From: Kyrpidia tusciae DSM 2912
GTDB taxonomy: Bacteria; Bacillota; Bacilli; Kyrpidiales; Kyrpidiaceae
Assembly: GCF_000092905.1 (NCBI RefSeq)
Contig: NC_014098.1
Span: forward strand, 1,798,001-1,862,000
Reading direction: 5' to 3'
DNA length: 64,000 nt
Part shown: positions 1 through 64,000 of the stretch, one piece after another
How the letters are laid out: the number at the start of each line of letters is the position of its first letter
How positions within the stretch are numbered: the stretch's first letter is position 1
Notes under the pieces: generated by a model
The model's database searches: none
Told to the model about the DNA's origin: nothing
The model's input: only the letters and a program-made list of their open reading frames with translations
Made by a program: the position numbers and the translations under genes

Positions 1-70
1 CCCGGAGAGACTCGAACTCCCGACCTTTTGGTTCGAAGCCAAACGCTCTATCCGGCTGAGCTACGGGCAC
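1..70 (-). tRNA. tRNA-Arg (anticodon TCG), 3' end cut by window
   Basis: Read on the minus strand from position 70, the acceptor starts GTGCCCG and the D arm is followed by an anticodon stem TTTGG/CCAAA around loop CTTCGAA, giving anticodon TCG (reads CGA, Arg). The T arm carries GTTCGAG. Only the first four bases of the 3' acceptor strand lie inside the window, so the discriminator and CCA are not visible. It is the last visible gene of the tRNA run. Confidence 0.93.
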
Positions 71-90
71 TCGTGTCAGCGGGCCATCGT

Positions 91-173
91 TGGTGCGGGT
101 GGAGGGACTTGAACCCCCACGGTTGCCCGCCAGAACCTAAATCTGGTGCGTCTGCCAATTCCGCCACACCCGC
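91..173 (-). tRNA. tRNA-Leu (anticodon TAG)
   Basis: Acceptor GCGGGTG pairs with CACCCGC; the anticodon stem CCAGA/TCTGG holds loop TTTAGGT, so the anticodon is TAG (reads CUA). A long variable arm, typical of a class II tRNA, precedes GTTCAAG in the T arm. Discriminator A and an encoded CCA occupy 91-94. Confidence 0.95.
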
Positions 174-180
174 AATTCTA

Positions 181-256
181 TGGTGAGCCATGCAGGACTC
201 GAACCTGCGACACCCTGATTAAAAGTCAGGTGCTCTACCATCTGAGCTAATGGCTC
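181..256 (-). tRNA. tRNA-Lys (anticodon TTT)
   Basis: A 76-nt cloverleaf with acceptor GAGCCAT/ATGGCTC, anticodon stem CCTGA/TCAGG and loop CTTTTAA (anticodon TTT). The T arm contains GTTCGAG and the CCA end is encoded (181-184 read as ACCA). It lies 7 nt downstream of tRNA-Gln... in map terms, between tRNA-Leu and tRNA-Gln, with spacers of only 3-7 nt, so all are processed from one transcript. Confidence 0.96.
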
Positions 257-259
257 TCA

Positions 260-334
260 TGGCTGGGGAGGAAGGATTCGAACCTTCGCATGACGGAGTC
301 AAAGTCCGTTGCCTTACCGCTTGGCTACTCCCCA
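260..334 (-). tRNA. tRNA-Gln (anticodon TTG)
   Basis: Acceptor TGGGGAG pairs with CTCCCCA; anticodon stem ACGGA/TCCGT encloses loop CTTTGAC, anticodon TTG (reads CAA/CAG). T arm GTTCGAA; discriminator G and encoded CCA at 260-263. The U1-A72 terminal pair is the usual glutamine-tRNA feature. Confidence 0.96.
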
Positions 335-339
335 ATCCT

Positions 340-416
340 TGGGGTGGGTAGAGGGGATCGAACCCTCGAATGCCGGAGCCACAATCCGGTGCGTTAGCCA
401 CTTCGCCATACCCACC
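340..416 (-). tRNA. tRNA-His (anticodon GTG)
   Basis: Acceptor GTGGGTA/TACCCAC with an additional 5' G at 416 facing discriminator C at 343, the G-1:C73 pair that marks tRNA-His. Anticodon stem CCGGA/TCCGG holds loop TTGTGGC, anticodon GTG. CCA is encoded at 340-342. Confidence 0.96.
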
Positions 417-420
417 ACAT

Positions 421-496
421 TGGCAGGGGTGGCAGGATTCGAACCCACGACATGCGGTTTTGGAGACCGCCGTTCTACCAGCTGAACTACACCCCT
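421..496 (-). tRNA. tRNA-Trp (anticodon CCA)
   Basis: Acceptor AGGGGTG/CACCCCT, anticodon stem GCGGT/ACCGC and loop CTCCAAA give anticodon CCA. T arm GTTCGAA; discriminator G and encoded CCA at 421-424. Followed upstream (497-546) by a 50-nt spacer before tRNA-Tyr, the longest spacer in the run. Confidence 0.96.
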
Positions 497-546
497 GCGC
501 ATTATGCGGTTTTACTCGTTCCAGTGGGAACCTCGCTTTCAGGTCG

Positions 547-631
547 TGGTGGAGGGGGTAGGATTCGAACCTACGAAGGCTACGCCAACGGATTTACAGT
601 CCGCCCCAGTTGACCACTTTGGTACCCCTCC
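547..631 (-). tRNA. tRNA-Tyr (anticodon GTA)
   Basis: An 85-nt class II tRNA: acceptor GGAGGGG/CCCCTCC, anticodon stem GCGGA/TCCGT with loop CTGTAAA (anticodon GTA), a long variable arm and encoded CCA (547-550 read ACCA). Bacterial tRNA-Tyr has this long arm. Confidence 0.96.
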
Positions 632-637
632 ACACCG

Positions 638-713
<76 letters not shown>

Positions 714-784
714 AGACTCGGCCACGGAATTCCGGATCCGCTCCGCGCTTCAACCCACCCCTGCTTTACAATGCAATCATCTCA

Positions 785-814
785 AGTATATACCCTGCGA
801 CCCTCTTTTTGCAA
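785..814 (-). promoter_or_regulatory. Sigma-A type promoter of the tRNA operon
   Basis: On the minus strand TTGCAA (809-814) and TATACT (785-790) are separated by 18 nt, about 65 nt upstream of the first tRNA. The spacing and hexamers fit a vegetative promoter; assignment to the tRNA run is inferred from position. Confidence 0.7.
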
Positions 815-854
815 CCCGCCACCGTGCGGCGGCAAAAGTTACTGTACCACATCC

Positions 855-2267
855 TCACTCTCGGCGCAAGATCTTTCTCAGGCCTCTCCACCGACCGCCC
901 GGCAATTTTTGTTCGTCTAAACCCGCTTCGGCCAGAAAGCGACTCATTCGAGTCACCCTTCCCTCGATACGCTCCGGAACCAAGATCACCAGCCGCTCCC
1001 TGGCCCGGGTCATAGCCACATAAAACAACCGCCGTTCTTCCTCGACAAGCGAAGCCTCCAGCTCCTGATCCCGCTTTTTGCCCGGGGCGCCGGGATAGTG
1101 CGGTGCAGATCCTTCCACCGCATCAAGGATATACACATGGTCGAACTCGCGGCCCTTTGACCCGTGGAACGTCAACCAAATCGCCCCATACCGATGCCCT
1201 TCGGCTCCCCGGCTCAACGCTCTCTGCAACTGTTGGTGAGTCCGGGCCAGAACGGCAGCCATTCCCTGCAAGGCTTCCCGAGCCAACACCCGGTTTAACC
1301 AACGGTCTTGTTCCCATTCATCGGGGAAAAGCCTGACTTCTGGCCCCGGACCTTGGCGCAGCGCCCGAATCGATTTGCCCCTGGCATCCCCGTTGTTGAC
1401 AATCAAACGGTTGCAGGGTTCTACGAGTCCCTGATGGGACCGATGGTTGACGGAGAGGTAAAAGACGGCGGTGTCCGGCCGGCGGAGATGGCCTTGAAAG
1501 TAGGCTGGAACCGCCCCGCGAAATCCATAGATCGACTGGTCATCGTCTCCGATCATAAAGAGTAGCCCATCTCGCGCCAGCCCTTCCACCAGGATACTCT
1601 GAATCTCATTGAGATCCTGGGCTTCATCCACCAAGACCGCTTTCCAGGGCGGCATACGACCTTGTTCGAACAGCAGTTCGTGGACCTGTATGAGAATATC
1701 GTCAAAATCCCATGCGCCGTACCGCCGCAGCTCGCCTTCATAAATCTCCCGAAGCCTGGTCGATACCTGGTCCCGACCCGGGCGCCGGGACTTGGCCACT
1801 GCCAGGGCCGCGGCGGCTTCCTCCCCGGATATTCCACACCTGCGGGCCGCCTTTTCCACTAACCGCCTCTGCTCCTCTGGGGTGAGAAGTCTCGGGACTT
1901 GGCCACTCTCCCGAACCCACCACCGCAACATTCGAGAATGAAGGGTCCCCATCTCCATCTCTATCAAACTCCGGCTGGGGAGCCAGGGGCGCAATCTCTC
2001 CTTCAGCTCCGCAGCCGCCTCCCGGGTAAAGGTGGTCACCAAAAGATCTGCCGGACGCATTCCCAGAACCTGGATCAGAAATAAGGCCCGGGCGGCTAGG
2101 ACCGTGGTTTTCCCCGTTCCCGGTCCGGCATACACCGCAATGCGGCGATGGGGGGACTGAACGGCTTTCCACTGCTCCTCCGTCAATGTCCATCCGGCAG
2201 CCGCCATGCGCCGACGCCAACCTTCCAGGCCTTCAACCGCTCCGGATGGATCCACCTCTTTAGCCAT
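855..2267 (-). CDS. Short UvrD/PcrA-like superfamily 1 helicase
   Basis: About 470 residues. Visible motifs in order: Q-type TEEQWKAV, Walker A AGPGTGKTT, motif Ia TFTREAAAEL, Walker B VDEAQD, motif III DDQSIYGFRGA, motif IV NHRSH, motif V TFHGSKGREF and motif VI RRLFYVAMTRARE. These define a DNA-dependent ATPase/helicase. The stretch between motifs IV and V is short, so the large 2B subdomain of full UvrD or PcrA (about 720 residues) seems to be missing. The ATG at 2267 is chosen because it follows a GGGAGGGGGGG site and its first bases overlap the stop of the upstream 78-residue gene by 8 nt, implying translational coupling. Substrate unknown; repair or defence roles are both possible. Confidence 0.85.
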   Translation of the reverse strand: MAKEVDPSGAVEGLEGWRRRMAAAGWTLTEEQWKAVQSPHRRIAVYAGPGTGKTTVLAARALFLIQVLGMRPADLLVTTFTREAAAELKERLRPWLPSRSLIEMEMGTLHSRMLRWWVRESGQVPRLLTPEEQRRLVEKAARRCGISGEEAAAALAVAKSRRPGRDQVSTRLREIYEGELRRYGAWDFDDILIQVHELLFEQGRMPPWKAVLVDEAQDLNEIQSILVEGLARDGLLFMIGDDDQSIYGFRGAVPAYFQGHLRRPDTAVFYLSVNHRSHQGLVEPCNRLIVNNGDARGKSIRALRQGPGPEVRLFPDEWEQDRWLNRVLAREALQGMAAVLARTHQQLQRALSRGAEGHRYGAIWLTFHGSKGREFDHVYILDAVEGSAPHYPGAPGKKRDQELEASLVEEERRLFYVAMTRARERLVILVPERIEGRVTRMSRFLAEAGLDEQKLPGGRWRGLRKILRRE

Positions 2268-2496
2268 CGCCCCCCCTCCCGCCCACGGACTGGGACCCGC
2301 CTTCGGCCCACCGTTGCACAAACGCTTCTAAGGCGCGCCTCCGGCGGCGCAATGTCTGCATCTCTTCCATGAGCCGACGAATCGCCGATTCGTCTCCCCG
2401 TTCGAACAAATCCTGAAACTCTTTCCCCCGTTCCGCCTCCCACGTTTCCCATGCTTCAATGACGGCGCGAAGGCGGGCAAATCGCTCTTCGATCAT
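2260..2496 (-). CDS. Small charged helical protein, partner of helicase
   Basis: A 78-residue, strongly charged protein predicted by eye to be nearly all helix, rich in E, R and W, with no membrane segment. The stretch around residues 25-55 (FQDLFERGDESAIRRLMEE) resembles the C-terminal tail of the winged-helix protein encoded immediately upstream (CFYQEDLPGIERLMRE), suggesting a shared interaction module. It starts 15 nt after that gene's stop, with a GGGGGA site, and overlaps the helicase start by 8 nt. I do not recognise the family; function is inferred only as an accessory to the helicase. Confidence 0.7.
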   Translation of the reverse strand: MIEERFARLRAVIEAWETWEAERGKEFQDLFERGDESAIRRLMEEMQTLRRRRRALEAFVQRWAEGGSQSVGGRGGDG

Positions 2497-2511
2497 GGCC
2501 GATCGTCCCCC

Positions 2512-3258
2512 TCAGGGAGCCGTGCCCACCGCCGCTTCTTCGGAGGCGGGGAGATCCGCCGCCACCCCTTCGAGCTTGTGAATGAGATTCGTCAGCGACC
2601 GCCGCTCCCTCATCAGCCGCTCGATCCCAGGCAAGTCTTCTTGATAAAAACAGTCCAGGGCCTCTCGGGAAATCGCCTGCTCCCGTTCCCGAAGCAGCGC
2701 CAATTGATCGCGAATCATACGAACGGTCTGTGTCACCAACTCTTCCGTCGCTCCACCGCTCATCGTCGTCCCCTCCCCTTGCGCCATCTCCGTGCCGACC
2801 GCCACTTCATTCCGGCTCCCCATAGTTTCCGGCCAATCGGTCAACACCCATTCTCCGGAATCCAATCTGGCGAAGCGCGGATCCCCATCCAGATCCACCC
2901 TGGACATCAGTTCCCCACGGCTGCGCCGGGTGACCGATTGCAAATGGCGCAGTATATCGCCGAATTTCATCGGGTGCCCCGCCTGGCGAAGAAACTGCAG
3001 CGCCAAATCCCCCAGCTCCGACCCGCCGTTCTTTCGCAATCGCCAGGCGCCGTCTTCATACTCAAAGGCCCCCGCTGCCGTGGTTAAAGCCGCTTGCAAT
3101 CGGGCCTGCAAATCTTCGTCGGACAACTCACTTCGCCCCAGCGCCTTGACCGCCGCAGCCAGTTCACTCATCGTCAGAGGATGTCCGGCCAGAAAGAGGG
3201 CCCGCTTGAGGCTGCCCTCAATGCTGTAGCGATACGAAAGGGCCGCCTTGTCCGCCAT
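2512..3258 (-). CDS. Tandem winged-helix protein with helical tail
   Basis: About 248 residues. Residues 8-75 and 80-145 each look like a winged-helix unit: helices such as IEGSLKRALFLAGHPL or DLALQFLRQAGHPM followed by a strand ending in an aromatic hairpin (FEYEDGAWRL; FARLDSGEWVL). This resembles the HARE-HTH/RpoE-delta arrangement. A low-complexity linker leads to a helical tail (about 175-240) that shares a motif with the downstream 78-residue protein. The ATG at 3258 follows GGGGGAAG; the reading frame is open further upstream but without a better start. First gene of the winged-helix, small protein, helicase cassette. Family not identified with certainty. Confidence 0.72.
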   Translation of the reverse strand: MADKAALSYRYSIEGSLKRALFLAGHPLTMSELAAAVKALGRSELSDEDLQARLQAALTTAAGAFEYEDGAWRLRKNGGSELGDLALQFLRQAGHPMKFGDILRHLQSVTRRSRGELMSRVDLDGDPRFARLDSGEWVLTDWPETMGSRNEVAVGTEMAQGEGTTMSGGATEELVTQTVRMIRDQLALLREREQAISREALDCFYQEDLPGIERLMRERRSLTNLIHKLEGVAADLPASEEAAVGTAP

Positions 3259-3337
3259 CGTTCTTCCCCCTTCCCGCTGGTGACTAGTTCGACATGAATC
3301 GCCAAAATCCTGTCGACCGCCGAGGGAATCCTGTGTC

Positions 3338-3366
3338 TTGCATTTCGGAATGAACTCGTGTACAAA
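3338..3366 (+). promoter_or_regulatory. Sigma-A type promoter for metallophosphoesterase
   Basis: TTGCAT (3338-3343) and TACAAA (3361-3366) with a 17-nt spacer, 38 nt before the start codon, in the gap between divergent genes. Confidence 0.6.
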
Positions 3367-3403
3367 TAGAACGTGCCAAAGCCGGGTCCGGAGGATGGAA
3401 ACC

Positions 3404-4099
3404 ATGCGTATTTACGCGATCGGCGATCTTCACCTTTCTTCACACACCCCCAAGCCCATGACGATTTTCGGGGAAGCCTGGGCAGAACACCCCGACCGCA
3501 CCCGTCAGGCCTGGATGAGGTCCGTTGGTCCCCGGGACTGGGTTTTGATCCCTGGGGATATCAGTTGGGGGATGCGCCTGCCCGAGGCCCTGCCGGACCT
3601 CTTGTGGATCTCCCGGCTGCCTGGTCGAAAAGTGCTTTTGAGAGGCAACCACGACTACTGGTGGCCGAGCATCTCCCGGCTCCGGGAGGCACTGCCTCCC
3701 GATATGTACGCCATTCAGAACGACAGCCTCATCCTCGGGGACAACATCGCCGTCTGCGGCACACGTGGCTGGACATGTCCGGGAAGCCGGGATTTTTCCG
3801 AACACGACGGGCGGATCTTTCAGCGGGAGATCGCCCGGCTGGAACTCTCCCTCCGTTCGGCGCCATCAGGCAGTCGGCTGTGGGTGATGACCCATTACCC
3901 TCCTGTCAATGAACACCATGAGCCCAACGACCTGATTGACCTCATGGGCGACTACGGTGTTGATAAATGTATCTACGGACACCTTCACGGCCCCGGGCAG
4001 CGCACCGCCCTCATCGGCAAAAAGTTTGGGATCGATTTTCACCTGGTGTCATGGGATTATTTGAGGGGCATTCCCCTCCAGCTGTACCCGGAACCCTGA
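3404..4099 (+). CDS. Metallophosphoesterase (calcineurin-like)
   Basis: About 231 residues with the full two-metal phosphoesterase signature: GDLHLS near the N-terminus, PGDISWG, RGNHDYWW, MTHYPP and GHLHG near the C-terminus. These residues coordinate two divalent metals for phosphomonoester or phosphodiester cleavage; no signal peptide, so cytosolic. The ATG at 3404 is preferred because GGAGG (3390-3394) lies 9 nt upstream; an ATG at 3395 is too close. It stands alone on the plus strand between the helicase cassette and folE. The physiological substrate cannot be told from sequence. Confidence 0.9.
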   Translation: MRIYAIGDLHLSSHTPKPMTIFGEAWAEHPDRTRQAWMRSVGPRDWVLIPGDISWGMRLPEALPDLLWISRLPGRKVLLRGNHDYWWPSISRLREALPPDMYAIQNDSLILGDNIAVCGTRGWTCPGSRDFSEHDGRIFQREIARLELSLRSAPSGSRLWVMTHYPPVNEHHEPNDLIDLMGDYGVDKCIYGHLHGPGQRTALIGKKFGIDFHLVSWDYLRGIPLQLYPEP

Positions 4100-4106
4100 C
4101 CACCAC

Positions 4107-4131
4107 AAAAAAAGGGCGCCTTGAGGCGCCC
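4107..4131 (-). terminator. Intrinsic terminator of folE
   Basis: On the minus strand a 7-bp GC stem (GGGCGCC/GGCGCCC, loop TCAA) is followed by seven Ts. It also lies just past the stop of the convergent phosphoesterase, but the plus strand lacks a T run. Confidence 0.88.
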
Positions 4132-4146
4132 CCCGCCGATCTGTCC

Positions 4147-4713
4147 TTACCGATGGCCGATCAGGCGGAAAACCTCTTCCCGGAGCTTTCCATCTTGCAG
4201 AAATACCCCGCGAACAGCGCTGGTCACCGTCTGGCTCCCAGGTTTATTGACACCGCGCATGGTCATGCACATATGTTCCGCTTCGAGCACCACCACCGCA
4301 CCCCGAGCTTCCAATTTGTCCATAATTGCGTCGGCCACCGTCGAGGTGATCCTCTCTTGCAACTGAGGTCTGCGAGCCACCGTCTCCACCAATCTCGCCA
4401 GCTTACTCAACCCCGTGACTCTTCCTCCCCGGGGGAGATACGCCACATGGGCTTTGCCGAAAAAAGGGACCAAGTGGTGTTCACACATCGAATAGAACAA
4501 AATGTCCCGCACGAGGACCAATTCTTCATGTTCAATATTGAAAATTGCATTCAGTTCTTCCCGGGGATCCTGGTGCAAGCCCCGAAACACTTCCTGATAC
4601 ATCCGCGCCACCCGGGCCGGGGTGTCCTGTAACCCTTCCCGCTCAGGATCCTCCCCGATCGCTTCGAGAATCATGCGGACGGCCGTCTGAATCTTATCTA
4701 CATCAAAATCCAT
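4147..4713 (-). CDS. folE: GTP cyclohydrolase I (type IA)
   Basis: About 188 residues. Converts GTP to 7,8-dihydroneopterin triphosphate, the first step of folate (and queuosine-type) biosynthesis. Zinc ligands are visible in MCEHHLVPF and [16 protein letters not shown] and the C-terminal FRLIGHR match the family end. The ATG at 4713 is taken with GGGAAGGGAAC upstream; the frame is open further 5' but that part overlaps the promoter. Length equals the bacterial FolE1 norm. Cytosolic, monocistronic with its own promoter and terminator. Confidence 0.96.
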
Positions 4714-4768
4714 GGATGTCGTTCCCTTCCCTTCTCCTACTCCCGCCACCCGCCCCCGGTCGTGAACC

Positions 4769-4798
4769 ACTATAACATAAGAAACAGAAAAAATCCAA
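4769..4798 (-). promoter_or_regulatory. Probable folE promoter
   Basis: TTGGAT (4793-4798) and TATAGT (4769-4774) on the minus strand, 18-nt spacer, about 55 nt before the folE start. Confidence 0.55.
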
Positions 4799-4891
4799 GC
4801 CGTCCAATTCCATGGACCGGCCTGGACTCTCCCGCGGCCCTGAGCGGGGAAGGGGCCATCGCCCCCACACCCCAATCCGGCCTATACTCGA

Positions 4892-7318
4892 TCATTGGAG
4901 GACGGTGGATGTCTGGGGTGTCCCATTCTGATTTTCGCTCGGATTCGTAGGGTTTCCCCCGGAATCCCCGCCGCCGTTCTCGCCGGAATGCCCGCGATTC
5001 TTTTTGTCCTCTTTGGGAGGCTTTTCAGGCTTCCCGCCGTTTCCGGTGTCTGTCTGCGATCCACCCGGAGGCTGGACCGTTGCGGGAATCGAAACCGTCA
5101 CGGCATTGGACCGGTTCACCTCGTTCCCCGATCCGTCCACCGCTGCCACGACGTATTGGTACTGGCCGCCTGGCGCCACCTGGTCATCCGTCCAAGACCC
5201 GCTTGTCACCGAAGCAACGAGGGCCTGGGGTCCCCCATTCTCTGTCCGGTACACCCGGTAGGATACATCGCCTTGGACGGGCGTCCAACGCAGATCCACC
5301 TTGCTGCCATTCGGGGACACCGTGGCCGCCAGGTCGGCGATCGCCTGGGAAGGCGGTGTTTGCTCCGGAGGCGGCGTTGGGGTGGATGTCCCTCCCAGGC
5401 CGGGGAAGGGTTTTGGCGGCAGGTGCTCGGTTTGAATAATCCTTGTCATCATCGACTGGAACACCGCCGCAGCCTTTCCACTCCCGTACTCACCCTGCTG
5501 ACCGGGACTTAACGGGATATAGTTCATTCCGTCGGGAGGACCCATCCAGATTGCCCCGACATAATCCGGAGTGTAGCCCACAAACCATAGATCGGTGTTC
5601 TGCCCTTTAATGGGCGCGTATTCCTGGGTCCCCGTTTTCCCAGCCACGGCGTAGCCCGGAATTCGGGCGGCCGTCCCCAGACCGTGATCCACCACGCTCT
5701 TGAGCAAATCGGTCATCGTCGCGGCGGTGCGGGGCTGCATGACCTGGGTGGGCGCGTAATCGGGCTGCACCAGCACCCGGCCATTGCCGTCCACGATCTT
5801 CGTGATGGCATGGGCCTTGATGAATTGGCCCCCGTTGTCAAAGGCGGCATAGGCCTGGGCCATGATCAATGGCGAAGCCCCCTTGGACGTGGCCCCCAGA
5901 GCTACTGCCAAATGGTTATAATCGTCTGGAGTGACGGGTAGCCCGAGCTTCTTCGCGAAATCGAGGCCCGTTTTGATGCCAATTTGATCGAGCAGCCACA
6001 CCGCCGGAGCATTCTCGGACTGCTCTAGGGCAGCGCGCAGGGTCATCGTGCCGCGGTACCGACCGTCCCAGTTGTGGGGCGTATAAGCCCCGGCACCCGA
6101 TCCATACGTGATCAGCTGGTCTTTCAACAACGAGTTGGGGCCGTACCGCCCGGTTTCAATGGCCGGCCCGTAATCCACCAAGGGTTTAATCGTCGACCCT
6201 GGGCTCTGCCCGTTGCCTCCCGTCACCGTGAAGTTGTTCATGGTGGCGTAGTTGAACCCCCGGAAGGTCTTATACTGCATGCCTCCGATAATCCCGGCAA
6301 TGCCTCCGGTTTTCGGGTCGAGAACGACGGCAGCACTCCGGGGGAGCTGACCACTTGGCAATTGGAACAAGGACGTTTTCTCGTAAGTCTGCTGCATCGC
6401 CTCTTGAACCTGCGGGTCCAGGGTGGTATAAATCCTGTACCCGCCCCTCATGATCTCGTCCGCACTAATGCCGAGATTCTCCGCTTCTTCCAGGACATAA
6501 TCGAGGAACCACGGATACTTGTTGCTGTCATCCACCGGAAGCCCCGTTTTCGGCGGGGACGTAGGGACCGGTTGCTGTTTGGCGGCGTCCATCTGCTCTT
6601 GCGTAATATAGCCATTTTTGTACATGTTCTCCAGGACGATATCCCGACGTTCCTTGGCCGCCTGAGGATGCACAAAGGGATTGTAATAAGATGGCGCCTG
6701 GGGAAGACCGGCGATCAACGCACATTTTGCCAAGTCGCCGATAGGATCTTTTTGACCGTTTAAGTCTTTAACCGATACGCCAAAATACTGCCGAGCCGCC
6801 ATCTCCACCCCGTAGGCCTGGCCGCCGAAATAAATTTTGTTGAGATACATTTCCAGGATTTCGTCTTTGGTGTAATGGCGCTCCAACTGAGCGGCGAGAA
6901 TGATCTCTTCGATCTTGCGTGAAAACGTCTTCTGGTCGTTGAGGAAAACCCACCTGGCCAACTGTTGGGTGATGGTGCTCCCCCCTTCCACCTTGCCCCC
7001 CGACGCGATATCCCGGACCAATGCCCGGGCCATGCCCCGCAGGTCGATACCCGGGTGTTCGTAGAAGCGACTGTCTTCGGTGGCAATCACCGCATTCCTC
7101 AAATTGATCGGAATGTCTTGCAACGGAACTGGAATGGATTTACTCGGCCTGAGGGTGATGGCCGGTTGCCCATATTTGTCATAAATAATCGTTTCTTGGG
7201 CGGGATCCAGTTTGCTGGCATCAAAGGCCGGCACCGTAAGCGTACACCCGACCGCGGCGAACACAAAGCCCGCCAGAATCACAAACAAAAGGATGTACGC
7301 CTTGAATCGTTTTCCCAT
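4892..7318 (-). CDS. Class A penicillin-binding protein (GT51 plus transpeptidase)
   Basis: 808 residues. A signal-anchor at 7-24 is followed by a GT51 glycosyltransferase domain (about 55-240; EDSRFYEHPG, GGSTITQQLAR, KIYFGG) and a penicillin-binding transpeptidase domain with the STIK active serine at 375-378, SEN at 434-436 and KTGT at 561-564. Both activities polymerise and cross-link peptidoglycan outside the membrane. After residue 655 come a Pro/Thr linker, one fibronectin type III-like domain (about 675-765) and a low-complexity Gly/Lys/Asn tail, an architecture typical of Bacillus PBP1-type proteins. The start follows AGGAGAGGTGGGTGA. Not linked to recU or ponA neighbours here. Confidence 0.95.
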   Translation of the reverse strand: MGKRFKAYILLFVILAGFVFAAVGCTLTVPAFDASKLDPAQETIIYDKYGQPAITLRPSKSIPVPLQDIPINLRNAVIATEDSRFYEHPGIDLRGMARALVRDIASGGKVEGGSTITQQLARWVFLNDQKTFSRKIEEIILAAQLERHYTKDEILEMYLNKIYFGGQAYGVEMAARQYFGVSVKDLNGQKDPIGDLAKCALIAGLPQAPSYYNPFVHPQAAKERRDIVLENMYKNGYITQEQMDAAKQQPVPTSPPKTGLPVDDSNKYPWFLDYVLEEAENLGISADEIMRGGYRIYTTLDPQVQEAMQQTYEKTSLFQLPSGQLPRSAAVVLDPKTGGIAGIIGGMQYKTFRGFNYATMNNFTVTGGNGQSPGSTIKPLVDYGPAIETGRYGPNSLLKDQLITYGSGAGAYTPHNWDGRYRGTMTLRAALEQSENAPAVWLLDQIGIKTGLDFAKKLGLPVTPDDYNHLAVALGATSKGASPLIMAQAYAAFDNGGQFIKAHAITKIVDGNGRVLVQPDYAPTQVMQPRTAATMTDLLKSVVDHGLGTAARIPGYAVAGKTGTQEYAPIKGQNTDLWFVGYTPDYVGAIWMGPPDGMNYIPLSPGQQGEYGSGKAAAVFQSMMTRIIQTEHLPPKPFPGLGGTSTPTPPPEQTPPSQAIADLAATVSPNGSKVDLRWTPVQGDVSYRVYRTENGGPQALVASVTSGSWTDDQVAPGGQYQYVVAAVDGSGNEVNRSNAVTVSIPATVQPPGGSQTDTGNGGKPEKPPKEDKKNRGHSGENGGGDSGGNPTNPSENQNGTPQTSTVLQ

Positions 7319-7546
7319 TCACCCACCACCTCTCCTGCATTCTACTTGACCGCCGGCCAATTGACGAGCCGCTCCCGTTCCCGTAACTAGAATTGAGGGC
7401 AAGAAGGTCGCCCGCTGAACTCGCCCAGCGCCAAAGGTCGGCCCTTAAGCCCTCATATGGTTGAATAAGGTTAGAATTCGTTCCTTAGCTCTGTCGCCCA
7501 TCGGAATAATCCCCTTCACAGCCGGGACAACCCGCCGCCGGCACAA
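7319..7546 (-). other. Upstream region of the penicillin-binding protein gene
   Basis: No gene seen. Minus-strand TAGAAT lies shortly before the ribosome binding site but without a convincing -35, so the promoter is not assigned. No riboswitch motif recognised. Confidence 0.5.
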
Positions 7547-7576
7547 TAAAAAACCTCGAGGATATACTCCTCGAGG
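7547..7576 (-). terminator. Intrinsic terminator of the cold-shock gene
   Basis: Perfect 9-bp stem CCTCGAGGA/TCCTCGAGG (7554-7562 with 7568-7576), 5-nt loop, then a T run on the minus strand (7547-7553). Confidence 0.9.
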
Positions 7577-7623
7577 CCGTATCCGCGTTGAAATCGATCC
7601 TGCTTCACTAGGAGATTTCCGCG

Positions 7624-7821
7624 TTACACTTTGACGACGTTCGCGGCTTGTGGACCACGAGCGCCTTCCACAATGTCAAACTCCACTAACTGTCCTTCTT
7701 CGAGGCTTTTAAAGCCATCCTGCTGGATCGCGGAAAAGTGGACGAACACGTCGCCTCCGTCCTCCCGTTCGATGAACCCGTAGCCCTTCTCCGCGTTAAA
7801 CCATTTAACCCTTCCTTGCAT
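7624..7821 (-). CDS. Cold-shock domain protein (CspA family)
   Basis: 65 residues, the family's usual size. RNP1 KGYGFIE and RNP2 VFVHFSAI are intact, with the opening [12 protein letters not shown]. Such proteins bind single-stranded RNA/DNA and act as RNA chaperones. Start ATG at 7821 follows AGGAGGTTTCCG; upstream in-frame codons fall in the leader. Own promoter (7864-7892) and terminator make it monocistronic; a 40-nt leader is short for a thermosensing csp 5' region. Confidence 0.97.
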
Positions 7822-7863
7822 CGGAAACCTCCTAGAAATCCATTTGGCCATTCAGCCGTTTTT

Positions 7864-7892
7864 ATCATACTGCTTTCTGAACCCAGAGTCAA
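7864..7892 (-). promoter_or_regulatory. Strong sigma-A promoter of the cold-shock gene
   Basis: TTGACT (7887-7892), 17 nt, TATGAT (7864-7869) on the minus strand: near consensus. Confidence 0.85.
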
Positions 7893-7917
7893 ACGAAAAC
7901 GTTTGTCCTGCGAAAAA

Positions 7918-7947
7918 ATTCTCAGGGGCCCTCCTCGGGCCCCTTTT
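7918..7947. terminator. Terminator after gltB
   Basis: A 7-bp stem GGGGCCC/GGGCCCC (7925-7931 with 7937-7943) lies 13 nt past the gltB stop. The minus strand continues TGAGAATTTTTT and the plus strand TTTTGTT, so it could work both ways. Confidence 0.7.
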
Positions 7948-7955
7948 GTTCCCAC

Positions 7956-10900
7956 TCATTCTGTGGCGATGTCTTGGTCGGTCTGCTGACGGCTTGGCTT
8001 GATCATGACAAAGTGGTTTTCACTGTGGTCAAGCAGCCGGCGCACCGTATCCGCCTCTTCATATTGCTTCGTCCGCACGAGCTCCCGGAGGTACAGATGC
8101 AGCAGTTCTTCGACATCCCGCTTCCCCGCCGGATCTAAGGGCTGCATCGACACCTTGGCGCCTTTGGCAATCCGCCGTTTCAACGCTTCTTCGGTCAGTC
8201 CCATCTCCGGCTGTACCCGCAAGTACACGACGCCCCCGGTCATGCCCGAGCAAATCCACGGCCCTGGGTCGCCGAGAACCAGCGCCCGGCCATTCGTCAT
8301 ATACTCAAAGGCAAACCCTTTCAGGTTCGCCCGGGCGCCAATGAGACCCAGGGAATCGTTCACAGGGTCCCGGAGCATGCCTCCGATGATCACGTCAGCC
8401 CCTGAAAGGCGAATCCCGGCCCGGGAATCGGCATCTCCCTGGACGATGAACAAGCCCTTTTGAGCCCCGTAGGCCAACCCCTTACCCACAGACCCGTCGA
8501 GGCGCTCGCCTCGGCGGTTCAGCCCTTTCATCACGACAATCTTACCGCCCACAGCGGTTTTTCCCACCCCGTCCTGGGCGCCGCCTTCCACTCGAATGTG
8601 GACACCCGGGGCATTATATGCACCGAGGCCGTTTCCAGCGATCGATCCGCCGTTGAAATCGAGATTCGCTTTTTTGAAGCGCTTCATCTCACCCCGGAAT
8701 CGGCCCCGGGTTACCGAACCCGCCAAGAAACTGCCCAACACCCGATCGTGGGCCGTAACCTGATCCACCTGCTGGACCACCGTCTCGCTCCCCGCCGCCA
8801 CCTCCAATGTCGCCTGGGCTGCAATCCGCTCGGTCAATGAATCGACGCCAACGCTGCTCAGGCGAATTTTGGGAGCGCTGGACAGGGCCACCTTCCGGGT
8901 GCTCACAACGGTGGGCACCAAGAGCTCTGTCACATCCACCCGATCCAACTCCCGAATCTGCTCTAGAAGGTCCGTTCTTCCAACCAGATCCTGGGTCCGC
9001 CGCGCCCCCAGCCGGGCCGTCCATTCCTGAACCTCTCGTCCCATGGCGCGGAACAGGGTCACCAAGTTCGCCACCGCGGTGTCGAACTCCCGGGGCACGA
9101 ACATCTTCAGCCCCTTTTCCTTCGCCTCTTCTGTCGATTCGATCTGGGTGGCGATCCCGACGTGGCAGGTGTCTTTGTGGCAGGCCCGGCAACTCGTGCA
9201 CCCCACCGCCACCATGGCCAGGGTTGCAAAACCGCAGCGATTCGCTCCGAGCAGGATCATTTTCACCACATCGAGACCGCTTTTCAGACCACCGTCCGCC
9301 CAGATCTCCACCTGATCCCGCAACCCCGCCTCAGTCAGCGCCACATGGGCGTGGCGGACGCCGATCTCCACCGGCAAACCCACATGCTTAAGGGCGTGGG
9401 CCCTGGCGGCACCCGTCCCGCCGTCATATCCGCTCAGGGTGATAATGTCGGCGCCCGCTTTGGCGATGCCCACAGCAATGGTGCCGATGTTGGGCACCAC
9501 GGGCACCTTGACCGACACCCGGGCGTTCGGATTGGCCGTTTTCAACTCATCGATCATCTGGGCCAAATCCTCGATCGAATAAATGTCGTGGTTATTCGAA
9601 GGAGAGATCAAATCGATTCCCGGTTGCGCATTTCGCGCCGCCGCCACCTTCGCCGAGACCTTGGAGCCGGGCAGGTGACCGCCTTCCCCCGGCTTAGCCC
9701 CCTGACCGATCTTGATTTCAAGGATGTTGGCCGCATTGCACAACTCGATGTTCACTCCGAAGCGCCCTGACGCCACTTGCAGCCCCCGGTGTTTCGGGTA
9801 CTTGCCAATCATGTCTTTGATCTCGCCGCCCTCACCGTTCATAGCGACCATATCGAGCTGTTTCGCCGCTTCAGCATAAGCCCGGTACGCTGTCTCATTC
9901 TGAGACCCGAAGGACATGGAAGAGATGAGAAAGGGCAGGCTGTGTTCCCCTACCGACAGGTCTACCTCGTCCGGGTCAACACCGCTCGCTTCGGATTCTT
10001 TCAAATCCATGACGTGCCGCAGGGAAATGGGGTGGCTACGCTCCATCTCCTCCAGCTTTTCCACGTATTCCCGGTACGGTCTCACCCCTTGGGCCGCATC
10101 CCCTGCTGCTTTCCAAATCCGGGGATAATAATTGTACTGGCGAACCGGCCGCGGGGCTCCCTCCCCGTTTGCAATCTCGTACCGTCGACGAGCCTCGGCT
10201 TCGAATTCCCGCCATCCGAATCCCGCCGTTTCAGAACCGCAAAATCCAGGCGTCTCTAAAACGGGGTGCAGTTCCGGTTTCAGCCCAATGGAAGAAAATA
10301 GCCGGTCATAGCCCCGCAGCTCGTGAATGCCGAGGGTGGAAATGACTTTCTCCAAGCCCTTCTGAAGCGCCGCGTACAGATTGCCAACGGACACCGCAGG
10401 ATCTCCACCTGCGAGTTCCCACATGAGATACGGGTTCAGAGCATCCGCCCCAAGCCCGATGGCGGTTACGAGATCATGAAGGTTTCTCAGGGCACCCGAG
10501 CGCAAGACGACGCTGACCCGCCGCCGGAGATTGTCCGCCCCAGCCTTTGGTGCCCGGTTTTTCAAAGCGGTGTGAACCGCCGATACCGCTAGATGCGGGT
10601 CGATCCACTGCCGGCCGTCCCTGAAGGCCCGGTCGTCATCGATCACCAAGAGGCAACCGCCCGCCTCGACGGCATCGGCCGCTTCCCGGCCCAAGTGAGC
10701 CACCGCTTCCTTCAGCGTTTCGTCTTCCGCAAAGGTGGCGTCCAACACATAAACCGCTTCGGGTGAAACGTCGAATTCCCGCAACAGGTCTTCGAAGAGG
10801 TAAGTCCCCAGTTGGTGCGCCAGCCCCCGGTACTCTTCAGCCGGTAACACCGATCGGGTTCGATGACCTCCGAGAAGAAGCGGCGTCTGGAGTTCCACCC

Positions 10901-12524
10901 GGCGCCCTGCCCTGGCCACGCCGCCAGCCAACGACGGCCTGGGGCCCAATACCGTCCGGGTGGAGAAGTGTTCGATCTCCCGTTCTCGGTCGATGGCGGG
11001 ATTCGTCACCACCGCCACCGTTTCTTTGTAGAAATCAGCCAGGTTTTGGCGTTCCCGGGACAAAGCGGCGAGTGGCCCGTCATAGCCCAGGGAGCGGATT
11101 GGTTCCGCCCCGGTGTGAGCCTCGAACTCAAGCAACTTGAGATCGTCCGCATCCCAACCGAAAGCAGCCACCAACCGATCCCGGAGCTCCGGCCGATCGG
11201 GAACATTTCGCAGACCCTCAGACACCCCGGTATCCAGGGCCACCCCCGGCATGCCGAACTGGAGCGATCCCCGGAAGTGATCGAAAGCGAATCGCTTTTT
11301 CGCCCGTTCCAAAACCACCCTTTGATATTCGTGGTAGGGATGGATCTTCAGACCCTTGCCCCGAAGAAGCTGCACGCCGATCTTCTCACCGGGTGCCAGG
11401 GGTTTGGGATCGGCGACCATATCCGCCAACTCCACAATTCCCTGTTCAGAGGAGAAAAACAAGGCGCTTTCCGTTTGCAACATCCACAAAGGGCGAAGCC
11501 CCAAGGCATCTACGCTGAAGACGCATTCGTCTCCGTAACGAGAAACGATCCCGGCCGGCCCTTGGGCAAAGGGTCCCCAAGCCGAACGGAAAAACATGTA
11601 TAAATCCTGCAAATCGGGTGAAAAATTCTTAATTTCATTGATGATCGGCGGGAACACCAATTCCATCGCTTCATACAGTGTCAAACCGAACCGATGGATC
11701 AACCCTTCCAGGGTTCGGTTCAAATCCTGGGAGTCACTCCCCTCCCGAACCAAGGGAATCCCCAACATCTCAGCCTCTTCTCGAAGCTTCGCGATGGTGT
11801 TGATTTCCCCGTTGTGACCCAGCAATGAAAACGGCTGAACCCGTTCGAACACCGTGGATGTATTGGTAGAATACCGGTTATGTCCAATGCTCACAGCGGA
11901 TCGCAGATCCCGGCTCGCCAAATCCGGATAATAATCCGGCAGGGAACCGGCTGACCCGCGGACTTTGTACACCACCGTCTCGGTGCTCAGGGACACCACG
12001 TGCACCGGAGTCTGGGCTTCAATGGCCAGTTGCAGCTCAAACAAAACCCGTCCAGCCTCTTTGGCATCCTCCAACAGACCGGCCACCTGCCAAAAGACCG
12101 GTTCATCCGCCCGGCCCCGGGGCCCCAAGGCCCTGGAATTCACATTCCCTTCTTCCTCGATGAGAATCTCCAAGCGGTGCTCCCCGAACAATCCCCGAAC
12201 CTTGGCCTTCCAAGTCTCCCGCGACTCCCCCGACTCCCGGGGGAGGAAAAAATGCCCCACAGCAAACCTGGGATCCTCAGCGAGCGAGCCGGGATGGCCA
12301 TGATGGGCGAGTTTCTTCGACCATAACTTTCGAGGAAGATCCATCAGAATCCCGCACCCGTCTCCCTCCCCGTCAACGAACCCCGCCCGATGCTGCATCT
12401 GAATCAGAGCCTTAATGACGCTCTGAACATTCTCGTTGGAGGGAACACCGTTTCTTTGCACGGCGGCGACGATTCCGCACGCATCGTGTTCCGAGCCCTC
12501 CCACATACCCAGCTCGTTCTGCAT
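7956..12524 (-). CDS. gltB: Glutamate synthase large subunit (GOGAT)
   Basis: About 1522 residues, full length. The N-terminal glutaminase domain begins after a short propeptide at the nucleophile cysteine in EHDACGIV; HNRYSTNT and GHNGEINT are family motifs. The central and FMN-binding synthase domains follow (GQGAKPGEGG, SGYDGGTGA, ADGGLKSGLD) with the 3Fe-4S cysteines in CTSCRACHKDTC, then the C-terminal beta-helix domain. It makes two glutamates from glutamine and 2-oxoglutarate, needing a GltD partner or ferredoxin. The ATG at 12524 follows AGGGGGTGG; a GTG at 12554 also opens the frame. No gltD gene is in the window. Confidence 0.97.
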   Translation of the reverse strand: MQNELGMWEGSEHDACGIVAAVQRNGVPSNENVQSVIKALIQMQHRAGFVDGEGDGCGILMDLPRKLWSKKLAHHGHPGSLAEDPRFAVGHFFLPRESGESRETWKAKVRGLFGEHRLEILIEEEGNVNSRALGPRGRADEPVFWQVAGLLEDAKEAGRVLFELQLAIEAQTPVHVVSLSTETVVYKVRGSAGSLPDYYPDLASRDLRSAVSIGHNRYSTNTSTVFERVQPFSLLGHNGEINTIAKLREEAEMLGIPLVREGSDSQDLNRTLEGLIHRFGLTLYEAMELVFPPIINEIKNFSPDLQDLYMFFRSAWGPFAQGPAGIVSRYGDECVFSVDALGLRPLWMLQTESALFFSSEQGIVELADMVADPKPLAPGEKIGVQLLRGKGLKIHPYHEYQRVVLERAKKRFAFDHFRGSLQFGMPGVALDTGVSEGLRNVPDRPELRDRLVAAFGWDADDLKLLEFEAHTGAEPIRSLGYDGPLAALSRERQNLADFYKETVAVVTNPAIDREREIEHFSTRTVLGPRPSLAGGVARAGRRVELQTPLLLGGHRTRSVLPAEEYRGLAHQLGTYLFEDLLREFDVSPEAVYVLDATFAEDETLKEAVAHLGREAADAVEAGGCLLVIDDDRAFRDGRQWIDPHLAVSAVHTALKNRAPKAGADNLRRRVSVVLRSGALRNLHDLVTAIGLGADALNPYLMWELAGGDPAVSVGNLYAALQKGLEKVISTLGIHELRGYDRLFSSIGLKPELHPVLETPGFCGSETAGFGWREFEAEARRRYEIANGEGAPRPVRQYNYYPRIWKAAGDAAQGVRPYREYVEKLEEMERSHPISLRHVMDLKESEASGVDPDEVDLSVGEHSLPFLISSMSFGSQNETAYRAYAEAAKQLDMVAMNGEGGEIKDMIGKYPKHRGLQVASGRFGVNIELCNAANILEIKIGQGAKPGEGGHLPGSKVSAKVAAARNAQPGIDLISPSNNHDIYSIEDLAQMIDELKTANPNARVSVKVPVVPNIGTIAVGIAKAGADIITLSGYDGGTGAARAHALKHVGLPVEIGVRHAHVALTEAGLRDQVEIWADGGLKSGLDVVKMILLGANRCGFATLAMVAVGCTSCRACHKDTCHVGIATQIESTEEAKEKGLKMFVPREFDTAVANLVTLFRAMGREVQEWTARLGARRTQDLVGRTDLLEQIRELDRVDVTELLVPTVVSTRKVALSSAPKIRLSSVGVDSLTERIAAQATLEVAAGSETVVQQVDQVTAHDRVLGSFLAGSVTRGRFRGEMKRFKKANLDFNGGSIAGNGLGAYNAPGVHIRVEGGAQDGVGKTAVGGKIVVMKGLNRRGERLDGSVGKGLAYGAQKGLFIVQGDADSRAGIRLSGADVIIGGMLRDPVNDSLGLIGARANLKGFAFEYMTNGRALVLGDPGPWICSGMTGGVVYLRVQPEMGLTEEALKRRIAKGAKVSMQPLDPAGKRDVEELLHLYLRELVRTKQYEEADTVRRLLDHSENHFVMIKPSRQQTDQDIATE

Positions 12525-12728
12525 TCGGTCCACCCCCTGCAAAATCCGCTCCACCGACCGCCCCGGGCCCTTTGATGTCCTCTACGGAACGACCCGGCGA
12601 GCATCCCTCATGAAACCAGGGAACCTGTCCGCCGGGTCTTTTATCCCTTCGGTGTGGCCCTAAGGCCTGCACCGCTCGGTCCTGTCCACTTACTCTGGCC
12701 GGATCCCTAGGTGCACTTCCGCTGTCGC
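12525..12728 (-). promoter_or_regulatory. Structured leader of gltB
   Basis: About 200 nt of untranslated leader. It contains a nested hairpin: 9-bp outer stem GACCCGGCG/CGCCGGGTC (12591-12599 with 12630-12638) around a 5-bp inner stem (12604-12608 with 12618-12622), plus a GGCCTTAGGGCC-like inverted repeat further upstream. No known riboswitch core recognised and no U run on the minus strand, so mechanism is open. Confidence 0.45.
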
Positions 12729-12757
12729 ATTATACTATACTACATTGACTCGTGAAA
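12729..12757 (-). promoter_or_regulatory. Putative gltB promoter
   Basis: Consensus TATAAT at 12729-12734 on the minus strand with only a weak -35 (TTTCAC, 12752-12757, 17-nt spacer), which suggests an activator-dependent promoter. Confidence 0.5.
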
Positions 12758-12981
12758 CACAACACATAGTTCACCATATGGCATAGTGCGAAAAAAAGCC
12801 ATAAACCCGACATCTTGGAAAGGGGATCGCCTTTCATGGGGGCACCGCATTCTTCGAACCGCGTACCACCGAGGGACCGGAGGAGATACAGGATTGAATT
12901 GGAACCCATTGTGTACAGTCCAATCTGTTATAGCCCACGCTGAGGCATGCGGCGGAACAGCGCGCAAAAGCCGCTGCCCGC
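12758..12981. other. Intergenic region, no gene seen
   Basis: Between the gltB promoter and the protease stop codon. Short open frames on both strands lack ribosome binding sites. A binding site for a gltB activator could lie here but I see no clear repeat. Confidence 0.4.
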
Positions 12982-13692
12982 CTATTCGGGTAAGCCGAGG
13001 CGCATCTCTCTCAGGGCTTTGCGCACCACATCCACCGCGATAGCAAAGCCGATTCCCTGGGAACTCTGGCTCACCGCCGTGTTGATCCCGACCACATTCC
13101 CCCGCAGATTGATCAGAGGTCCTCCGCTGTTGCCCCGGTTGATCGCCGCATCCGTTTGAATCAGATGGGGATATTTGCGATCTCCGATCGCCATCGGCCG
13201 TTCCTTGGCACTAATCACTCCCACGGTGACGGTGTGGTCCAAACCGAGGGGATTGCCGATGGCCACCACCCATTCACCAACTCGCAGATCCCTCTTTTTG
13301 GCCAGATGTAGAATTGGAAGTCCAGGAGGTTTAGGCACTCGGAGGACCGCCAGATCCAATTCATAGTGAGCTCCGACCACCTTGGCCTCCACCACCCGGG
13401 TGCGCCCCAAAAGCCGCACTAAGATTCGAGAGGCACCGTGGATAACGTGTTCGTTCGTGAGAATCAGCCCCCGCCGGTCGAAAAAAAAGCCGGAACCGAT
13501 ATTGAGCTGATGCAGTTCCCGCTCTTCTCCTCCGTCATCGAACTGGGGCAAAGGCCATCCCGGAATCCGAGATGCCGCAGACCGAGGAATGTCTTGCACC
13601 ACCTCGATATTGACCACCGCCCCCTTGTATCGCTCGACAACATCCGCGATGCGATACACCGATCGGCCGGGCGCTTTGGGCCTTGTCTTCAT
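12982..13692 (-). CDS. HtrA/DegP-like serine protease domain without PDZ
   Basis: About 236 residues forming one S1C trypsin-like domain: TNEHVIHGAS (catalytic His), ELDLAVLRV (Asp) and NRGNSGGPLIN (nucleophile Ser). Usual HtrA proteins have an N-terminal anchor and one or two C-terminal PDZ domains; here there is neither, so it appears cytosolic or is a stand-alone protease. The ATG at 13692 is chosen over the one at 13710 because GAGGGGGGA sits between them at a good distance. Not obviously in an operon; function probably protein quality control, unproven. Confidence 0.88.
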   Translation of the reverse strand: MKTRPKAPGRSVYRIADVVERYKGAVVNIEVVQDIPRSAASRIPGWPLPQFDDGGEERELHQLNIGSGFFFDRRGLILTNEHVIHGASRILVRLLGRTRVVEAKVVGAHYELDLAVLRVPKPPGLPILHLAKKRDLRVGEWVVAIGNPLGLDHTVTVGVISAKERPMAIGDRKYPHLIQTDAAINRGNSGGPLINLRGNVVGINTAVSQSSQGIGFAIAVDVVRKALREMRLGLPE

Positions 13693-13818
13693 ACCCGTCC
13701 CCCCTCGCATCCCATGGGGATGGCGTCTTATAGAATATGACGGGGGAAGAAGCCGGGTGAACCCAAAGGAAAAAGGCCGGGAACGACGTGCGCCCGGCGC
13801 TTAAAAAACTGGGAGGTC

Positions 13819-14139
13819 TCACGATTGGCTGGACGAGGTGTCACTTGCCCCACTCTTTAGAGCCATGGCCGCAGCTGTTCCCGGGATTGGATCCCGGCGG
13901 AAGAATGGCTGCATGCCCCGCTCTAACTTCAGGTATAGATCTCGGGCGTTGCGTCCGTGAACAATCGCGTTGTTTCGCAGGACAAAGGGCACGTCGGTAC
14001 ACAGCCCGCAGACGTCGAGGCAGTCCGAGACTTCGATTTTGAGGTCGGGGTACTTCTCCTGCAAGGCCCGCAGAACATCTCCGGATTTCTCAAGATTTTT
14101 TTTACAGAATTTCAAGGATAACGAATTCATGCCACTCAA
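13819..14139 (-). CDS. YuzB-like DUF1450 protein
   Basis: About 106 residues. The pattern LKFCKKNLEKSGDVLRAL, then DCLDVCGLCTDVPF and NNAIVHGRNARDLYLKL matches the small Firmicute family DUF1450 (YuzB), with three conserved cysteines. The C-terminal 25 residues are low complexity and extend beyond the family. A TTG at 14139 has AAAGGGGGA 6 nt upstream; an ATG at 14130 is the alternative but is 15 nt from that site. Function unknown in the family. The IS605-type element lies just upstream. Confidence 0.85.
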   Translation of the reverse strand: MSGMNSLSLKFCKKNLEKSGDVLRALQEKYPDLKIEVSDCLDVCGLCTDVPFVLRNNAIVHGRNARDLYLKLERGMQPFFRRDPIPGTAAAMALKSGASDTSSSQS

Positions 14140-14181
14140 TGCGCATCCCCCTTTCCCCCGGCCCACTCACCGGGACCTTCC

Positions 14182-14379
14182 GTGAATCCTCCCCCCACTG
14201 AAGTAGTAGGCATCCATCCATAGGCACGGGAGAAGCTTCGGCATCCGGCAGCGGGGCTGCCACCGAGGCTTTCCTGACCCCTTAGGCTGGACGGGTTCCT
14301 GGATTCCCGGACACCTGCCGGGAACGTCGTCCCGCAGGCGACCCCTCCCTTTCGGGAGTAGCAGGCTTTCGCAACATGG
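14182..14379 (-). ncRNA. Probable omega RNA (reRNA) and right end of the element
   Basis: The 200 nt after the tnpB stop are dense in small hairpins, including CTCCC-GAAA-GGGAG (14345-14358) and GGCAGC-CCC-GCTGCC (14247-14261), ending in the right-end hairpin and TTCAC. In IS605 systems this region with the end of tnpB forms the guide RNA scaffold, with the guide taken from the flank beyond the right end (here 14162-14181). Assignment is by family analogy. Confidence 0.6.
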
Positions 14380-15435
14380 TTAGGCGGTTTTCTGGCGCAA
14401 CCGCTTTTCCTCCCGGATGAACCAGGCCATGCCGATGTTGATGGCGGCATTCACGTGGCTGTTGTGAACGGGGCCGCAGTTCCTGCACGCCAAGATGTTG
14501 CCGGCCCTTAAAGTATCCAGCGAGCCGCACAGCGAACACCGGGTGCTGGTGTCCTTCGGAGAAACGAGGGCAACCAGTACACCCCGCGCTTTCGCTTTGT
14601 ACGCGGTGTATTTCATCACCCTTCGGTGCAACCAATAACCGACCCTCTGCCGCATCCTGGCCGAACCGTGCTTGTTCCTGTCCGGCCTGAAGTGCTTCAA
14701 GTTCTCGAACACAATGACCCGTGCGCCCCACTCCACAGCAAGGTCAACCAGGCGTTTGCTCAGGTGGTGGGCGTAATTGTCGTTTGCCGCGTGAACCTTG
14801 CGCCAGAGCTTTTTGCAGGGCCGGTGACCCTTCGAGACAATTCCCAGGCCGCTCACGTTCCGGGCAATGAGCCCCAGCAGGTGGTGGACATCCGTCGTGT
14901 TACACGCCGTCAGGCCGATGTGCCTGACTTTGTGAACCGTACCGTCCTTCCCCACCAAGGCGCACACCGCCCGGTTCTTGCGGCCCAGGTTCAGGTCCAC
15001 GGCCAGCACCTTCGGGTTCTTGGACCGGTAGTAGTCGGTGAACTTCATTACGTTGGACTTTTTCTCGAAAGCGGTCACCAGGTGGAAGATACCCTCTCTT
15101 TCATAAACGGTGGGCACCGTCATCTCCCACGAATCATCCAGATGGAGCTTCCTTGAATGACGGGTGGGTTCCACTTCCACGGTGATGAACCGCCAGTCGC
15201 TCCCGGTTTTCCTGTTCATGCGCGACTCTGTCCGGACCGTCAGTTTTTCCAGCTCCCTCGTTCCGGAATTCCTGTCCCACCCGGGCAGCTTGTCGAGGTT
15301 GTCGTGAATCACGTCCAGGTAAAAGCCCAAAACTGCCCGATAGATTTCTTCCGTCCGCCGGATCATCTCCGGAGTGCCGGTGATAAATCTCCCAATACGC
15401 TGTTTGGTCGAAATGATATTTTTGAGCACGGGCAT
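14380..15435 (-). CDS. tnpB: TnpB RNA-guided nuclease homologue, RuvC-III Asp replaced
   Basis: About 351 residues, slightly short for TnpB. RuvC-I aspartate is in VLAVDLNLG and RuvC-II glutamate in VIVFENLK. The zinc ribbon is CSLC...CRNC. In the last motif, usually (R)DVNAA, the sequence is NSHVNAAINIG: the catalytic Asp position is His (codon at 14455-14457, CAC; GAC would be Asp). The protein may therefore be a dead or altered nuclease. The ATG at 15435 has AGAAGGTG upstream; a GTG at 15444 overlaps that site. A TACAAT element at 15458-15463 may be its -10. IS605 OrfB family, certain; activity uncertain. Confidence 0.9.
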   Translation of the reverse strand: MPVLKNIISTKQRIGRFITGTPEMIRRTEEIYRAVLGFYLDVIHDNLDKLPGWDRNSGTRELEKLTVRTESRMNRKTGSDWRFITVEVEPTRHSRKLHLDDSWEMTVPTVYEREGIFHLVTAFEKKSNVMKFTDYYRSKNPKVLAVDLNLGRKNRAVCALVGKDGTVHKVRHIGLTACNTTDVHHLLGLIARNVSGLGIVSKGHRPCKKLWRKVHAANDNYAHHLSKRLVDLAVEWGARVIVFENLKHFRPDRNKHGSARMRQRVGYWLHRRVMKYTAYKAKARGVLVALVSPKDTSTRCSLCGSLDTLRAGNILACRNCGPVHNSHVNAAINIGMAWFIREEKRLRQKTA

Positions 15436-15550
15436 TTTCTTCACCTTCTACGGTTTTATTGTACCATAGAAGGAGTTACAAACAAACGTTTTCAAAGCAT
15501 TTGGCCGCCTTGACTCCCCATTAAAATGGGGGGATGCGGCGGCTAGTTTC

Positions 15551-15943
15551 TCAACCCACTGCGGTGTCCATCGCCGCCAGAGCCTGTTCCGCCCGTTCCT
15601 CCACAATGAGAGCCAGCCGGGGATCATAGCCCAGATGCCCTCCGAGGCCAATCTGGATCCCCGGATGTCGGCGTCCAGCTTCCTCAATGATCCGGGGGAG
15701 ATCGCGAAGGACGTGCTTCCCCAGGTGGAGAAAATACGGTACAATCACCACTCGGCCGGCCCCCTGGTTGATGCAGCGTTCTATCCCTTCCGGAATGGAA
15801 GGCGGGGTGATCTCCAAGAAAGCCGCTTCCACGATGTCCCATCGACCCGATCGCTTCAAATCGTCCATCACCCGGTACATATCTTCAGCGGCCGTCTGAA
15901 GCTGACTGCCGTGTCCAATTAATAGCACCGCGGTTCCCGCCAC
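15551..15943 (-). CDS. cbiX: CbiX-type sirohydrochlorin chelatase
   Basis: 130 residues, the short single-domain CbiX/SirB-small type. Metal-binding histidines are in LLIGHGS and PYFLHLGKHV, the usual pair for inserting Co2+ or Fe2+ into sirohydrochlorin (cobalamin or siroheme path). The start is GTG at 15943 after AAAGGGGGC. No other tetrapyrrole gene is nearby; the element insertion begins only a few bases after its stop. Metal choice cannot be told. Confidence 0.88.
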   Translation of the reverse strand: MAGTAVLLIGHGSQLQTAAEDMYRVMDDLKRSGRWDIVEAAFLEITPPSIPEGIERCINQGAGRVVIVPYFLHLGKHVLRDLPRIIEEAGRRHPGIQIGLGGHLGYDPRLALIVEERAEQALAAMDTAVG

Positions 15944-15976
15944 ATTCGTCGCCCCCTTTCTCCACGAAACGCAGCC

Positions 15977-16330
15977 TTATCGGGGGTCAAACCCCGCCGC
16001 CCCGAAGGGCTTCGGGGAGGCCTGTACCCCTTCGAACACAAAGAGCCAACCGCGCTCCGCCCGGTAAATTCGCATTTTTACATGCTCATCCAGCATCAGC
16101 AGATGAAAAAGATTCATATCCGATTTTATATAAGGGCTGAGATGTTCATCGTGGAAACGCATGGCCAACACCCGGCCGCGTTCACGCTCGGGAACTTCCA
16201 CGCCTGCCCACCCCTCGATCTCGCCCTCGCGAATGGGCGGCAGCAACCGAGAAACCCGGGACTTTAACGTCTCGTACAGATCCTTTGCGGCCCGGGCCTT
16301 GCGACTTCCCTGGGTGATCATCACGTACAT
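15977..16330 (-). CDS. Hypothetical protein
   Basis: About 117 residues, basic at the N-terminus, no signal peptide or membrane helix, mixed alpha/beta by eye. I do not recognise the family. ATG at 16330 with AAGGAG 11 nt upstream; other in-frame starts lie within four codons. It sits between pepA and cbiX, same strand, spaced 70 and 33 nt, so co-transcription with pepA is likely. Confidence 0.65.
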   Translation of the reverse strand: MYVMITQGSRKARAAKDLYETLKSRVSRLLPPIREGEIEGWAGVEVPERERGRVLAMRFHDEHLSPYIKSDMNLFHLLMLDEHVKMRIYRAERGWLFVFEGVQASPKPFGAAGFDPR

Positions 16331-16400
16331 AACCGCGTACACTCCTTCATCGCCTGAAAAAAGCGTTGGCCCAAGGCCGAGAAGTCGGACTCGCCGGTTG

Positions 16401-17831
16401 TCATGCGTTTGCCAGCCGATTCACCGTTTCGGCCAACAAGCGGACGCCGAACCCCGTCGCCCCGGCGGGCAGGTAACCCTTCGTTTTGGACGTATCCATG
16501 GGGCCGGCCATGTCGATATGCGCCCAAGCGACCCCTGTCGGGACAAAACGTTTTAAAAACAAGGCGGCCGTGATCGCACCCGCGTATGGCCCCTCGCTGA
16601 TATTTTTGAGATCGGCATAATCGCTGTCCAGCATGGACTCATACTCTTCCACCAGGGGCATGGGCCAAACCCGATCCCCCACCCGTTCCCCGACCTCCTG
16701 CAGCAGACTTCGAAGCCCGTCATCACCGAACACACCGGCGATCTTGGGCCCCAGGGCTGCAGCACACGCACCGGTTAGGGTGGCGATATCGATGACCGTG
16801 CGCGCCCCGCGCTTTCCCGCCAGAATCAGCCCATCCGCGAGAATCAGACGTCCTTCTGCATCAGTGTTGGCGACCTGAACGGTGGTCCCGTTCGCGTAAC
16901 GAATAATGTCCCCGGGCAACATCGAATGCGCCCCGGGAACGTTCTCTGCAGCCGGTACCAATCCCACCACATGCACCGGCAGACGCAGCTTGGCGATCAC
17001 GTCCAAGGCCCCAATGACCGCGGCTGCACCCGCCATGTCCATCCGCATGTCGCTGATGTCCCGCTGGGTCTTCAAACTGATGCCACCGGAGTCAAAGGTC
17101 ATGCCTTTGCCGACCAGGGCAATCAGCGGTTTGGACGAATCCCCGGTATAGCGCATTTCGATGAGGCGGGGACCATAGCGGCTACCCTTCCCCACGGCCG
17201 CCAGACCTTGAAGGTCCATCCGCTCCAATTCCACGCCCCCGTACACCGAGACTTCCAATGGACTACCTGAAAAGTGCTCTTGTACTCGGGAGGCGAGCAG
17301 ATCGGGCCTCAGCTGATTGGCCGGCTCATTGGCCAAATCCCGCGCCAGGCACGTCCCCGCTGCATCCGCTTCACCCCGGCGAATCCCTGCAAGAAGTGAT
17401 TCGGACTCGCGAGTTCCCCGAAGCACGTCTACTCTCCGCAACCTTTGCGCCTGCGGGTTCGACCGATAGCGATCAAACCGGTAGGTGCCGAGGACAAGGC
17501 CTTCAACCACAGCCCGGCCCAACGCATCGGCGGGAAGCGGAACCTCTGGGAGGTGTACCGCTACCTCCTCCCATCCTTCTTTCACCGCCATCCGGCCGGC
17601 TTCCCCCATGGCCTGCCGAATATGTTCCGGCTGAACTTCCGCTTCAGGACCGATACCCGCCGTCAACCATAGCCGGCCCCCGTCCCCATCGCGAAAAAAG
17701 GTCGTCACTGTGCCTTTTTTGGCATGTCGTTCGCTCACGGGCAGACCCAGAGGTGAACCCGCCGCGAACTCCGGGGTCAGGAGTACAATATGGCAACCCA
17801 AAGGGGAATCGGTCTCTACTCTCCACTCCAC
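16401..17831 (-). CDS. pepA: Leucyl (cytosol) aminopeptidase, M17 family
   Basis: About 476 residues. The C-terminal M17 catalytic domain shows the metal-binding GKGMTFDSGG, the MRMDMAGAA stretch and the signature NTDAEGRL; the N-terminal half is the more variable macro-like domain. A two-zinc enzyme that removes N-terminal residues from peptides in the cytosol. A GTG at 17831 follows GGAGGAG at 6 nt; the ATG at 17846 has its site too close. Full length for the family. Confidence 0.95.
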   Translation of the reverse strand: MEWRVETDSPLGCHIVLLTPEFAAGSPLGLPVSERHAKKGTVTTFFRDGDGGRLWLTAGIGPEAEVQPEHIRQAMGEAGRMAVKEGWEEVAVHLPEVPLPADALGRAVVEGLVLGTYRFDRYRSNPQAQRLRRVDVLRGTRESESLLAGIRRGEADAAGTCLARDLANEPANQLRPDLLASRVQEHFSGSPLEVSVYGGVELERMDLQGLAAVGKGSRYGPRLIEMRYTGDSSKPLIALVGKGMTFDSGGISLKTQRDISDMRMDMAGAAAVIGALDVIAKLRLPVHVVGLVPAAENVPGAHSMLPGDIIRYANGTTVQVANTDAEGRLILADGLILAGKRGARTVIDIATLTGACAAALGPKIAGVFGDDGLRSLLQEVGERVGDRVWPMPLVEEYESMLDSDYADLKNISEGPYAGAITAALFLKRFVPTGVAWAHIDMAGPMDTSKTKGYLPAGATGFGVRLLAETVNRLANA

Positions 17832-17949
17832 CGGGCACTCCTCCATTCCTTCCCTGGCGTGCGGGTCGTGCCGCCTTCAGCCTCCATTATACCGAACTGC
17901 AGCAGGGCCGACCAAATGGCTTTGAGAAGGATAAGCCAATCACCGGGAT

Positions 17950-17980
17950 TTGACATCTTTGTGAACCCGCATTGCATACT
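17950..17980 (+). promoter_or_regulatory. Probable promoter of the small membrane protein
   Basis: TTGACA (17950-17955) with CATACT (17975-17980), spacer 19 nt; a shorter-spaced -10 is possible. Confidence 0.45.
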
Positions 17981-18037
17981 TTTCTGATCCGGTGGTAAGA
18001 TGACGGAGGAAGAGAGTCGGACAGAGGAGGATCCGCC

Positions 18038-18205
18038 ATGTTTCGCTACTATTTTGGCATTGCCATTATGTGTGCGGTCTTCGCGATTTTTACGCTGTTT
18101 CTCGGAGAGCGGGCCCCGGAGGCTTTAGCCACCATCTTTATCGGTTTCGCCGGAGCTTTCGCCGCCATTGCCTTCATCACCTCCGGCCCGGAATCCCGCT
18201 GGTAA
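18038..18205 (+). CDS. Small two-helix membrane protein
   Basis: 55 residues: an N-terminal helix (about 4-23), a short charged turn GERAPE and a second helix (about 29-49). AGGAGG at 18025-18030 is 7 nt before the ATG, a very good site for so short a gene. Family not recognised. It faces the sirtuin gene convergently (gap 26 nt). Confidence 0.72.
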   Translation: MFRYYFGIAIMCAVFAIFTLFLGERAPEALATIFIGFAGAFAAIAFITSGPESRW

Positions 18206-18231
18206 CCCTCGCCCCGGTGTGCCGCCGGGGC

Positions 18232-18915
18232 CTAGGGTCTGCCCACCAGAATGGGCACCAGCACCTCCGCCCGGCGGTTGATGCGGACAAGTGGAATCCC
18301 TTTTCGATGCGCGGCCAAGGGGATCTGATTGATGGGGGAGACGTCGAGGCGGGTGCCGATGGCCACCAGCAGGTCCGCATCCCCCACCCAGTCCATCACC
18401 GTCGTGAAATGTCGCACCGGTTCCCCGACAAACACCATGTTCGGAGCGAGCAGGCCGTTGCAGCCCGGACAGCGCGGCACATCCTCCCGAAACGCCAGCC
18501 GCGCCTCCAAGAGAAGCCCACACTGCCGGCAGGCCAGTTCAAACAATCTTCCGTGAACTTCCACACAACCGCTCGACCCCGCTTTTCGGTGAAGACCGTC
18601 AACATTCAAGGTGACCACCCGTCCCCCCCACGCCGCCAGAGCCCGATGAGCCGGGTTCGGTTCAGCCCGCCCCCAATTCCATAACCAATCTCGGTAACAA
18701 TCGAAAAATTCCTTCGGCCTTCCTTCAAATCTGCGCCGGGTAAACAAGGTGCGCAGGGGGATGCCGTTCCACCTCTGGCCCACCGTGGGCAACCCCGAAG
18801 CGACGCTGATTCCCGCTCCGGACAACACGAGGGGGCGCCGGGCGCTTTGCCACAATCGTCCCCAAGACTCAAGGTCTTGCCGGTCCTCTGTTGCAACCTG
18901 CTCATCCACCGCCAC
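18232..18915 (-). CDS. Sir2-family NAD-dependent deacylase
   Basis: About 227 residues. NAD-binding SGAGIS, the motif TLNVDGLH (usually TQNIDGLH), catalytic His in EVHG, a Cys4 zinc site CRQCG...CPGCNG, and the GTRLDVSP and NRRAE segments of the Rossmann fold are visible. Removes acyl groups from lysines with NAD. The GTG at 18915 follows AAGGAGGGA by 8 nt; the open frame further 5' runs into the cstA terminator and is rejected. Cytosolic; targets unknown, though acetyl-CoA synthetase is a common one in Firmicutes. Confidence 0.93.
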   Translation of the reverse strand: MAVDEQVATEDRQDLESWGRLWQSARRPLVLSGAGISVASGLPTVGQRWNGIPLRTLFTRRRFEGRPKEFFDCYRDWLWNWGRAEPNPAHRALAAWGGRVVTLNVDGLHRKAGSSGCVEVHGRLFELACRQCGLLLEARLAFREDVPRCPGCNGLLAPNMVFVGEPVRHFTTVMDWVGDADLLVAIGTRLDVSPINQIPLAAHRKGIPLVRINRRAEVLVPILVGRP

Positions 18916-18970
18916 GCCGAGTCCCTCCTTGAGGATTCGTTTTCCCACCCCGGGCCCGTTCCATGCTCGC

Positions 18971-18996
18971 AAAAAAAACGGGGGTTGGGTCCCCCG
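18971..18996 (-). terminator. Terminator of cstA-ybdD operon
   Basis: Stem CGGGGG/CCCCCG (18979-18984 with 18991-18996) followed on the minus strand by eight Ts. Confidence 0.9.
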
Positions 18997-19021
18997 CCTC
19001 GGCACTCGGTGTCCGAGCTTG

Positions 19022-19222
19022 TCAGCAGCAGCGCGTCGGGCTGCCGCTGTCGTATCGATCTTTGAGATACTGGGTGTAGAATTCTTGCCTGGACAGCGGA
19101 GGTTTCTCCGGGTGAACGCGCTGATGGCGCTCCAGATACGCCTCGTAGTCCGGCATGCCGAAAACTGTTTTCACATTCGTGCGCAGTTTACACAACCAGT
19201 CCTCCACCGAGGATTTCACCAC
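19022..19222 (-). CDS. YbdD/YjiX-family small partner of CstA
   Basis: 66 residues with the pattern FGMPDYEAYLERHQRVHPEK and L(S)RQEFY typical of DUF466 (YbdD/YjiX). In many bacteria this small protein is encoded right after cstA or btsT and is needed for pyruvate uptake. The same order is seen here, 61 nt after cstA.  Ends in a double cysteine. Confidence 0.9.
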   Translation of the reverse strand: MVKSSVEDWLCKLRTNVKTVFGMPDYEAYLERHQRVHPEKPPLSRQEFYTQYLKDRYDSGSPTRCC

Positions 19223-19283
19223 TCATCGCCTCCTTCAACGCGCCCGCTCATCCCTTCGGTCGAGGAAAAAACCGGGACCCGCA

Positions 19284-21341
19284 TCAACCCTGGGTGCTGG
19301 AAGGGACAAAGGGCGCCTCTTTTAATTCCGGTTTGCGCTTCTCGATCAACACTTGGTACCAAACTCGCAGTGCATCGAGGAGTACGCCCACCACAACGAT
19401 GATGAATATCGCAGTCATAATCGCGTCCACCCGGTCGTTAAACAGCATTTTGTTCATGTCGGCCATGGATTTCGCGGGTGCAATCAGTTTCCCGGCCGCT
19501 ATGCCGTCGGCGATCACCTGGGCGTGGGCCAGAAATCCGACCGCTGGCTTGGGGTCAAACAGTTTCTGCCACCCCGCCGTCAGGGTGACCGCCAAGAGCC
19601 ACACCAGAGGCAGGATTGTAATCCAACTGTACCTCGCCTTGCCCATCTTGATCAACACCGTCGTGGCAACGACGAGGGCGATGCCGGCCAACATCTGGTT
19701 CGAGATCCCGAATAGGGGCCACAACGTGTTGATGCCTCCCAACGGATCCGTCACGCCCTGGTAGAGGAAATAGCCCCACCCCAAAGCGATCACGGCGCTG
19801 GCAAATACATTGGCGCCAAAAGACTCCGTCCGCCCAAGGGGTTTCCAGACATTGCCCAGCAAATCCTGGAGCATAAATCGCCCGACCCGGGTTCCAGCGT
19901 CAATCGTGGTCAGGATAAATACCGCCTCAAACAGGATGGCAAAGTGGTACCAGAATGCTTTGAATCCACCCATAAACTTTGAAAAGATGTCCGCCATGCC
20001 CACCGCCAGCGTCGGAGCGCCACCGGTGCGGGACAAGATGGTGTGCTCGCCCACGTCTTTGGCCCACTGGGTGATGGTGGCGGCATCCACGGTAAATCCC
20101 CACTGGCTGATCTTCGCCGCGGCGGTGACGGCGTCCGTCCCAATAACCGCAGCCGGCGAGTTCATCGCAAAATAGACCCCCGGGTGGAGCGAGGTCGCCG
20201 CCACCATGGCCATGATGGCCACAAAGGACTCCATCAACATCCCACCGTAACCGATCATCCGGGCCTGGGACTCTTTTTGAATCATCTTCGGCGTCGTTCC
20301 CGAAGAAACCAAGGAATGGAATCCGGACACCGCGCCGCAAGCGATGGTGATAAACAGGAATGGGAACAAGTTCCCGCTGAACACCGGACCCGTCCCGTCC
20401 ACGAACTGGGTGAGCTTTGGCATGTGGATCGGCGGCAGCACAATGAGAATACCGATGGCGAGAAGAACGATCGTTCCGATCTTCAAAAATGAACTGAGAT
20501 AGTCCCGGGGCGCCAGCAGCAGCCAAACCGGCAAGATGGACGCAATAAATCCATACAAGATCATCCACTTCGCCAAAGCAGTACCGCTGAGGGTAAAAAT
20601 GCCCGACCAGAAGGGGTCTGCCGCCACGTACTGCCCGGCCCACAGAGCCAACATCAACAGGACAATGCCGATGATGCTGCCTTCCAGCACCCGGCCCGGC
20701 CGGATGAATCGCATATAGATCCCCATGAGCAGCGCGATGGGAATGGTCATCGCGATGGTAAAGGTTCCCCACGGCGAACCTTTCAGGGCATTGACCACGA
20801 CCAATGCCAGCACGGCAATCAAAATGATCATGATGGCGAGGACGCCGATGGAAGCGAGAATACCGCCAAAGGGGCCGATCTCATCCCGGGCAATCTGCCC
20901 CAAAGACCTGCCGTCCCGGCGCATCGAAGCGAACAGGATGACAAAATCCTGAACAGCTCCGGCCAGCACGACTCCGATGATGATCCACAAGGTCCCCGGG
21001 AGGTACCCCATCTGTGCGGCGAGAATCGGTCCCACCAAGGGGCCGGCTCCGGCAATCGCCGCGAAATGGTGACCCAGGAGTACCCATTTGTTGGTGGGCA
21101 CGTAGTCTTTCCCGTCGTTGTGAACTTCCGCCGGCGTCGCCCGGCGATCGTCCAGTTCAAAAGCTTTGCGCGCCATGAATTTACTATAAAAACGGTAGGC
21201 AACGGCGTAGGTGGCCACTGCGGCGATGATCAGCCACGCCGCGCTGATCGTCTCCCCGTTGCTGATTGCCAATACGGCAAAAGCCGCAGCGCCCACAACG
21301 GAGATGAGCGTCCACAACAGAATGGAACCCAGCTTTTTCAA
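19284..21341 (-). CDS. cstA: CstA carbon starvation protein, pyruvate/peptide transporter
   Basis: 685 residues, some 16-18 hydrophobic helices. Family hallmarks include GHHFAAIAGAGPLVGP near residue 90 and the TIDAGTRVGRFMLQ segment. CstA-type carriers take up pyruvate or peptides. The start is TTG at 21341 with AAAAGGGGGA 7 nt upstream; there is no better ATG. Followed by its small YbdD partner and a strong terminator, forming a two-gene operon. Regulation not evident; a TACAAT-like -10 at 21416-21421 on the minus strand has no good -35. Confidence 0.94.
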   Translation of the reverse strand: MKKLGSILLWTLISVVGAAAFAVLAISNGETISAAWLIIAAVATYAVAYRFYSKFMARKAFELDDRRATPAEVHNDGKDYVPTNKWVLLGHHFAAIAGAGPLVGPILAAQMGYLPGTLWIIIGVVLAGAVQDFVILFASMRRDGRSLGQIARDEIGPFGGILASIGVLAIMIILIAVLALVVVNALKGSPWGTFTIAMTIPIALLMGIYMRFIRPGRVLEGSIIGIVLLMLALWAGQYVAADPFWSGIFTLSGTALAKWMILYGFIASILPVWLLLAPRDYLSSFLKIGTIVLLAIGILIVLPPIHMPKLTQFVDGTGPVFSGNLFPFLFITIACGAVSGFHSLVSSGTTPKMIQKESQARMIGYGGMLMESFVAIMAMVAATSLHPGVYFAMNSPAAVIGTDAVTAAAKISQWGFTVDAATITQWAKDVGEHTILSRTGGAPTLAVGMADIFSKFMGGFKAFWYHFAILFEAVFILTTIDAGTRVGRFMLQDLLGNVWKPLGRTESFGANVFASAVIALGWGYFLYQGVTDPLGGINTLWPLFGISNQMLAGIALVVATTVLIKMGKARYSWITILPLVWLLAVTLTAGWQKLFDPKPAVGFLAHAQVIADGIAAGKLIAPAKSMADMNKMLFNDRVDAIMTAIFIIVVVGVLLDALRVWYQVLIEKRKPELKEAPFVPSSTQG

Positions 21342-21469
21342 ACTCGATCCCCCTTTTGAAATGATTCATTATTTTTTTATATATTTCTGACGAGGAACCC
21401 CGCCCCCCCTCCTTCATTGTACACGATCCCATTCAAGATTTCATCAAGATTTTTCAACGCCCGAGATCC

Positions 21470-21499
21470 TTGACAGGTTGGCCGACCCAGTGCTACAGT
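21470..21499 (+). promoter_or_regulatory. Promoter of the T-box/serA transcript
   Basis: TTGACA (21470-21475), 18-nt spacer, TACAGT (21494-21499) with a TG at 21491-21492 forming an extended -10. Confidence 0.8.
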
Positions 21500-21505
21500 T
21501 ACGAC

Positions 21506-21815
21506 AACGAAGGCATCATTTTATTTGGCGAAGGAAAAGCGATGAGGGAGACCCGACAGACAAAGGGCGGTACAGAGAGCCGGTGGATGGGTGCAAACCG
21601 GACCGCATGTCTGGCCGGCAGCGCTCCCGAGTGCCCGCGTGAAGCGCCGACCAGCGGCGTGGGTAGCGGGGCCGGCTGACTCCCGTTAGTGAGTCGGGTG
21701 ACATGGTCACCAGCGAGGGCGATGCTGCGAGGCATCGCTGAAAAAGGGTGGTACCGCGAAAGAGGACCTTTCGCCCCTTGCGCCGCACGCGCAGAGGGTG
21801 GAGGGTTTTTTTGTT
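21506..21815 (+). promoter_or_regulatory. T-box riboswitch leader, serine type (specifier AGC)
   Basis: Stem I can be folded: GGGAG (lower) pairs with CTCCC, CAGAC with GTCTG and GCGGT with ACCGC, below the usual AGAGAGCCGG...ACCGG apical part. In the internal loop on the 3' side the triplet AGC (21620-21622) is the likely specifier, a serine codon, matching serA downstream. Hairpins GGTGAC/GTCACC and GCGATGC/GCATCGC follow, then the T-box AGGGTGGTACCGCG (21745-21758) and a terminator (about 21775-21814, T7). Uncharged tRNA-Ser should favour readthrough. Confidence 0.92.
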
Positions 21816-21890
21816 TGACTCCGCCCGACTCGCCAAGGGAATCATCGCACGCCGCGGCGTGCAACAAGAACATCCGGGAGGTGCCCTACC

Positions 21891-23474
21891 GTGTTCAAGA
21901 TTCTTGTCAGCGATGCAATTTCCGAAGAGGGGCTCAAAAAACTGATGGACGCCCCCGATGTGCAAGTGGACATTCGCCCGGGGCTGCCCCCGGAAGAACT
22001 CAAGGCGCTGATCGGCGAATATGACGCCCTTTTGGTCCGGAGCCAGACCAAAGTCACCGCCGACCTGTTGGCCGGCGCCCGCAATCTCAAGGCTGTGGGC
22101 CGGGCCGGAGTGGGGGTGGACAACATCGACATTGAGGCGGCCACCCGCCGGGGGATCATCGTCGTCAACGCCCCGGACGGGAACACGATTTCTACAGCGG
22201 AACACACCTTTGCCATGCTGATGGCCCTGGCGCGAAACATCCCTCAGGCCTACGCATCAATCCAATCGGGCAAGTGGGACCGGAAGTCTTTTGTCGGCGT
22301 AGAGCTCAGGGGGAAGACCCTGGGGATCGTTGGCCTCGGCCGCATCGGCACCGAAGTGGCCAAGCGGGCCATGGCCTTCGGAATGACGGTGCTGGCCTAC
22401 GACCCGTTCCTCACCAGGGAGAGGGCCGATCAACTGGGCGTCGAATCGGTCTCGGTGGACGACATCTGCCGCCGGGCGGATTTTATCACCGTCCACACCC
22501 CCCTCACCAAAGAAACGCGGCACATGATCTCCGGGCCGCAGTTCGCCTTGATGAAAAAGGGCGTTCGCATCCTCAACTGCGCCCGGGGCGGGATCATCGA
22601 TGAGAAGGCGCTGCTCGCCGCCTTAGAAGACGGAACCGTGGGGGGGGCCGCCCTGGACGTTTTCGAAGAAGAGCCGCCGAAAGACAATCCGCTTCTGGCG
22701 TCAAACCGAGTCATTGCCACCCCTCACCTGGGAGCTTCTACGGTGGAAGCCCAGATCAACGTGGCCATCGACGTCGGCGAAGAAATTTTGAATATCCTGC
22801 ACGACCGGCCTTTTAAGAACGCGGTGAATCTCCCATCCCTCCCCGCCGAAGTGATGCGGGCCGTTCAACCTTACCTGGCCCTAGGGGAAAAACTGGGCCA
22901 ATTGATCAGCCAGATCGCCGCGGGTCGCCTTTACGCCATCGAAGTCACCTACGGCGGCGCGGTGGCAGAACGGGAGGTCGCCCCGGTGTCCCGGACGATC
23001 CTAAAAGGAATTCTCAGCTATCATCACGGGGACGAAGTCAATTACGTGAACGCCCCCTTTATCGCGGAAACGTTGGGCATCAAGGTGACGGAGACCAAAA
23101 CCGGCCGGCATAAAGTGTTCAACGACTGGATTTCTGTCCAGCTCACCACAGACGAAGGCACTCACAGTGCCGCCGGGACCTTATTTAACGGCCTCGGGCC
23201 GCGGATCGTCCAAATCGACGGCTATTCCGTGGACGTAGCGCCCCAGGGAACCCTGCTCATCACCCGGCATATCGACCAACCGGGCATCATCGGCCAAGTC
23301 GGCAGCCTTCTCGGCGCCGCCGGCGTCAATATTGCCGCCATGCAGGTCGGACGCAAGGAACTCGGCGGGCAGGCGGTGATGGTCCTCGCCGTGGACAAAC
23401 CGGTGGATGCGGAGACCCTGGCGAACATCGGCCAAGTCCCGGGTATTCTGGCGGTGCGGGACGTGTCATTGTGA
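21891..23474 (+). CDS. serA: D-3-phosphoglycerate dehydrogenase
   Basis: 527 residues, the long type. NAD-binding GLGRIG, catalytic Arg in NCARGG, EEEPP and ATPHLGAST are present; the intervening domain and a C-terminal ACT domain (about 450-527, [17 protein letters not shown]) follow. It oxidises 3-phosphoglycerate, the first step of serine synthesis, and the ACT domain suggests feedback by serine. GTG start at 21891 with GGGAGGTG upstream. Transcription is governed by the T-box leader. Single gene with its own terminator. Confidence 0.97.
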
Positions 23475-23498
23475 TGCCTTCCATCACCCGTAATTAAA

Positions 23499-23525
23499 AT
23501 GCCCCGCCGAATGCGGGGCATTTTT
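23499..23525 (+). terminator. Terminator of serA
   Basis: Stem ATGCCCCGC/GCGGGGCAT with a 5-nt loop and TTTTT; the minus strand also has a weaker T run, so it may serve thiG as well. Confidence 0.9.
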
Positions 23526-23540
23526 AGGTGCCGGGCCACC

Positions 23541-24332
23541 TCATCGGCCCACCATGCCTTCCACTGGACTGCTGGCGCTCGCGTACCGTTTCTTCGCCAC
23601 TCGACCGGCCAGATACCCCTTCCGACCGGCTTCCACCGCCAGGCGCATCGCTTCGGCCATCAGGACCGGGTCCTTGGCCCCGGAGACGGCGGTGTTCAAC
23701 AAAATCCCATCCGCCCCGAGCTCCATCGCCAGGGCCACGTCCGCGGGGGAACCGATTCCGGCGTCCACGATCACCGGGACCTTTGCCTCCTCCACGATGT
23801 AGCTCAAGTGATACGGATTCAAAATCCCCAACCCCGTTCCAATCGGGGCCGCGCCGGGCATCACCGCCGCCGCCCCCACTTCCTCCAAGCGCTTGGCCAA
23901 GATTGGGTCGTCCGATATATAGGGCAGGACGATAAACCCCTCTTTCACCAGCACTTCGGTCGCCTTAAGGGTCTCCACGGGATCCGGGAGCAGGGTCTTG
24001 GGGTTGCCCACCACCTCCACCTTGATCATGTCGCACAGCCCCGACGCCTTCGCAAGCCGGGCAATCCGCACCGCTTCTTCGGCGTCCGAGGCCCCGGCGG
24101 TGTTGGGCAGCAGGGTGAACCGCTGGAGGTCGAGCCGTTCCAAAAAATTGGGTTCATCCGGGCGATCCAGATTCAATCGCCGCACCGCGAAAGTCAGGAC
24201 TTCAGCCCCCGAAACCTCCACCGCGCGACTTTGTACATCTAAGTCTGAAAATTTTCCCGTCCCCAAAAACAACCGGGAGCGAAAGGTCCGCCCTCCGATG
24301 ATTAACTCGTCATTCTCCACCTGCGTCTCCAT
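23541..24332 (-). CDS. thiG: Thiazole synthase
   Basis: About 263 residues. The Schiff-base lysine is in MIKVEVVGN, with [14 protein letters not shown] and [10 protein letters not shown] around the phosphate-binding sites of the TIM barrel. ThiG builds the thiazole phosphate from deoxyxylulose phosphate, ThiS thiocarboxylate and dehydroglycine. ATG at 24332 follows AAAGGAGAGG, 22 nt after thiS. Last gene of thiE-thiS-thiG; thiO/thiH, thiF and thiC are not in the window. Confidence 0.97.
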
Positions 24333-24354
24333 GCCGGCCTCTCCTTTCTCTCTT

Positions 24355-24555
24355 TTAACCCCCACCCACAAAATGAACGATTTCCATGTGATCGCCGTCT
24401 CGCACCGCCTGGATATCGTACTGTTCCCGGGGGATGATCTCTCGGTTGAGCTCGACCACCACCATGCGGTCAGCGAGGTGAAAATGATGCAGCACTTCGG
24501 CGACCGTTTTCACGCCGGGGACCTCTTTCCACTGCCCGTTGACATGCAATTTCAT
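24355..24555 (-). CDS. thiS: Sulfur carrier protein ThiS
   Basis: 66 residues, ubiquitin-like, with [14 protein letters not shown] and VGGG at the C-terminus, whose final Gly-Gly is thiocarboxylated. Its ATG overlaps the thiE stop (ATGA), showing coupling. Confidence 0.95.
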
Positions 24556-25205
24556 CCTCTCCCCTCCCTCCTTTGTCGGCCCCTGAGGATGGCCTGCACA
24601 AACGCTTTGGCCCTTTCCAGAATATCCTCCGTGTCGACAAGCCCCCGGATGACCGCTAAACCATCCGCCCCGGCCGCCGCCAGCTCCTCGGCATCCTCCA
24701 GTCGAATGCCGCCGATGGCGATGATAGGAAGGTCCACCGCCTGCCGGATCCGGCGCAACCCGGCGATCCCTACCACCGGCTTGGTGTCCGTTTTCGTGGT
24801 CGTCGCCCGCATCGGACCAACCCCGATATAATTCGCCCCCTGAATCGCCGCCTCCCGGGCCTCCTCCACATTATGAGTGGAGACTCCGATGATGCGGCCC
24901 TCCCCCAGAATCTCCCGAGCCGCTCGGATCGGCAAATCCCCCTGGCCGAGGTGGACCCCATCCGCGTCCAGGGCCATGGCCACATCCACCCGGTCATTGA
25001 CGATCAACAGGGCGCCTGCTGCCCGGGTCATCCGCCTGAGCACCCGTCCAGCCTCCAGCAACTCCCGAGTGTTCAGATCTTTTTCCCGCAGCTGAATACA
25101 GGTCACTCCGCCGGCCAACCAATCCCCTGCCACTTCTTCCAAGGACCGGCCGCGGTAAAATCGCCGATCGGTGATCGCATACAGGCCGTGGATCTGTTTC
25201 ACCAT
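24552..25205 (-). CDS. thiE: Thiamine phosphate synthase
   Basis: About 217 residues. IQLREKD, NDRVDVA, GVHLGQ(G)D, GVSTHN, YIGVGP and IGGI are the family's phosphate- and pyrophosphate-binding motifs. ThiE joins the pyrimidine pyrophosphate and thiazole phosphate. ATG at 25205 follows GAGGGGAGAG; a longer open frame upstream has no support. I searched the leader for a TPP riboswitch and saw none. Confidence 0.96.
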   Translation of the reverse strand: MVKQIHGLYAITDRRFYRGRSLEEVAGDWLAGGVTCIQLREKDLNTRELLEAGRVLRRMTRAAGALLIVNDRVDVAMALDADGVHLGQGDLPIRAAREILGEGRIIGVSTHNVEEAREAAIQGANYIGVGPMRATTTKTDTKPVVGIAGLRRIRQAVDLPIIAIGGIRLEDAEELAAAGADGLAVIRGLVDTEDILERAKAFVQAILRGRQRREGRG

Positions 25206-25380
25206 CGCTCTCCCCTCACCCGCCCCATCGAATACCGCCATCCTGCGGGAATGTGCCCGTCCATCCGGGTCCCGGGGATTCAAAACTGCCGTTGTTGATG
25301 TATAGAACTGGGCCATTCCGGTTATGCTGATAACAGAGCCGAGGCGTGCAAACCTCAGCTTCTCCTCTCTCTCTTTTCTT

Positions 25381-25416
25381 GGGGCGGCCGGTGGATCCGG
25401 ACGCCTCCTTTTTTTT
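25381..25416 (+). terminator. Orphan plus-strand intrinsic terminator
   Basis: Two-part stem GGGGCG/CGCCTC and CCGG/CCGG with a small loop, then eight Ts (25409-25416). No plus-strand gene precedes it after the serA terminator, so it may end a small RNA starting near 25300. Confidence 0.65.
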
Positions 25417-25448
25417 CCAAGTTCGGGTTTTGTCCCCGTTTCTCGCCT

Positions 25449-25874
25449 TCAGAGTTCCGCCGCGCCCAAAAGTCGCCGGTGTTCGATCTTCATGCACCGG
25501 TCCATGACCACCGTTAAACCCGCTTCCTGAGCCCGCTTCGCCGCCTGCTCATTGACGACTCCAAGCTGCATCCACAGCACTTTTGCGCCGACCTGCACCG
25601 CTTGGCCCACCAGTTCATCCACCTCTTCACCCCGGCGGAATACATCCACAATATCCACCGGGCCCTCCACCTCCCGGAGGGAGGGATGGGCTTTCCGTCC
25701 CAAACTCCGGTCGATTCGCGGATTGACGGGAATGATCTCATAGCCTTGGGACTGCAGATAGGACGCGACCTCATAACTCGGCCGATCGGGGTTATCGGAC
25801 AGTCCCACCACCGCCACGGTCTTCGAGGTTTTCAACAACTCCGCCAATTCTTGGTCCGTCGGATTCTGAAACAC
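25449..25874 (-). CDS. CoA-binding domain protein (YccU type)
   Basis: 141 residues: a stand-alone Rossmann-like CoA-binding domain with VAVVGLSDNPDRPSY, GYEIIPVNP and VLWMQLGVVNEQAA. The role in cells is not settled. GTG at 25874 with GGGAGGGGTGG upstream. Monocistronic by position. Confidence 0.9.
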   Translation of the reverse strand: MFQNPTDQELAELLKTSKTVAVVGLSDNPDRPSYEVASYLQSQGYEIIPVNPRIDRSLGRKAHPSLREVEGPVDIVDVFRRGEEVDELVGQAVQVGAKVLWMQLGVVNEQAAKRAQEAGLTVVMDRCMKIEHRRLLGAAEL

Positions 25875-25895
25875 CGGCCACCCCTCCCAAGAGGA

Positions 25896-26099
25896 TCAAT
25901 TGTTGGTCTCCGATCTGCCCGGGACGGAGGGTTTCGTGGGGAGGAATTTCACGCCAAAACGCCCCTGGGGTGTACGAAAAACGGCGACATAATCCGGGTA
26001 GTTCCGATCGCCGCGCCACCCCTCTTCTCGCAGGCGGGCTGCATAACAACCCGCCTGAAACTCGCTGTCGAACAATCTTGCACAATAGATCCACCCCAT
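25896..26099 (-). CDS. Small hypothetical protein
   Basis: About 67 residues; begins MGWIYCARLFDSEFQAGCYA and looks like one small alpha/beta domain with no membrane segment. GGAGG is 6 nt before the ATG at 26099, which supports it as a gene. Family not recognised. 21 nt upstream of the CoA-binding gene, same strand, so likely co-transcribed. Confidence 0.65.
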   Translation of the reverse strand: MGWIYCARLFDSEFQAGCYAARLREEGWRGDRNYPDYVAVFRTPQGRFGVKFLPTKPSVPGRSETNN

Positions 26100-26207
26100 G
26101 GCGTCCTCCAACCCATCGTCCACATTTCGCAGTTTATCGCGTCACGGCAGCCCGCGTTCCCTTTCAGTATATCCCAGTCTGCGGTGACAACCAAGCATGC
26201 GGCAACG

Positions 26208-26234
26208 TTGGATTTTTGACAAGGCCTGTATAAT
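26208..26234 (+). promoter_or_regulatory. Possible promoter of the spore lipoprotein gene
   Basis: TATAAT at 26229-26234 with a poor -35 (TTGGAT, 26208-26213, 15-nt spacer). A TTGACA at 26216 is only 7 nt away and cannot pair with it. Confidence 0.35.
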
Positions 26235-26275
26235 TTACCCCGCGCTCCGGCACACTAGGCCCGAGGTGAACCGGA

Positions 26276-26851
26276 ATGCCTTGGATCGCAACCCTGAGAA
26301 TGTCCTTGCCTCTGGCTGTACTCATCGCCAGCGTCGTATCCGGATGTGCACCTTCCGCTGCACCGCCCGAGTCCCCTCGGGACACGGGCCCCCGAATGAC
26401 CGAGGACGGGACTCAGCGACCCGAAGAGGTACAAACGCCGCCAGGGGAACAGGCCGATAAAGCCCCCGCCCCACGGCCGCAACAGGCCCCTCAGCAGGCC
26501 GGAAAGCCCGCGAGCCCCTCGCCCCCGGACACGGTGATGCGCCAGATGAACGACGCTGCCCGCCGGGTTCCCGGCGTCGAAGGCTCGACCGTGGTGCTGG
26601 TCGGGCGGACGGCCCTGGTTGGCGTCGATCTCGACCACAAAATCACCGGCTCCAAAATCGACTCTATTAAACAGTCCGTCAAAGAAGCCGTGGAACGAAC
26701 GGACGGCGGCTACCGGGTGGCGGTCACCGCCGACGTGGACTTGGTGGCCCGGCTCCGGGACATCGCGAGCGGCGTCCAACAAGGAAGGCCGGTGTCGACC
26801 TTCACGGACGAAATCGCCGACATTCTCAGCCGCCTGCTGCCCGAAACTTAG
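26276..26851 (+). CDS. YhcN/YlaJ-family spore lipoprotein
   Basis: 191 residues. Signal peptide ends in a lipobox VSGC (Cys 24). A Pro/Gln-rich linker (25-82) leads to the YhcN/YlaJ domain, with RQMNDAARRVPGVEGSTVV and VDLDHKITGSKIDSIKQSVKEAV. Such lipoproteins are found in forespore or cortex-related layers and affect germination. GAGGTGA is 6 nt from the ATG. Its stop overlaps the convergent resE stop by 4 nt. Confidence 0.86.
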   Translation: MPWIATLRMSLPLAVLIASVVSGCAPSAAPPESPRDTGPRMTEDGTQRPEEVQTPPGEQADKAPAPRPQQAPQQAGKPASPSPPDTVMRQMNDAARRVPGVEGSTVVLVGRTALVGVDLDHKITGSKIDSIKQSVKEAVERTDGGYRVAVTADVDLVARLRDIASGVQQGRPVSTFTDEIADILSRLLPET

Positions 26852-28620
26852 CCCTGGCGCTGCCCCTGGCAAAGGGGCAGCAAAACGGTGAACGTCGTCC
26901 CCTTCCCGAGCCGGCTCTCCACCGTAATATCCCCATCGTGCTGAAGGACGATATTCCGAGCGATGGCAAGCCCCAGGCCCGTGCCTCCTCGATTCCGGGT
27001 ACGGGCCTTGTCCACTTTGTAAAACCGCTCCCAAATGTAAGGAATGTCCTCAGGGGGGATGCCGGCCCCCTGGTCTTCCACCGCAATCCTCGCCGTGTCC
27101 TGGCTCACACTAAAACGAATCGTTACAGAACCCGGAGGCTGGGTGTGCCGAAAAGCGTTGTCGATGAGGTTCGTCAGGACTTGTTCCAATCGATCCACAT
27201 CGGCATCGACAATCACCGGGTCATCCACCTGCATTTCCAAGTGAAAGGTCAGTTTCCTTTCCTGGGCCAGAGCCGAGAACTTCCGCCAAATCTTTTGGAT
27301 CAAGGGCCGCACATCCACAGGTTGTCGTTTCATCACGAACCGCCCGGACTCCAGTTGGGCCAGATCCAGCAGGTCGTTCACCAGCCGGCGCATGCGCAGC
27401 GTTTCTTCCAAGATGATCTCCGCCAGTTCCCGGCGTTGCTCCGGGTCGTCGATAAAATCGTCCACCAGCGCCTCGCTGTAGCCTTGAAGCATCGACAAAG
27501 GGGTGCGCAGTTCATGGGAGACATTGGCGACGAAATCCCGGCGCATCCGCTCAATGTTCAGTTGCTCGGTGATATCCCGCAACACCGCCACTACCCCCCG
27601 CAATGCTTGGGATCCCGGCTCATACAAAGGGGCCATGGTGATGGCCATCGTTCGGCCTTGTCCCACCACCTCCCGCTGCTGCGCTTCTTTCGTCTCGATC
27701 ACCTTTTGTTCAACCTCGAACAGTTGACTGGGCAGACGGTTCTCCGAAGGCTGGCCTTCTTCTGCCATCGATAACGCCCGCAACCAGCGCCGGGCCGGGG
27801 GATTGGCCAGCAGCACCTTCCCCGTAAGATCGGCAGACACCACCCCATCGGCCAAACTCGCCAGGATGTTGGCCAACTGTTCCTTCTCCTTGGACAACGC
27901 TTTGATATTTTCTTCCAGATCGTGCGCCAATTTGTTGAGGGTAATGCCCAAACGCCCGACCTCATCTCCGGTGACAACCCGGACTTTCCCGTGAAAATCC
28001 CCCCGGGCCATCCGCTCGGCCACCTCATTCATCTGGACCAGGGGGCGGGAGAGATTTTTCGAAAGGACAAAGGCAAAACCCGTGGTCATGATGATGGCCA
28101 GACCCCCGGCATAAAAAATCGAATGCTGAATCTGGGTCATCGCCTCCTGGCTGGGGGCGAGAGGCTGGGTGAGAAGCATCAATCGAACCGCATCTCCCTG
28201 ACGGGCCAAGGGAACGACGATCCACAGATTGTTTGAGTGGCCGCGAAACTGCGGAACGTCCTGCATAAACGATCGGCTCGGGGGAATCACATCGTCTCCG
28301 GCCAACAATTTCGACCGCTCATCGACCGTCAAGCGACTCCACACCGCCTCGGCCGTGGGATCCTGACCCGGCGTCCCGAGCACGTACAAGCTGGCCCCCG
28401 CCTGTCGGGCCAGGTTCTCGGCGACCACCGAGGCTTCGGGACTGCCCGTGCGAAGGGTTGCGGCAATATAATCGGCGCGATTCTGAAAAGCCTGAGCTTG
28501 CACTTGATACAAGTAGGTGTCAATCATCTGTTCCAAGTACATGGACAAGAGCCCCAGCACCACCACCACCAAACCGGCAATGGTGAGCCAGAGCTTTGAA
28601 ACAATACTGTTTCGGATCAC
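26848..28620 (-). CDS. resE: Sensor histidine kinase (ResE-type)
   Basis: 590 residues: TM helices at about 10-29 and 167-187 flank an extracytoplasmic sensor; HAMP (188-240), PAS (250-350), HisKA with His 369 in NVSHELRTPL, and HATPase_c with N box LIDNAFRH, G1 DQGAGIPPED and G2 GGTGLGLA. Phosphorylates the partner regulator; in Bacillus, ResE responds to oxygen limitation. Start ATG overlaps the resD stop (ATGA). Identity as ResE rests on synteny with rluB-spm-dacB; WalK/PhoR-type kinases are similar in sequence. Confidence 0.85.
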   Translation of the reverse strand: MIRNSIVSKLWLTIAGLVVVVLGLLSMYLEQMIDTYLYQVQAQAFQNRADYIAATLRTGSPEASVVAENLARQAGASLYVLGTPGQDPTAEAVWSRLTVDERSKLLAGDDVIPPSRSFMQDVPQFRGHSNNLWIVVPLARQGDAVRLMLLTQPLAPSQEAMTQIQHSIFYAGGLAIIMTTGFAFVLSKNLSRPLVQMNEVAERMARGDFHGKVRVVTGDEVGRLGITLNKLAHDLEENIKALSKEKEQLANILASLADGVVSADLTGKVLLANPPARRWLRALSMAEEGQPSENRLPSQLFEVEQKVIETKEAQQREVVGQGRTMAITMAPLYEPGSQALRGVVAVLRDITEQLNIERMRRDFVANVSHELRTPLSMLQGYSEALVDDFIDDPEQRRELAEIILEETLRMRRLVNDLLDLAQLESGRFVMKRQPVDVRPLIQKIWRKFSALAQERKLTFHLEMQVDDPVIVDADVDRLEQVLTNLIDNAFRHTQPPGSVTIRFSVSQDTARIAVEDQGAGIPPEDIPYIWERFYKVDKARTRNRGGTGLGLAIARNIVLQHDGDITVESRLGKGTTFTVLLPLCQGQRQG

Positions 28621-29318
28621 TCTGCCACCTCGAACTTATAGCCCACACCCCAGACGGTGACGATCATCGCGGCCGCCGGCTGAGACGCCTTCCCCAGCTT
28701 TTCCCGGAGCCGTTTGATATGTGTATCCACCGTGCGTTGGTCCCCGTAGAACTGATAATTCCAGACATCCCGCAGCAGTTCTTCCCGGGTGAACACCTTC
28801 TCCGGCCGCTGGGCCAAGTAACACAGAAGCTCGTATTCTTTCGGCGTCAGGCTGACATCCTGCCCGTCTGCCGTCACTTTCCGGGATTCGAGATTGATGG
28901 TCAGGTGCGGGAACGTAAACACCTGGGTTAACTCGTGCTCGGCAGGTCCCTGGTGCACCCGCTTGATGAGCGCCTTCACCCGCATGACCAATTCCCTCGG
29001 ACTGAAGGGTTTGACCACATAATCGTCCGCACCGAGTTCAAAGCCGTGGATGCGATTCATCTCGTCCCCGGCGGCGGTCAACATGATCACCGGGGTGTCC
29101 TTTTGTTTGCGAAGTTGGGCGCAGACCTCCCGTCCATCCAACTCCGGCAGCATCAGGTCGAGGACAATCACCGCGTAATCGTTGGCCAATGCCATCTCCA
29201 GGGCGGTGCGGCCGTCCTCCGCCTCCTCCACTTCGAATCCGTTTCGCTCCAGATACATCCTCACGAGACGACGAATCCGCTCCTCATCATCCACCACAAG
29301 AATCTTGACCGGGTTCAT
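28617..29318 (-). CDS. resD: Response regulator (ResD-type, OmpR/PhoB family)
   Basis: 233 residues. Receiver domain with acidic DDEE, phospho-acceptor Asp in VLDLMLPELDG, Thr in MLTAAG and Lys in VVKPFSPREL; C-terminal winged helix with TPKEYELLCYL and RTVDTHIKRLREKL. DNA-binding activator or repressor controlled by the coupled kinase. In B. subtilis resABC lie upstream; here only a 164-nt gap follows rluB. Confidence 0.88.
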   Translation of the reverse strand: MNPVKILVVDDEERIRRLVRMYLERNGFEVEEAEDGRTALEMALANDYAVIVLDLMLPELDGREVCAQLRKQKDTPVIMLTAAGDEMNRIHGFELGADDYVVKPFSPRELVMRVKALIKRVHQGPAEHELTQVFTFPHLTINLESRKVTADGQDVSLTPKEYELLCYLAQRPEKVFTREELLRDVWNYQFYGDQRTVDTHIKRLREKLGKASQPAAAMIVTVWGVGYKFEVAE

Positions 29319-29482
29319 TCACACATCTCCTTCCGACGCCGGCTCCGGCTACCCGCAGGCGTTCGCATCATCGCGCCCCCGCTTGGACAGTGACTGTGCC
29401 GCTCGGGTGTACACTCTCATGGTAACCAACGGACAGCCGAGTGACAAGCGATGCGTTGCACCGCCGCCGCAGGGATCGAGGA

Positions 29483-30220
29483 TCACCGGGGTTTCTGCCC
29501 GGCAGCGACCAATTGTCGCAAAATCCTCTCTTCCTCCTCGGTCAGCGGACGAATCTCCCCGGGCGCAAGCCCATCTATGGTAAGATTCCCATATTGGATC
29601 CGGGTCAACTCCAAAACCGGGTGCCCCACCGCTTTGCACATGCGCCTCACCTGGCGATTTCGCCCTTCATGAAGGGTGATGTCAAACTCCGACCTCTCCC
29701 TCCCCCTACCCCACAGCCGCACCCGAGCCGGCGCCGTCCTCACCCCATCGAGGACAATGCCTGTCTCCAGCCTCCGTATCCCTGGATTGTCCAGATATCC
29801 TCTCACCGCCACCCGGTACGTTTTCTCCACCCCGAATCGCGGATGCATCAGGCGATGGGCCAATTCCCCGTCATTCGTCAATAACAAAAGCCCGGAACTG
29901 TTGATATCCAGACGCCCGACGGGAAACACCCGTTTGGGAAGATCGCGGACATAATCGGCCACCGCCGGCCGGCCCTGGGGGTCGTGCAAGGTGGTGACCA
30001 CCCCGATCGGTTTGTAGAACAAAAAACAGACCGTACGGTCGGGGATGGCCACGGAACGCCCATCTACTTCAATGCGGTCCACTTCCGGATCCACCTTGAA
30101 CCCCTGTTCCACCACGACCCGACCGTTCACCCGCACCCGACCCTGGGCAATCCATTGTTCCGCCTTTCGTCGGGAGGTTAACCCCGCCCCGGCAATCACC
30201 TTTTGTAGCCGTTCCTTCAC
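29483..30220 (-). CDS. rluB: 23S rRNA pseudouridine synthase (RluB)
   Basis: 245 residues. An S4 RNA-binding domain (1-60, RLQKVIAGAGLTSRRKAE) followed by the RsuA-type synthase domain with catalytic Asp in GRLDINSSGLL. Expected target is U2605 (E. coli numbering) in 23S rRNA. Placed downstream of spmAB as in B. subtilis (ypuL). Confidence 0.93.
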   Translation of the reverse strand: MKERLQKVIAGAGLTSRRKAEQWIAQGRVRVNGRVVVEQGFKVDPEVDRIEVDGRSVAIPDRTVCFLFYKPIGVVTTLHDPQGRPAVADYVRDLPKRVFPVGRLDINSSGLLLLTNDGELAHRLMHPRFGVEKTYRVAVRGYLDNPGIRRLETGIVLDGVRTAPARVRLWGRGRERSEFDITLHEGRNRQVRRMCKAVGHPVLELTRIQYGNLTIDGLAPGEIRPLTEEEERILRQLVAAGQKPR

Positions 30221-30320
30221 CCATATTCCCCCTGGCCAAGGGCCCGCGATGATTTCGCCATCGATTCTACCTCATGAACAGGACCTCCACCAGTCCAGCG
30301 GCCGTTTCCCGACATCCCCG

Positions 30321-30857
30321 TCATCCCGGCGGTCCGAAAACCACCCAGACGGCCACCGCCGATGCGGCGGCACTGACCAGATCGGACAACAGCCCCACCT
30401 TCAGGGCATAGCGAACCTTCCGGATCCCCACGCTGCCAAAATACACGGTGATGACGTACAAAGTGGTATCTGTGCTCCCTTGAATGGTTGAAGCCAAACG
30501 GCCTGGCCACGAATCCCCGCCATGGGTTCGCAGCACATCAATCATATAGGTGAGGGACCCCGTCCCGGAGATCGGCCGCAAAAATAACATCGGAAGCACT
30601 TCGGCGGGGAAAATCCCCGATATCCATTGGGCCACAAGACCCGTGATCCACTCCAGGGCCCCGGAATCGCGAAACACCCGGATGGCCACCATCATGCCAA
30701 CCAGATGCGGGATGATGCGAACCGCTGTCTCGAATCCATCTTTTGCGCCCGCCACAAAAGTTTCATACACCGGTACCCGGCGCAGAGCCGCCCACAGGAC
30801 CGTCCCCACGAAAAAAGTCGGCAACATCCACGCCGAGAGAGCGAAAAACCCGTTCAT
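30321..30857 (-). CDS. spmB: Spore maturation protein B
   Basis: 178 residues, about four hydrophobic helices, with FLRPISGTGSLTYM and GSTDTTLYVITVYFGSVGIRK, motifs of the nucleoside-recognition/Gate family. SpmA and SpmB act in spore core dehydration in Bacillus. ATG overlaps the spmA stop (ATGA). Confidence 0.94.
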   Translation of the reverse strand: MNGFFALSAWMLPTFFVGTVLWAALRRVPVYETFVAGAKDGFETAVRIIPHLVGMMVAIRVFRDSGALEWITGLVAQWISGIFPAEVLPMLFLRPISGTGSLTYMIDVLRTHGGDSWPGRLASTIQGSTDTTLYVITVYFGSVGIRKVRYALKVGLLSDLVSAAASAVAVWVVFGPPG

Positions 30858-31456
30858 TTTTTCGCTCCCCTCCTACCCCGGGCTTCCCGGCGGCGGTAAT
30901 GGCGATCGAGAAAGATCGCCGCCGCCGTCCCCACAGCGGTGGCGAGAATCGTAGGGGCGACAATATCCGTGGGACTGGTGGCGCCGTACTGCATGCGCAG
31001 TGCGATCACCGTCGTGGGCAATAGGGTCAGGCTGGCGGTGTTGAGGGCAAGCAAGGTGCACATGGCGTCACTGGCCTGCTCCTTGTCGGGATTGAGTTCC
31101 TGGAGTTCCCGCATGGCCTTGAGCCCCAAAGGCGTCGCCGCATTGCCCAAACCGAGAATATTCGCACTCATGTTCGCCAAGATGGACCCCATGGCCGGGT
31201 GATCGGCGGGAACCGAGGGAAACAACCATCGGGCCAAAGGCCGCAGCAGCCGGGCCAGGGCGGCAATTAACCCGGCCTCTTCTGCGACCCGCATCACCCC
31301 CAGCCACAGGACGAGGATACTGATGAGGCCCAGGGCGACGGCCACGCCCTCCTCAGCTCCTTTGAGCATACCCTGAGTCACGAGGTCGATTTTCCCTTGG
31401 AGTGCCGCCGCCACAAACCCCGAGATCAACAGTCCCAGCCACAGCGCGCTGACCAT
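30854..31456 (-). CDS. spmA: Spore maturation protein A
   Basis: About 200 residues, membrane protein with NMSANILGLGNAATPLGL and LNTASLTLLPTTVIALR, the SpmA signatures. The second ATG (31456) is better spaced from GAGAGAGGG than the first (31462). In an operon after dacB, before spmB. Confidence 0.94.
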   Translation of the reverse strand: MVSALWLGLLISGFVAAALQGKIDLVTQGMLKGAEEGVAVALGLISILVLWLGVMRVAEEAGLIAALARLLRPLARWLFPSVPADHPAMGSILANMSANILGLGNAATPLGLKAMRELQELNPDKEQASDAMCTLLALNTASLTLLPTTVIALRMQYGATSPTDIVAPTILATAVGTAAAIFLDRHYRRREARGRRGAKK

Positions 31457-31542
31457 CCCCATCCCTCTCTCCCAAAGCCCGGACGATCGGATCTTTGTCT
31501 ATTTGGCCCGACCGGGGCAGTTTGATGCGGAGGCTCGTGCCG

Positions 31543-32643
31543 CTACATCCACAGACGGCGAAGGTCCCACCAGGGGCGCGGGTCCACGGGTTGCATCGCT
31601 ACGATTGAATATCGATGAACCTCTTCTCCCACCTGAATCCGCAACAGGCCCACGGGTTCGCCCCGTGAAACGGGCGCCCGGAGTCTCGGTTTTAGTTCCC
31701 AGTCCATGTGAAACTTTTCGTCAGCCCGGATGGGAAACCGATCCGGGCCCTGTACCCGCACCGGAACGGTTGGCACCACACCACCGCGAACCGGCACCGA
31801 GGCAGGCCCCGCCTGAACGGGCACCCACTCGTAGGTCTGAAAGACATGATCGAACAACCGAGCCGTATCCGCCCAATCGTCCGGATCCTTCAAGACCACC
31901 ACCACCACCTGATGTCCATCCCGGGTCGCCGAGGACGCCAAGCAGCGCCCGGCCCGCTTCGTGTAGCCCGTTTTCACGCCGTCTGCTCCCGGGTAACGCC
32001 ACAACATCTTGTTCTTATTGCGCATCACCCGGTCCCAAGCTTCCCCCGGCCAGGGCATTCGATGGTATTTGGTGCGAACTACCGCCGCAAACTCGGGATT
32101 CTGCAACGCTTTCGCCGTCATCCTGGCCAAATCCACCGCAGAAGCCCCGTGTCCCGGAGCGTCCAACCCGTGAGGATTCGCAAAATGAACGTGACGCAGC
32201 CCCATTTCCCGGGCCTTGGCATTCATCAGGGCCGCAAACCGAGCTTCAGATCCAGCCAGGTGTTCGGCCACGGCAGTGGCGGCATCGTTTCCCGAGCGAA
32301 GCATCATGGCATACACGAGATCCCGCAACGTGTACGTCTCCCCGGCCCGAAGATACACCGATGACCCTTCTTTCCGGGCGGCATTGGCGCTGATGGTCAC
32401 CCGCTCGTCCAGGCGTCCCGACTCCACGGCGAGCCACCCGGTGACAATTTTGGTCAAGCTGGCAATGGGCATCATCTGGTCCCCATTTTTCTCGTAGAGA
32501 ACCCGCCCACTTCCAACGTCCACCACCGCCGCCCCTTGGGCGGAGATCCCATAGAGATCCGGGGAGTTCGCCGCGGCAGCCCCCACACCCGGAAACAAAA
32601 TCATCGTTACTGCGACAAACCCTGCCAACACCCGCCCCGCCAT
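31543..32643 (-). CDS. dacB: D-alanyl-D-alanine carboxypeptidase (DacB type)
   Basis: 366 residues. Signal peptide (1-25), S11 serine peptidase domain with SLTK (nucleophile Ser about 62), SGN and KTGY, then a C-terminal beta domain; the last residues may anchor the protein. Trims cross-linking in spore cortex in Bacillus. GGGAGG upstream of the ATG. Leads spmA-spmB, which supports DacB. Confidence 0.93.
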   Translation of the reverse strand: MAGRVLAGFVAVTMILFPGVGAAAANSPDLYGISAQGAAVVDVGSGRVLYEKNGDQMMPIASLTKIVTGWLAVESGRLDERVTISANAARKEGSSVYLRAGETYTLRDLVYAMMLRSGNDAATAVAEHLAGSEARFAALMNAKAREMGLRHVHFANPHGLDAPGHGASAVDLARMTAKALQNPEFAAVVRTKYHRMPWPGEAWDRVMRNKNKMLWRYPGADGVKTGYTKRAGRCLASSATRDGHQVVVVVLKDPDDWADTARLFDHVFQTYEWVPVQAGPASVPVRGGVVPTVPVRVQGPDRFPIRADEKFHMDWELKPRLRAPVSRGEPVGLLRIQVGEEVHRYSIVAMQPVDPRPWWDLRRLWM

Positions 32644-32664
32644 ACTGACCTCCCGCGTCGTATA

Positions 32665-32670
32665 TGTATG
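32665..32670 (-). promoter_or_regulatory. Possible sigma-E -10 element before dacB
   Basis: CATACA on the minus strand, 22 nt before the ATG, resembles the sigma-E -10; the -35 is not convincing. In B. subtilis dacB-spmAB is sigma-E dependent. Confidence 0.35.
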
Positions 32671-32736
32671 CTCGTCTTCCCGATCTTACGCCGCCCGTCC
32701 CCGCGAAAATCCGAGGCCGGGCAGGCGCCCGGTTGC

Positions 32737-33192
32737 TCACATCACCGTGTTGGTAGAACCGCCCGTCCCGGAAGCGGTGGTGGTTTGCCCATTTTTCCCC
32801 ATCATCGCTTGAATCCGGTCGAGGACCGAGGGAGCCATTTCCAAAAGACGGTCGTACAGTTGTGTGGGGCTTTGGGTGGATAAGATTTTCACCGTACCGT
32901 GGCTCACGACCAAAAAACCGATTGGGGTAATGGAAACCCCCCCGCCCGCGCCGCCTCCGAAAGGCAGGCTATTTCCTCCCCCCGAGTCTTGAGCGGCATC
33001 CTGCCCTTTCGGACTCACCGCGTCAAACTCGCTCCCTCCGGCGGCGAATCCGAAACCCACTCGGGAGATGGGAAGGATCACCGTACCGTCCGGCGCTTCC
33101 ACCGGATCCCCGATAATTGTGTTGACGTCCACCATGTCCCGAAGATTCTCCATAGCGGTCTGCATCAAGTCTTGGATTGGGTGATCCGCCAC
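32737..33192 (-). CDS. gerW: GerW/YtfJ family sporulation protein
   Basis: About 151 residues. LMQTAMENLRDMVDVNTIIGDP, then ISRVGFGFAAGGSEF and a Gly-rich FGGGAGGGVSITPIGFLVV core match YtfJ/GerW, needed for germination through L-Ala receptors. GTG start at 33192 with AAGGAGGG upstream; the first part of the gene overlaps the DUF2953 stop by 28 nt. C-terminus is Gly/Thr-rich. Confidence 0.93.
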   Translation of the reverse strand: MADHPIQDLMQTAMENLRDMVDVNTIIGDPVEAPDGTVILPISRVGFGFAAGGSEFDAVSPKGQDAAQDSGGGNSLPFGGGAGGGVSITPIGFLVVSHGTVKILSTQSPTQLYDRLLEMAPSVLDRIQAMMGKNGQTTTASGTGGSTNTVM

Positions 33193-33851
33193 AACAAGCC
33201 CTCCTTCCAAAAGGCAATGGCCATCGCAACCCCTGCGCGGATAGCCTGCCCCGCCCGGAACTGGGCTATTCCCTCGAACTCTACTTCGATCAGCCGGCGC
33301 TGGAAGTCGGGATCCACGCGGGCCTCGGGCGAAACATGACCCACCCGGCGGGCGAGAAGTGCCGCCATCCCATAAAAAAAGGACCAGAGAACGCCGACCA
33401 CCACGCCGGTGGATGCCGCTTCCCCGGTACCTATCCGCACCTTTGCCCGACAAGTTTTAATATGCACTCTCTTTAAAAAATTCGTCAGGGCGTGTCGCGC
33501 CCCCTCCTGGGTCCGCCAAAGCCTGGCGATCCGCTTTCCAGTCTTAACATATCTCCGCCAGGCCCATACCCTTTGTTCAGGACCCGCCTCAGGCTCTGAG
33601 GCTCCGGGCCCTTCGTCCAGGTTTCGCGCTCGTTCCACGGCCCGTTCCACCACGGTTTGGAGAGCTTCTTCACCACCCAGCACCCAACGTTTCGTGATGA
33701 TCCCCCACAATCCTCGAAAATCGATGGTCACTCGATCGGCTCCCTGATGGTGCACGTAGTGGAGCTGTAGGACAACCGGCGAAATGGCGGCCAGCCCAAC
33801 GACAACGCCTATAATGAAGAATGCCCCGAGGATCCAAATCCACGCCGACAT
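33165..33851 (-). CDS. DUF2953 family membrane protein
   Basis: 228 residues. One N-terminal TM helix (about 5-27), soluble middle part and a second hydrophobic stretch (about 145-165); FRGLWGII and VHIKTCRAKVRIGTGEAASTGVVVG are typical of DUF2953. In several spore formers this gene precedes gerW, as here. Function unknown. GGAGG upstream of the ATG. Confidence 0.85.
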   Translation of the reverse strand: MSAWIWILGAFFIIGVVVGLAAISPVVLQLHYVHHQGADRVTIDFRGLWGIITKRWVLGGEEALQTVVERAVERARNLDEGPGASEPEAGPEQRVWAWRRYVKTGKRIARLWRTQEGARHALTNFLKRVHIKTCRAKVRIGTGEAASTGVVVGVLWSFFYGMAALLARRVGHVSPEARVDPDFQRRLIEVEFEGIAQFRAGQAIRAGVAMAIAFWKEGLLWRITQSKT

Positions 33852-33897
33852 GAAAAGTGTTCCTCCATCACCCGAAATTCACAGGATAATATCCCCT

Positions 33898-34464
33898 TCA
33901 GGTTCCGGTTTCATCCGGACCATCGGGTGATTCTTCGTCCTCGGCAAACAGTGGGAAGCCTTCTTCTTGTGTCGTCGCCAACTCTGGAAACGGCAGATCT
34001 CCCAATTCTTGCAAACCGAAATACTCCAGGAAGTACGGGGTGGTGCCGTAGAGGATTGGGCGTCCCGGGGCATCGGCCCTTCCCGTCTCCCGGATCAATC
34101 CACGAGCCAACAGCGTTGCCAGCGCCCGCTCGGACTTGACCCCCCGAATCTCTTCAATGTCGATTCGGGTCACCGGCTGACGATACGCGATGATGGCGAG
34201 TGTCTCCAGAGCGGCCTGGGAGAGGGGGGGCAGGCGCGGACTCTCATTCAACTGTTCGAGGAACGGGGCGTGCTCGGGCCGGGTCGTCAACTGGTAGAGA
34301 TCGTTCAGTCTCCGAAGCTGAATGCCCCGTCCCGCTTCATCCAGGCGCTTTCGCAACTCCTCGCACCGATCCCGGACCTGCTGGGCCGAGAGTCCGGTGT
34401 ACTGGGACAATTGCCGCTCATTCAGCCCTTCCTCACCGGCGGCGAACAACAGCCCTTCAATCAC
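33898..34464 (-). CDS. scpB: Segregation and condensation protein B
   Basis: About 188 residues; tandem winged-helix protein with VIEGLLFAAGEEGL and ETLAIIAYRQPVTRIDIEEIRGV. Partner of ScpA and SMC in chromosome condensation. No ATG lies near; GTG at 34464, overlapping the scpA stop by 8 nt, is the first plausible start, though homologues often begin a few residues earlier. The acidic C-terminus is typical. Confidence 0.93.
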   Translation of the reverse strand: MIEGLLFAAGEEGLNERQLSQYTGLSAQQVRDRCEELRKRLDEAGRGIQLRRLNDLYQLTTRPEHAPFLEQLNESPRLPPLSQAALETLAIIAYRQPVTRIDIEEIRGVKSERALATLLARGLIRETGRADAPGRPILYGTTPYFLEYFGLQELGDLPFPELATTQEEGFPLFAEDEESPDGPDETGT

Positions 34465-35215
34465 TGACGTCCAATCGAATTCCGTCCTTTTCCACCCCCT
34501 CGTCGATCCAGGCGACCCAGATGTCGCCAAACACCACTTCCTGAACACATCGCACCCGGCGCTCTTTCATGAGTTCGAGAAGAGCCAACAAGGTCACCAC
34601 CACCCGGGCGCGGTTCCGCTTCTCACCAACAAGATCGGCAAAAGTGAGGGCCCTCGCCCGACGAAGTCTGGCAGCAACCACCCGCACCCAATCTTCAATC
34701 CGCAGTTCCTCCCGGTCCACCGTGACCGGTCGATTTTCGGCAAAAGCCCTCCACAGCACCCGTTGCCAGGCCTCGACCAGTGCGTTCGACGACGAGACGG
34801 GGCCGGCTGGCCGCAGGATTTCCGGGGATTTCACCGATCGGGGCCGGGTCCAGACCGGTTGCCGTCTTTGTTCCAGTTCAGACAAATGACCGGCAAGGGA
34901 TTTGAAGACCCGATAGATCGCCAGGCGCTGGGAAAGGGCCAGCCGGGGGTCGGCTTCCTCCGCCTCCGCTTCCCCGGTCTTCGGAGAACGGGGCAGCAGC
35001 ATGCGGCTTTTGATTTCCAGGAGCCGGGCGGCCATCACCACGAATTCGCTGGCCACCTCCAGAGATAACTCCTGCATTTGCCGAAGATAGTCTAAATACT
35101 GTTCCGTAATCTCCGCGACCGGAATATCCCAGATATTGAATTTTCTCGTCTCCACCAGATGCAGTAAAAGGTCCAGGGGGCCCTCAAAAGACCCCACCCG
35201 CACGTCATAGGCCAC
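34457..35215 (-). CDS. scpA: Segregation and condensation protein A (kleisin)
   Basis: About 252 residues. N-terminal FEGPLDLLLHLVE and AARLLEIKSRMLLP bind the SMC neck; C-terminal winged helix (VVTLLALLELMKERRV) binds the SMC head. GTG at 35215 after GGAGGGGG. Forms the SMC-ScpAB complex with the next gene. Confidence 0.95.
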   Translation of the reverse strand: MAYDVRVGSFEGPLDLLLHLVETRKFNIWDIPVAEITEQYLDYLRQMQELSLEVASEFVVMAARLLEIKSRMLLPRSPKTGEAEAEEADPRLALSQRLAIYRVFKSLAGHLSELEQRRQPVWTRPRSVKSPEILRPAGPVSSSNALVEAWQRVLWRAFAENRPVTVDREELRIEDWVRVVAARLRRARALTFADLVGEKRNRARVVVTLLALLELMKERRVRCVQEVVFGDIWVAWIDEGVEKDGIRLDVSD

Positions 35216-35240
35216 CCTTCCCCCTCCCGCTCCCCCGCAC

Positions 35241-35876
35241 CTAAAACGTGTAACCCGTCCAGGCCGCGAACAAACGAAGTCCACCAAATACCCACGGAAC
35301 AATCACGTATTGGCTCAGAGGTGTGATGACCACCAACAGAAGGACGAAAGGCCCGATTGTCGCAAAGGTATGCCAGGCCCTCCCGAGCCGCCTGGCCACC
35401 GCCAACTCCAACAGCCGACCGCCGTCAAGAGGCGGTACGGGGATCAGATTAAAGAGGGCCAAAACCACGTTGATCAATACCGAATATCCGAAAACCCCGG
35501 CCCAAAATGTCCCCCATAATCCCGGCAGGGACGCGGCCGCCCCGCCGGTCACGTTCCACACAAGGGCCAGTGCGACGGCGATGACCAGGTTTGCCGCCGG
35601 ACCGGCGGCGTACACCGCAGCCAAAGCCCATTTGCGATCCCGAAAAACCAGGGGGTTGATGGGGACGGGTTTGGCCCAGCCAAAAGGTCCGAACAGAATC
35701 AACAACAACCCGATGGGATCAATGTGAGACACCGGATTTAACGTCAAACGGCCGGCCCGGCGGGGCGTGGAGTCCCCGAACCGATCGGCGACATAACCGT
35801 GGGCGAGCTCGTGAAACACGATCCCGATCAGAAAAGCGATCAGCCGAAAGATGAGATCCTCACTGTTCCACAACAC
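35241..35876 (-). CDS. Site-2-protease-like M50 family membrane peptidase
   Basis: 211 residues, five or six helices. Zinc ligands in FHELAH (HExxH) and the third ligand region [11 protein letters not shown] are intact, so an active intramembrane metalloprotease is likely. It is the short, PDZ-less rhomboid-neighbour type found between rib and scp genes in many Firmicutes. GTG at 35876 overlaps the ribH stop by 17 nt. Confidence 0.9.
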
Positions 35877-36366
35877 GGTGCCCGTCCTCCTCGACGGCCC
35901 GGGATAATCGGCGCATCAGATCGGCCATCTCCACCGCAGACACCGCCGCATCCCAACCTTTGTTGCCTCCCTTGGTTCCCGCCCGTTCCACCGCCTGTTC
36001 AATGGTGTCAGTGGTGAGAACGCCGAAAATCACCGGCACCCCGGTTTTCAAGGCGGCCGCGGCCACCCCTTTCGCCGCCTCCCCGGCCACGTAGTCAAAA
36101 TGCGGGGTGGCGCCCCGGATCACCGCCCCCAAAGCCACCACCGCATTGTAACGCCCGGATTCCGCCATCTTCTGGGCAACAACGGGGATTTCAAAGGCCC
36201 CCGGCACCCAGGCCACATCCACGTCTTCCTCTCGCACGCCGTGCCGCCGCAGAGCTCCGAGCGCCCCTTCCAGCAGTGGCCGGGTGATCAGTTCATTGAA
36301 CCGCGAAACCACCAATCCGAACCGAGCGCCCTCGCCGGACAATCCACCTTCAAAAATTCGTGCCAC
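35860..36366 (-). CDS. ribH: 6,7-dimethyl-8-ribityllumazine synthase
   Basis: About 168 residues. [35 protein letters not shown] and FGVLTTDT are the substrate- and phosphate-binding segments. Condenses the ribityl-diaminouracil with dihydroxybutanone phosphate. GTG at 36366 with GGGGAGG 7 nt upstream. Fourth rib gene. Confidence 0.96.
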
Positions 36367-36440
36367 CCCTACGCCTCCCCGCCCGTGATCACCGGCCCGG
36401 ATCCGGGATACGGGACCAGCCCGGCCCGGCACCGGAAAGA

Positions 36441-37637
36441 TCACACGTTTAAATAATGGCCGAGCTTAATCTTCTTGGTTCGCAAATAATCGATGTTTTC
36501 TTCTGTGGGCGGGACCTGGATCGGCACCACCTCCACCACTTCCAGGCCATGGCCCTCAAGCCCCCGGATCTTTCGCGGGTTATTGGTCAACAACCGCAAC
36601 TTGGTCACCCCCAGATCGCGCAAGATCTGGGCGCCGATCCCGTAATCCCGGAGATCCGGGGGGAATCCGAGCTTTTCATTGGCCTCTACGGTGTCGTAGC
36701 CCTGATCCTGAAGCGCATACGCCCGGATCTTGTTCACCAGGCCGATGCCCCGCCCCTCCTGACGCATGTACAATAGCACACCCCGGCCTTCGGCTTCAAT
36801 CCGTTTCATCGCCGCGGCCAATTGTGAGCCACAGTCGCAACGATGGGACCCGAACACGTCGCCCGTCAAACATTCGGAATGGACGCGTACCAGAGTGGGC
36901 TCTTCGGGGTGGATTTCCCCTTTCACCAGGGCGACGTGCGCTTTGTCGTCCAACGTGCTCGTGTAGACCGCGGCGCGAAACACCCCGTAGTCCGTGGGCA
37001 GATCCGCCTCGGCCCGACGCTGAATCAACCGCTCCCGGGCCTTTCGGTAACGGATCAGATCGGCGATGGTGATCATCAGCAAGCCGTGCCGCTGGGCCAC
37101 TTTTTCCAAATCCGGCACCCGGGCCATCGTCCCGTCCTCGTTCAGCACCTCACAAATCACCCCCGCGGGGTACGCCCCCGCCAATCGGGCCAGATCCACC
37201 GCCGCCTCGGTGTGCCCCGCCCGGCGCAAGACGCCTCCAGGCTTGGCGATCAACGGAAAAATATGCCCCGGCCGGCGAAAGTCCCCCGGGGCACTTTGCG
37301 GATCGATGAGGGCCTTGACGGTCACCGCCCGTTCCACCGCCGAGATCCCGGTGGTGGTGCCGTTGCGGGCGTCCACGGATACCGTAAAAGCCGTTTCGTG
37401 GTTGTCGGTGTTGTTCCACACCATGGGGTCGAGATCCAGTTCCCGGGCCCGTTCTTCGGTCAGAGGGACACAGACCAACCCCCGGCCGTGAGTAATCATA
37501 AAATTGATCACTTCCGGGGTAGCGCGCTCGGCCAGGGCCACAAAATCCCCTTCGTTTTCTCGGTTCTCATCATCCACGACAATGACGACATGACCTTTTT
37601 TCAGTTCTTCGATGGCCTGCTCGATGGATGCAAACAT
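36441..37637 (-). CDS. ribBA: Bifunctional DHBP synthase / GTP cyclohydrolase II
   Basis: About 398 residues. N-terminal RibB domain with [11 protein letters not shown] and [10 protein letters not shown]-terminal RibA domain with zinc cysteines in [15 protein letters not shown] and catalytic RQEGRGIGL. Supplies both precursors of riboflavin. ATG at 37637 after GGAGGAGAC. Confidence 0.97.
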
Positions 37638-37694
37638 AGCCGTCTCCTCCGTTTCTTCCTCGCTGCGCGCCACGCGCTGTCTTGTCCCGACCGA

Positions 37695-38297
37695 TCAGTT
37701 CGGTTGGTGGCCTCCCCGCAACAATCGCTCCACATACCGCGCCACCACGTCCACTTCCAGATTCACCCGGCTGCCGCTCCTCAGTTCGCCGAGAGTGGTC
37801 TCTTTTTGCGTGTGGGGGATCAAGGCCACGCGAAAACCTTTCTCGGTCACACCCATCACCGTCAAACTCACTCCGTCTACCGCCACCGACCCCTTCTCGG
37901 CGATATATTTTTGAAGGGGGGCCGGAACGCGCACGTCGACCACCGCCGAGTCACCTTCAAATCCCACTTCCTCCACGATGCCGACCCCATCCACGTGCCC
38001 GGACACCAAGTGGCCGCCCAGCCGCGTCTGCAGTGTCAAAGCCCGCTCCAGATTGAGCCTCGCCCCGGGAGAAGCCGCCCCCAAGGTGGTGCGGCGAAGC
38101 GTTTCCGCCACCACGTCCACACGGAAAGCCTCCGCAACCAGATCCACGACCGTGAGACAAACGCCGGAAACGGCGATACTGTCCCCGATCTTCGCATCCT
38201 CCAGAACCCGGTGCGCTTGCACCGTGAGTTCCACCCCTTGGTCCGTGGGACGAACTTCGCGAAGGATCCCGATTTCCTCTACAATTCCGGTAAACAT
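37695..38297 (-). CDS. ribE: Riboflavin synthase alpha subunit
   Basis: 200 residues, two tandem lumazine-binding barrels (MFTGIVEEIG at the start, GHVDGVG at the second). Dismutates two lumazines to riboflavin. Between ribD and ribBA with short gaps. Confidence 0.96.
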   Translation of the reverse strand: MFTGIVEEIGILREVRPTDQGVELTVQAHRVLEDAKIGDSIAVSGVCLTVVDLVAEAFRVDVVAETLRRTTLGAASPGARLNLERALTLQTRLGGHLVSGHVDGVGIVEEVGFEGDSAVVDVRVPAPLQKYIAEKGSVAVDGVSLTVMGVTEKGFRVALIPHTQKETTLGELRSGSRVNLEVDVVARYVERLLRGGHQPN

Positions 38298-38303
38298 GCC
38301 TCG

Positions 38304-39425
38304 TCACCTGCCCTTTTCCGCCCTCCGGACCAAGGCGGTCACTTTCAAATCCTCCCCCACCGTCTCCACCCCAGTGATCTCCAATTGGGCGCTCTGGGCC
38401 AGCCGTTCGACGCCCTCCCCGGCAAGGGCGGGGATTCCACTCCCCATCAACAGCTTCGGCGCCAAGAAAAACACCACTTCGTCCACCAATCCGCTGCGGA
38501 AGACGCTGCCTTGTAGCCGCCCGCCGGCCTCCACCAGCGCGGTGTTCACCCCGGCCTCACCCAGGCGCCCGAACACCTGTCGTAGATCCAACCCCCCTTG
38601 GGAATCCGGATCGATCAGCCAGACATCCACCCCTCTCGCGGCAAGTTCAGCGACGCGCTCGGCCGGCGCCAACCCCCGGCCGGCGCACACCACCGTCGGC
38701 GCCGAAACAGTGCTCAGGATCTGCGCATCCGCGGGGATCCGGAGCCGACTGTCCAGCACCACCCGAAGGGGTTGCCGGGGAAGTCCTCCACCGGGAGGGC
38801 GGGCGGTCAATCGGGGATCATCCGCAATCACCGTGCCAACCCCCGTCACCACGGCGTCCACCCGGGACCGAAGCTCGTGCACCTTCTCCCGGGCCTTCTC
38901 CCCGGTAATCCACCGACTCTCACCAGTCCGGGTCGCAATCTGGGCATCCAACGTCATGGCGATCTTGGCGATCACCCAAGGCCGGCCCCGGGTCATCCGT
39001 TGAATAAACCCCCGATTCAGGGCCCTGGCATCCTTCTCCAAAAGGCCGACTTCCACCTTCACTCCGGCTTGCCGGAGACGCCGGATACCCCCTCCCGCCA
39101 CCAACGGATTGGGGTCCACCATCGCCACCACCACCCGGGCCACCCCATGCTCAATCAGCGCCCGGCTACAGGGGGGCGTACGCCCGTGGTGATCACAGGG
39201 TTCTAGGGTCACGTAAACCGTGGCCCCCCGGGCCTTCTCCCCGGCCATGCGCAAGGCGTGCACCTCTGCGTGAGGACCGCCAGCCTTGAGATGGGCCCCT
39301 TGGCCCACGAGTTCCCCGTCCTTCACGATCACCGCGCCAACCATGGGGTTGGGGCTGGTCTGTCCCCGGGCAGAGGCGGCTAACTGCAGAGCCCACCGCA
39401 TCCAGTCTTCATCTGTCAACCCCAT
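38304..39425 (-). CDS. ribD: Riboflavin deaminase/reductase
   Basis: 373 residues. N-terminal deaminase with zinc motif HAEVHAL and PCDHHGRTPPC; C-terminal NADPH reductase with DAQIATRTGESRWITG. Second and third steps of the path. The ATG at 39425 directly abuts the GGGGGG site; a TTG two codons later (39419) is better spaced and may be the true start. First gene after the FMN switch. Confidence 0.95.
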   Translation of the reverse strand: MGLTDEDWMRWALQLAASARGQTSPNPMVGAVIVKDGELVGQGAHLKAGGPHAEVHALRMAGEKARGATVYVTLEPCDHHGRTPPCSRALIEHGVARVVVAMVDPNPLVAGGGIRRLRQAGVKVEVGLLEKDARALNRGFIQRMTRGRPWVIAKIAMTLDAQIATRTGESRWITGEKAREKVHELRSRVDAVVTGVGTVIADDPRLTARPPGGGLPRQPLRVVLDSRLRIPADAQILSTVSAPTVVCAGRGLAPAERVAELAARGVDVWLIDPDSQGGLDLRQVFGRLGEAGVNTALVEAGGRLQGSVFRSGLVDEVVFFLAPKLLMGSGIPALAGEGVERLAQSAQLEITGVETVGEDLKVTALVRRAEKGR

Positions 39426-39436
39426 CCCCCCAAATG

Positions 39437-39461
39437 AAAAAACCCCGGAATTCCTCCAGGG
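39437..39461 (-). terminator. Riboswitch-linked terminator before ribD
   Basis: Imperfect stem CCCTGGA/TTCCGGGG followed by six Ts on the minus strand, between the FMN aptamer and ribD: the expected off-state terminator. Confidence 0.82.
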
Positions 39462-39524
39462 CGAAGAGAGAACGGTGAAAGAAGCCCGACCGTTTTCACG
39501 GTCTGACCCACCCGTTCATGCTGT

Positions 39525-39657
39525 TCCTTCTCCCATCCGGACTATACCGTCGGTACCGGACTTTCACCGGTTCCTGCGGTCTCAACCGCTCGTGGACTTC
39601 GCCTTGTCGACGTCACCACCGGTCGGGAATTGGGATACCCCTCACCCTGCCCTGAAG
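39525..39657 (-). promoter_or_regulatory. FMN riboswitch (RFN element)
   Basis: All core segments are readable on the minus strand: GGGCAGGGTGA, CCCGACCGGTGGT, CCACGAGC, ACCGGTGAAAGTCCGG, CCGACGGTATAGTC and GGATGGGAGAAGGA. FMN binding should end transcription at 39437-39461. Confidence 0.97.
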
Positions 39658-39682
39658 GAATTCGATGTCCAATTGTGGTTTC

Positions 39683-39711
39683 AGTATACGCCCTTCGCCT
39701 ATTTCTGTAAA
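39683..39711 (-). promoter_or_regulatory. Promoter of the rib operon
   Basis: TTTACA (39706-39711), 17 nt, TATACT (39683-39688), about 20 nt before the aptamer. Confidence 0.82.
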
Positions 39712-39786
39712 GGATAAGGAGCTGCACCGGCCGGGGAGGCCAATGACCGCCAGGCGTCTGCCGACGGAGCTTGGGACTTTCGGCCG

Positions 39787-39816
39787 TTGCACCGAGGTTG
39801 GCCTGTATATTAGAAT
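39787..39816 (+). promoter_or_regulatory. Probable promoter of the dacF-like gene
   Basis: TTGCAC (39787-39792) and TAGAAT (39811-39816), 18-nt spacer, divergent from the rib promoter. Confidence 0.55.
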
Positions 39817-39873
39817 GAGTGGCGTATGTGTGCCCGGGACAGATCGTGCTTCAGAACAGGGGAGATACGAGGC

Positions 39874-41085
39874 ATGCGCATCGCCGTTCGATGGATGACG
39901 ATCCTAGCATTGGTCATATGGGTATGGAGCGGTTCCCGAGGCTCCGTGCCGGCCAGGGCAGATCAGGCCGACGGTCCTCCAGATCTCGCGGTGCGTTCCG
40001 CTGTTTTGATGGACATGAAAACCGGCCAGGTTCTTTATGCCAAGAACCCCGACGAACCCCATTATCCAGCAAGCATCACCAAAATCCTCACCGCCATCGT
40101 CGCCCTGGAACGGGGGCAGCTGAACGACCGAATCACCACCAGCCGCCTGGCCACCCTACAGGATGGCAACCGGATTTATTTAGTTGAAGGAGAAGAGCAC
40201 AGCCTCGAAGAACTGCTGTACGGCATGATGCTCAACTCTGGCAATGATGCCGCCGTGGCCATTGCCGAACACTACGGTGGCTCCGTGGCGGGCTTCGCCG
40301 CGATGATGAACGCCACAGCTAAAGAAATCGGCGCTCTCCACACCCATTTTACCAATCCCAACGGTCTCCATGACCCGAATCACGTCACCACGGCCTATGA
40401 TATGTGCCTCATCGGGCGGTATGCGATGCAGAACCCGATCTTCCGCCAAATCGTGGCCACCAAGACCTATCCGTGGCACGGCAAGGAATGGGAATCGGAA
40501 CTGGTCAATATTAATCGGATGCTGTGGACCTATCCCGGGGCAACAGGAATCAAAACGGGGTATACCGACCAGGCCCAACAAACCATGGTGGTGAGTGCCA
40601 CCCGGGGCAACGAGTCCTTGATCGCCACCCTGATGGACATACCCGGACAGGAAGCTATGCGTGAAGAGGCCTCCAAACTGCTCGATTGGGGTTTTCAACA
40701 CTTTGCCACCCAGCGGTTGGCGTCCGCCGGAGAAGCCGCTGAAACCGTGCAGTTGCCGGGTCATCAGACCGCGAACGCTCTCCTATCGCGCAGCGTATGG
40801 TACACTTTCGCTCAAGGGACAGCCCCCCAGGTCACCCGCAACATTGAGCTCGATAAGCCGAAGCTCCCCTTGCAAAAGGGTGCCGTCGTAGGACAGGCTG
40901 TTTTCTCGGTAGACGGACGGACCATCGCCACCGTGCCTTTGGTGAGTGACCGCGCCGTCAATCCGCCCCCCTGGTCCTGGCGGTGGCTGTTAGGGGCCGT
41001 TCCCGGGGTACTCTTGATGATCCCCCTGTGGAGAATCCGGAGCCGCCAACGAAAACCTTTGACCCGTCCGTACCACCACCTGTGA
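39874..41085 (+). CDS. dacF: D-alanyl-D-alanine carboxypeptidase (DacF type)
   Basis: About 403 residues. Signal peptide (1-28), S11 domain with SITK, SGND and KTGY, a C-terminal beta domain and a final hydrophobic helix followed by basic residues, which would anchor it. ATG at 39874 after GGGGAG. In B. subtilis dacF heads the spoIIA operon; here it lies at the far end of that block, on the opposite strand and convergent with lysA. Assignment to DacF rather than DacA/DacC is by neighbourhood. Confidence 0.82.
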   Translation: MRIAVRWMTILALVIWVWSGSRGSVPARADQADGPPDLAVRSAVLMDMKTGQVLYAKNPDEPHYPASITKILTAIVALERGQLNDRITTSRLATLQDGNRIYLVEGEEHSLEELLYGMMLNSGNDAAVAIAEHYGGSVAGFAAMMNATAKEIGALHTHFTNPNGLHDPNHVTTAYDMCLIGRYAMQNPIFRQIVATKTYPWHGKEWESELVNINRMLWTYPGATGIKTGYTDQAQQTMVVSATRGNESLIATLMDIPGQEAMREEASKLLDWGFQHFATQRLASAGEAAETVQLPGHQTANALLSRSVWYTFAQGTAPQVTRNIELDKPKLPLQKGAVVGQAVFSVDGRTIATVPLVSDRAVNPPPWSWRWLLGAVPGVLLMIPLWRIRSRQRKPLTRPYHHL

Positions 41086-41161
41086 AGGTTGCCTCCATCG
41101 GGACCGCCGCCCTCCCTCCGGACCGCGAGGACCGAGGGGAACCCCATCAAAGCGGAGCCCG

Positions 41162-42499
41162 TCAAGACACCGGATGCTGCTCCTTTCTCATCCGTTCGGG
41201 GATCTGGTCGAGCCGAATGAGATCATCCAAAGTCTCCCGGCGCACCACCACGTCCGCCCGCCCGTCTCGCACGAACACCACCGCCGGCCGGGGGGCGCGA
41301 TTATAGTTGCTCGCCATCGAGTACGTGTACGCTCCGGTGCCGAAAACCGCCAGGATATCCCCGGGCACCGCGCGCGCCAGGGGCGTATCCCAGATCAGCA
41401 TATCGCCGGTTTCGCAGAACTTCCCCGCCACCGCCGCCAATTCCTCAACGGGTTCCCCGGCCCGGTTGGCCACCACAGCCTCGTAACGAGCTTGATAGAT
41501 AATGGGACGCGGGTTGTCCGCCATCCCTCCGTCCACGGCGATATACCGGCGCACCCCGGGGATCTCTTTCCGCGCTCCCACTGTGTACAACGTGGTGCCC
41601 GCCGGCCCCGCAATCCGCCGCCCGGGCTCCACCCATACCTCGGGGACCGCCACCCCGCGCCTCAGGGCCTCCCCTTTCACGGCATCGGCGATCGCCGCAA
41701 TGTACGCCTCTACCGGGAGGGGCCGATCCTCTTCCACATACCGAATGCCGAATCCGCCCCCGACATTCAGGATCCGCAGCGACGCGCCCCACTCATTGAC
41801 GGCCCGGGCGTAAAACTCCATCATCCGCTCAACAGCGAGAACGAACCCTTCAGTCTCAAAGATCTGCGAGCCGATATGACAATGAAGGCCTACCAAGTTC
41901 ACCCCCCGCGCCCTTTGGGCGCGGCGGACCGCCGCTTCAGCTTGTCCGCTCGCCAAGTCAAAGCCGAATTTCGTATCCTGCTGACCCGTCTGGATGTATT
42001 CGTGGGTGTGGGCCTCGACGCCCGGGGTCACCCGCAGCAGGATGTTCGGGCGCTTCCCCTGGCGCTCGGCCAATTCCGCCAAAAGATCGAGCTCATAAAA
42101 ATTATCCACCACAAATCCACCAATCCCGGCCCGGAGGCCGTAGATCAGTTCATCCCGGCTCTTGTTGTTCCCGTGCAGATGAATCTTCTCCGGGGGAAAC
42201 CCCGCGGTCAGCGCCGTATGCAACTCCCCGGCCGACACCACATCGAGGTGAAGGCCTTCTTCCTCCACGAGCCTGCACATGGCCTGGGTACAAAAAGCCT
42301 TCCCGGCATAAGCCACCTGATAGCGCAGTCCCGCCTTGCGAAAAGCCGCGTGAAACTCCCGACAGGTCTCTCTCAGCAGCACCTCATCAAACACATATAA
42401 CGGGGTTCCAAAGCGCTCGGCCAATTCTACCGTATCGCACCCGCCGATCTCCAGGTGTCCCCGATCGTTTACCCGACGCGTCCCCAAAGAAGGCACCAA
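41162..42499 (-). CDS. lysA: Diaminopimelate decarboxylase
   Basis: 445 residues. PLP lysine in AYAGKAF, HIGSQ, GGGFGIRY, EPGR and the active-site Cys region GKFCETGD are visible. Converts meso-DAP to lysine. Start is TTG at 42499 (GTG next), with GAGGGGAAG upstream. Follows spoVA as in B. subtilis; no lysine riboswitch seen in the 94-nt gap. Confidence 0.96.
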   Translation of the reverse strand: MVPSLGTRRVNDRGHLEIGGCDTVELAERFGTPLYVFDEVLLRETCREFHAAFRKAGLRYQVAYAGKAFCTQAMCRLVEEEGLHLDVVSAGELHTALTAGFPPEKIHLHGNNKSRDELIYGLRAGIGGFVVDNFYELDLLAELAERQGKRPNILLRVTPGVEAHTHEYIQTGQQDTKFGFDLASGQAEAAVRRAQRARGVNLVGLHCHIGSQIFETEGFVLAVERMMEFYARAVNEWGASLRILNVGGGFGIRYVEEDRPLPVEAYIAAIADAVKGEALRRGVAVPEVWVEPGRRIAGPAGTTLYTVGARKEIPGVRRYIAVDGGMADNPRPIIYQARYEAVVANRAGEPVEELAAVAGKFCETGDMLIWDTPLARAVPGDILAVFGTGAYTYSMASNYNRAPRPAVVFVRDGRADVVVRRETLDDLIRLDQIPERMRKEQHPVS

Positions 42500-42593
42500 T
42501 GCTTTCTTCCCCTCTCCGAATCACAAAGGCAACCGGTTTATGGCCGGCGCCGGTTAGGCCGATTATATCACGGCTCATTACGAGGTACAACGA

Positions 42594-42944
42594 TTAACCT
42601 TTCGGCTTAAATACCAAGGCCGCAAGGAAACTGAAAACAATGGCGCTGGAAATGCCCGCGCTGGTCACCTCGAAGATTCCCGTGATGACCCCGATGATCC
42701 CGTGTTGTCCGGCTTCCACCAACGCTCCGTGGGTGAGGGCGTGCCCGAAGCTTGTGATGGGGACCGTGGCCCCGGCCCCAGCGAGCTGGATCAGCGGATC
42801 GTACAGGTTCAACCCGTCCAGGATAGCCCCGCTGACCACCAGGATTGTCATGGTGTGGGCCGGGGTCAACCGGCCCACGTCCATCAGCAGTTGTCCGATC
42901 ACGCAGATCAGGCCGCCCACCACGAATGCCCAGACATAAATCAT
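42594..42944 (-). CDS. spoVAE: Stage V sporulation protein AE
   Basis: 116 residues, three to four helices with [14 protein letters not shown] and [17 protein letters not shown]. Part of the SpoVA channel that moves Ca-dipicolinate into the forespore. ATG at 42944 after AAAGGCGGGAG. Last gene of the spoVA run here; AEa and AF are absent. Confidence 0.94.
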
Positions 42945-43006
42945 CGGTCTCCCGCCTTTCGCTATCAGCCTGAACCCGTCCGTTTCCGGACCCGGGACGC
43001 CCCGGA

Positions 43007-44029
43007 TCAATCCTCCCGCTCCAAGACGACCGCGTGACAGATCGTCGGAATCGTTTCCCCCTGCTGGGCCGATACTGTCGAATGAAGAGCTCCGGTGGCG
43101 GCAACGAGCACCCGCCGCAGTTCCCCCCGACGAAGCCGGCGAACCAGGTGGCCAAAGGTCACCACTGCACAACAGGCCGATCCGCTGCCCCCATTAAACA
43201 CTTCGGGCTGGGTCGGTGAGTAAATCAGAGCGCCGCAATCGGCGTACCGATCCCCGAGATCGTAACCGTACCGGCTGAACCATTCCCGCAGCACCGGCAT
43301 GCCGTGAAATCCCAGATCCCCGGTGACGATGAGATCATAATCCGAAGGCTGGCGGTTCAGGTCCGAGAAATGTGCCGCCAACGTATCGGCGGCCGCCGGG
43401 CCCATGGCCGCGGCCATGTCCATCGGATCCTTCGCGCCCAAATCGATCACTTTACCGAGGGTAGCGAAGGTCAATCGAACCCTGCCGGGACCACCAGCCG
43501 AGTCCCGGGCCAAGAGTGCCACTCCGCCCCCGGATACCGTGCAGGGGGCAGTGTCCGTTTTCTGGGCCCCGTACTCAGTCGGATACCGATACTGCCGCTC
43601 CGCCGTGGCGTTATGGCTGGCCGTACCCGCCGCCACCAGAGTTTCCGCCTCGCTATCCACCGCCAAAGCGGCCACCGCCAAAGCCTCGCCGATGGTCGCA
43701 CAGGCGCTGAACACCCCAAGATAGGGGGTAGCAAGGGAACGGGCCACAAAGGTGGAAGTGGTGATCTGATTCATGAGGTCACCGGCAACGAACAATCCCA
43801 CATCTTCTTTGCGCTTCCCGGACTTCTCCAAGGCTTTGTCGAAAGCGTATTGGAGAAAAGTTTGCTCGGCCTTCTCCCAATTCGGCTGCCCGGCATAGGG
43901 AGTGGGAAAAATCCCGTCAAAATCGTCCCTCAGCGGCCCCTCGCCTTCCTTCGGCCCCACCGCCGCCGCCTCCCCGGCCAGAAACACCCGATCAAACTGC
44001 CACGTCTGACCTCCCACCGACCGGGCCAC
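43007..44029 (-). CDS. spoVAD: Stage V sporulation protein AD
   Basis: About 340 residues, thiolase-like fold: [12 protein letters not shown]-like start, [27 protein letters not shown] and [15 protein letters not shown]. Binds dipicolinic acid in Bacillus. The start GTG (44029) aligns with homologues and follows AAAGGGGGCGG; no ATG is available. Confidence 0.95.
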
Positions 44030-44123
44030 AATTCCCGCCCCCTTTACTCGAAAATCGGTGAACGGACCCGCCTCCTGGAACTCGCCACCCGAAAAGGCCG
44101 ACCCCCTGTCTGAACTCGCTGCC

Positions 44124-44597
44124 CTATCCGATGATCCGTGGGAGCACCGCACGAATCAAAGTGACAAAAAACGCCGCCACCACGCCAAAGACGATTACAG
44201 GCCCCGCCACTTTGAACATGTTTGCCCCAACTCCGAGCACCAACCCTTCACTTTTCGCTTCAATCGCCGAGGAGGACATGGCATTGGCAAACCCCGTGAT
44301 CGGGACTGCCGAGCCCGCCCCGGCCCATTGGGCAAAGCGATCGTATAGCCCTAGACCGGTCAGTAGAATCGCGGCAAAAACCAGAGTCGCCGCTGTGGGA
44401 TTGGCCGCCGCTTCTCGGTCAAATCCCCCGACGCGCATGTACAAGTACTGGATGAACTGTCCAAGATCGCAGACCAGTCCCCCCACGACGAAAGCCCGAA
44501 GGGCATTGCGCGCCGCCGGTACAGGAGGGCGATGCCGTTTGACGACCATTTGATACTCTTTCTGCAATCGCTTATCATCCGGCGTTCCGACGCTCAT
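44124..44597 (-). CDS. spoVAC: Stage V sporulation protein AC
   Basis: About 157 residues, four or five helices, GLVCDLGQFIQ and PITGFANAMSSSAIEAKSEG match SpoVAC, thought to be a mechanosensitive DPA channel. ATG at 44597 with GGAGGAG. The spacing of 94 nt to spoVAD is longer than the others. Confidence 0.95.
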   Translation of the reverse strand: MSVGTPDDKRLQKEYQMVVKRHRPPVPAARNALRAFVVGGLVCDLGQFIQYLYMRVGGFDREAAANPTAATLVFAAILLTGLGLYDRFAQWAGAGSAVPITGFANAMSSSAIEAKSEGLVLGVGANMFKVAGPVIVFGVVAAFFVTLIRAVLPRIIG

Positions 44598-44667
44598 CCA
44601 GATCTCCTCCATCCCCTGGTACCGCATCTAGCATGCACAGACCCAAGCGGCACTATGCCGCCTCGCC

Positions 44668-45090
44668 CTAGGGCGACAACTCCGGAAATAGAACATTCAC
44701 GAGGCACCCGATCATCTTTCCGATGACCATGGCCGAGACGAGAAGCGGCAAAACCGGCTCCAGGCGAAGTCTCCGGGCCAGGATCGGCAGCACATTCAAC
44801 ACCTCGGTCAGCGCCCCGGCCACCATCCCCACGAATACCCCGGCAAAAAGTCCCCATGCCCCGGCCACCCACCGGGATAGGCTCATGGGCATGGGAAAAA
44901 TTTCCGATAACGCGCTCATAAAGGCACCGGCGATCAGTGCCCACTGATAGGCCAACAGTCCCCCCTTAAACCGGGTCAACTGAACGAGCCTCGGCACCAC
45001 GTCCAACACGGACAACAGCGCCAGAAACCCACTCCCCACCGTCACGCCCCAGGCCAACCCCACCGCTGCCGCCAGCCCCTCACGGATCAT
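44668..45090 (-). CDS. spoVAB: Stage V sporulation protein AB
   Basis: About 140 residues, four helices; VGSGFLALLSVLDVVPRLVQLT matches the SpoVAB N-terminus. ATG at 45090 aligns with homologues; a GTG at 45099 is in frame. Overlaps the spoVAA stop by 11 nt. Confidence 0.92.
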   Translation of the reverse strand: MIREGLAAAVGLAWGVTVGSGFLALLSVLDVVPRLVQLTRFKGGLLAYQWALIAGAFMSALSEIFPMPMSLSRWVAGAWGLFAGVFVGMVAGALTEVLNVLPILARRLRLEPVLPLLVSAMVIGKMIGCLVNVLFPELSP

Positions 45091-45745
45091 GGGCCTCACG
45101 CGGGTCCGGCGCCCGTTCCTGACGACTCCCCTCCTGGGTGATCACATACTGATTGATCATCTGCTCGTACTGAAAGACCTCCACCTCGAGAGGGCTGGGT
45201 TCATTTTCGTTGATTTTTCGCCGGAGCAGATGGTTAAAGAACAGGGCCATCCCCAGTCCAACCCCAAAGGCATAGGGAATTTGTAAAATGTAAGGGTGGG
45301 CCTTGTATTCACCGGTGATCAGGTGATACACCCGCTGGTGGACCCGGACCATGCTCACGTCGGCGTGGAAGTTCATGATTGTCAATCCGGAACCGACGAA
45401 AAGCAGAAGCCACACCGCCGTGACCTTGAGCCAAGGCGGTTTCGAGACGCCGAGGTCCTCCAGATCGACGATCGTCTCCGTCGGCCCGATCAAATGAACG
45501 TTAACGTGAGGCAGGCGCCGTTTGATGGCCGCCACCAGGTCAATGGCTTGAACCACCCGCACACCCCCCTGCCGGGGACTCCAATCCGAAACGGGGATTC
45601 CCACAACGATCCGCCTCAGGTCCCCCCCGCCGGAGTCGACCGCCACCACCTCCGCCGCCTGGCCGACGGTCAGGTACTCCCCGGGCCGCAGACTCAACCG
45701 TTCCTTCGGGCGAATGTAGACATCAACCTCCGGCGCAACCTCCAA
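45080..45745 (-). CDS. spoVAA: Stage V sporulation protein AA
   Basis: 221 residues: soluble N-terminal domain (1-110), two helices (about 115-133 and 160-178), and a charged C-terminus. VYIRPKERLSLRPGE is typical. TTG start at 45745 with GGGAGGAGG 9 nt upstream. First gene of spoVA. Confidence 0.92.
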   Translation of the reverse strand: MEVAPEVDVYIRPKERLSLRPGEYLTVGQAAEVVAVDSGGGDLRRIVVGIPVSDWSPRQGGVRVVQAIDLVAAIKRRLPHVNVHLIGPTETIVDLEDLGVSKPPWLKVTAVWLLLFVGSGLTIMNFHADVSMVRVHQRVYHLITGEYKAHPYILQIPYAFGVGLGMALFFNHLLRRKINENEPSPLEVEVFQYEQMINQYVITQEGSRQERAPDPREAHDP

Positions 45746-45773
45746 GGAAATCCGCCTCCTCCCGGTTCCCCGT

Positions 45774-45780
45774 TAGTATG
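45774..45780 (-). promoter_or_regulatory. Sigma-G/sigma-F type -10 before spoVA
   Basis: CATACTA on the minus strand, 29 nt before spoVAA, equals the consensus forespore -10. The -35 region is weak. Confidence 0.55.
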
Positions 45781-45841
45781 CCCAGTTTTTCCCGCCCGTC
45801 CAGAGTCGTGCGCCCACGGTGGCGCCCACGGCCGCCAAGGC

Positions 45842-45874
45842 AAAAAAAAGCTCCGCCCTCCCTTCGGGCGAAGC
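45842..45874 (-). terminator. Terminator after sigF
   Basis: Stem GCTTCGCCC/GGGCGGAGC (45850-45858 with 45866-45874) followed by eight Ts, directly after the sigF stop; separates spoIIA from spoVA transcription. Confidence 0.88.
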
Positions 45875-45875
45875 C

Positions 45876-46646
45876 CTACCCGTCATCCTCACCGAGAAGT
45901 TGCCGGCGGATCCGGTTCAGAATCTTTTTTTCCAAGCGACTGACCTGGACTTGAGAAATCCCCAGCACTTCCGCCACTTCCGATTGGGTCTTGTCCCTGA
46001 AAAAGCGAAGGAACACGATCAGCCTCTCCCGCTCAGGCAGCCGGTTTAACGCATCGGTGAGCGCCAGGCGATCAAACCACTTCTCTTGTTCCTCGTCGGC
46101 GATTTGGTCCATCAGTAAGATCGGGTCCCCGTCGTTCTCAAACACCGTCTCGTGAATCGAAGCCGGTGCCCTCATGGCATCCTGGGTGAACACCACTTCC
46201 GCCGGGTCCATCCCCAGCTCCTCGGCAAGCTCATTGATATGAGGTTGCCGACCCAAACGTTTCGCCAGCTCGTCCCGGGCCCTTCGGATATGCCGAGCGG
46301 TTTCCTTGACCGATCGGCTCACTTTCACCGTGCCGTCATCCCGCAAAAAACGCTGAATTTCGCCGATGATCATCGGAACGGCATAGGTGGAGAATTTCAC
46401 GTCGTAACTGAGATCAAACTTATCGATCGCCTTCATCAGCCCGATACACCCGATCTGGAACAGATCCTCGGGCTCGTAGCCCCGACCCAAAAAGCGCTGA
46501 ACCACCGACCAGACCAACCGCTGGTTAAAGAGAACCAGGGTCTCCCGGGCCCCCGCATCCCCGGATTGACTTTGCGCGATCAGTTCCCTGACCTGTTGAT
46601 CGGTCAGTTTCGCTTTTGTCGAACCAAAATCCCTCTCCGGTTGCAT
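45876..46646 (-). CDS. sigF: RNA polymerase sigma factor SigF
   Basis: 256 residues. Region 2 with EDLFQIGCIGLMKAIDKFD and YAVPMIIGEIQRFLRDDG, region 4 with EVAEVLGISQVQVSRLEKKI. First forespore sigma factor, held inactive by SpoIIAB. ATG at 46646 with AGGTGAG. Third gene of spoIIA; placement after spoIIAB separates it from sigG. Confidence 0.96.
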   Translation of the reverse strand: MQPERDFGSTKAKLTDQQVRELIAQSQSGDAGARETLVLFNQRLVWSVVQRFLGRGYEPEDLFQIGCIGLMKAIDKFDLSYDVKFSTYAVPMIIGEIQRFLRDDGTVKVSRSVKETARHIRRARDELAKRLGRQPHINELAEELGMDPAEVVFTQDAMRAPASIHETVFENDGDPILLMDQIADEEQEKWFDRLALTDALNRLPERERLIVFLRFFRDKTQSEVAEVLGISQVQVSRLEKKILNRIRRQLLGEDDG

Positions 46647-46654
46647 GATCTCAC

Positions 46655-47101
46655 CTAGTGTTCCGACGTCGTCCGGCTCTTCAACCGCTTGACCAGGCGC
46701 ACCCGGGTACCTTGGCGGGGGCGGGACGTGATTTCGACTTTGTCCACGAAATTTTCCATGATTGTAAAGCCCATTCCCGACCGCTCCAAATCCGGGCGAG
46801 AGGTATACATGGGCTGACGGGCCAACTCGATATCCTCGATGCCCACTCCTTGGTCGTCTATCATAATCTCCACCACGTCTCCCTCAAGGGTGCAGGTGAT
46901 GCTCACCATCCCTTCCCGGTCCCCGTATCCGTGAATGATGGCATTGGTCACCGCTTCCGAGACTGCGGTCTTAATCTCGGTAAGTTCCTCCACGGTCGGA
47001 TCAAGCTGAGCGACAAATGCGGCAACGGCCACCCGGGCGAAGGATTCGTTTTCCGATCGACTGGAGAATTCCAATCGCATCACATTCCGTGTCGCGCTCA
47101 T
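46655..47101 (-). CDS. spoIIAB: Anti-sigma-F factor and kinase
   Basis: 148 residues, GHKL ATPase fold: [12 protein letters not shown] (N box), [11 protein letters not shown] (G1) and [12 protein letters not shown] (G2). Binds SigF or phosphorylates SpoIIAA. Confidence 0.96.
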
Positions 47102-47102
47102 C

Positions 47103-47453
47103 CTAGGCCTCCCTCAATGCGGCGATGCCGCCGGACTCGTCCTCATACACCGGCACGATGCGCAGCACCCCGGACAACTCCAACAGTTTCCGCACGGGCG
47201 CCGTCAAGCCGCAGCAGGCCATCTTCCCGCCGCGCTGGCTGATCCTGCGATACCGGCCCAGCAGCACCCCGAGACCTGAACTGTCCATGAAAGACAAATC
47301 CGACAGGTTCCACAGCAACCGAATCGACCCGGTCTCTTCCAAAAGCGCGTCCACCTTGGCCCGCACCCCGTCCGATGTATGATGGTCCAACTCTCCCCGC
47401 AACCGGGCCACCACAACCCCCGACCGATGCACCGCCTCCACCTCTAGAGACAT
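47103..47453 (-). CDS. spoIIAA: Anti-anti-sigma factor
   Basis: About 116 residues, STAS domain. The phospho-serine is in [18 protein letters not shown] at 47453 is better spaced from GGGAGGG than 47459. First gene of spoIIA. Confidence 0.96.
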
Positions 47454-47482
47454 GCCCATCCCTCCTCCCGATCTTCACCAGC

Positions 47483-47522
47483 AATTCGCGATGCGGGCCG
47501 GGAAATCCTGCCCATCGACAAA
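47483..47522 (-). promoter_or_regulatory. spoIIA promoter: sigma-H-like with Spo0A box
   Basis: On the minus strand AGGATTT (47503-47509) and GAATT (47483-47487) are 15 nt apart, as in sigma-H promoters. TTTGTCGAT (47514-47522), 8/9 to the Spo0A box, lies immediately upstream. Confidence 0.7.
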
Positions 47523-47561
47523 AGAACAGGAAAATCGAGGGAATCCGTCACGGTTCGACCC

Positions 47562-48845
47562 TCACGGCGCGTCCTCTTCCCCTTCAAGATACAAACGCCC
47601 TCCCTGTTCGTCGTAGCCGAACAGTTCCGCATAGCGCCCCCAGTCGATAAGAATATCCAGTTGCTTGGCCGCCTCTTCCGGACTGAACCTCCGCTCGAAA
47701 ATCTGCAGAAAAAATTCCCTGGCAATCTGCTTATTCCGTTTTGACTGAAGTACCCATAACATTTTCTCCATGGTCGGGACCTTTTTTAACACCAGATCGC
47801 GAAAAATTTCCTTCCTCTCCAGCACGCTGGCGTCGGCGAAGCGACGCCCGACGTCGGTCAGCTCAATGTCGCCATGCTCCACCTTGACCAACCCCAAGAG
47901 TTCGGCCCCTTCGACAATGGGGAGAAAATCTTCCACATCCAGCATCAGGTTGTCCGCCAATTTATACAAATCCGTCCGGCTTTCCAGGTCATCCAACAGC
48001 TCCAACAGTCCCGTGAGGGCGCCCGAACGCACCTCCGGCACCCGGGTCATCGATTTGGCCGCCGCAGGCACCGCTTCGGCCACGGGAGTTCGTCGGGTGA
48101 TAATGGCGTAGAGTTGATCCACCAACGAAAGAAAAGTCGGGGACTGTTTATCCCGCCAGTGCGGCAGAGTGATTCGGATGTCCGTCACCACCTGAGCGGG
48201 GTCCCGGGAAAGCACCACGGCCCGGCTGGCCAAGTACACCGCCTCCTCGATACTGTGGGTAACGAGGACAATGGCTTTGGTCCGAATCTTTTTCTCAAGC
48301 CACAATTCCAACAGATCCCGGCGCAGATTCTCAGCGGTCAGCACGTCCAGGGCCGAAAAGGGTTCATCCATGAGGAGGACATCGGGTTCGGCCACCAGGG
48401 CCCGGCCAAAACCCACCCGCTGTCTCATCCCGCCGGACAACTCCTTCGGAAACGCCGTCTCAAAACCGTCCAAGCCCACCATATCGATGACCTGCAACGC
48501 CCGCTTCCTTTTTTCTGCAGGCGGGATGTCGGTCCGCTCTAACCCGAGTTCGACATTCTCCAACACCGTCAGCCACGGAAACAGGGCAAAGTTTTGAAAA
48601 ATCATCGCCACTCCTGGCGCCACCCCGTCCACCGGCCGGCCGTGGTACAACACCTGACCCTCGGTGGGGGGAATCAGCCCGGCGATAATCCGCAATAGAG
48701 TCGATTTGCCCGACCCCGAAGGGCCGAGGAGGGCGACAAAATCCCCCTCTTCCACTTTGAGCGAGACATCTTTGAGGATCGTCGTTGTCGTACCCGGCCC
48801 CACTTCCCAGTCCTTGGACACGTGGCGCAATTCTAGCAGAGCCAT
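47562..48845 (-). CDS. ABC transporter ATPase with C-terminal AAA-associated domain
   Basis: About 427 residues. ATPase domain (1-250): Walker A GPSGSGKS, Q-loop FQNFALFPW, signature LSGGMRQR, Walker B VLLMDEP. C-terminal 170 residues form an AAA-associated domain seen in some NitT/TauT-type ATPases, with no known ligand. ATG at 48845 after GAGAGGGGGGGCAGGG. Coupled to the permease gene 14 nt upstream; both sit behind an M-box riboswitch, hinting at a Mg2+-related substrate. No binding protein is nearby. Confidence 0.9.
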   Translation of the reverse strand: MALLELRHVSKDWEVGPGTTTTILKDVSLKVEEGDFVALLGPSGSGKSTLLRIIAGLIPPTEGQVLYHGRPVDGVAPGVAMIFQNFALFPWLTVLENVELGLERTDIPPAEKRKRALQVIDMVGLDGFETAFPKELSGGMRQRVGFGRALVAEPDVLLMDEPFSALDVLTAENLRRDLLELWLEKKIRTKAIVLVTHSIEEAVYLASRAVVLSRDPAQVVTDIRITLPHWRDKQSPTFLSLVDQLYAIITRRTPVAEAVPAAAKSMTRVPEVRSGALTGLLELLDDLESRTDLYKLADNLMLDVEDFLPIVEGAELLGLVKVEHGDIELTDVGRRFADASVLERKEIFRDLVLKKVPTMEKMLWVLQSKRNKQIAREFFLQIFERRFSPEEAAKQLDILIDWGRYAELFGYDEQGGRLYLEGEEDAP

Positions 48846-48859
48846 CCCTGCCCCCCCTC

Positions 48860-50569
48860 TCACACTTCCAACCGGTACCGGTTTTCAGCCAACCGGTACA
48901 AACGCCTCCACAACAGGCGGTTTACCGCGACGACAAAAGCGGCCATCACGACAATGCCCCAGACAATGGCCGGCCAATCGCCATTGGTGGTCGCCCGGGT
49001 GATGTACGCCCCGAGCCCGGTGGCCGCCAGCTGGGTCCCCTTCCACGAAACCACTTCGGCGACGATACTCGCGTTCCATGCCCCTCCGGCCGCCGTCACC
49101 AGCCCGGTGACCAAAGACGGAAAAATCACGGGCAGAATGAGCAGCCTCCATCGGCGCCATCCGCCAAGGCGCATCAAATCGCTGGCTTCCCGGAGGTCGC
49201 CCGGAATGGCGGACGCCCCTGCGATCACATTGAATAGGATATACCACTGGGTTCCCAGCATCATCAGTGCCACCGATCCCCACTCAAGGCTTACGTGCAA
49301 GGACAAAAAGGCTGCGGTAATCAGCGGAAAAAACATATTGGCCGGAAACGAAGCCGCCACCAGAACCACCGGTTGGGCCACCCGGGACCATTTCGGGTGC
49401 GTGCCGATCCACACGCCCACGGGGATCGTCCACAGCGCTCCCAGCAGCACCGCCGCCGCCACCCGGAGAAGAGTGAGCACCCCATACAGCACAGGGAAAA
49501 ATAGCTCTCGCCACCCCAGTTCCCTCAGCATCAGCCCGCCCCGGATGATCCAGTACACCGCCACCACAAACACCGCGGCCCAGATCACAGCGGAGACGAC
49601 CTTTTTGGCCACCGAGGGCATCCGCATCCGAGGCGCCCGAGGCGGGCGCCCCGCGATCATCCACAGCCAGGCCGGCTCAAAAAACACCCGGCGGGCCCAC
49701 TCGGCAATGTGGGAACGCCGCAACAGCGTTAACATCCACGAAGTGGGCAGATCCGGGCCCGCCGTCTGCTCCACCTTGAAGCGCTGGGCCCATGCGACCA
49801 GGGGACGCCAGAACAGTTGATCCACGACAATAATCACGATGACCATGGTGACCATGGCATACAGAAGAGCTCGGACATCTCCCGCATCCATCGCCGCCGC
49901 CATGTACGATCCGATCCCGGGCAAGCGGATATCCCGGTGCATCACGGTGATGGACTCGCTAACAGCGAGAAAAAACCATCCTCCGCCAAAAGACATCATG
50001 CTGTTCCAAACCAACGGCACCGCCCCGTACGCAAGATCCAACACGAAAAACCGGCGGACCCCGCCCAGCCCGTACAGTCGACTCGCCTCCCGGAGCTCCT
50101 TCGGAACTCCTGTAATCGATTGATAAAACCCAAAGGTCATGTTCCACACTTGACCGGTAAATATCGCAAAAATCGAAGCCAATTCCGGCCCCAACAAACT
50201 CCCCGGAAACAGGGCCATAAACCCGACCACCGTCACCGACAAAAACCCGAGCACCGGGACCGATTGCAGAATGTCGAGCAAAGGGATCAGAATCCGTTCC
50301 CCCAGCCGGCTCCGGGAGGCCAGGCGGGCATACAAAACCGTAAACACCACCGAAGCCCCGAGAGCCACAAACATCCGCATTAAGCTTCGACCGGCGTAGT
50401 ACGGGAGGGCCGAAGGGTCGAGGGAAACGGTCATCGACTGGGGGGCATAGGGTTCTACCATCCCCTTCCCCACCTGCACGATGCCGTACAGGAGCCCCAG
50501 CACCCCGGCCAGTAGCGCCGCATCCACCCACCAAACCGTCTTTTTTCGGACCTGTCCGTAGGCGGGCAT
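48860..50569 (-). CDS. Fused double ABC permease (NitT/TauT-like)
   Basis: About 569 residues with two binding-protein-dependent permease domains in one chain, each with an EAA-type loop: PKELREASRLYGLGG and PGDLREASDLMRLGG. Some twelve helices. ATG at 50569 follows GGGGGAGACGG; the frame is open well upstream but that part is the riboswitch. The substrate cannot be told from sequence; regulation suggests magnesium or another divalent ion. Confidence 0.9.
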   Translation of the reverse strand: MPAYGQVRKKTVWWVDAALLAGVLGLLYGIVQVGKGMVEPYAPQSMTVSLDPSALPYYAGRSLMRMFVALGASVVFTVLYARLASRSRLGERILIPLLDILQSVPVLGFLSVTVVGFMALFPGSLLGPELASIFAIFTGQVWNMTFGFYQSITGVPKELREASRLYGLGGVRRFFVLDLAYGAVPLVWNSMMSFGGGWFFLAVSESITVMHRDIRLPGIGSYMAAAMDAGDVRALLYAMVTMVIVIIVVDQLFWRPLVAWAQRFKVEQTAGPDLPTSWMLTLLRRSHIAEWARRVFFEPAWLWMIAGRPPRAPRMRMPSVAKKVVSAVIWAAVFVVAVYWIIRGGLMLRELGWRELFFPVLYGVLTLLRVAAAVLLGALWTIPVGVWIGTHPKWSRVAQPVVLVAASFPANMFFPLITAAFLSLHVSLEWGSVALMMLGTQWYILFNVIAGASAIPGDLREASDLMRLGGWRRWRLLILPVIFPSLVTGLVTAAGGAWNASIVAEVVSWKGTQLAATGLGAYITRATTNGDWPAIVWGIVVMAAFVVAVNRLLWRRLYRLAENRYRLEV

Positions 50570-50613
50570 CTCCGTCTCCCCCTTTCTTCCCACAGGATGG
50601 TTCTTGACTCCAT

Positions 50614-50636
50614 AAAAAAACCCCCGAAGCCGGGGG
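50614..50636 (-). terminator. Expression-platform terminator of the M-box
   Basis: CCCCCGG-CTTC-style stem (CCCCCGGCTTCGGGGG) followed by seven Ts on the minus strand, 45 nt before the permease start. Confidence 0.9.
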
Positions 50637-50667
50637 ACACCATGCGCATAACGCACACCTTCCCCCT

Positions 50668-50816
50668 GGTTGAGCTTCGGCAGTGTACAACGTAGAGCCC
50701 GGATGCTCAGCCACCTTAGGGAAAGCCTTAATCCGGCAATCCCTGGTCTACCCATTGGCGTCTTTCGACGTTTCCGGGCAGTGGCCTGTGTTTGTACACA
50801 CGCCTCACCTAACGAG
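50668..50816 (-). promoter_or_regulatory. M-box (ykoK leader) Mg2+ riboswitch
   Basis: Minus strand reads CTCGTTAGGTGAGGC, CACTGCCCGGAAACGTCG, AAAGACGCCAATGGGT, AAGG and GCTGAGCATCCGGGCTC, then TGTACACTGCCGAAGCTC. These are the conserved segments of the M-box aptamer in order. High Mg2+ should favour the terminator at 50614-50636. Confidence 0.94.
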
Positions 50817-50847
50817 GATGGTGAAATCTTCTTTTTTGACCATGGCG

Positions 50848-50876
50848 ATTGTAGCACGTTCAGGGTCGGTCATCAA
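50848..50876 (-). promoter_or_regulatory. Promoter of the M-box/ABC transcript
   Basis: TTGATG (50871-50876), 17 nt, TACAAT (50848-50853) with a TG extended element; it overlaps the ileS 3' end. Confidence 0.75.
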
Positions 50877-53646
50877 GGGGAAGCTCATCCACCACCTCGG
50901 CGCACCGCCGACACAGGTCCGGGTGACCCTCCACCGTCCCGACCTCGGGCAACACCATCCAGCAACGCTGACATTTTTCACCTTGAGCGGGGGTGACTCT
51001 GACGCTGACTCCTTCAAATTCCAAGGCGTCCGAAGGGACCGTCTCTTCCGGTCCGTGAACGGACACTTGGGAAACGATGAGAATCTGGGGCAGCTCCTCG
51101 GCCATCCCCCGGATGTCTTCAAATCGCGGACCGAGCCACACCTCCACCGCCGCTCCGAGGCTATTGCCGATCACTTTCTGCTGACGGGCTGTCTCCAACC
51201 CCTTGGCCACCTCGTACCGGAACTCCAGAATCCGTTCCCACTTGCGCATCAGGGCGTCATCCTTCCACTCGGACCGCACCTGGGGCCAGTCCTCCAACTG
51301 GGCGCTCGGCCCCTTTACCCCCGGAATGTAACCCCACACCTCATCGGCGGTGTGGCTGATGATGGGAGCCACCAATTTCACCAGAGTCACCAGGATCTCG
51401 TACATGGCCGTCTGGGCCGACCGCCGAATCGGATCCGCCTCCCGGCTACAATACAACCGGTCCTTAAGCACATCGAGGTAAAAAGCGCTCATCTGAACGG
51501 CGCAAAAATTGTGCACGGCGTGAAACACCAGGTGAAACTCGTAATTCCGATACGCAGCGCTCGTCCGTTCCACCAGCCGTTGGAGTTGATCCAGGGCCCA
51601 GCGGTCGAGTTCTGTCATATGTTCGTAAGATGTGCGGTGGGCCGCCGGATCAAAACCGTTCAAGTTCCCAAGCAAAAACCGGAAAGTATTCCGGATCTTG
51701 CGATAGACCTCGGCCACTTGCTTCAAGATGGCGTCGGACACCCGGGCGTCCGAGCGGTAATCCACCGACGCCACCCAGAGCCTCAAGATATCCGCCCCCA
51801 GGCGATCCATCACCTCCAGGGGATCCACCACATTCCCAAGACTCTTGGACATCTTGCGCCCTTCGCCGTCCAACAGGAATCCATGGGTCAGCACCGCCCG
51901 GTAAGGAGCTTGTCCCTTTACCGCCACAGCCGTAGAAAGGGATGAATTGAACCATCCGCGATGCTGGTCCGATCCTTCCAGGTACATGTCGGCCGGCCAG
52001 CGAAGCTCCGGCCTCCGCTCCAACACCGCCATATGGCTCGACCCCGAGTCAAACCACACGTCCATGATGTCCGTTTCCTTGCGGAACGAATCGCCGCCGC
52101 ATCGGCACCGATACCCCTCGGGGAGCAAATCCTTGGCCTCCCGGGCAAACCACACCTGCGAGCCGTGCTGCTCAAACAAACGAGCCACATGGTCGATGGT
52201 CTGGTCGTCAATCACCGTCTCCCCACAGGTTTCACAATAAAAAATCGGGATCGGCACGCCCCAGACCCGCTGGCGGGAGATGCACCAATCCTGGCGTTCG
52301 GCCACCATGTTGTGAATCCTCTGTTTGCCCCAGGAGGGAATCCACTGGACCTTCTCGATCTCGTCCAGCATCTCCTGACGAAACTTGTCGATGGAGGCAA
52401 ACCACTGTTCCGTGGCCCGAAAGATGACCGGATTCTTGCACCGCCAGCAGTGCGGGTACTGGTGGCGGATTTCCCCCTCGGCCACCATGGACCCTTCCCG
52501 GCGCAAAAGATCGCACAAGACATCGTTGGCCTTCGCGTAGAATTGTCCGGCCACCGGCTGACCGGCCTCGGTAAAACGGCCCCGGTCATCAATCGGAGCT
52601 TCTATCGGCAGGTGGTACTTGAGACCGACAAGATAGTCCTCCATGCCGTGGCCCGGAGCCGTATGAACGGCGCCGGTACCCGCATCCAGGGTGACATGAT
52701 CGCCCAGCACCACCGGAGCCCGCCGGCCTTTATGGAAAGGATGCTGGAGAATCGCCCCCTCCAGCGCCCTGCCGGCGAATTCCTTGAGAACCCGTCCTGC
52801 GTCGGGATCCCGCCCTGCGGCTTTCAGCACGTGTGTCAACCGGTCTTTGGCGACCACCCACCGCTCGCTGCCCACTTCCACCAAAACGTAGCGAAAATCC
52901 GGGCCCAGAGCCACAGCTTGGTTCGCCACCAGCGTCCAGGGCGTCGTCGTCCAAATGACCACCGAGGTCCCCGCCGGATCCACAACCCCTTGACCGTCCA
53001 CGACAGGAAATTTTACATAGATACTCGGTGACACTTTGTCGCGATATTCGATCTCCGCCTCAGCCAGGGCCGTCTCACAGGACGGACACCAGTAGACGGG
53101 TTTGAGGCCTTGGTAGATATAACCTTTTTTGGCCATCTCGCCAAAAACGCGGATCTGAACGGCCTCATAACCCGGCTCCAGGGTCATATACGGATGATCC
53201 CAATCCCCTCGCACCCCCAGACGCTTGAATTGCCCCCTTTGCCGGTCGATGTACTCGAGAGCGTATTGCCGGCACATCTCCCGGAACTCCAACACGTCAA
53301 TTTCGTGGCGATTGAGGTTCTTGGATTTAATAATCGCATGTTCAATGGGCAGACCGTGAGTATCCCACCCGGGTACGTAGGGGGCTTCAAAACCGTCCAT
53401 CGTCTTGAATTTCACGATCATATCCTTCAAAATCTTGTTCAAGGCGTGGCCGACGTGGATGTTCCCATTCGCATAAGGCGGACCGTCGTGAAGAATGAAT
53501 TTCGGCCGTCCCCGCCGCATCTCCACCGATCGGCGGTACAGACCGATCTCATCCCAGCGCCGCTGGATCTCCGGCTCCCGCTTCGGCAAATTCCCCTTCA
53601 TGGGAAAATCGGTCTTCGGCAGATGTAAGGTATGGCTATAGTCCAT
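50860..53646 (-). CDS. ileS: Isoleucyl-tRNA synthetase
   Basis: About 928 residues, class I. HIGH as HVGH (GNIHVGHAL), KMSKS as RKMSKSLGN, long CP1 editing domain, and C-terminal zinc finger CQRCW...CRRC. ATG at 53646 aligns with the family start and has AAGGAGG. The 5' frame is open into the leader but lacks support. Follows divIVA as in B. subtilis. Confidence 0.98.
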   Translation of the reverse strand: MDYSHTLHLPKTDFPMKGNLPKREPEIQRRWDEIGLYRRSVEMRRGRPKFILHDGPPYANGNIHVGHALNKILKDMIVKFKTMDGFEAPYVPGWDTHGLPIEHAIIKSKNLNRHEIDVLEFREMCRQYALEYIDRQRGQFKRLGVRGDWDHPYMTLEPGYEAVQIRVFGEMAKKGYIYQGLKPVYWCPSCETALAEAEIEYRDKVSPSIYVKFPVVDGQGVVDPAGTSVVIWTTTPWTLVANQAVALGPDFRYVLVEVGSERWVVAKDRLTHVLKAAGRDPDAGRVLKEFAGRALEGAILQHPFHKGRRAPVVLGDHVTLDAGTGAVHTAPGHGMEDYLVGLKYHLPIEAPIDDRGRFTEAGQPVAGQFYAKANDVLCDLLRREGSMVAEGEIRHQYPHCWRCKNPVIFRATEQWFASIDKFRQEMLDEIEKVQWIPSWGKQRIHNMVAERQDWCISRQRVWGVPIPIFYCETCGETVIDDQTIDHVARLFEQHGSQVWFAREAKDLLPEGYRCRCGGDSFRKETDIMDVWFDSGSSHMAVLERRPELRWPADMYLEGSDQHRGWFNSSLSTAVAVKGQAPYRAVLTHGFLLDGEGRKMSKSLGNVVDPLEVMDRLGADILRLWVASVDYRSDARVSDAILKQVAEVYRKIRNTFRFLLGNLNGFDPAAHRTSYEHMTELDRWALDQLQRLVERTSAAYRNYEFHLVFHAVHNFCAVQMSAFYLDVLKDRLYCSREADPIRRSAQTAMYEILVTLVKLVAPIISHTADEVWGYIPGVKGPSAQLEDWPQVRSEWKDDALMRKWERILEFRYEVAKGLETARQQKVIGNSLGAAVEVWLGPRFEDIRGMAEELPQILIVSQVSVHGPEETVPSDALEFEGVSVRVTPAQGEKCQRCWMVLPEVGTVEGHPDLCRRCAEVVDELPLDDRP

Positions 53647-53674
53647 GAGGCGTCCTCCTTTCCACCCGACAAAC

Positions 53675-53708
53675 AAAAAGCCCCCATCCCCGCGCAGGGA
53701 CGAGAGGC
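53675..53708 (-). terminator. Possible attenuator in the ileS leader
   Basis: A long stem GCCTCTCGTCCC/GGGGATGGGGGC (53680-53708, two mismatches) precedes CTTTTTG on the minus strand, between the ileS promoter and start. No T-box sequence accompanies it. Confidence 0.5.
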
Positions 53709-53786
53709 CGTCACCTTTCGCCGCACAACCCTCTCCTGACTCCCGCAGCGCCGCACCACCGCCCGGCGACGCCACTCCGCACCACC

Positions 53787-53815
53787 AGTATAGAGATTGC
53801 CAGAAAGCCTGTCAA
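53787..53815 (-). promoter_or_regulatory. Strong promoter of ileS
   Basis: TTGACA (53810-53815), 17 nt, TATACT (53787-53792) on the minus strand; starts just inside the divIVA 3' end's downstream gap. Confidence 0.85.
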
Positions 53816-53825
53816 ATCGGGCTCA

Positions 53826-54332
53826 TCACCGACTTCCGGTCCCGGACTCCAGTTGCCCCGCCTGCTGCAAGTCTTCTGCCAGGTCATCCCAATCCCGCGC
53901 TTCGATCATCTCCAATTGGGCCTGAACCAAAGAGCGCAGGCGAGTGCGGAACACGGAGACCTGTTTTTGGATTTCTTCCATCTCCATCAGGATCTTTCGG
54001 GATTTCATCAACGCTTCGTTGACAATCCGGTCGGCGTTTTTTTCCGCTTCCCGCACGATCAACTGGGCCTCTTTCCGGGCGTTGGCCTTGACCTCCTCCG
54101 CCGCTTCCTGGGCAACAACGATGGACTTGCTCAGGCTCTCTTCCAGATTCGAGAAGTGCGCCAGGCGTTCTTCCAAGAGTCGGCTCTGCTCGGCCAGTTG
54201 CTTGTTCTCCCGGATCAATCCTTCGAACTCTTGAATGACCTGCCGTAAGAATTCATTCACTTCATCTTGATTATAGCCACGAAAGGATACGCTGAATTCC
54301 TTATTGTGAATATCCAACGGCGTTAATGACAC
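53826..54332 (-). CDS. divIVA: DivIVA cell-division/polarity protein
   Basis: About 168 residues. N-terminal LDIHNKEFSVSFRGYNQDEVNEFL binds curved membrane; the rest is coiled coil. GTG at 54332 follows GGGGGAGGTGG. Guides pole-directed partners such as Min and, in sporulation, chromosome anchoring. Confidence 0.95.
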   Translation of the reverse strand: MSLTPLDIHNKEFSVSFRGYNQDEVNEFLRQVIQEFEGLIRENKQLAEQSRLLEERLAHFSNLEESLSKSIVVAQEAAEEVKANARKEAQLIVREAEKNADRIVNEALMKSRKILMEMEEIQKQVSVFRTRLRSLVQAQLEMIEARDWDDLAEDLQQAGQLESGTGSR

Positions 54333-54498
54333 GCCGTCCACCTCCCCCGAATCGGCATCCATGCTGTCCCTAGAATTCGACGCCCGGTGGGGAAATCCTG
54401 CACCCGCTCTCTAAAGGTGTCCCACCCGCACAATCTGCCTGTTGACGGGCACGAGGACGCTCCTCGGGCAGAAGATACGTTTGCCACGGCCACGACAC

Positions 54499-54810
54499 CT
54501 AGACCACCCCCACCGCGCGAAAAATCCAGAACAGCAGCAGCATGACACCCCGCTCAAGGAAATAATAGACGACAAGGGCCACGATGTAGGAAAGGTCCAA
54601 GGAAATGGCTCCAAGGGGCAAACTTGGGATGAAGCGGCGAAAGGGAGCCAAATACGGCTCCGTCAGGCGAACGAGCCACCTGCCGAGGGATGTGTCCCAG
54701 ACGTCGGGAAAGAACGATAGGAATGCTCGGGCGATCAGCAGGTACCAGTAGACTTGGAGAAGGATGCCAACCACCTGGCTAACTGTGATGTACAGATTCA
54801 ATGCTTCCAC
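54499..54810 (-). CDS. YggT/YlmG family membrane protein
   Basis: 103 residues, two or three helices; RAFLSFFPDVWDTSLGRWLVRLTEPYLAP-like stretch with PFRRFIPSL matches the family. GTG at 54810, or TTG at 54801 with a better spaced GAGGTGA. In B. subtilis ylmH follows; here 166 nt without a clear gene do. Confidence 0.92.
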   Translation of the reverse strand: MEALNLYITVSQVVGILLQVYWYLLIARAFLSFFPDVWDTSLGRWLVRLTEPYLAPFRRFIPSLPLGAISLDLSYIVALVVYYFLERGVMLLLFWIFRAVGVV

Positions 54811-55236
54811 TCACCTCGTTTTGTCCTGGGATTCCTGGCCGCTGAGATATTCTGAGATCGCCCCCTGGACGTCTACATTGTCCGGGGCGCACAGGATGAT
54901 CTGGGGCCCGATCTTTTGCATCGTCCCTCCCAGCGCATACAGGACACCGCTGAGAAAATCCATGATCCGCAGGCCATCTTCATAGGGGACTTTTTGCAGA
55001 TTGATCACCGCAGCCCGGCGATTGCGGAGGTGGTCGGCGATCCCTTGCCCTTCTTCAAACCGAGCGGGTTCGCAGAGAACCAATTTGACCGACTTCGCTT
55101 GGTGAAGGCTGACCACCGCCCCTTTCTTTCCGGAGCCCGGCACCGGCCCGGAGATCTCCTCCTCCCGGGGTTCCTCTACCCACTCCTCATCCCCGAATCC
55201 CAGGAACTGAAAGAAACGACGCATCCGGTCGCCCAT
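54811..55236 (-). CDS. sepF: Cell division protein SepF
   Basis: 141 residues. Short amphipathic N-terminus (MRRFFQFLGFG), acidic linker, then the C-terminal domain with VINLQKV, RIMDFLSGVLYALGG and ILCAPDNVDV. FtsZ membrane anchor. ATG follows the ylmE stop directly (TGAATG). Confidence 0.95.
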   Translation of the reverse strand: MGDRMRRFFQFLGFGDEEWVEEPREEEISGPVPGSGKKGAVVSLHQAKSVKLVLCEPARFEEGQGIADHLRNRRAAVINLQKVPYEDGLRIMDFLSGVLYALGGTMQKIGPQIILCAPDNVDVQGAISEYLSGQESQDKTR

Positions 55237-55986
55237 TCATACCACTCCCCTCTCTCCGTTTGACTCGGCCTCAGGGCCTGTCCTCTCGTTGTCCAACAAG
55301 ATCCTCCCGAGGCGAACAATGGTGGCCCCTTCCTCCACCGCCACCTCGAAGTCTCCGGACATGCCCATCGAAAGCTCCAGATTGTCCCGATTCCGCCACA
55401 CCGGGTGATGGCCAAATCTGTCCCGGAGTTGCCGCAGCTCCCGGAACACTCCGCGCACCTCTTCGGGGTCGTTGACCGCCGGAGCCATGGTCATAAACCC
55501 CGCCATGATCCATCGGGAAAATCGATTTTTGCTCTGTATGTAGTCGAGAAAATCCCCGATTTCTTCCCGGGCCACTCCGCTTTTTTGTTCTTCCCCGGCG
55601 ACATTCACCTGGGCCAAAACTTTCAGCGGTGGCCCCTCGGGCGGCCCTTCCGCAAACCGCCTGGCCAAGGCGTCCACCAAGGAAGGCCTGTCCAAAGAGT
55701 GAAGCCACGCGAAATGTTGAATGACCGCCTTGACCTTATTGGTCTGCAGATGACCGATAAAATGCCAGGTCACCCCAGAGCCCAATGCCTCCAGCTTCTC
55801 CTGCGCCACCTGCAGACGGTTCTCTCCGAGGTCCGTCAGCCCGGCCTGAACCCATTCCTTGGCCCGGGCTGCATCAATGTATTTACTCACCGCCACGAGG
55901 CGCACGCCCGAAGGATCTCTTCCCACCCGGGCGCACGCCCGGGCGATGCGCATTTTCACCTCAGCAATGCGCTCACCTGTGCTCAC
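55237..55986 (-). CDS. YggS/YlmE PLP homeostasis protein
   Basis: 249 residues. PLP lysine in VAVSKY, GENRLQ, WHFIGHLQTNK and LSMGMSGDFEVA. Binds PLP; affects vitamin B6 and amino-acid pools. GTG start overlaps the pgeF stop (GTGA). Confidence 0.94.
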   Translation of the reverse strand: MSTGERIAEVKMRIARACARVGRDPSGVRLVAVSKYIDAARAKEWVQAGLTDLGENRLQVAQEKLEALGSGVTWHFIGHLQTNKVKAVIQHFAWLHSLDRPSLVDALARRFAEGPPEGPPLKVLAQVNVAGEEQKSGVAREEIGDFLDYIQSKNRFSRWIMAGFMTMAPAVNDPEEVRGVFRELRQLRDRFGHHPVWRNRDNLELSMGMSGDFEVAVEEGATIVRLGRILLDNERTGPEAESNGERGVV

Positions 55987-56831
55987 GCCGATCGTCCTCC
56001 TCCCACCCCGTCATCATCCACCAGGGCCACGGCGGCGGCCATCCGGCCTGTGACCCCATTGTCCCTCCGATGGGAATAACACACGTCCGGCCGGCAGGAT
56101 GTGCACACCCCGAGGACCGCCACCCGATCCTCAGACACCCCCGCATCCCGAAGAATCTCCCGGTTGGCCCGCCACAGGTCCAGAAAATAATGTCCCGGGC
56201 GCCCCGGTACGAAAACGCCCTCGGGGACGAGCTTCCACCTCTGATGGAACACCTCCCGCACCTTCTCATCCACCTCATAGCAACAGGGTCCGATGGAAGG
56301 ACCGATGGCGGCGTAGAGCTGCTCCGGCACCGCCCCCCACTCGACCAGCTTCCGAACGGCCGCCTCCAGTGTCCGGACCGCGGTGCCCCGCCACCCCGCG
56401 TGCACGGCAGCCACAGCGGAGACATCGGGCGCGTACAACAGAATCGGCACGCAATCTGCCGCAAGGACCGCCAAAACCACGCCGGGATCCCGGGCAGCCA
56501 TAGCATCCGCTTCCCCCAACAAGTTCTCCGGGCTCAGGGCCCCCCGGCCGGCGTCGGCTGAGGAGACCGTGAGGATGTGATCCCCGTGAACCTGCCGGCA
56601 GAAGGTCCAGCGTTCCAGGGGCATGCCAAAGGCTTCCGCCGCCCGGCGGCGGTTCTCCAGCACAGCCCCCGCTTCGTCCCGGGTCGAGAAGCCAAAATTC
56701 AAGCTATCATAAGGCGGACGGCTCACCCCGCCCACCCGGGTGAAAAAACGGGCTCTCACCCGGCCCCCTTCCTCCCAAGCCGGGACCCGCCAAAAGGTCA
56801 CGCCCGCTTCGCGGGCCAACTCCCACTCCAT
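55983..56831 (-). CDS. pgeF: Peptidoglycan editing factor / multicopper-like YlmD
   Basis: About 282 residues. QVHGDHI, ADCVPILLY and VHAGWRGT hold the Cys/His metal site; family now linked to purine nucleoside phosphorylase activity and peptidoglycan editing. ATG at 56831 after GGAGGAGCGG. Confidence 0.93.
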   Translation of the reverse strand: MEWELAREAGVTFWRVPAWEEGGRVRARFFTRVGGVSRPPYDSLNFGFSTRDEAGAVLENRRRAAEAFGMPLERWTFCRQVHGDHILTVSSADAGRGALSPENLLGEADAMAARDPGVVLAVLAADCVPILLYAPDVSAVAAVHAGWRGTAVRTLEAAVRKLVEWGAVPEQLYAAIGPSIGPCCYEVDEKVREVFHQRWKLVPEGVFVPGRPGHYFLDLWRANREILRDAGVSEDRVAVLGVCTSCRPDVCYSHRRDNGVTGRMAAAVALVDDDGVGGGRSA

Positions 56832-56879
56832 GACCCCGCTCCTCCAGCCGCTGCTCTCTCGCCACCCAGTGTACCACAT

Positions 56880-57170
56880 CTAGTAGCCCTCGGACACACC
56901 CGGTCCATCCGCCGAGCGATGACTCCCGCCTTCGGCAGCCGGCCGCAATTCCACGAGGATCACATCCGTGCCGATTTTGACAATTTGGTCCCACGGAATC
57001 ACATGCTCCTGGCCGTTTCGCCACAACCCGAACCAGCGAGAAGTCCCGGGCACGACGATGGCCCGGACCACCCCTTGTTCCAGGTCGATTTCCAAATCGC
57101 CGACCATGCCAAGACGGGCGCCGTCCCGGATATTCACCACGTCTTTCGCCTGGAGTTCCGACGCTTTCAT
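56880..57170 (-). CDS. YlmC/YmxH PRC-barrel sporulation protein
   Basis: About 96 residues; KASELQAKDVVNIRDGARLGMVGDLEID is the PRC-barrel start. ATG at 57170. Placed between sigG and pgeF as in B. subtilis. Role unknown. Confidence 0.9.
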   Translation of the reverse strand: MKASELQAKDVVNIRDGARLGMVGDLEIDLEQGVVRAIVVPGTSRWFGLWRNGQEHVIPWDQIVKIGTDVILVELRPAAEGGSHRSADGPGVSEGY

Positions 57171-57260
57171 CCCTTGTATCGCCTCATCCCTGCTTCCGCA
57201 GTCGTCGCCCTCACCCTTCTCATCTTTTATATATGCGGACACCCCGGGAAAGTGCCCAAC

Positions 57261-57287
57261 AAAAAAAAGCGCCCGGGGAGGGGGCGC
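57261..57287 (-). terminator. Terminator of sigG
   Basis: Stem GCGCCC/GGGCGC with a 7-nt loop, followed by eight Ts on the minus strand. Confidence 0.9.
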
Positions 57288-57304
57288 CGAGGGCCGGGCG
57301 GGGC

Positions 57305-58090
57305 TCAGCCCTGGATTTTAATGAATTTTTGCATGTGCTGAATGGCCGACTTTTCGAGGCGGGAGACTTGGGCCTGGGAGATGCCGATCTCCTCAGCCAC
57401 CTCCATCTGGGTCTTGCCTTCAAAAAATCGCATCGCCAAAATCTTTTGTTCTCGCTGGCCCAGTTTGTTCATCGCTTCCCGAAGGGCGATCTCTTCAACC
57501 CAGAGTACGTCTTGATTGCGGTCATCCCGGATCTGATCCATGACATAGATCGGGTCGCCCCCGTCATGGTAGATCGGCTCGAACAGGGAAACGGGATCTT
57601 GGATGGCGTCCAGGGCAAAGACCACGTCCTCCTTGGGCAGGTTGAGCTGCTCGGAGATCTCCGTGATCGTCGGTTCCCGCAGCCGTTCGTTTGTTAATTG
57701 ATCCCGAACCTGCAGCGCTTTGTAGGCGATGTCCCGCAACGATCGACTGACCCGAATGGGATTGTTGTCCCGCAGATACCGCCGAATCTCCCCAATGATC
57801 ATCGGTACGGCGTAGGTCGAGAATTTTACATTCTGACCGAGATCAAAGTTATCAATGGCTTTCATCAATCCGATGCACCCGACCTGAAACAGGTCGTCCA
57901 CGTTCTCCCCCCGGTTGTTGAAACGCTGGATCACGGAGAGCACCAGGCGCAGGTTTCCGTGAATGAGCCGCTCCCGAGCGGAAAGATCTCCAGCCTGAAA
58001 TTCGGCGAACAGCTTCCGCATCTCGGCGTTGGTCAGCACGGGCAACTGCGAGGTATTCACTCCGGAAATTTCCACCTTATTGCGTTTCAT
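57305..58090 (-). CDS. sigG: RNA polymerase sigma factor SigG
   Basis: 261 residues. N-terminal KRNKVEISGVNTSQLPVLTN is diagnostic for SigG; region 2 DDLFQVGCIGLMKAIDNFD and region 4 EVAEEIGISQAQVSRLEKSA. Late forespore sigma. Own sigma-F-type promoter at 58135-58163 and terminator. Confidence 0.97.
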   Translation of the reverse strand: MKRNKVEISGVNTSQLPVLTNAEMRKLFAEFQAGDLSARERLIHGNLRLVLSVIQRFNNRGENVDDLFQVGCIGLMKAIDNFDLGQNVKFSTYAVPMIIGEIRRYLRDNNPIRVSRSLRDIAYKALQVRDQLTNERLREPTITEISEQLNLPKEDVVFALDAIQDPVSLFEPIYHDGGDPIYVMDQIRDDRNQDVLWVEEIALREAMNKLGQREQKILAMRFFEGKTQMEVAEEIGISQAQVSRLEKSAIQHMQKFIKIQG

Positions 58091-58134
58091 AGTGTCCCTC
58101 CCGCGTCGATGGGGTGGGCCGACGGCTCGGTCAT

Positions 58135-58163
58135 CAGTATCCCCTGAGCGGGAAGAAATATGC
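58135..58163 (-). promoter_or_regulatory. Sigma-F-type promoter of sigG
   Basis: GCATA (58159-58163), 14 nt, GGGGATACTG (58135-58144), nine of ten to the sigma-F -10; 44 nt before sigG and just 3' of sigE's stop. Confidence 0.72.
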
Positions 58164-58165
58164 AG

Positions 58166-58894
58166 TTATAGCATTCGATTGAACTCCTTGCGGAGGCGTT
58201 TTATGATGCGTTTCTCGAGCCTGGAGATGTAGGATTGCGAGATTCCCAGGAGATCGGCCACATCTTTTTGCGTCATTTCCTGACCGCCGGCGAGGCCAAA
58301 ACGCAATTCCATGATCTTTCGTTCCCGTTCGGTCAGCTTCCCCAGAGCGTCATACAGCAGATGTTTGTCGATCTGCTCTTCGATATTGCGGTAGATCGTG
58401 TCGTTCTCCGTCCCCAGGACGTCGGACAAAAGCAGTTCATTTCCGTCCCAATCGACATTCAAGGGTTCATCAAAGGAGACTTCGGCCCGAACTTTATTGT
58501 TCCGGCGCAAGAACATCAGGATTTCATTCTCAATACAACGGGAGGCGTAAGTGGCGAGCTTGATTCGCTTCTGGGGGTCAAAGGTGTTCACCGCTTTGAT
58601 CAGGCCAATGGTGCCGATGGAAACCAAATCCTCGATATAAATCCCGGTATTCTCGAATTTCCGGGCGATGTACACGACCAGCCGCAGGTTGCGCTCGATC
58701 AGGGTGGAGCGCACGGATTCGTCTCCCTCGATCAAGCGAACCAAGAGAGCCTCCTCCTCTTCCCGGGTTAAGGGAGGCGGCAAGGCTTCTCCCCCGCCGA
58801 CGTAATCCACCTCGTCCCCTGGGAAGAAGCGCCCGGTAACTCTCCACCACCACAACCGCAAACGCCGTTTCCAATTCGCCCAGTGTTCGCCCAT
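58166..58894 (-). CDS. sigE: Pro-sigma-E factor
   Basis: About 242 residues. Basic, Trp-rich pro-sequence ([15 protein letters not shown]) then sigma region 2 [19 protein letters not shown] and region 4 [20 protein letters not shown]. Mother-cell sigma, cleaved by SpoIIGA encoded just upstream. ATG at 58894 with GAAGGAGGA. Confidence 0.97.
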
Positions 58895-58919
58895 CTCGCG
58901 TCCTCCTTCACTGACCGGC

Positions 58920-59858
58920 TCACCCGGCGATGATCTCCGCCGAATCGAGCACCGATGTGGGTACAATGGCTGCGTATCGCCGGCGCCGATCTACGGGCTC
59001 CGCCTGGATTGCCACGTAAACCTGGCCCACCGTCCAGACCCGGGATCCCTGCCGGATTTGAACGACGTCCGGTCGAAAGGCTGGCAGCAGCCCACCGCGG
59101 CCGCGAACGCCACGCCAGGCGACCACCCGAAGTCGGGACCACCATTCCTCTCCTGGATCCGCCGTCGGTGCAATCGGTGGATCCCTGCCCGACCCCTGGG
59201 CATCTCGAAGCCACTCGAACAAGGAGGACGGGAGAATTCCCCGCAGGCCTTCGGCTTCTGCGACGATCACCGGCCAGCCGCTGAGAGGCTCCCGCAATTG
59301 ATTACCGGAGTCGAGCAGGACCGGCACCTCCCGGCTGCCCAGGGGGGTGACGACCTTCATGCGAGCCGTATAGTCCACCAGTTGCTCATTGCGCCGCTTG
59401 ACCCGGTATAACCCCGCCAACAGCAACAGGCCAAGGGGGACGCCCAGGGCTAGGACCCCGGTTCTCCATCGCCACAGCCAGGCGGGGGTCCCACTCATGA
59501 CCACAAGACCCGCCCCGACCCCGGCGGCGCCGCCGAAGCCCCACTCTAAGGCGATCATGGCGCCGGCGAACACAAAATTCGCGAGATAAAAGAAAGCCAT
59601 ACCCTGGATCCAATAGCCTACGCCCCGCAGGGGCAGGGCCAAGCGAACCATCGCAGCGGAGACGACAATGCGCGCCCACCACCCGCCCAGAGCAGGCAGA
59701 AACAGCTCCGCCATGGCGTAGGCCGCCCCCAAACACGCAGCCAAGAGGACCCGCAGGGGCCGGGGTCGAATGCGAAGGATCCAAGCTGTCCCCCATAGGG
59801 TTAAGGCGTCCATCCCCGCGTTCACCGCCGCCACCAAATCCCCGTACATCACCGGCAC
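58920..59858 (-). CDS. spoIIGA: SpoIIGA pro-sigma-E protease
   Basis: About 312 residues: five N-terminal helices, then a pepsin-like domain with catalytic LLDSGN (Asp). Start is uncertain; GTG at 59858 with AAGGTGG 5 nt away is preferred, GTG 59852 and ATG 59849 are alternatives. 25 nt before sigE. Confidence 0.93.
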
Positions 59859-59897
59859 CGGTTCCACCTTCTTCCCACCCGGGGCACCGTACAAATC

Positions 59898-59931
59898 AGT
59901 ATAGTACATGTCTATGACAAACTTTGTCATA
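59898..59931 (-). promoter_or_regulatory. spoIIG promoter with palindromic Spo0A sites
   Basis: TATACT (59898-59903) is the likely -10. The perfect 19-bp palindrome TATGACAAAGTTTGTCATA (59913-59931) consists of two opposed near-matches (8/9) to the Spo0A box TTTGTCRAA. A further half, TTCGTCAAG, lies at about 59934-59942. Confidence 0.65.
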
Positions 59932-59946
59932 CCTTGACGAAGGCAT

Positions 59947-59974
59947 AAAAAAAGCCCTCGGTGCCTCCGAAGGC
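59947..59974 (-). terminator. Terminator of ftsAZ
   Basis: Stem GCCTTCGG/CCGAGGGC (59954-59961 with 59967-59974) followed by seven Ts. Confidence 0.88.
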
Positions 59975-60035
59975 TTGCGCTGTCTGGGTTTTTTCACTCG
60001 GTTCCGGGGCGGCCAAGCTCTTTGGCTTCGACCCC

Positions 60036-61109
60036 TTATCCGCGCCGATGTCGAAGAAAAGCGGGGATGTGGTAATCTTCCGATTGAGTCGGCGCCTGGA
60101 CATTCTGAAAAGGTCGGATCTCCACTTTGTTGGCGGGCTTGGCCGTTTGCTGGGCTTTGTGTTCAAAACCGGTGGCAATCACCGTCACGACGATCTCGTC
60201 CTTCAAATCCTGGTTGATCACCGCACCAAAAATCATGTTCACTTCGGGGTCGGCCGCAGAGGAAACGATGTCTGCGGCTTCGTTCACTTCGAACAGGCTG
60301 AGATTGTTGCCGCCAGCAATATGCATGAGCACTCCCCGGGCCCCGTCGATGGAGGTTTCCAGCAGCGGGCTGCAGATCGCCTTTTTCGCCGCCTCTGCGG
60401 CGCGGTTTTCCCCACTGGACACTCCGATCCCCATCAGGGCCGAACCCCGCTCGGTCATGATGGTCTTCACATCCGCGAAGTCCACGTTGATCAATCCGGG
60501 GACGGCGATCAGATCGGAGATCCCCGACACGCCTTGGCGCAGCACATTGTCCGCTTCCCGGAACGCCTCGAGCATGGGCGTATTGCGATCGACGATCTCC
60601 AGTAACCGATCGTTGGGGATGACGATCAGCGTATCCACCTTTTCTTTCAAATGCTGGATTCCCTGTTCTGCCTGGTTCATCCGGCGCCGTCCTTCAAAAC
60701 TGAAAGGTTTAGTCACCACGCCCACCGTCAGGGACCCGAGTTCTTTGGCGATCTCGGCGATCACCGGCGCCGCTCCGGTGCCCGTACCGCCCCCCATCCC
60801 GGCCGTTACGAAAACCATATCCGCTCCCCGCAGGGCGTTCATGATCTGCTCCCGGCTCTCATCGGCCGCTTTCTTCCCAATCTCCGGATTCGCCCCGGCC
60901 CCTAGGCCCCGGGTGAGTTTCTCCCCGATCTGCAGCCGGCTTTCGGCCTTGGACAGCTGCAGAGCCTGGGCATCGGTGTTCACCGCAATGAATTCCACAC
61001 CCTTGATCCCGGATTCAATCATCCGGTTGACCGCGTTACAGCCTCCGCCTCCCACGCCGATCACCTTGATCTGTGCGAGGTGCTCCGTGTCGAATTCGAA
61101 CTCGAGCAT
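60036..61109 (-). CDS. ftsZ: Cell division protein FtsZ
   Basis: About 357 residues. [13 protein letters not shown], tubulin signature [11 protein letters not shown]7 loop NVDFADVK and the C-terminal peptide DYHIPAFLR that binds FtsA/SepF. ATG at 61109 after GGAGGG. Confidence 0.98.
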
Positions 61110-61125
61110 CACCGTGTCCCTCCGC

Positions 61126-62346
61126 TCACATAAAATCGGCAAACCAACTCTTAATTCGTCGAATCAATCCGGGGGACGCCCCTTTGCGAGCGGGCTGGTG
61201 ATCCACAGCCCGGCGGTAGCTATGGTTGGCCACATATCGGATAATGCCCACCCCATTGACAAACGAAGTATCCCGCACACCCAAAAATTCGGGGACAGCG
61301 ACCCGCACCGGAGCGGCCAACTCATGTTCGGCCAGCTTGTCGATCCCGCGGGTGGCGGACACGCCGCCGTACAGAACATAACCTCCGGGAATCTCCCCCG
61401 CCACCCCCATGCGCTCGATCTCTTGGCGAACGAGGAAGAACATCTCCTGAAGCCTCGGTTCGATGATCGCCGCCAACTCCTGTGCCGACACATCTTTTTC
61501 ATCCTGGTTGCCGATCCTTGGGACTTTAAACCGCTCGTCCCTGGGTGCCAAGGTCACCATCGCCCAGCCGTGTTTGGATTTAATCTTTTCGGCCACGTCC
61601 GTTTGCGTCCGCAGACCGATGGCAATATCGTTCGTCACGTAATCTCCGCCGACCGGAAGCACACTGACCCCGGCGAGGGCACCCCGCTCGAACACCGAGA
61701 TGGTCGTGGCCCCGGCACCCAGATCGACCAGCACGACGCCGAGCTTCTTTTCATCCGGGGAGAGGGCGACGGATCCGGCTGCCAAAGGGAGGAGGACAAG
61801 ACCCGCAATCTCCATCTCGGCGCGCTCCACACATCGCACCAAGTTGTGAATGACCGTCCGGGATCCCGTAATGATATGGGCGTCCACCTCCAGCCGGACT
61901 CCGATCATGCCACGGGGGTCGGTGATCCCTTCCAACCCGTCGACGATATATTCCTTTGGAACGACATCCACGATCTCCCGTTCGGGAGGCAGGGCCATGA
62001 CCCGGGCGGCCTGAAGCACGCGGTCGACGTCATCTTCGGTGATCTCGCGGTCCGGCGAGGAGACCGCCACCACTCCATGGCTGGATTGCAAGGCGATGTG
62101 GCTGCCGGATACCCCGACGTAGGCCGCTTGGATATGCACGCCGACCATCCGTTCAGCATGTTCCACCGCTTCTCGAATCGCCTGGACCGTTGTGTCGATA
62201 TCGACAATGGCTCCCTGGCGGATCCCGTCACCCGGTGCCGTCCCGACGCCGATCACGTTCAAGTTGCTGCCTGTTACTTCTCCGATGATGATCCGGATCT
62301 TGGATGTCCCAACGTCCAGACTGACGATGATGTCGCCCTTGGTCAA
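61126..62346 (-). CDS. ftsA: Cell division protein FtsA
   Basis: About 406 residues, actin-like ATPase: [10 protein letters not shown] (phosphate 1), [23 protein letters not shown], and C-terminal amphipathic helix [16 protein letters not shown] start at 62346 with GGGGGTG 7 nt upstream. Tethers FtsZ to the membrane. Confidence 0.95.
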
Positions 62347-62389
62347 ACAATGGCACCCCCAAACCCACTCCCTTAGATGCTCTCCTAGA

Positions 62390-62415
62390 AAATTCGACGC
62401 AACGCAGGGAATCCC
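62390..62415 (-). promoter_or_regulatory. Possible sigma-H promoter of ftsAZ
   Basis: GGGATTC (62409-62415) and CGAATTT (62390-62396), 12 nt apart on the minus strand, resemble sigma-H elements. B. subtilis ftsAZ has such a promoter. Confidence 0.4.
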
Positions 62416-62438
62416 TTTTTTTTTCGAAGGCATCTTTA

Positions 62439-62472
62439 CAAAAAAGAAGCGCCGGATGTCCCGGCATCCGGC
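62439..62472 (-). terminator. Terminator after sbp
   Basis: Stem GCCGGATG/CATCCGGC (62451-62458 with 62465-62472), then CTTCTTTTTTG on the minus strand. Confidence 0.88.
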
Positions 62473-62482
62473 TGAAAATCGA

Positions 62483-62836
62483 TTACGAAGAAGAAGATGG
62501 CCACCTGCGGTCCATCAAGATGCGCCGAATCGTCGCGATATTTTGGAACAATCGCACTCCAAAGGCAAAGACCGCTGCCAGGTACAGATCGACCCCCAAT
62601 TGCACGCCGATAAAGGCGAGAAAAGCCGCAAGCAACGTATTAAAAAAGAACCCGCTGATAAAGACGCGACTGTCGAAGTTTCCTTCTAGCCCTGCCCGGA
62701 TCCCCCCGAACACCGTATCTAGCGCCGCCAAAACGGCAATAGAGAGATAACTGGAGAATTGAGGGGGGATGGTCACATTAAACGCCAAGCCGAGCAACAC
62801 CCCGAGGATCAACCCCACAATGGACAACCAGATCAT
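62483..62836 (-). CDS. sbp: Small basic protein Sbp (DUF1290)
   Basis: 117 residues, three helices; LAALDTVFGGIRAGLEGNFD and FGVRLFQNIATIRR match the family that lies upstream of ftsA. ATGA overlap with DUF881. Function unknown. Confidence 0.93.
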   Translation of the reverse strand: MIWLSIVGLILGVLLGLAFNVTIPPQFSSYLSIAVLAALDTVFGGIRAGLEGNFDSRVFISGFFFNTLLAAFLAFIGVQLGVDLYLAAVFAFGVRLFQNIATIRRILMDRRWPSSSS

Positions 62837-63582
62837 GATCCCCCGGTCACCTCTTTCTTTGCAAAACGGAATTCCACTGGATCATGGTAGGCGGGCAGAT
62901 GGACCACCTCACCGCCTTTGCGCACCTCAATGGTCACTTCTTTTCCAATCTGACGGTAGTCCTGAACAATCGGATTGATGGTGAGGGCCGCTTGCATCCG
63001 GTCGGGATCTCCCACCGCCGCAATCACGTAAGGCATGGAGATGGGGTGGGTGTCCACCTGCATCACCCCATTCACCTCGCGAATAAAGGACGTGGTGATC
63101 AAACGCTGGCCATTTAAGGCGATCCCCTCAGCCCCGTTACCGTACAGAAGATTGACGATCATCTGTAACATCCAATCGTACACGTGCGTGTCCTGCCCAG
63201 TAATCGCGGGCCCTGGAAGATCCCGGATGGTGACGATCACCCCCGGGCCGCTGGCGGGTTCAAGACCCGCTTGGCGCCTGGCATCCTGAACCTCTTGCAC
63301 CAAGGCTTCCGCCATTCCGGCGCGATTTCCTCCTGTGGCTTGGTATTTTTCCAGTTGATGCTGTAGATCGTCCAAGGTTTTGAGCAGCCCTTCCTGTTTC
63401 GCCTGCTGCTGGGCCAATTCGCTTCGCAGTTCCACGATGTCGCTGCGCGCCGTCGCCGGCTGCCGAACCGTGGAGATCTGCACCGCAGCCATAAATCCGA
63501 CGATCAGAGAGGCCGCAAACAAGATGATGTACAGCGTCCGTTTCGAACGACCCGTTACTTGGGGTCCCTGTGTATCCGCCAC
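62833..63582 (-). CDS. DUF881 family protein (YlxW-like)
   Basis: 249 residues. One TM helix (about 17-35), coiled coil (45-80) and DUF881 domain with GPGVIVTIRD and ALNGQRL. Second of two adjacent paralogues. Function unknown. Confidence 0.92.
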   Translation of the reverse strand: MADTQGPQVTGRSKRTLYIILFAASLIVGFMAAVQISTVRQPATARSDIVELRSELAQQQAKQEGLLKTLDDLQHQLEKYQATGGNRAGMAEALVQEVQDARRQAGLEPASGPGVIVTIRDLPGPAITGQDTHVYDWMLQMIVNLLYGNGAEGIALNGQRLITTSFIREVNGVMQVDTHPISMPYVIAAVGDPDRMQAALTINPIVQDYRQIGKEVTIEVRKGGEVVHLPAYHDPVEFRFAKKEVTGGS

Positions 63583-63679
63583 CCTTTTCGCCCCTTTGTC
63601 ATCGATGCGATCGGCTCCCCGTGCGCCCCGCTTTGCGCCTCCGATAAAACCGCACCTGCACTTCCCAACGGCCGCGCCA

Positions 63680-64000
63680 TCACCCCGTCAACCCCGTGGC
63701 CGATTTTAGGTGCAACTCCGCCTGGACCACCGGACCTGTCACCGTCACCGTCCGACTTCGCAGTAAATCCAGGATTCCTCCCGGCCGATTCAGTTGGCTG
63801 GTCATTTTTTGCGGATCTCCGATGGCCTCAATTGTGAAAGGAGGAACGAGTCGCGCCAACCCCACCCGGATCGTCGGCCCGATACAGACCACCCCGGTAT
63901 TCACCGCCATCCGCTCCCCGTTGATCGACACCGCCTCGGCCCCGCCCGCGTACAATTCGTTCACCACCCGCCTAAGATCAAAATCATGCACAATCGCGTA
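63680..64000 (-). CDS. DUF881 family protein, 5' end outside window
   Basis: The visible 107 codons are the C-terminal half: LRRVVNELYAGGAEAVSINGERM and GPTIRVG. The frame runs open through the window edge, so the start is not seen. Paralogue of the following gene; 97 nt between them. Confidence 0.88.
   Translation of the reverse strand, partial: YAIVHDFDLRRVVNELYAGGAEAVSINGERMAVNTGVVCIGPTIRVGLARLVPPFTIEAIGDPQKMTSQLNRPGGILDLLRSRTVTVTGPVVQAELHLKSATGLTG

Follow-up and report, generated by a model that had tools for sequence, protein, structure and literature searches.

A complete M-box riboswitch precedes a predicted type I ABC importer of Mg2+ in Kyrpidia tusciae

The window analysed here is a stretch of 64,000 nucleotides from Kyrpidia tusciae DSM 2912 (contig NC_014098.1, positions 1,798,001 to 1,862,000), and all positions given without a contig refer to it. 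On its reverse strand lies a pair of transporter genes, a fused permease and an ABC ATPase, which is preceded by a regulatory leader (Table 1). The permease starts with an ATG at 50569, which follows the Shine-Dalgarno sequence AAGGGGGA, and 14 bp separate its stop codon from the ATPase. The gene directly upstream of the M-box is ileS, and a spoIIAA-spoIIAB-sigF-like operon (45876-47459, reverse strand) encoding a STAS protein, an anti-sigma kinase and a sigma factor is found 3' of the pair, the names on both flanks being read from translations. With these flanks, no binding-protein gene lies beside the permease-ATPase pair at this locus, as was claimed in the original prediction, which was made from the letters of the window alone. 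The window carries a second riboswitch, an FMN element (RF00050, 100 bits) at 39521-39663 on the reverse strand, and a cluster of eight tRNA genes at 1-713 on the same strand, one of which is cut by the window edge.

Table 1. Features of the transporter operon and its leader, in window coordinates
Feature	Position	Strand	Evidence
Sigma-70-like promoter TTGATG-17 nt-TACAAT, extended -10 (TG)	50848..50876	-	Consensus scan, 9/12 positions
M-box (ykoK) Mg2+ riboswitch aptamer	50656..50823	-	RF00380, 148.4 bits, E 9.7e-34
Antiterminator: aptamer P1 3' strand GCCGAAGC...GGGGGA with terminator 5' half TCCCCCGGCTTCGG	50625..50690	-	RNA folding, -28.7 kcal/mol
Intrinsic terminator hairpin CCCCCGGCTTCGGGGG, then T7	50612..50638	-	Terminator scan (50636-50621) and folding; hairpin -12.2 kcal/mol
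Fused two-half ABC importer permease, 569 aa	48860..50569	-	PF00528 (BPD_transp_1) in two stretches, 6.2e-27
ABC ATPase with C-terminal AAA-associated domain, 427 aa	47562..48845	-	PF00005 + PF09821
C-terminal domain of the ATPase, predicted tandem winged helices	47565..48053	-	AlphaFold pLDDT 93.1

The interval 50614-50876, for which an M-box, a terminator and a good promoter had been claimed, runs exactly from the -35 element through the terminator tail. The aptamer match covers the Rfam covariance model RF00380 completely (model positions 1-169; gathering score 44 bits), and a search of the whole 3,384,766-base genome returned this copy as its single M-box. The M-box and the terminator are borne out by the scans. 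The promoter, with 9 of 12 consensus positions, is plausible but weak on its own, and the match is not by itself a sign of function; the promoter scan of the leader found two sites where 0.8 were expected in shuffles. The fold of the leader is far from random (z = -4.4 versus shuffles). The 3' strand of the aptamer helix P1 can pair with the terminator's 5' half, so the leader can form either the aptamer or the antiterminator but not both, and in the leader folding the antiterminator is mutually exclusive with both the aptamer P1 and the terminator. The complete aptamer, the covarying helices and the exchange between P1 and the antiterminator are shared with other M-boxes, for example the B. 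subtilis mgtE leader, which is a classical OFF platform with the same mutual exclusion. Among the homologous leaders of the transporter, 97.6% of the cells are paired against 36-41% in slid controls, the alignment being fitted to the model, and 26 of the 46 pairs carry double changes, so that the M-box helices are conserved with compensatory changes. A hairpin and a T run likewise stand between the M-box and the permease in most of these leaders. It is established for this riboswitch family that Mg2+ turns the M-box OFF. In the Kyrpidia leader, the Mg2+-compacted aptamer would hold the 3' strand of P1 and the terminator would form; at low Mg2+ the same strand would instead pair with the 5' half of the terminator, and the permease and the ATPase would be made only at low cytoplasmic Mg2+.

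The two gene products had been described as a fused double permease and an ATPase with a C-terminal AAA-associated domain, and the domain searches agree. In the ATPase, PF00005 (ABC_tran, 9.5e-35) occupies residues 24-163 and PF09821 (AAA_assoc_C, 1.2e-40) residues 294-412; the Walker A, signature, Walker B and H-loop motifs are intact and conserved in alignments of 25-36 homologues. The AlphaFold model of the permease (pLDDT 84.9) has as its top solved match the fused ferric permease FbpBC (9j4r; Z 21.6 over 429 residues), and its single halves next match CmpB, MetI, NrtB and OpuA, which predicts the type I importer permease fold in both halves. FbpBC is likewise a fused double permease of this fold, but it is an iron system with 14% identity to the Kyrpidia permease. 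To our knowledge, neither an M-box nor Mg2+ gene neighbours occur with FbpBC. The permease is about 50% identical across many phyla, which points to one conserved substrate. No Mg2+ site was identified in it, which counts against its reading as a Mg2+ importer.

The pairing of this transporter with an M-box is not confined to Kyrpidia. The count of such pairs across genomes, which had been proposed as a check, was made in two samples. The first consists of the 80 closest relatives of at least 585 homologous loci in the collection. The Rfam M-box stood directly upstream in 7 of the 10 loci first tested, and a model built from eight leaders and then run on the homologous loci gave M-boxes in 24 Bacillota loci (7 of which match by construction, 17 being new) and in two Nocardia loci. 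An M-box hence lies upstream of the permease in 26 of the 80 loci: 24 of 50 in Bacillota, under which the unassigned Lucifera locus was counted, and 2 of 30 in other phyla. M-box regulation of the pair is therefore not universal, as it is absent from one in two loci in Bacillota and from almost every locus elsewhere. As these 80 loci are closest relatives, 299 genomes sampled evenly across the phylum were added. The homologous permease is carried by 18 of them. In 13 of the 18, an M-box precedes the permease by 72-315 bp on the same strand (chance about 1e-46), including a divergent clade whose permeases score about 490 bits. Among the other five carriers, one permease starts at a contig edge, two genomes have the M-box elsewhere and two have none. 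The association is not rare, since 13 of about 113 M-boxes in the even sample precede the pair. The M-box has switched state at least 11 times along the permease tree, which implies that the link was kept or regained many times. An M-box present by chance, or belonging to a neighbouring gene, is ruled out by strand, distance and recurrence. The SAM riboswitches near the Alicyclobacillus copies are encoded on the opposite strand, as part of a divergent neighbour. On Escherichia albertii plasmids (L135, 4896-7420), a distant homologue is found that is about 37% identical in the first half and comes with a short ATPase.

The gene that recurs next to the permease is the ATPase, and it is the only one (76 of the 80 closest loci by tblastn; two of the remaining four lie at contig ends). 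In Fischerella (L073) and in L049, no ABC ATPase gene could be found adjacent to the permease. No binding-protein family recurs beside the pair in the 80 closest loci or in annotated plasmid regions from several phyla, and as only the ATPase recurs, a binding protein hidden near the pair is ruled out. Two outcomes had been named in advance as speaking against the original prediction, a failed covariance search and homologous pairs consistently linked to a binding protein for an organic substrate and never to M-boxes. The covariance match turned out to be strong. M-boxes recur with the homologous pairs, and no conserved binding-protein gene is ever linked to the pairs.

Magnesium genes are found as neighbours of the pair in several phyla. 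For example, Nocardia inohanensis and N. yamanashiensis share the order M-box, mgtC (PF02308, 1.1e-36), permease and ATPase, with the permease start overlapping the mgtC stop in both, and the same order is found on a Tsukamurella plasmid, where the M-box scores 108 bits. An MgtC/SapB gene lies right behind the pair on plasmids of Cupriavidus taiwanensis and Aureimonas. Similarly, an MgtA-type Mg2+ P-ATPase stands 105 bp upstream of the pair in a Mycobacterium MAG and behind the permease in Fischerella, and in Paenibacillus sp. yr247 about 110 bp separate the end of a CorA gene from the M-box of the pair that follows it. Within 8 kb, a plasmid of Mycolicibacterium aubagnense (L134, 1-8015) combines the ABC pair with an M-box, a PRC/CBS MgtE-like gene and an Nramp-like gene that lacks DPGN; judged by its genes, this region is a plasmid-borne Mg2+ gene cluster. 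Two-component systems adjoin the pair in Rhizobium, Thermus and Aureimonas (L128, 3709-5345; L131, 4092-5813; L138, 8836-10571), and these are possibly Mg2+ sensors of the PhoPQ kind.

The genome of K. tusciae, one contig that is 99.99% complete, encodes no MgtE, no CorA and no MgtA. Its five P-type ATPases are two of the Cu type, one of the Ca type, one of the Zn/Cd type and KdpB, all but the Ca type being named by reading the sequences. The one candidate among them for MgtA (L083) scores as a Ca2+ type, below the MgtA cut-off, and is ruled out. The single Nramp carries DPGN and MPH motifs, which we take to be the signature of the Mn2+ transporter MntH; these motifs disfavour its being an NrmT. 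Pfam and NCBIfam scans of the pair itself give only ABC and related P-loop families, which places it outside the known Mg2+ importer families CorA, MgtE, MgtA and NrmT (PF01544, PF01769, TIGR01524, PF01566). In a sample of 151 genomes of the class, MgtE occurs in none of the 8 carriers versus 80 of the 143 others (Fisher p 0.002), and neither MgtE nor CorA occurs in 4 of the 8 carriers versus 12 of the 143 others (p 0.005), both values being too small because the carriers, which are few, are related. Those four carriers all belong to the family of Kyrpidia, of which all four sampled genomes lack MgtE and CorA, and the sampled family members thus appear to live without either. As far as gene content can tell, the pair is the only candidate Mg2+ importer found in K. 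tusciae.

Taken with the leader, this makes it likely that the locus is a Mg2+-repressed operon for a predicted ATP-driven type I ABC importer of Mg2+ that works without a dedicated binding protein. The original prediction had left the choice between an undescribed ABC importer of Mg2+ or another divalent ion and a cross-regulation by Mg2+ of some other uptake. The former is favoured, because mgtC, mgtA, corA and Nramp-like neighbours recur and because the genome has none of the known Mg2+ importers. The fused permease and an ATPase dimer would form the importer, Mg2+ or a hydrated or complexed form of it would be taken up directly, and ATP would be used to pull it in at low external concentration. 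In Kyrpidia, the ABC pair would replace MgtE, CorA and MgtA. The C-terminal domain of the ATPase may add a further level of control. Its model matches the MarR/OhrR winged helix (Z 11.6) and the double winged helix of FokI/N.BspD6I (about 150 residues, Z about 11). A divergent clade has a short ATPase and encodes PF09821 in a gene of its own, which stands directly behind the ATPase (L158, 2893-4196) or behind two reverse genes (L157, 2773-5448), an arrangement that fits a regulatory subunit. Hence the winged-helix domain probably regulates the ATPase, and it may inhibit or gate it by the Mg2+ or the nucleotide state of the cell.

That the pair imports another divalent metal (Mn2+, Co2+, Ni2+ or Fe2+) whose uptake is coupled to Mg2+ status, with the M-box sensing Mg2+ or that metal, is unlikely. 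Mycobacterial M-boxes precede pe/ppe-mgtC, Mn2+-type or mgtE operons, and some M-box clients are therefore not strictly Mg2+ importers (PMC12810186). Likewise, a relative of NrmT without an M-box transports Mn2+ (PMC4072509). A VIT-family (Fe/Mn) transporter gene lies behind the pair in Burkholderia savannae (L140, 4839-8634), and the top fold match of the permease is a ferric importer. The neighbours that recur, however, are mgtC, mgtA and corA, and an importer of another metal would leave Kyrpidia without any recognisable Mg2+ importer, though with its MntH-like Nramp kept for Mn2+.

The kinship of the pair to NitT/TauT-type systems (NrtBCD, CmpBCD, SsuBC and TauBC) bears on a further explanation, in which a Mg2+-sparing or Mg2+-accompanying compound, such as a polyamine, a citrate- or phosphate-Mg complex or a NitT/TauT-like organic anion, is imported and Mg2+ does no more than cross-regulate the uptake. 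The permease halves and the ATPase are related to these systems in sequence and fold (Z about 15.7); the nearest solved permease sequences are CmpB (E 7e-10) and NrtB (E 3e-8), the ATPase is akin to taurine and nitrate ATPases, and databases label it a nitrate/sulfonate/bicarbonate transporter. NitT/TauT systems, however, work with a binding protein, and their permease genes are separate, whereas in Kyrpidia the halves are fused, a binding-protein gene is lacking and the ATPase carries PF09821. Every NCBIfam equivalog cut-off is missed by a wide margin, with 61 of the 209 bits needed for ntrB, 33 of 347 for SsuC and 209 of 357 for TauB. By both equivalog score and binding protein, two features that define NitT/TauT membership, the pair would thus fall outside that group. 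As neither a conserved binding-protein gene nor a conserved catabolic gene lies beside it and Mg2+ genes recur there in several phyla, a mere cross-regulation is quite improbable. Less probable still is a true Mg2+ importer that shares a binding protein encoded at another, unlinked place in the genome: Kyrpidia does have several NMT1-type (NitT/TauT-type) binding proteins, one of which (G000:C1:2731530-2732105) has no adjacent ABC ATPase and is possibly an orphan partner of the pair or unrelated to it, but most of the others lie beside an ATPase of their own, and a conserved binding-protein gene is wanting at the closest loci and plasmid regions alike.

The riboswitch belongs to a known kind, and for the transporter, a type I ABC importer, a new substrate is predicted. 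The bacterial Mg2+ importers counted so far are CorA, MgtE, MgtA/B and NrmT, plus PE/PPE proteins in mycobacteria (PMC4072509, PMC12810186). In the open-access literature searched, no description of an M-box-controlled or Mg2+-specific ABC importer was found, nor one of the pair through its PF09821 domain, although an earlier mention is possible, for example in riboswitch regulon tables. We lean towards the broader view that the pair is the founding member of a new family of bacterial Mg2+ importers, which would be the first of the ABC type, would work without a binding protein, would be spread over several hundred genomes of Bacillota, Actinomycetota, Pseudomonadota, Cyanobacteriota and others and would be the one Mg2+ importer in the Kyrpidia-type lineage. 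If this is true, a primary-active ABC importer of Mg2+ would form a class with a new mechanism, and type I importers would gain a clear example that has no binding protein. It would also account for those genomes that encode none of the known Mg2+ importers, and the label 'nitrate/sulfonate/bicarbonate transporter' in public records would be corrected.

Two known systems resemble the locus in their regulation. M-boxes stand "almost always" before CorA, MgtA or MgtE, and the exception, NrmT, was likewise an unexpected M-box client that was then shown to be a new Mg2+ transporter (PMC4072509). The Kyrpidia M-box would add an ABC importer to these clients; NrmT is a secondary carrier of the Nramp fold, and the two have no sequence relation. 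The pe20-ppe31-mgtC operon of Mycobacterium is also under M-box control, includes mgtC and serves Mg2+ acquisition in Actinomycetota (PMC12810186), but its PE/PPE proteins take a position comparable to that of the ABC pair in Nocardia and Tsukamurella. In one further genome (G158), an M-box precedes an NrmT-like Nramp with a DNDAGG motif (L165, 1020-2738), and the ABC pair of that genome stands without an M-box.
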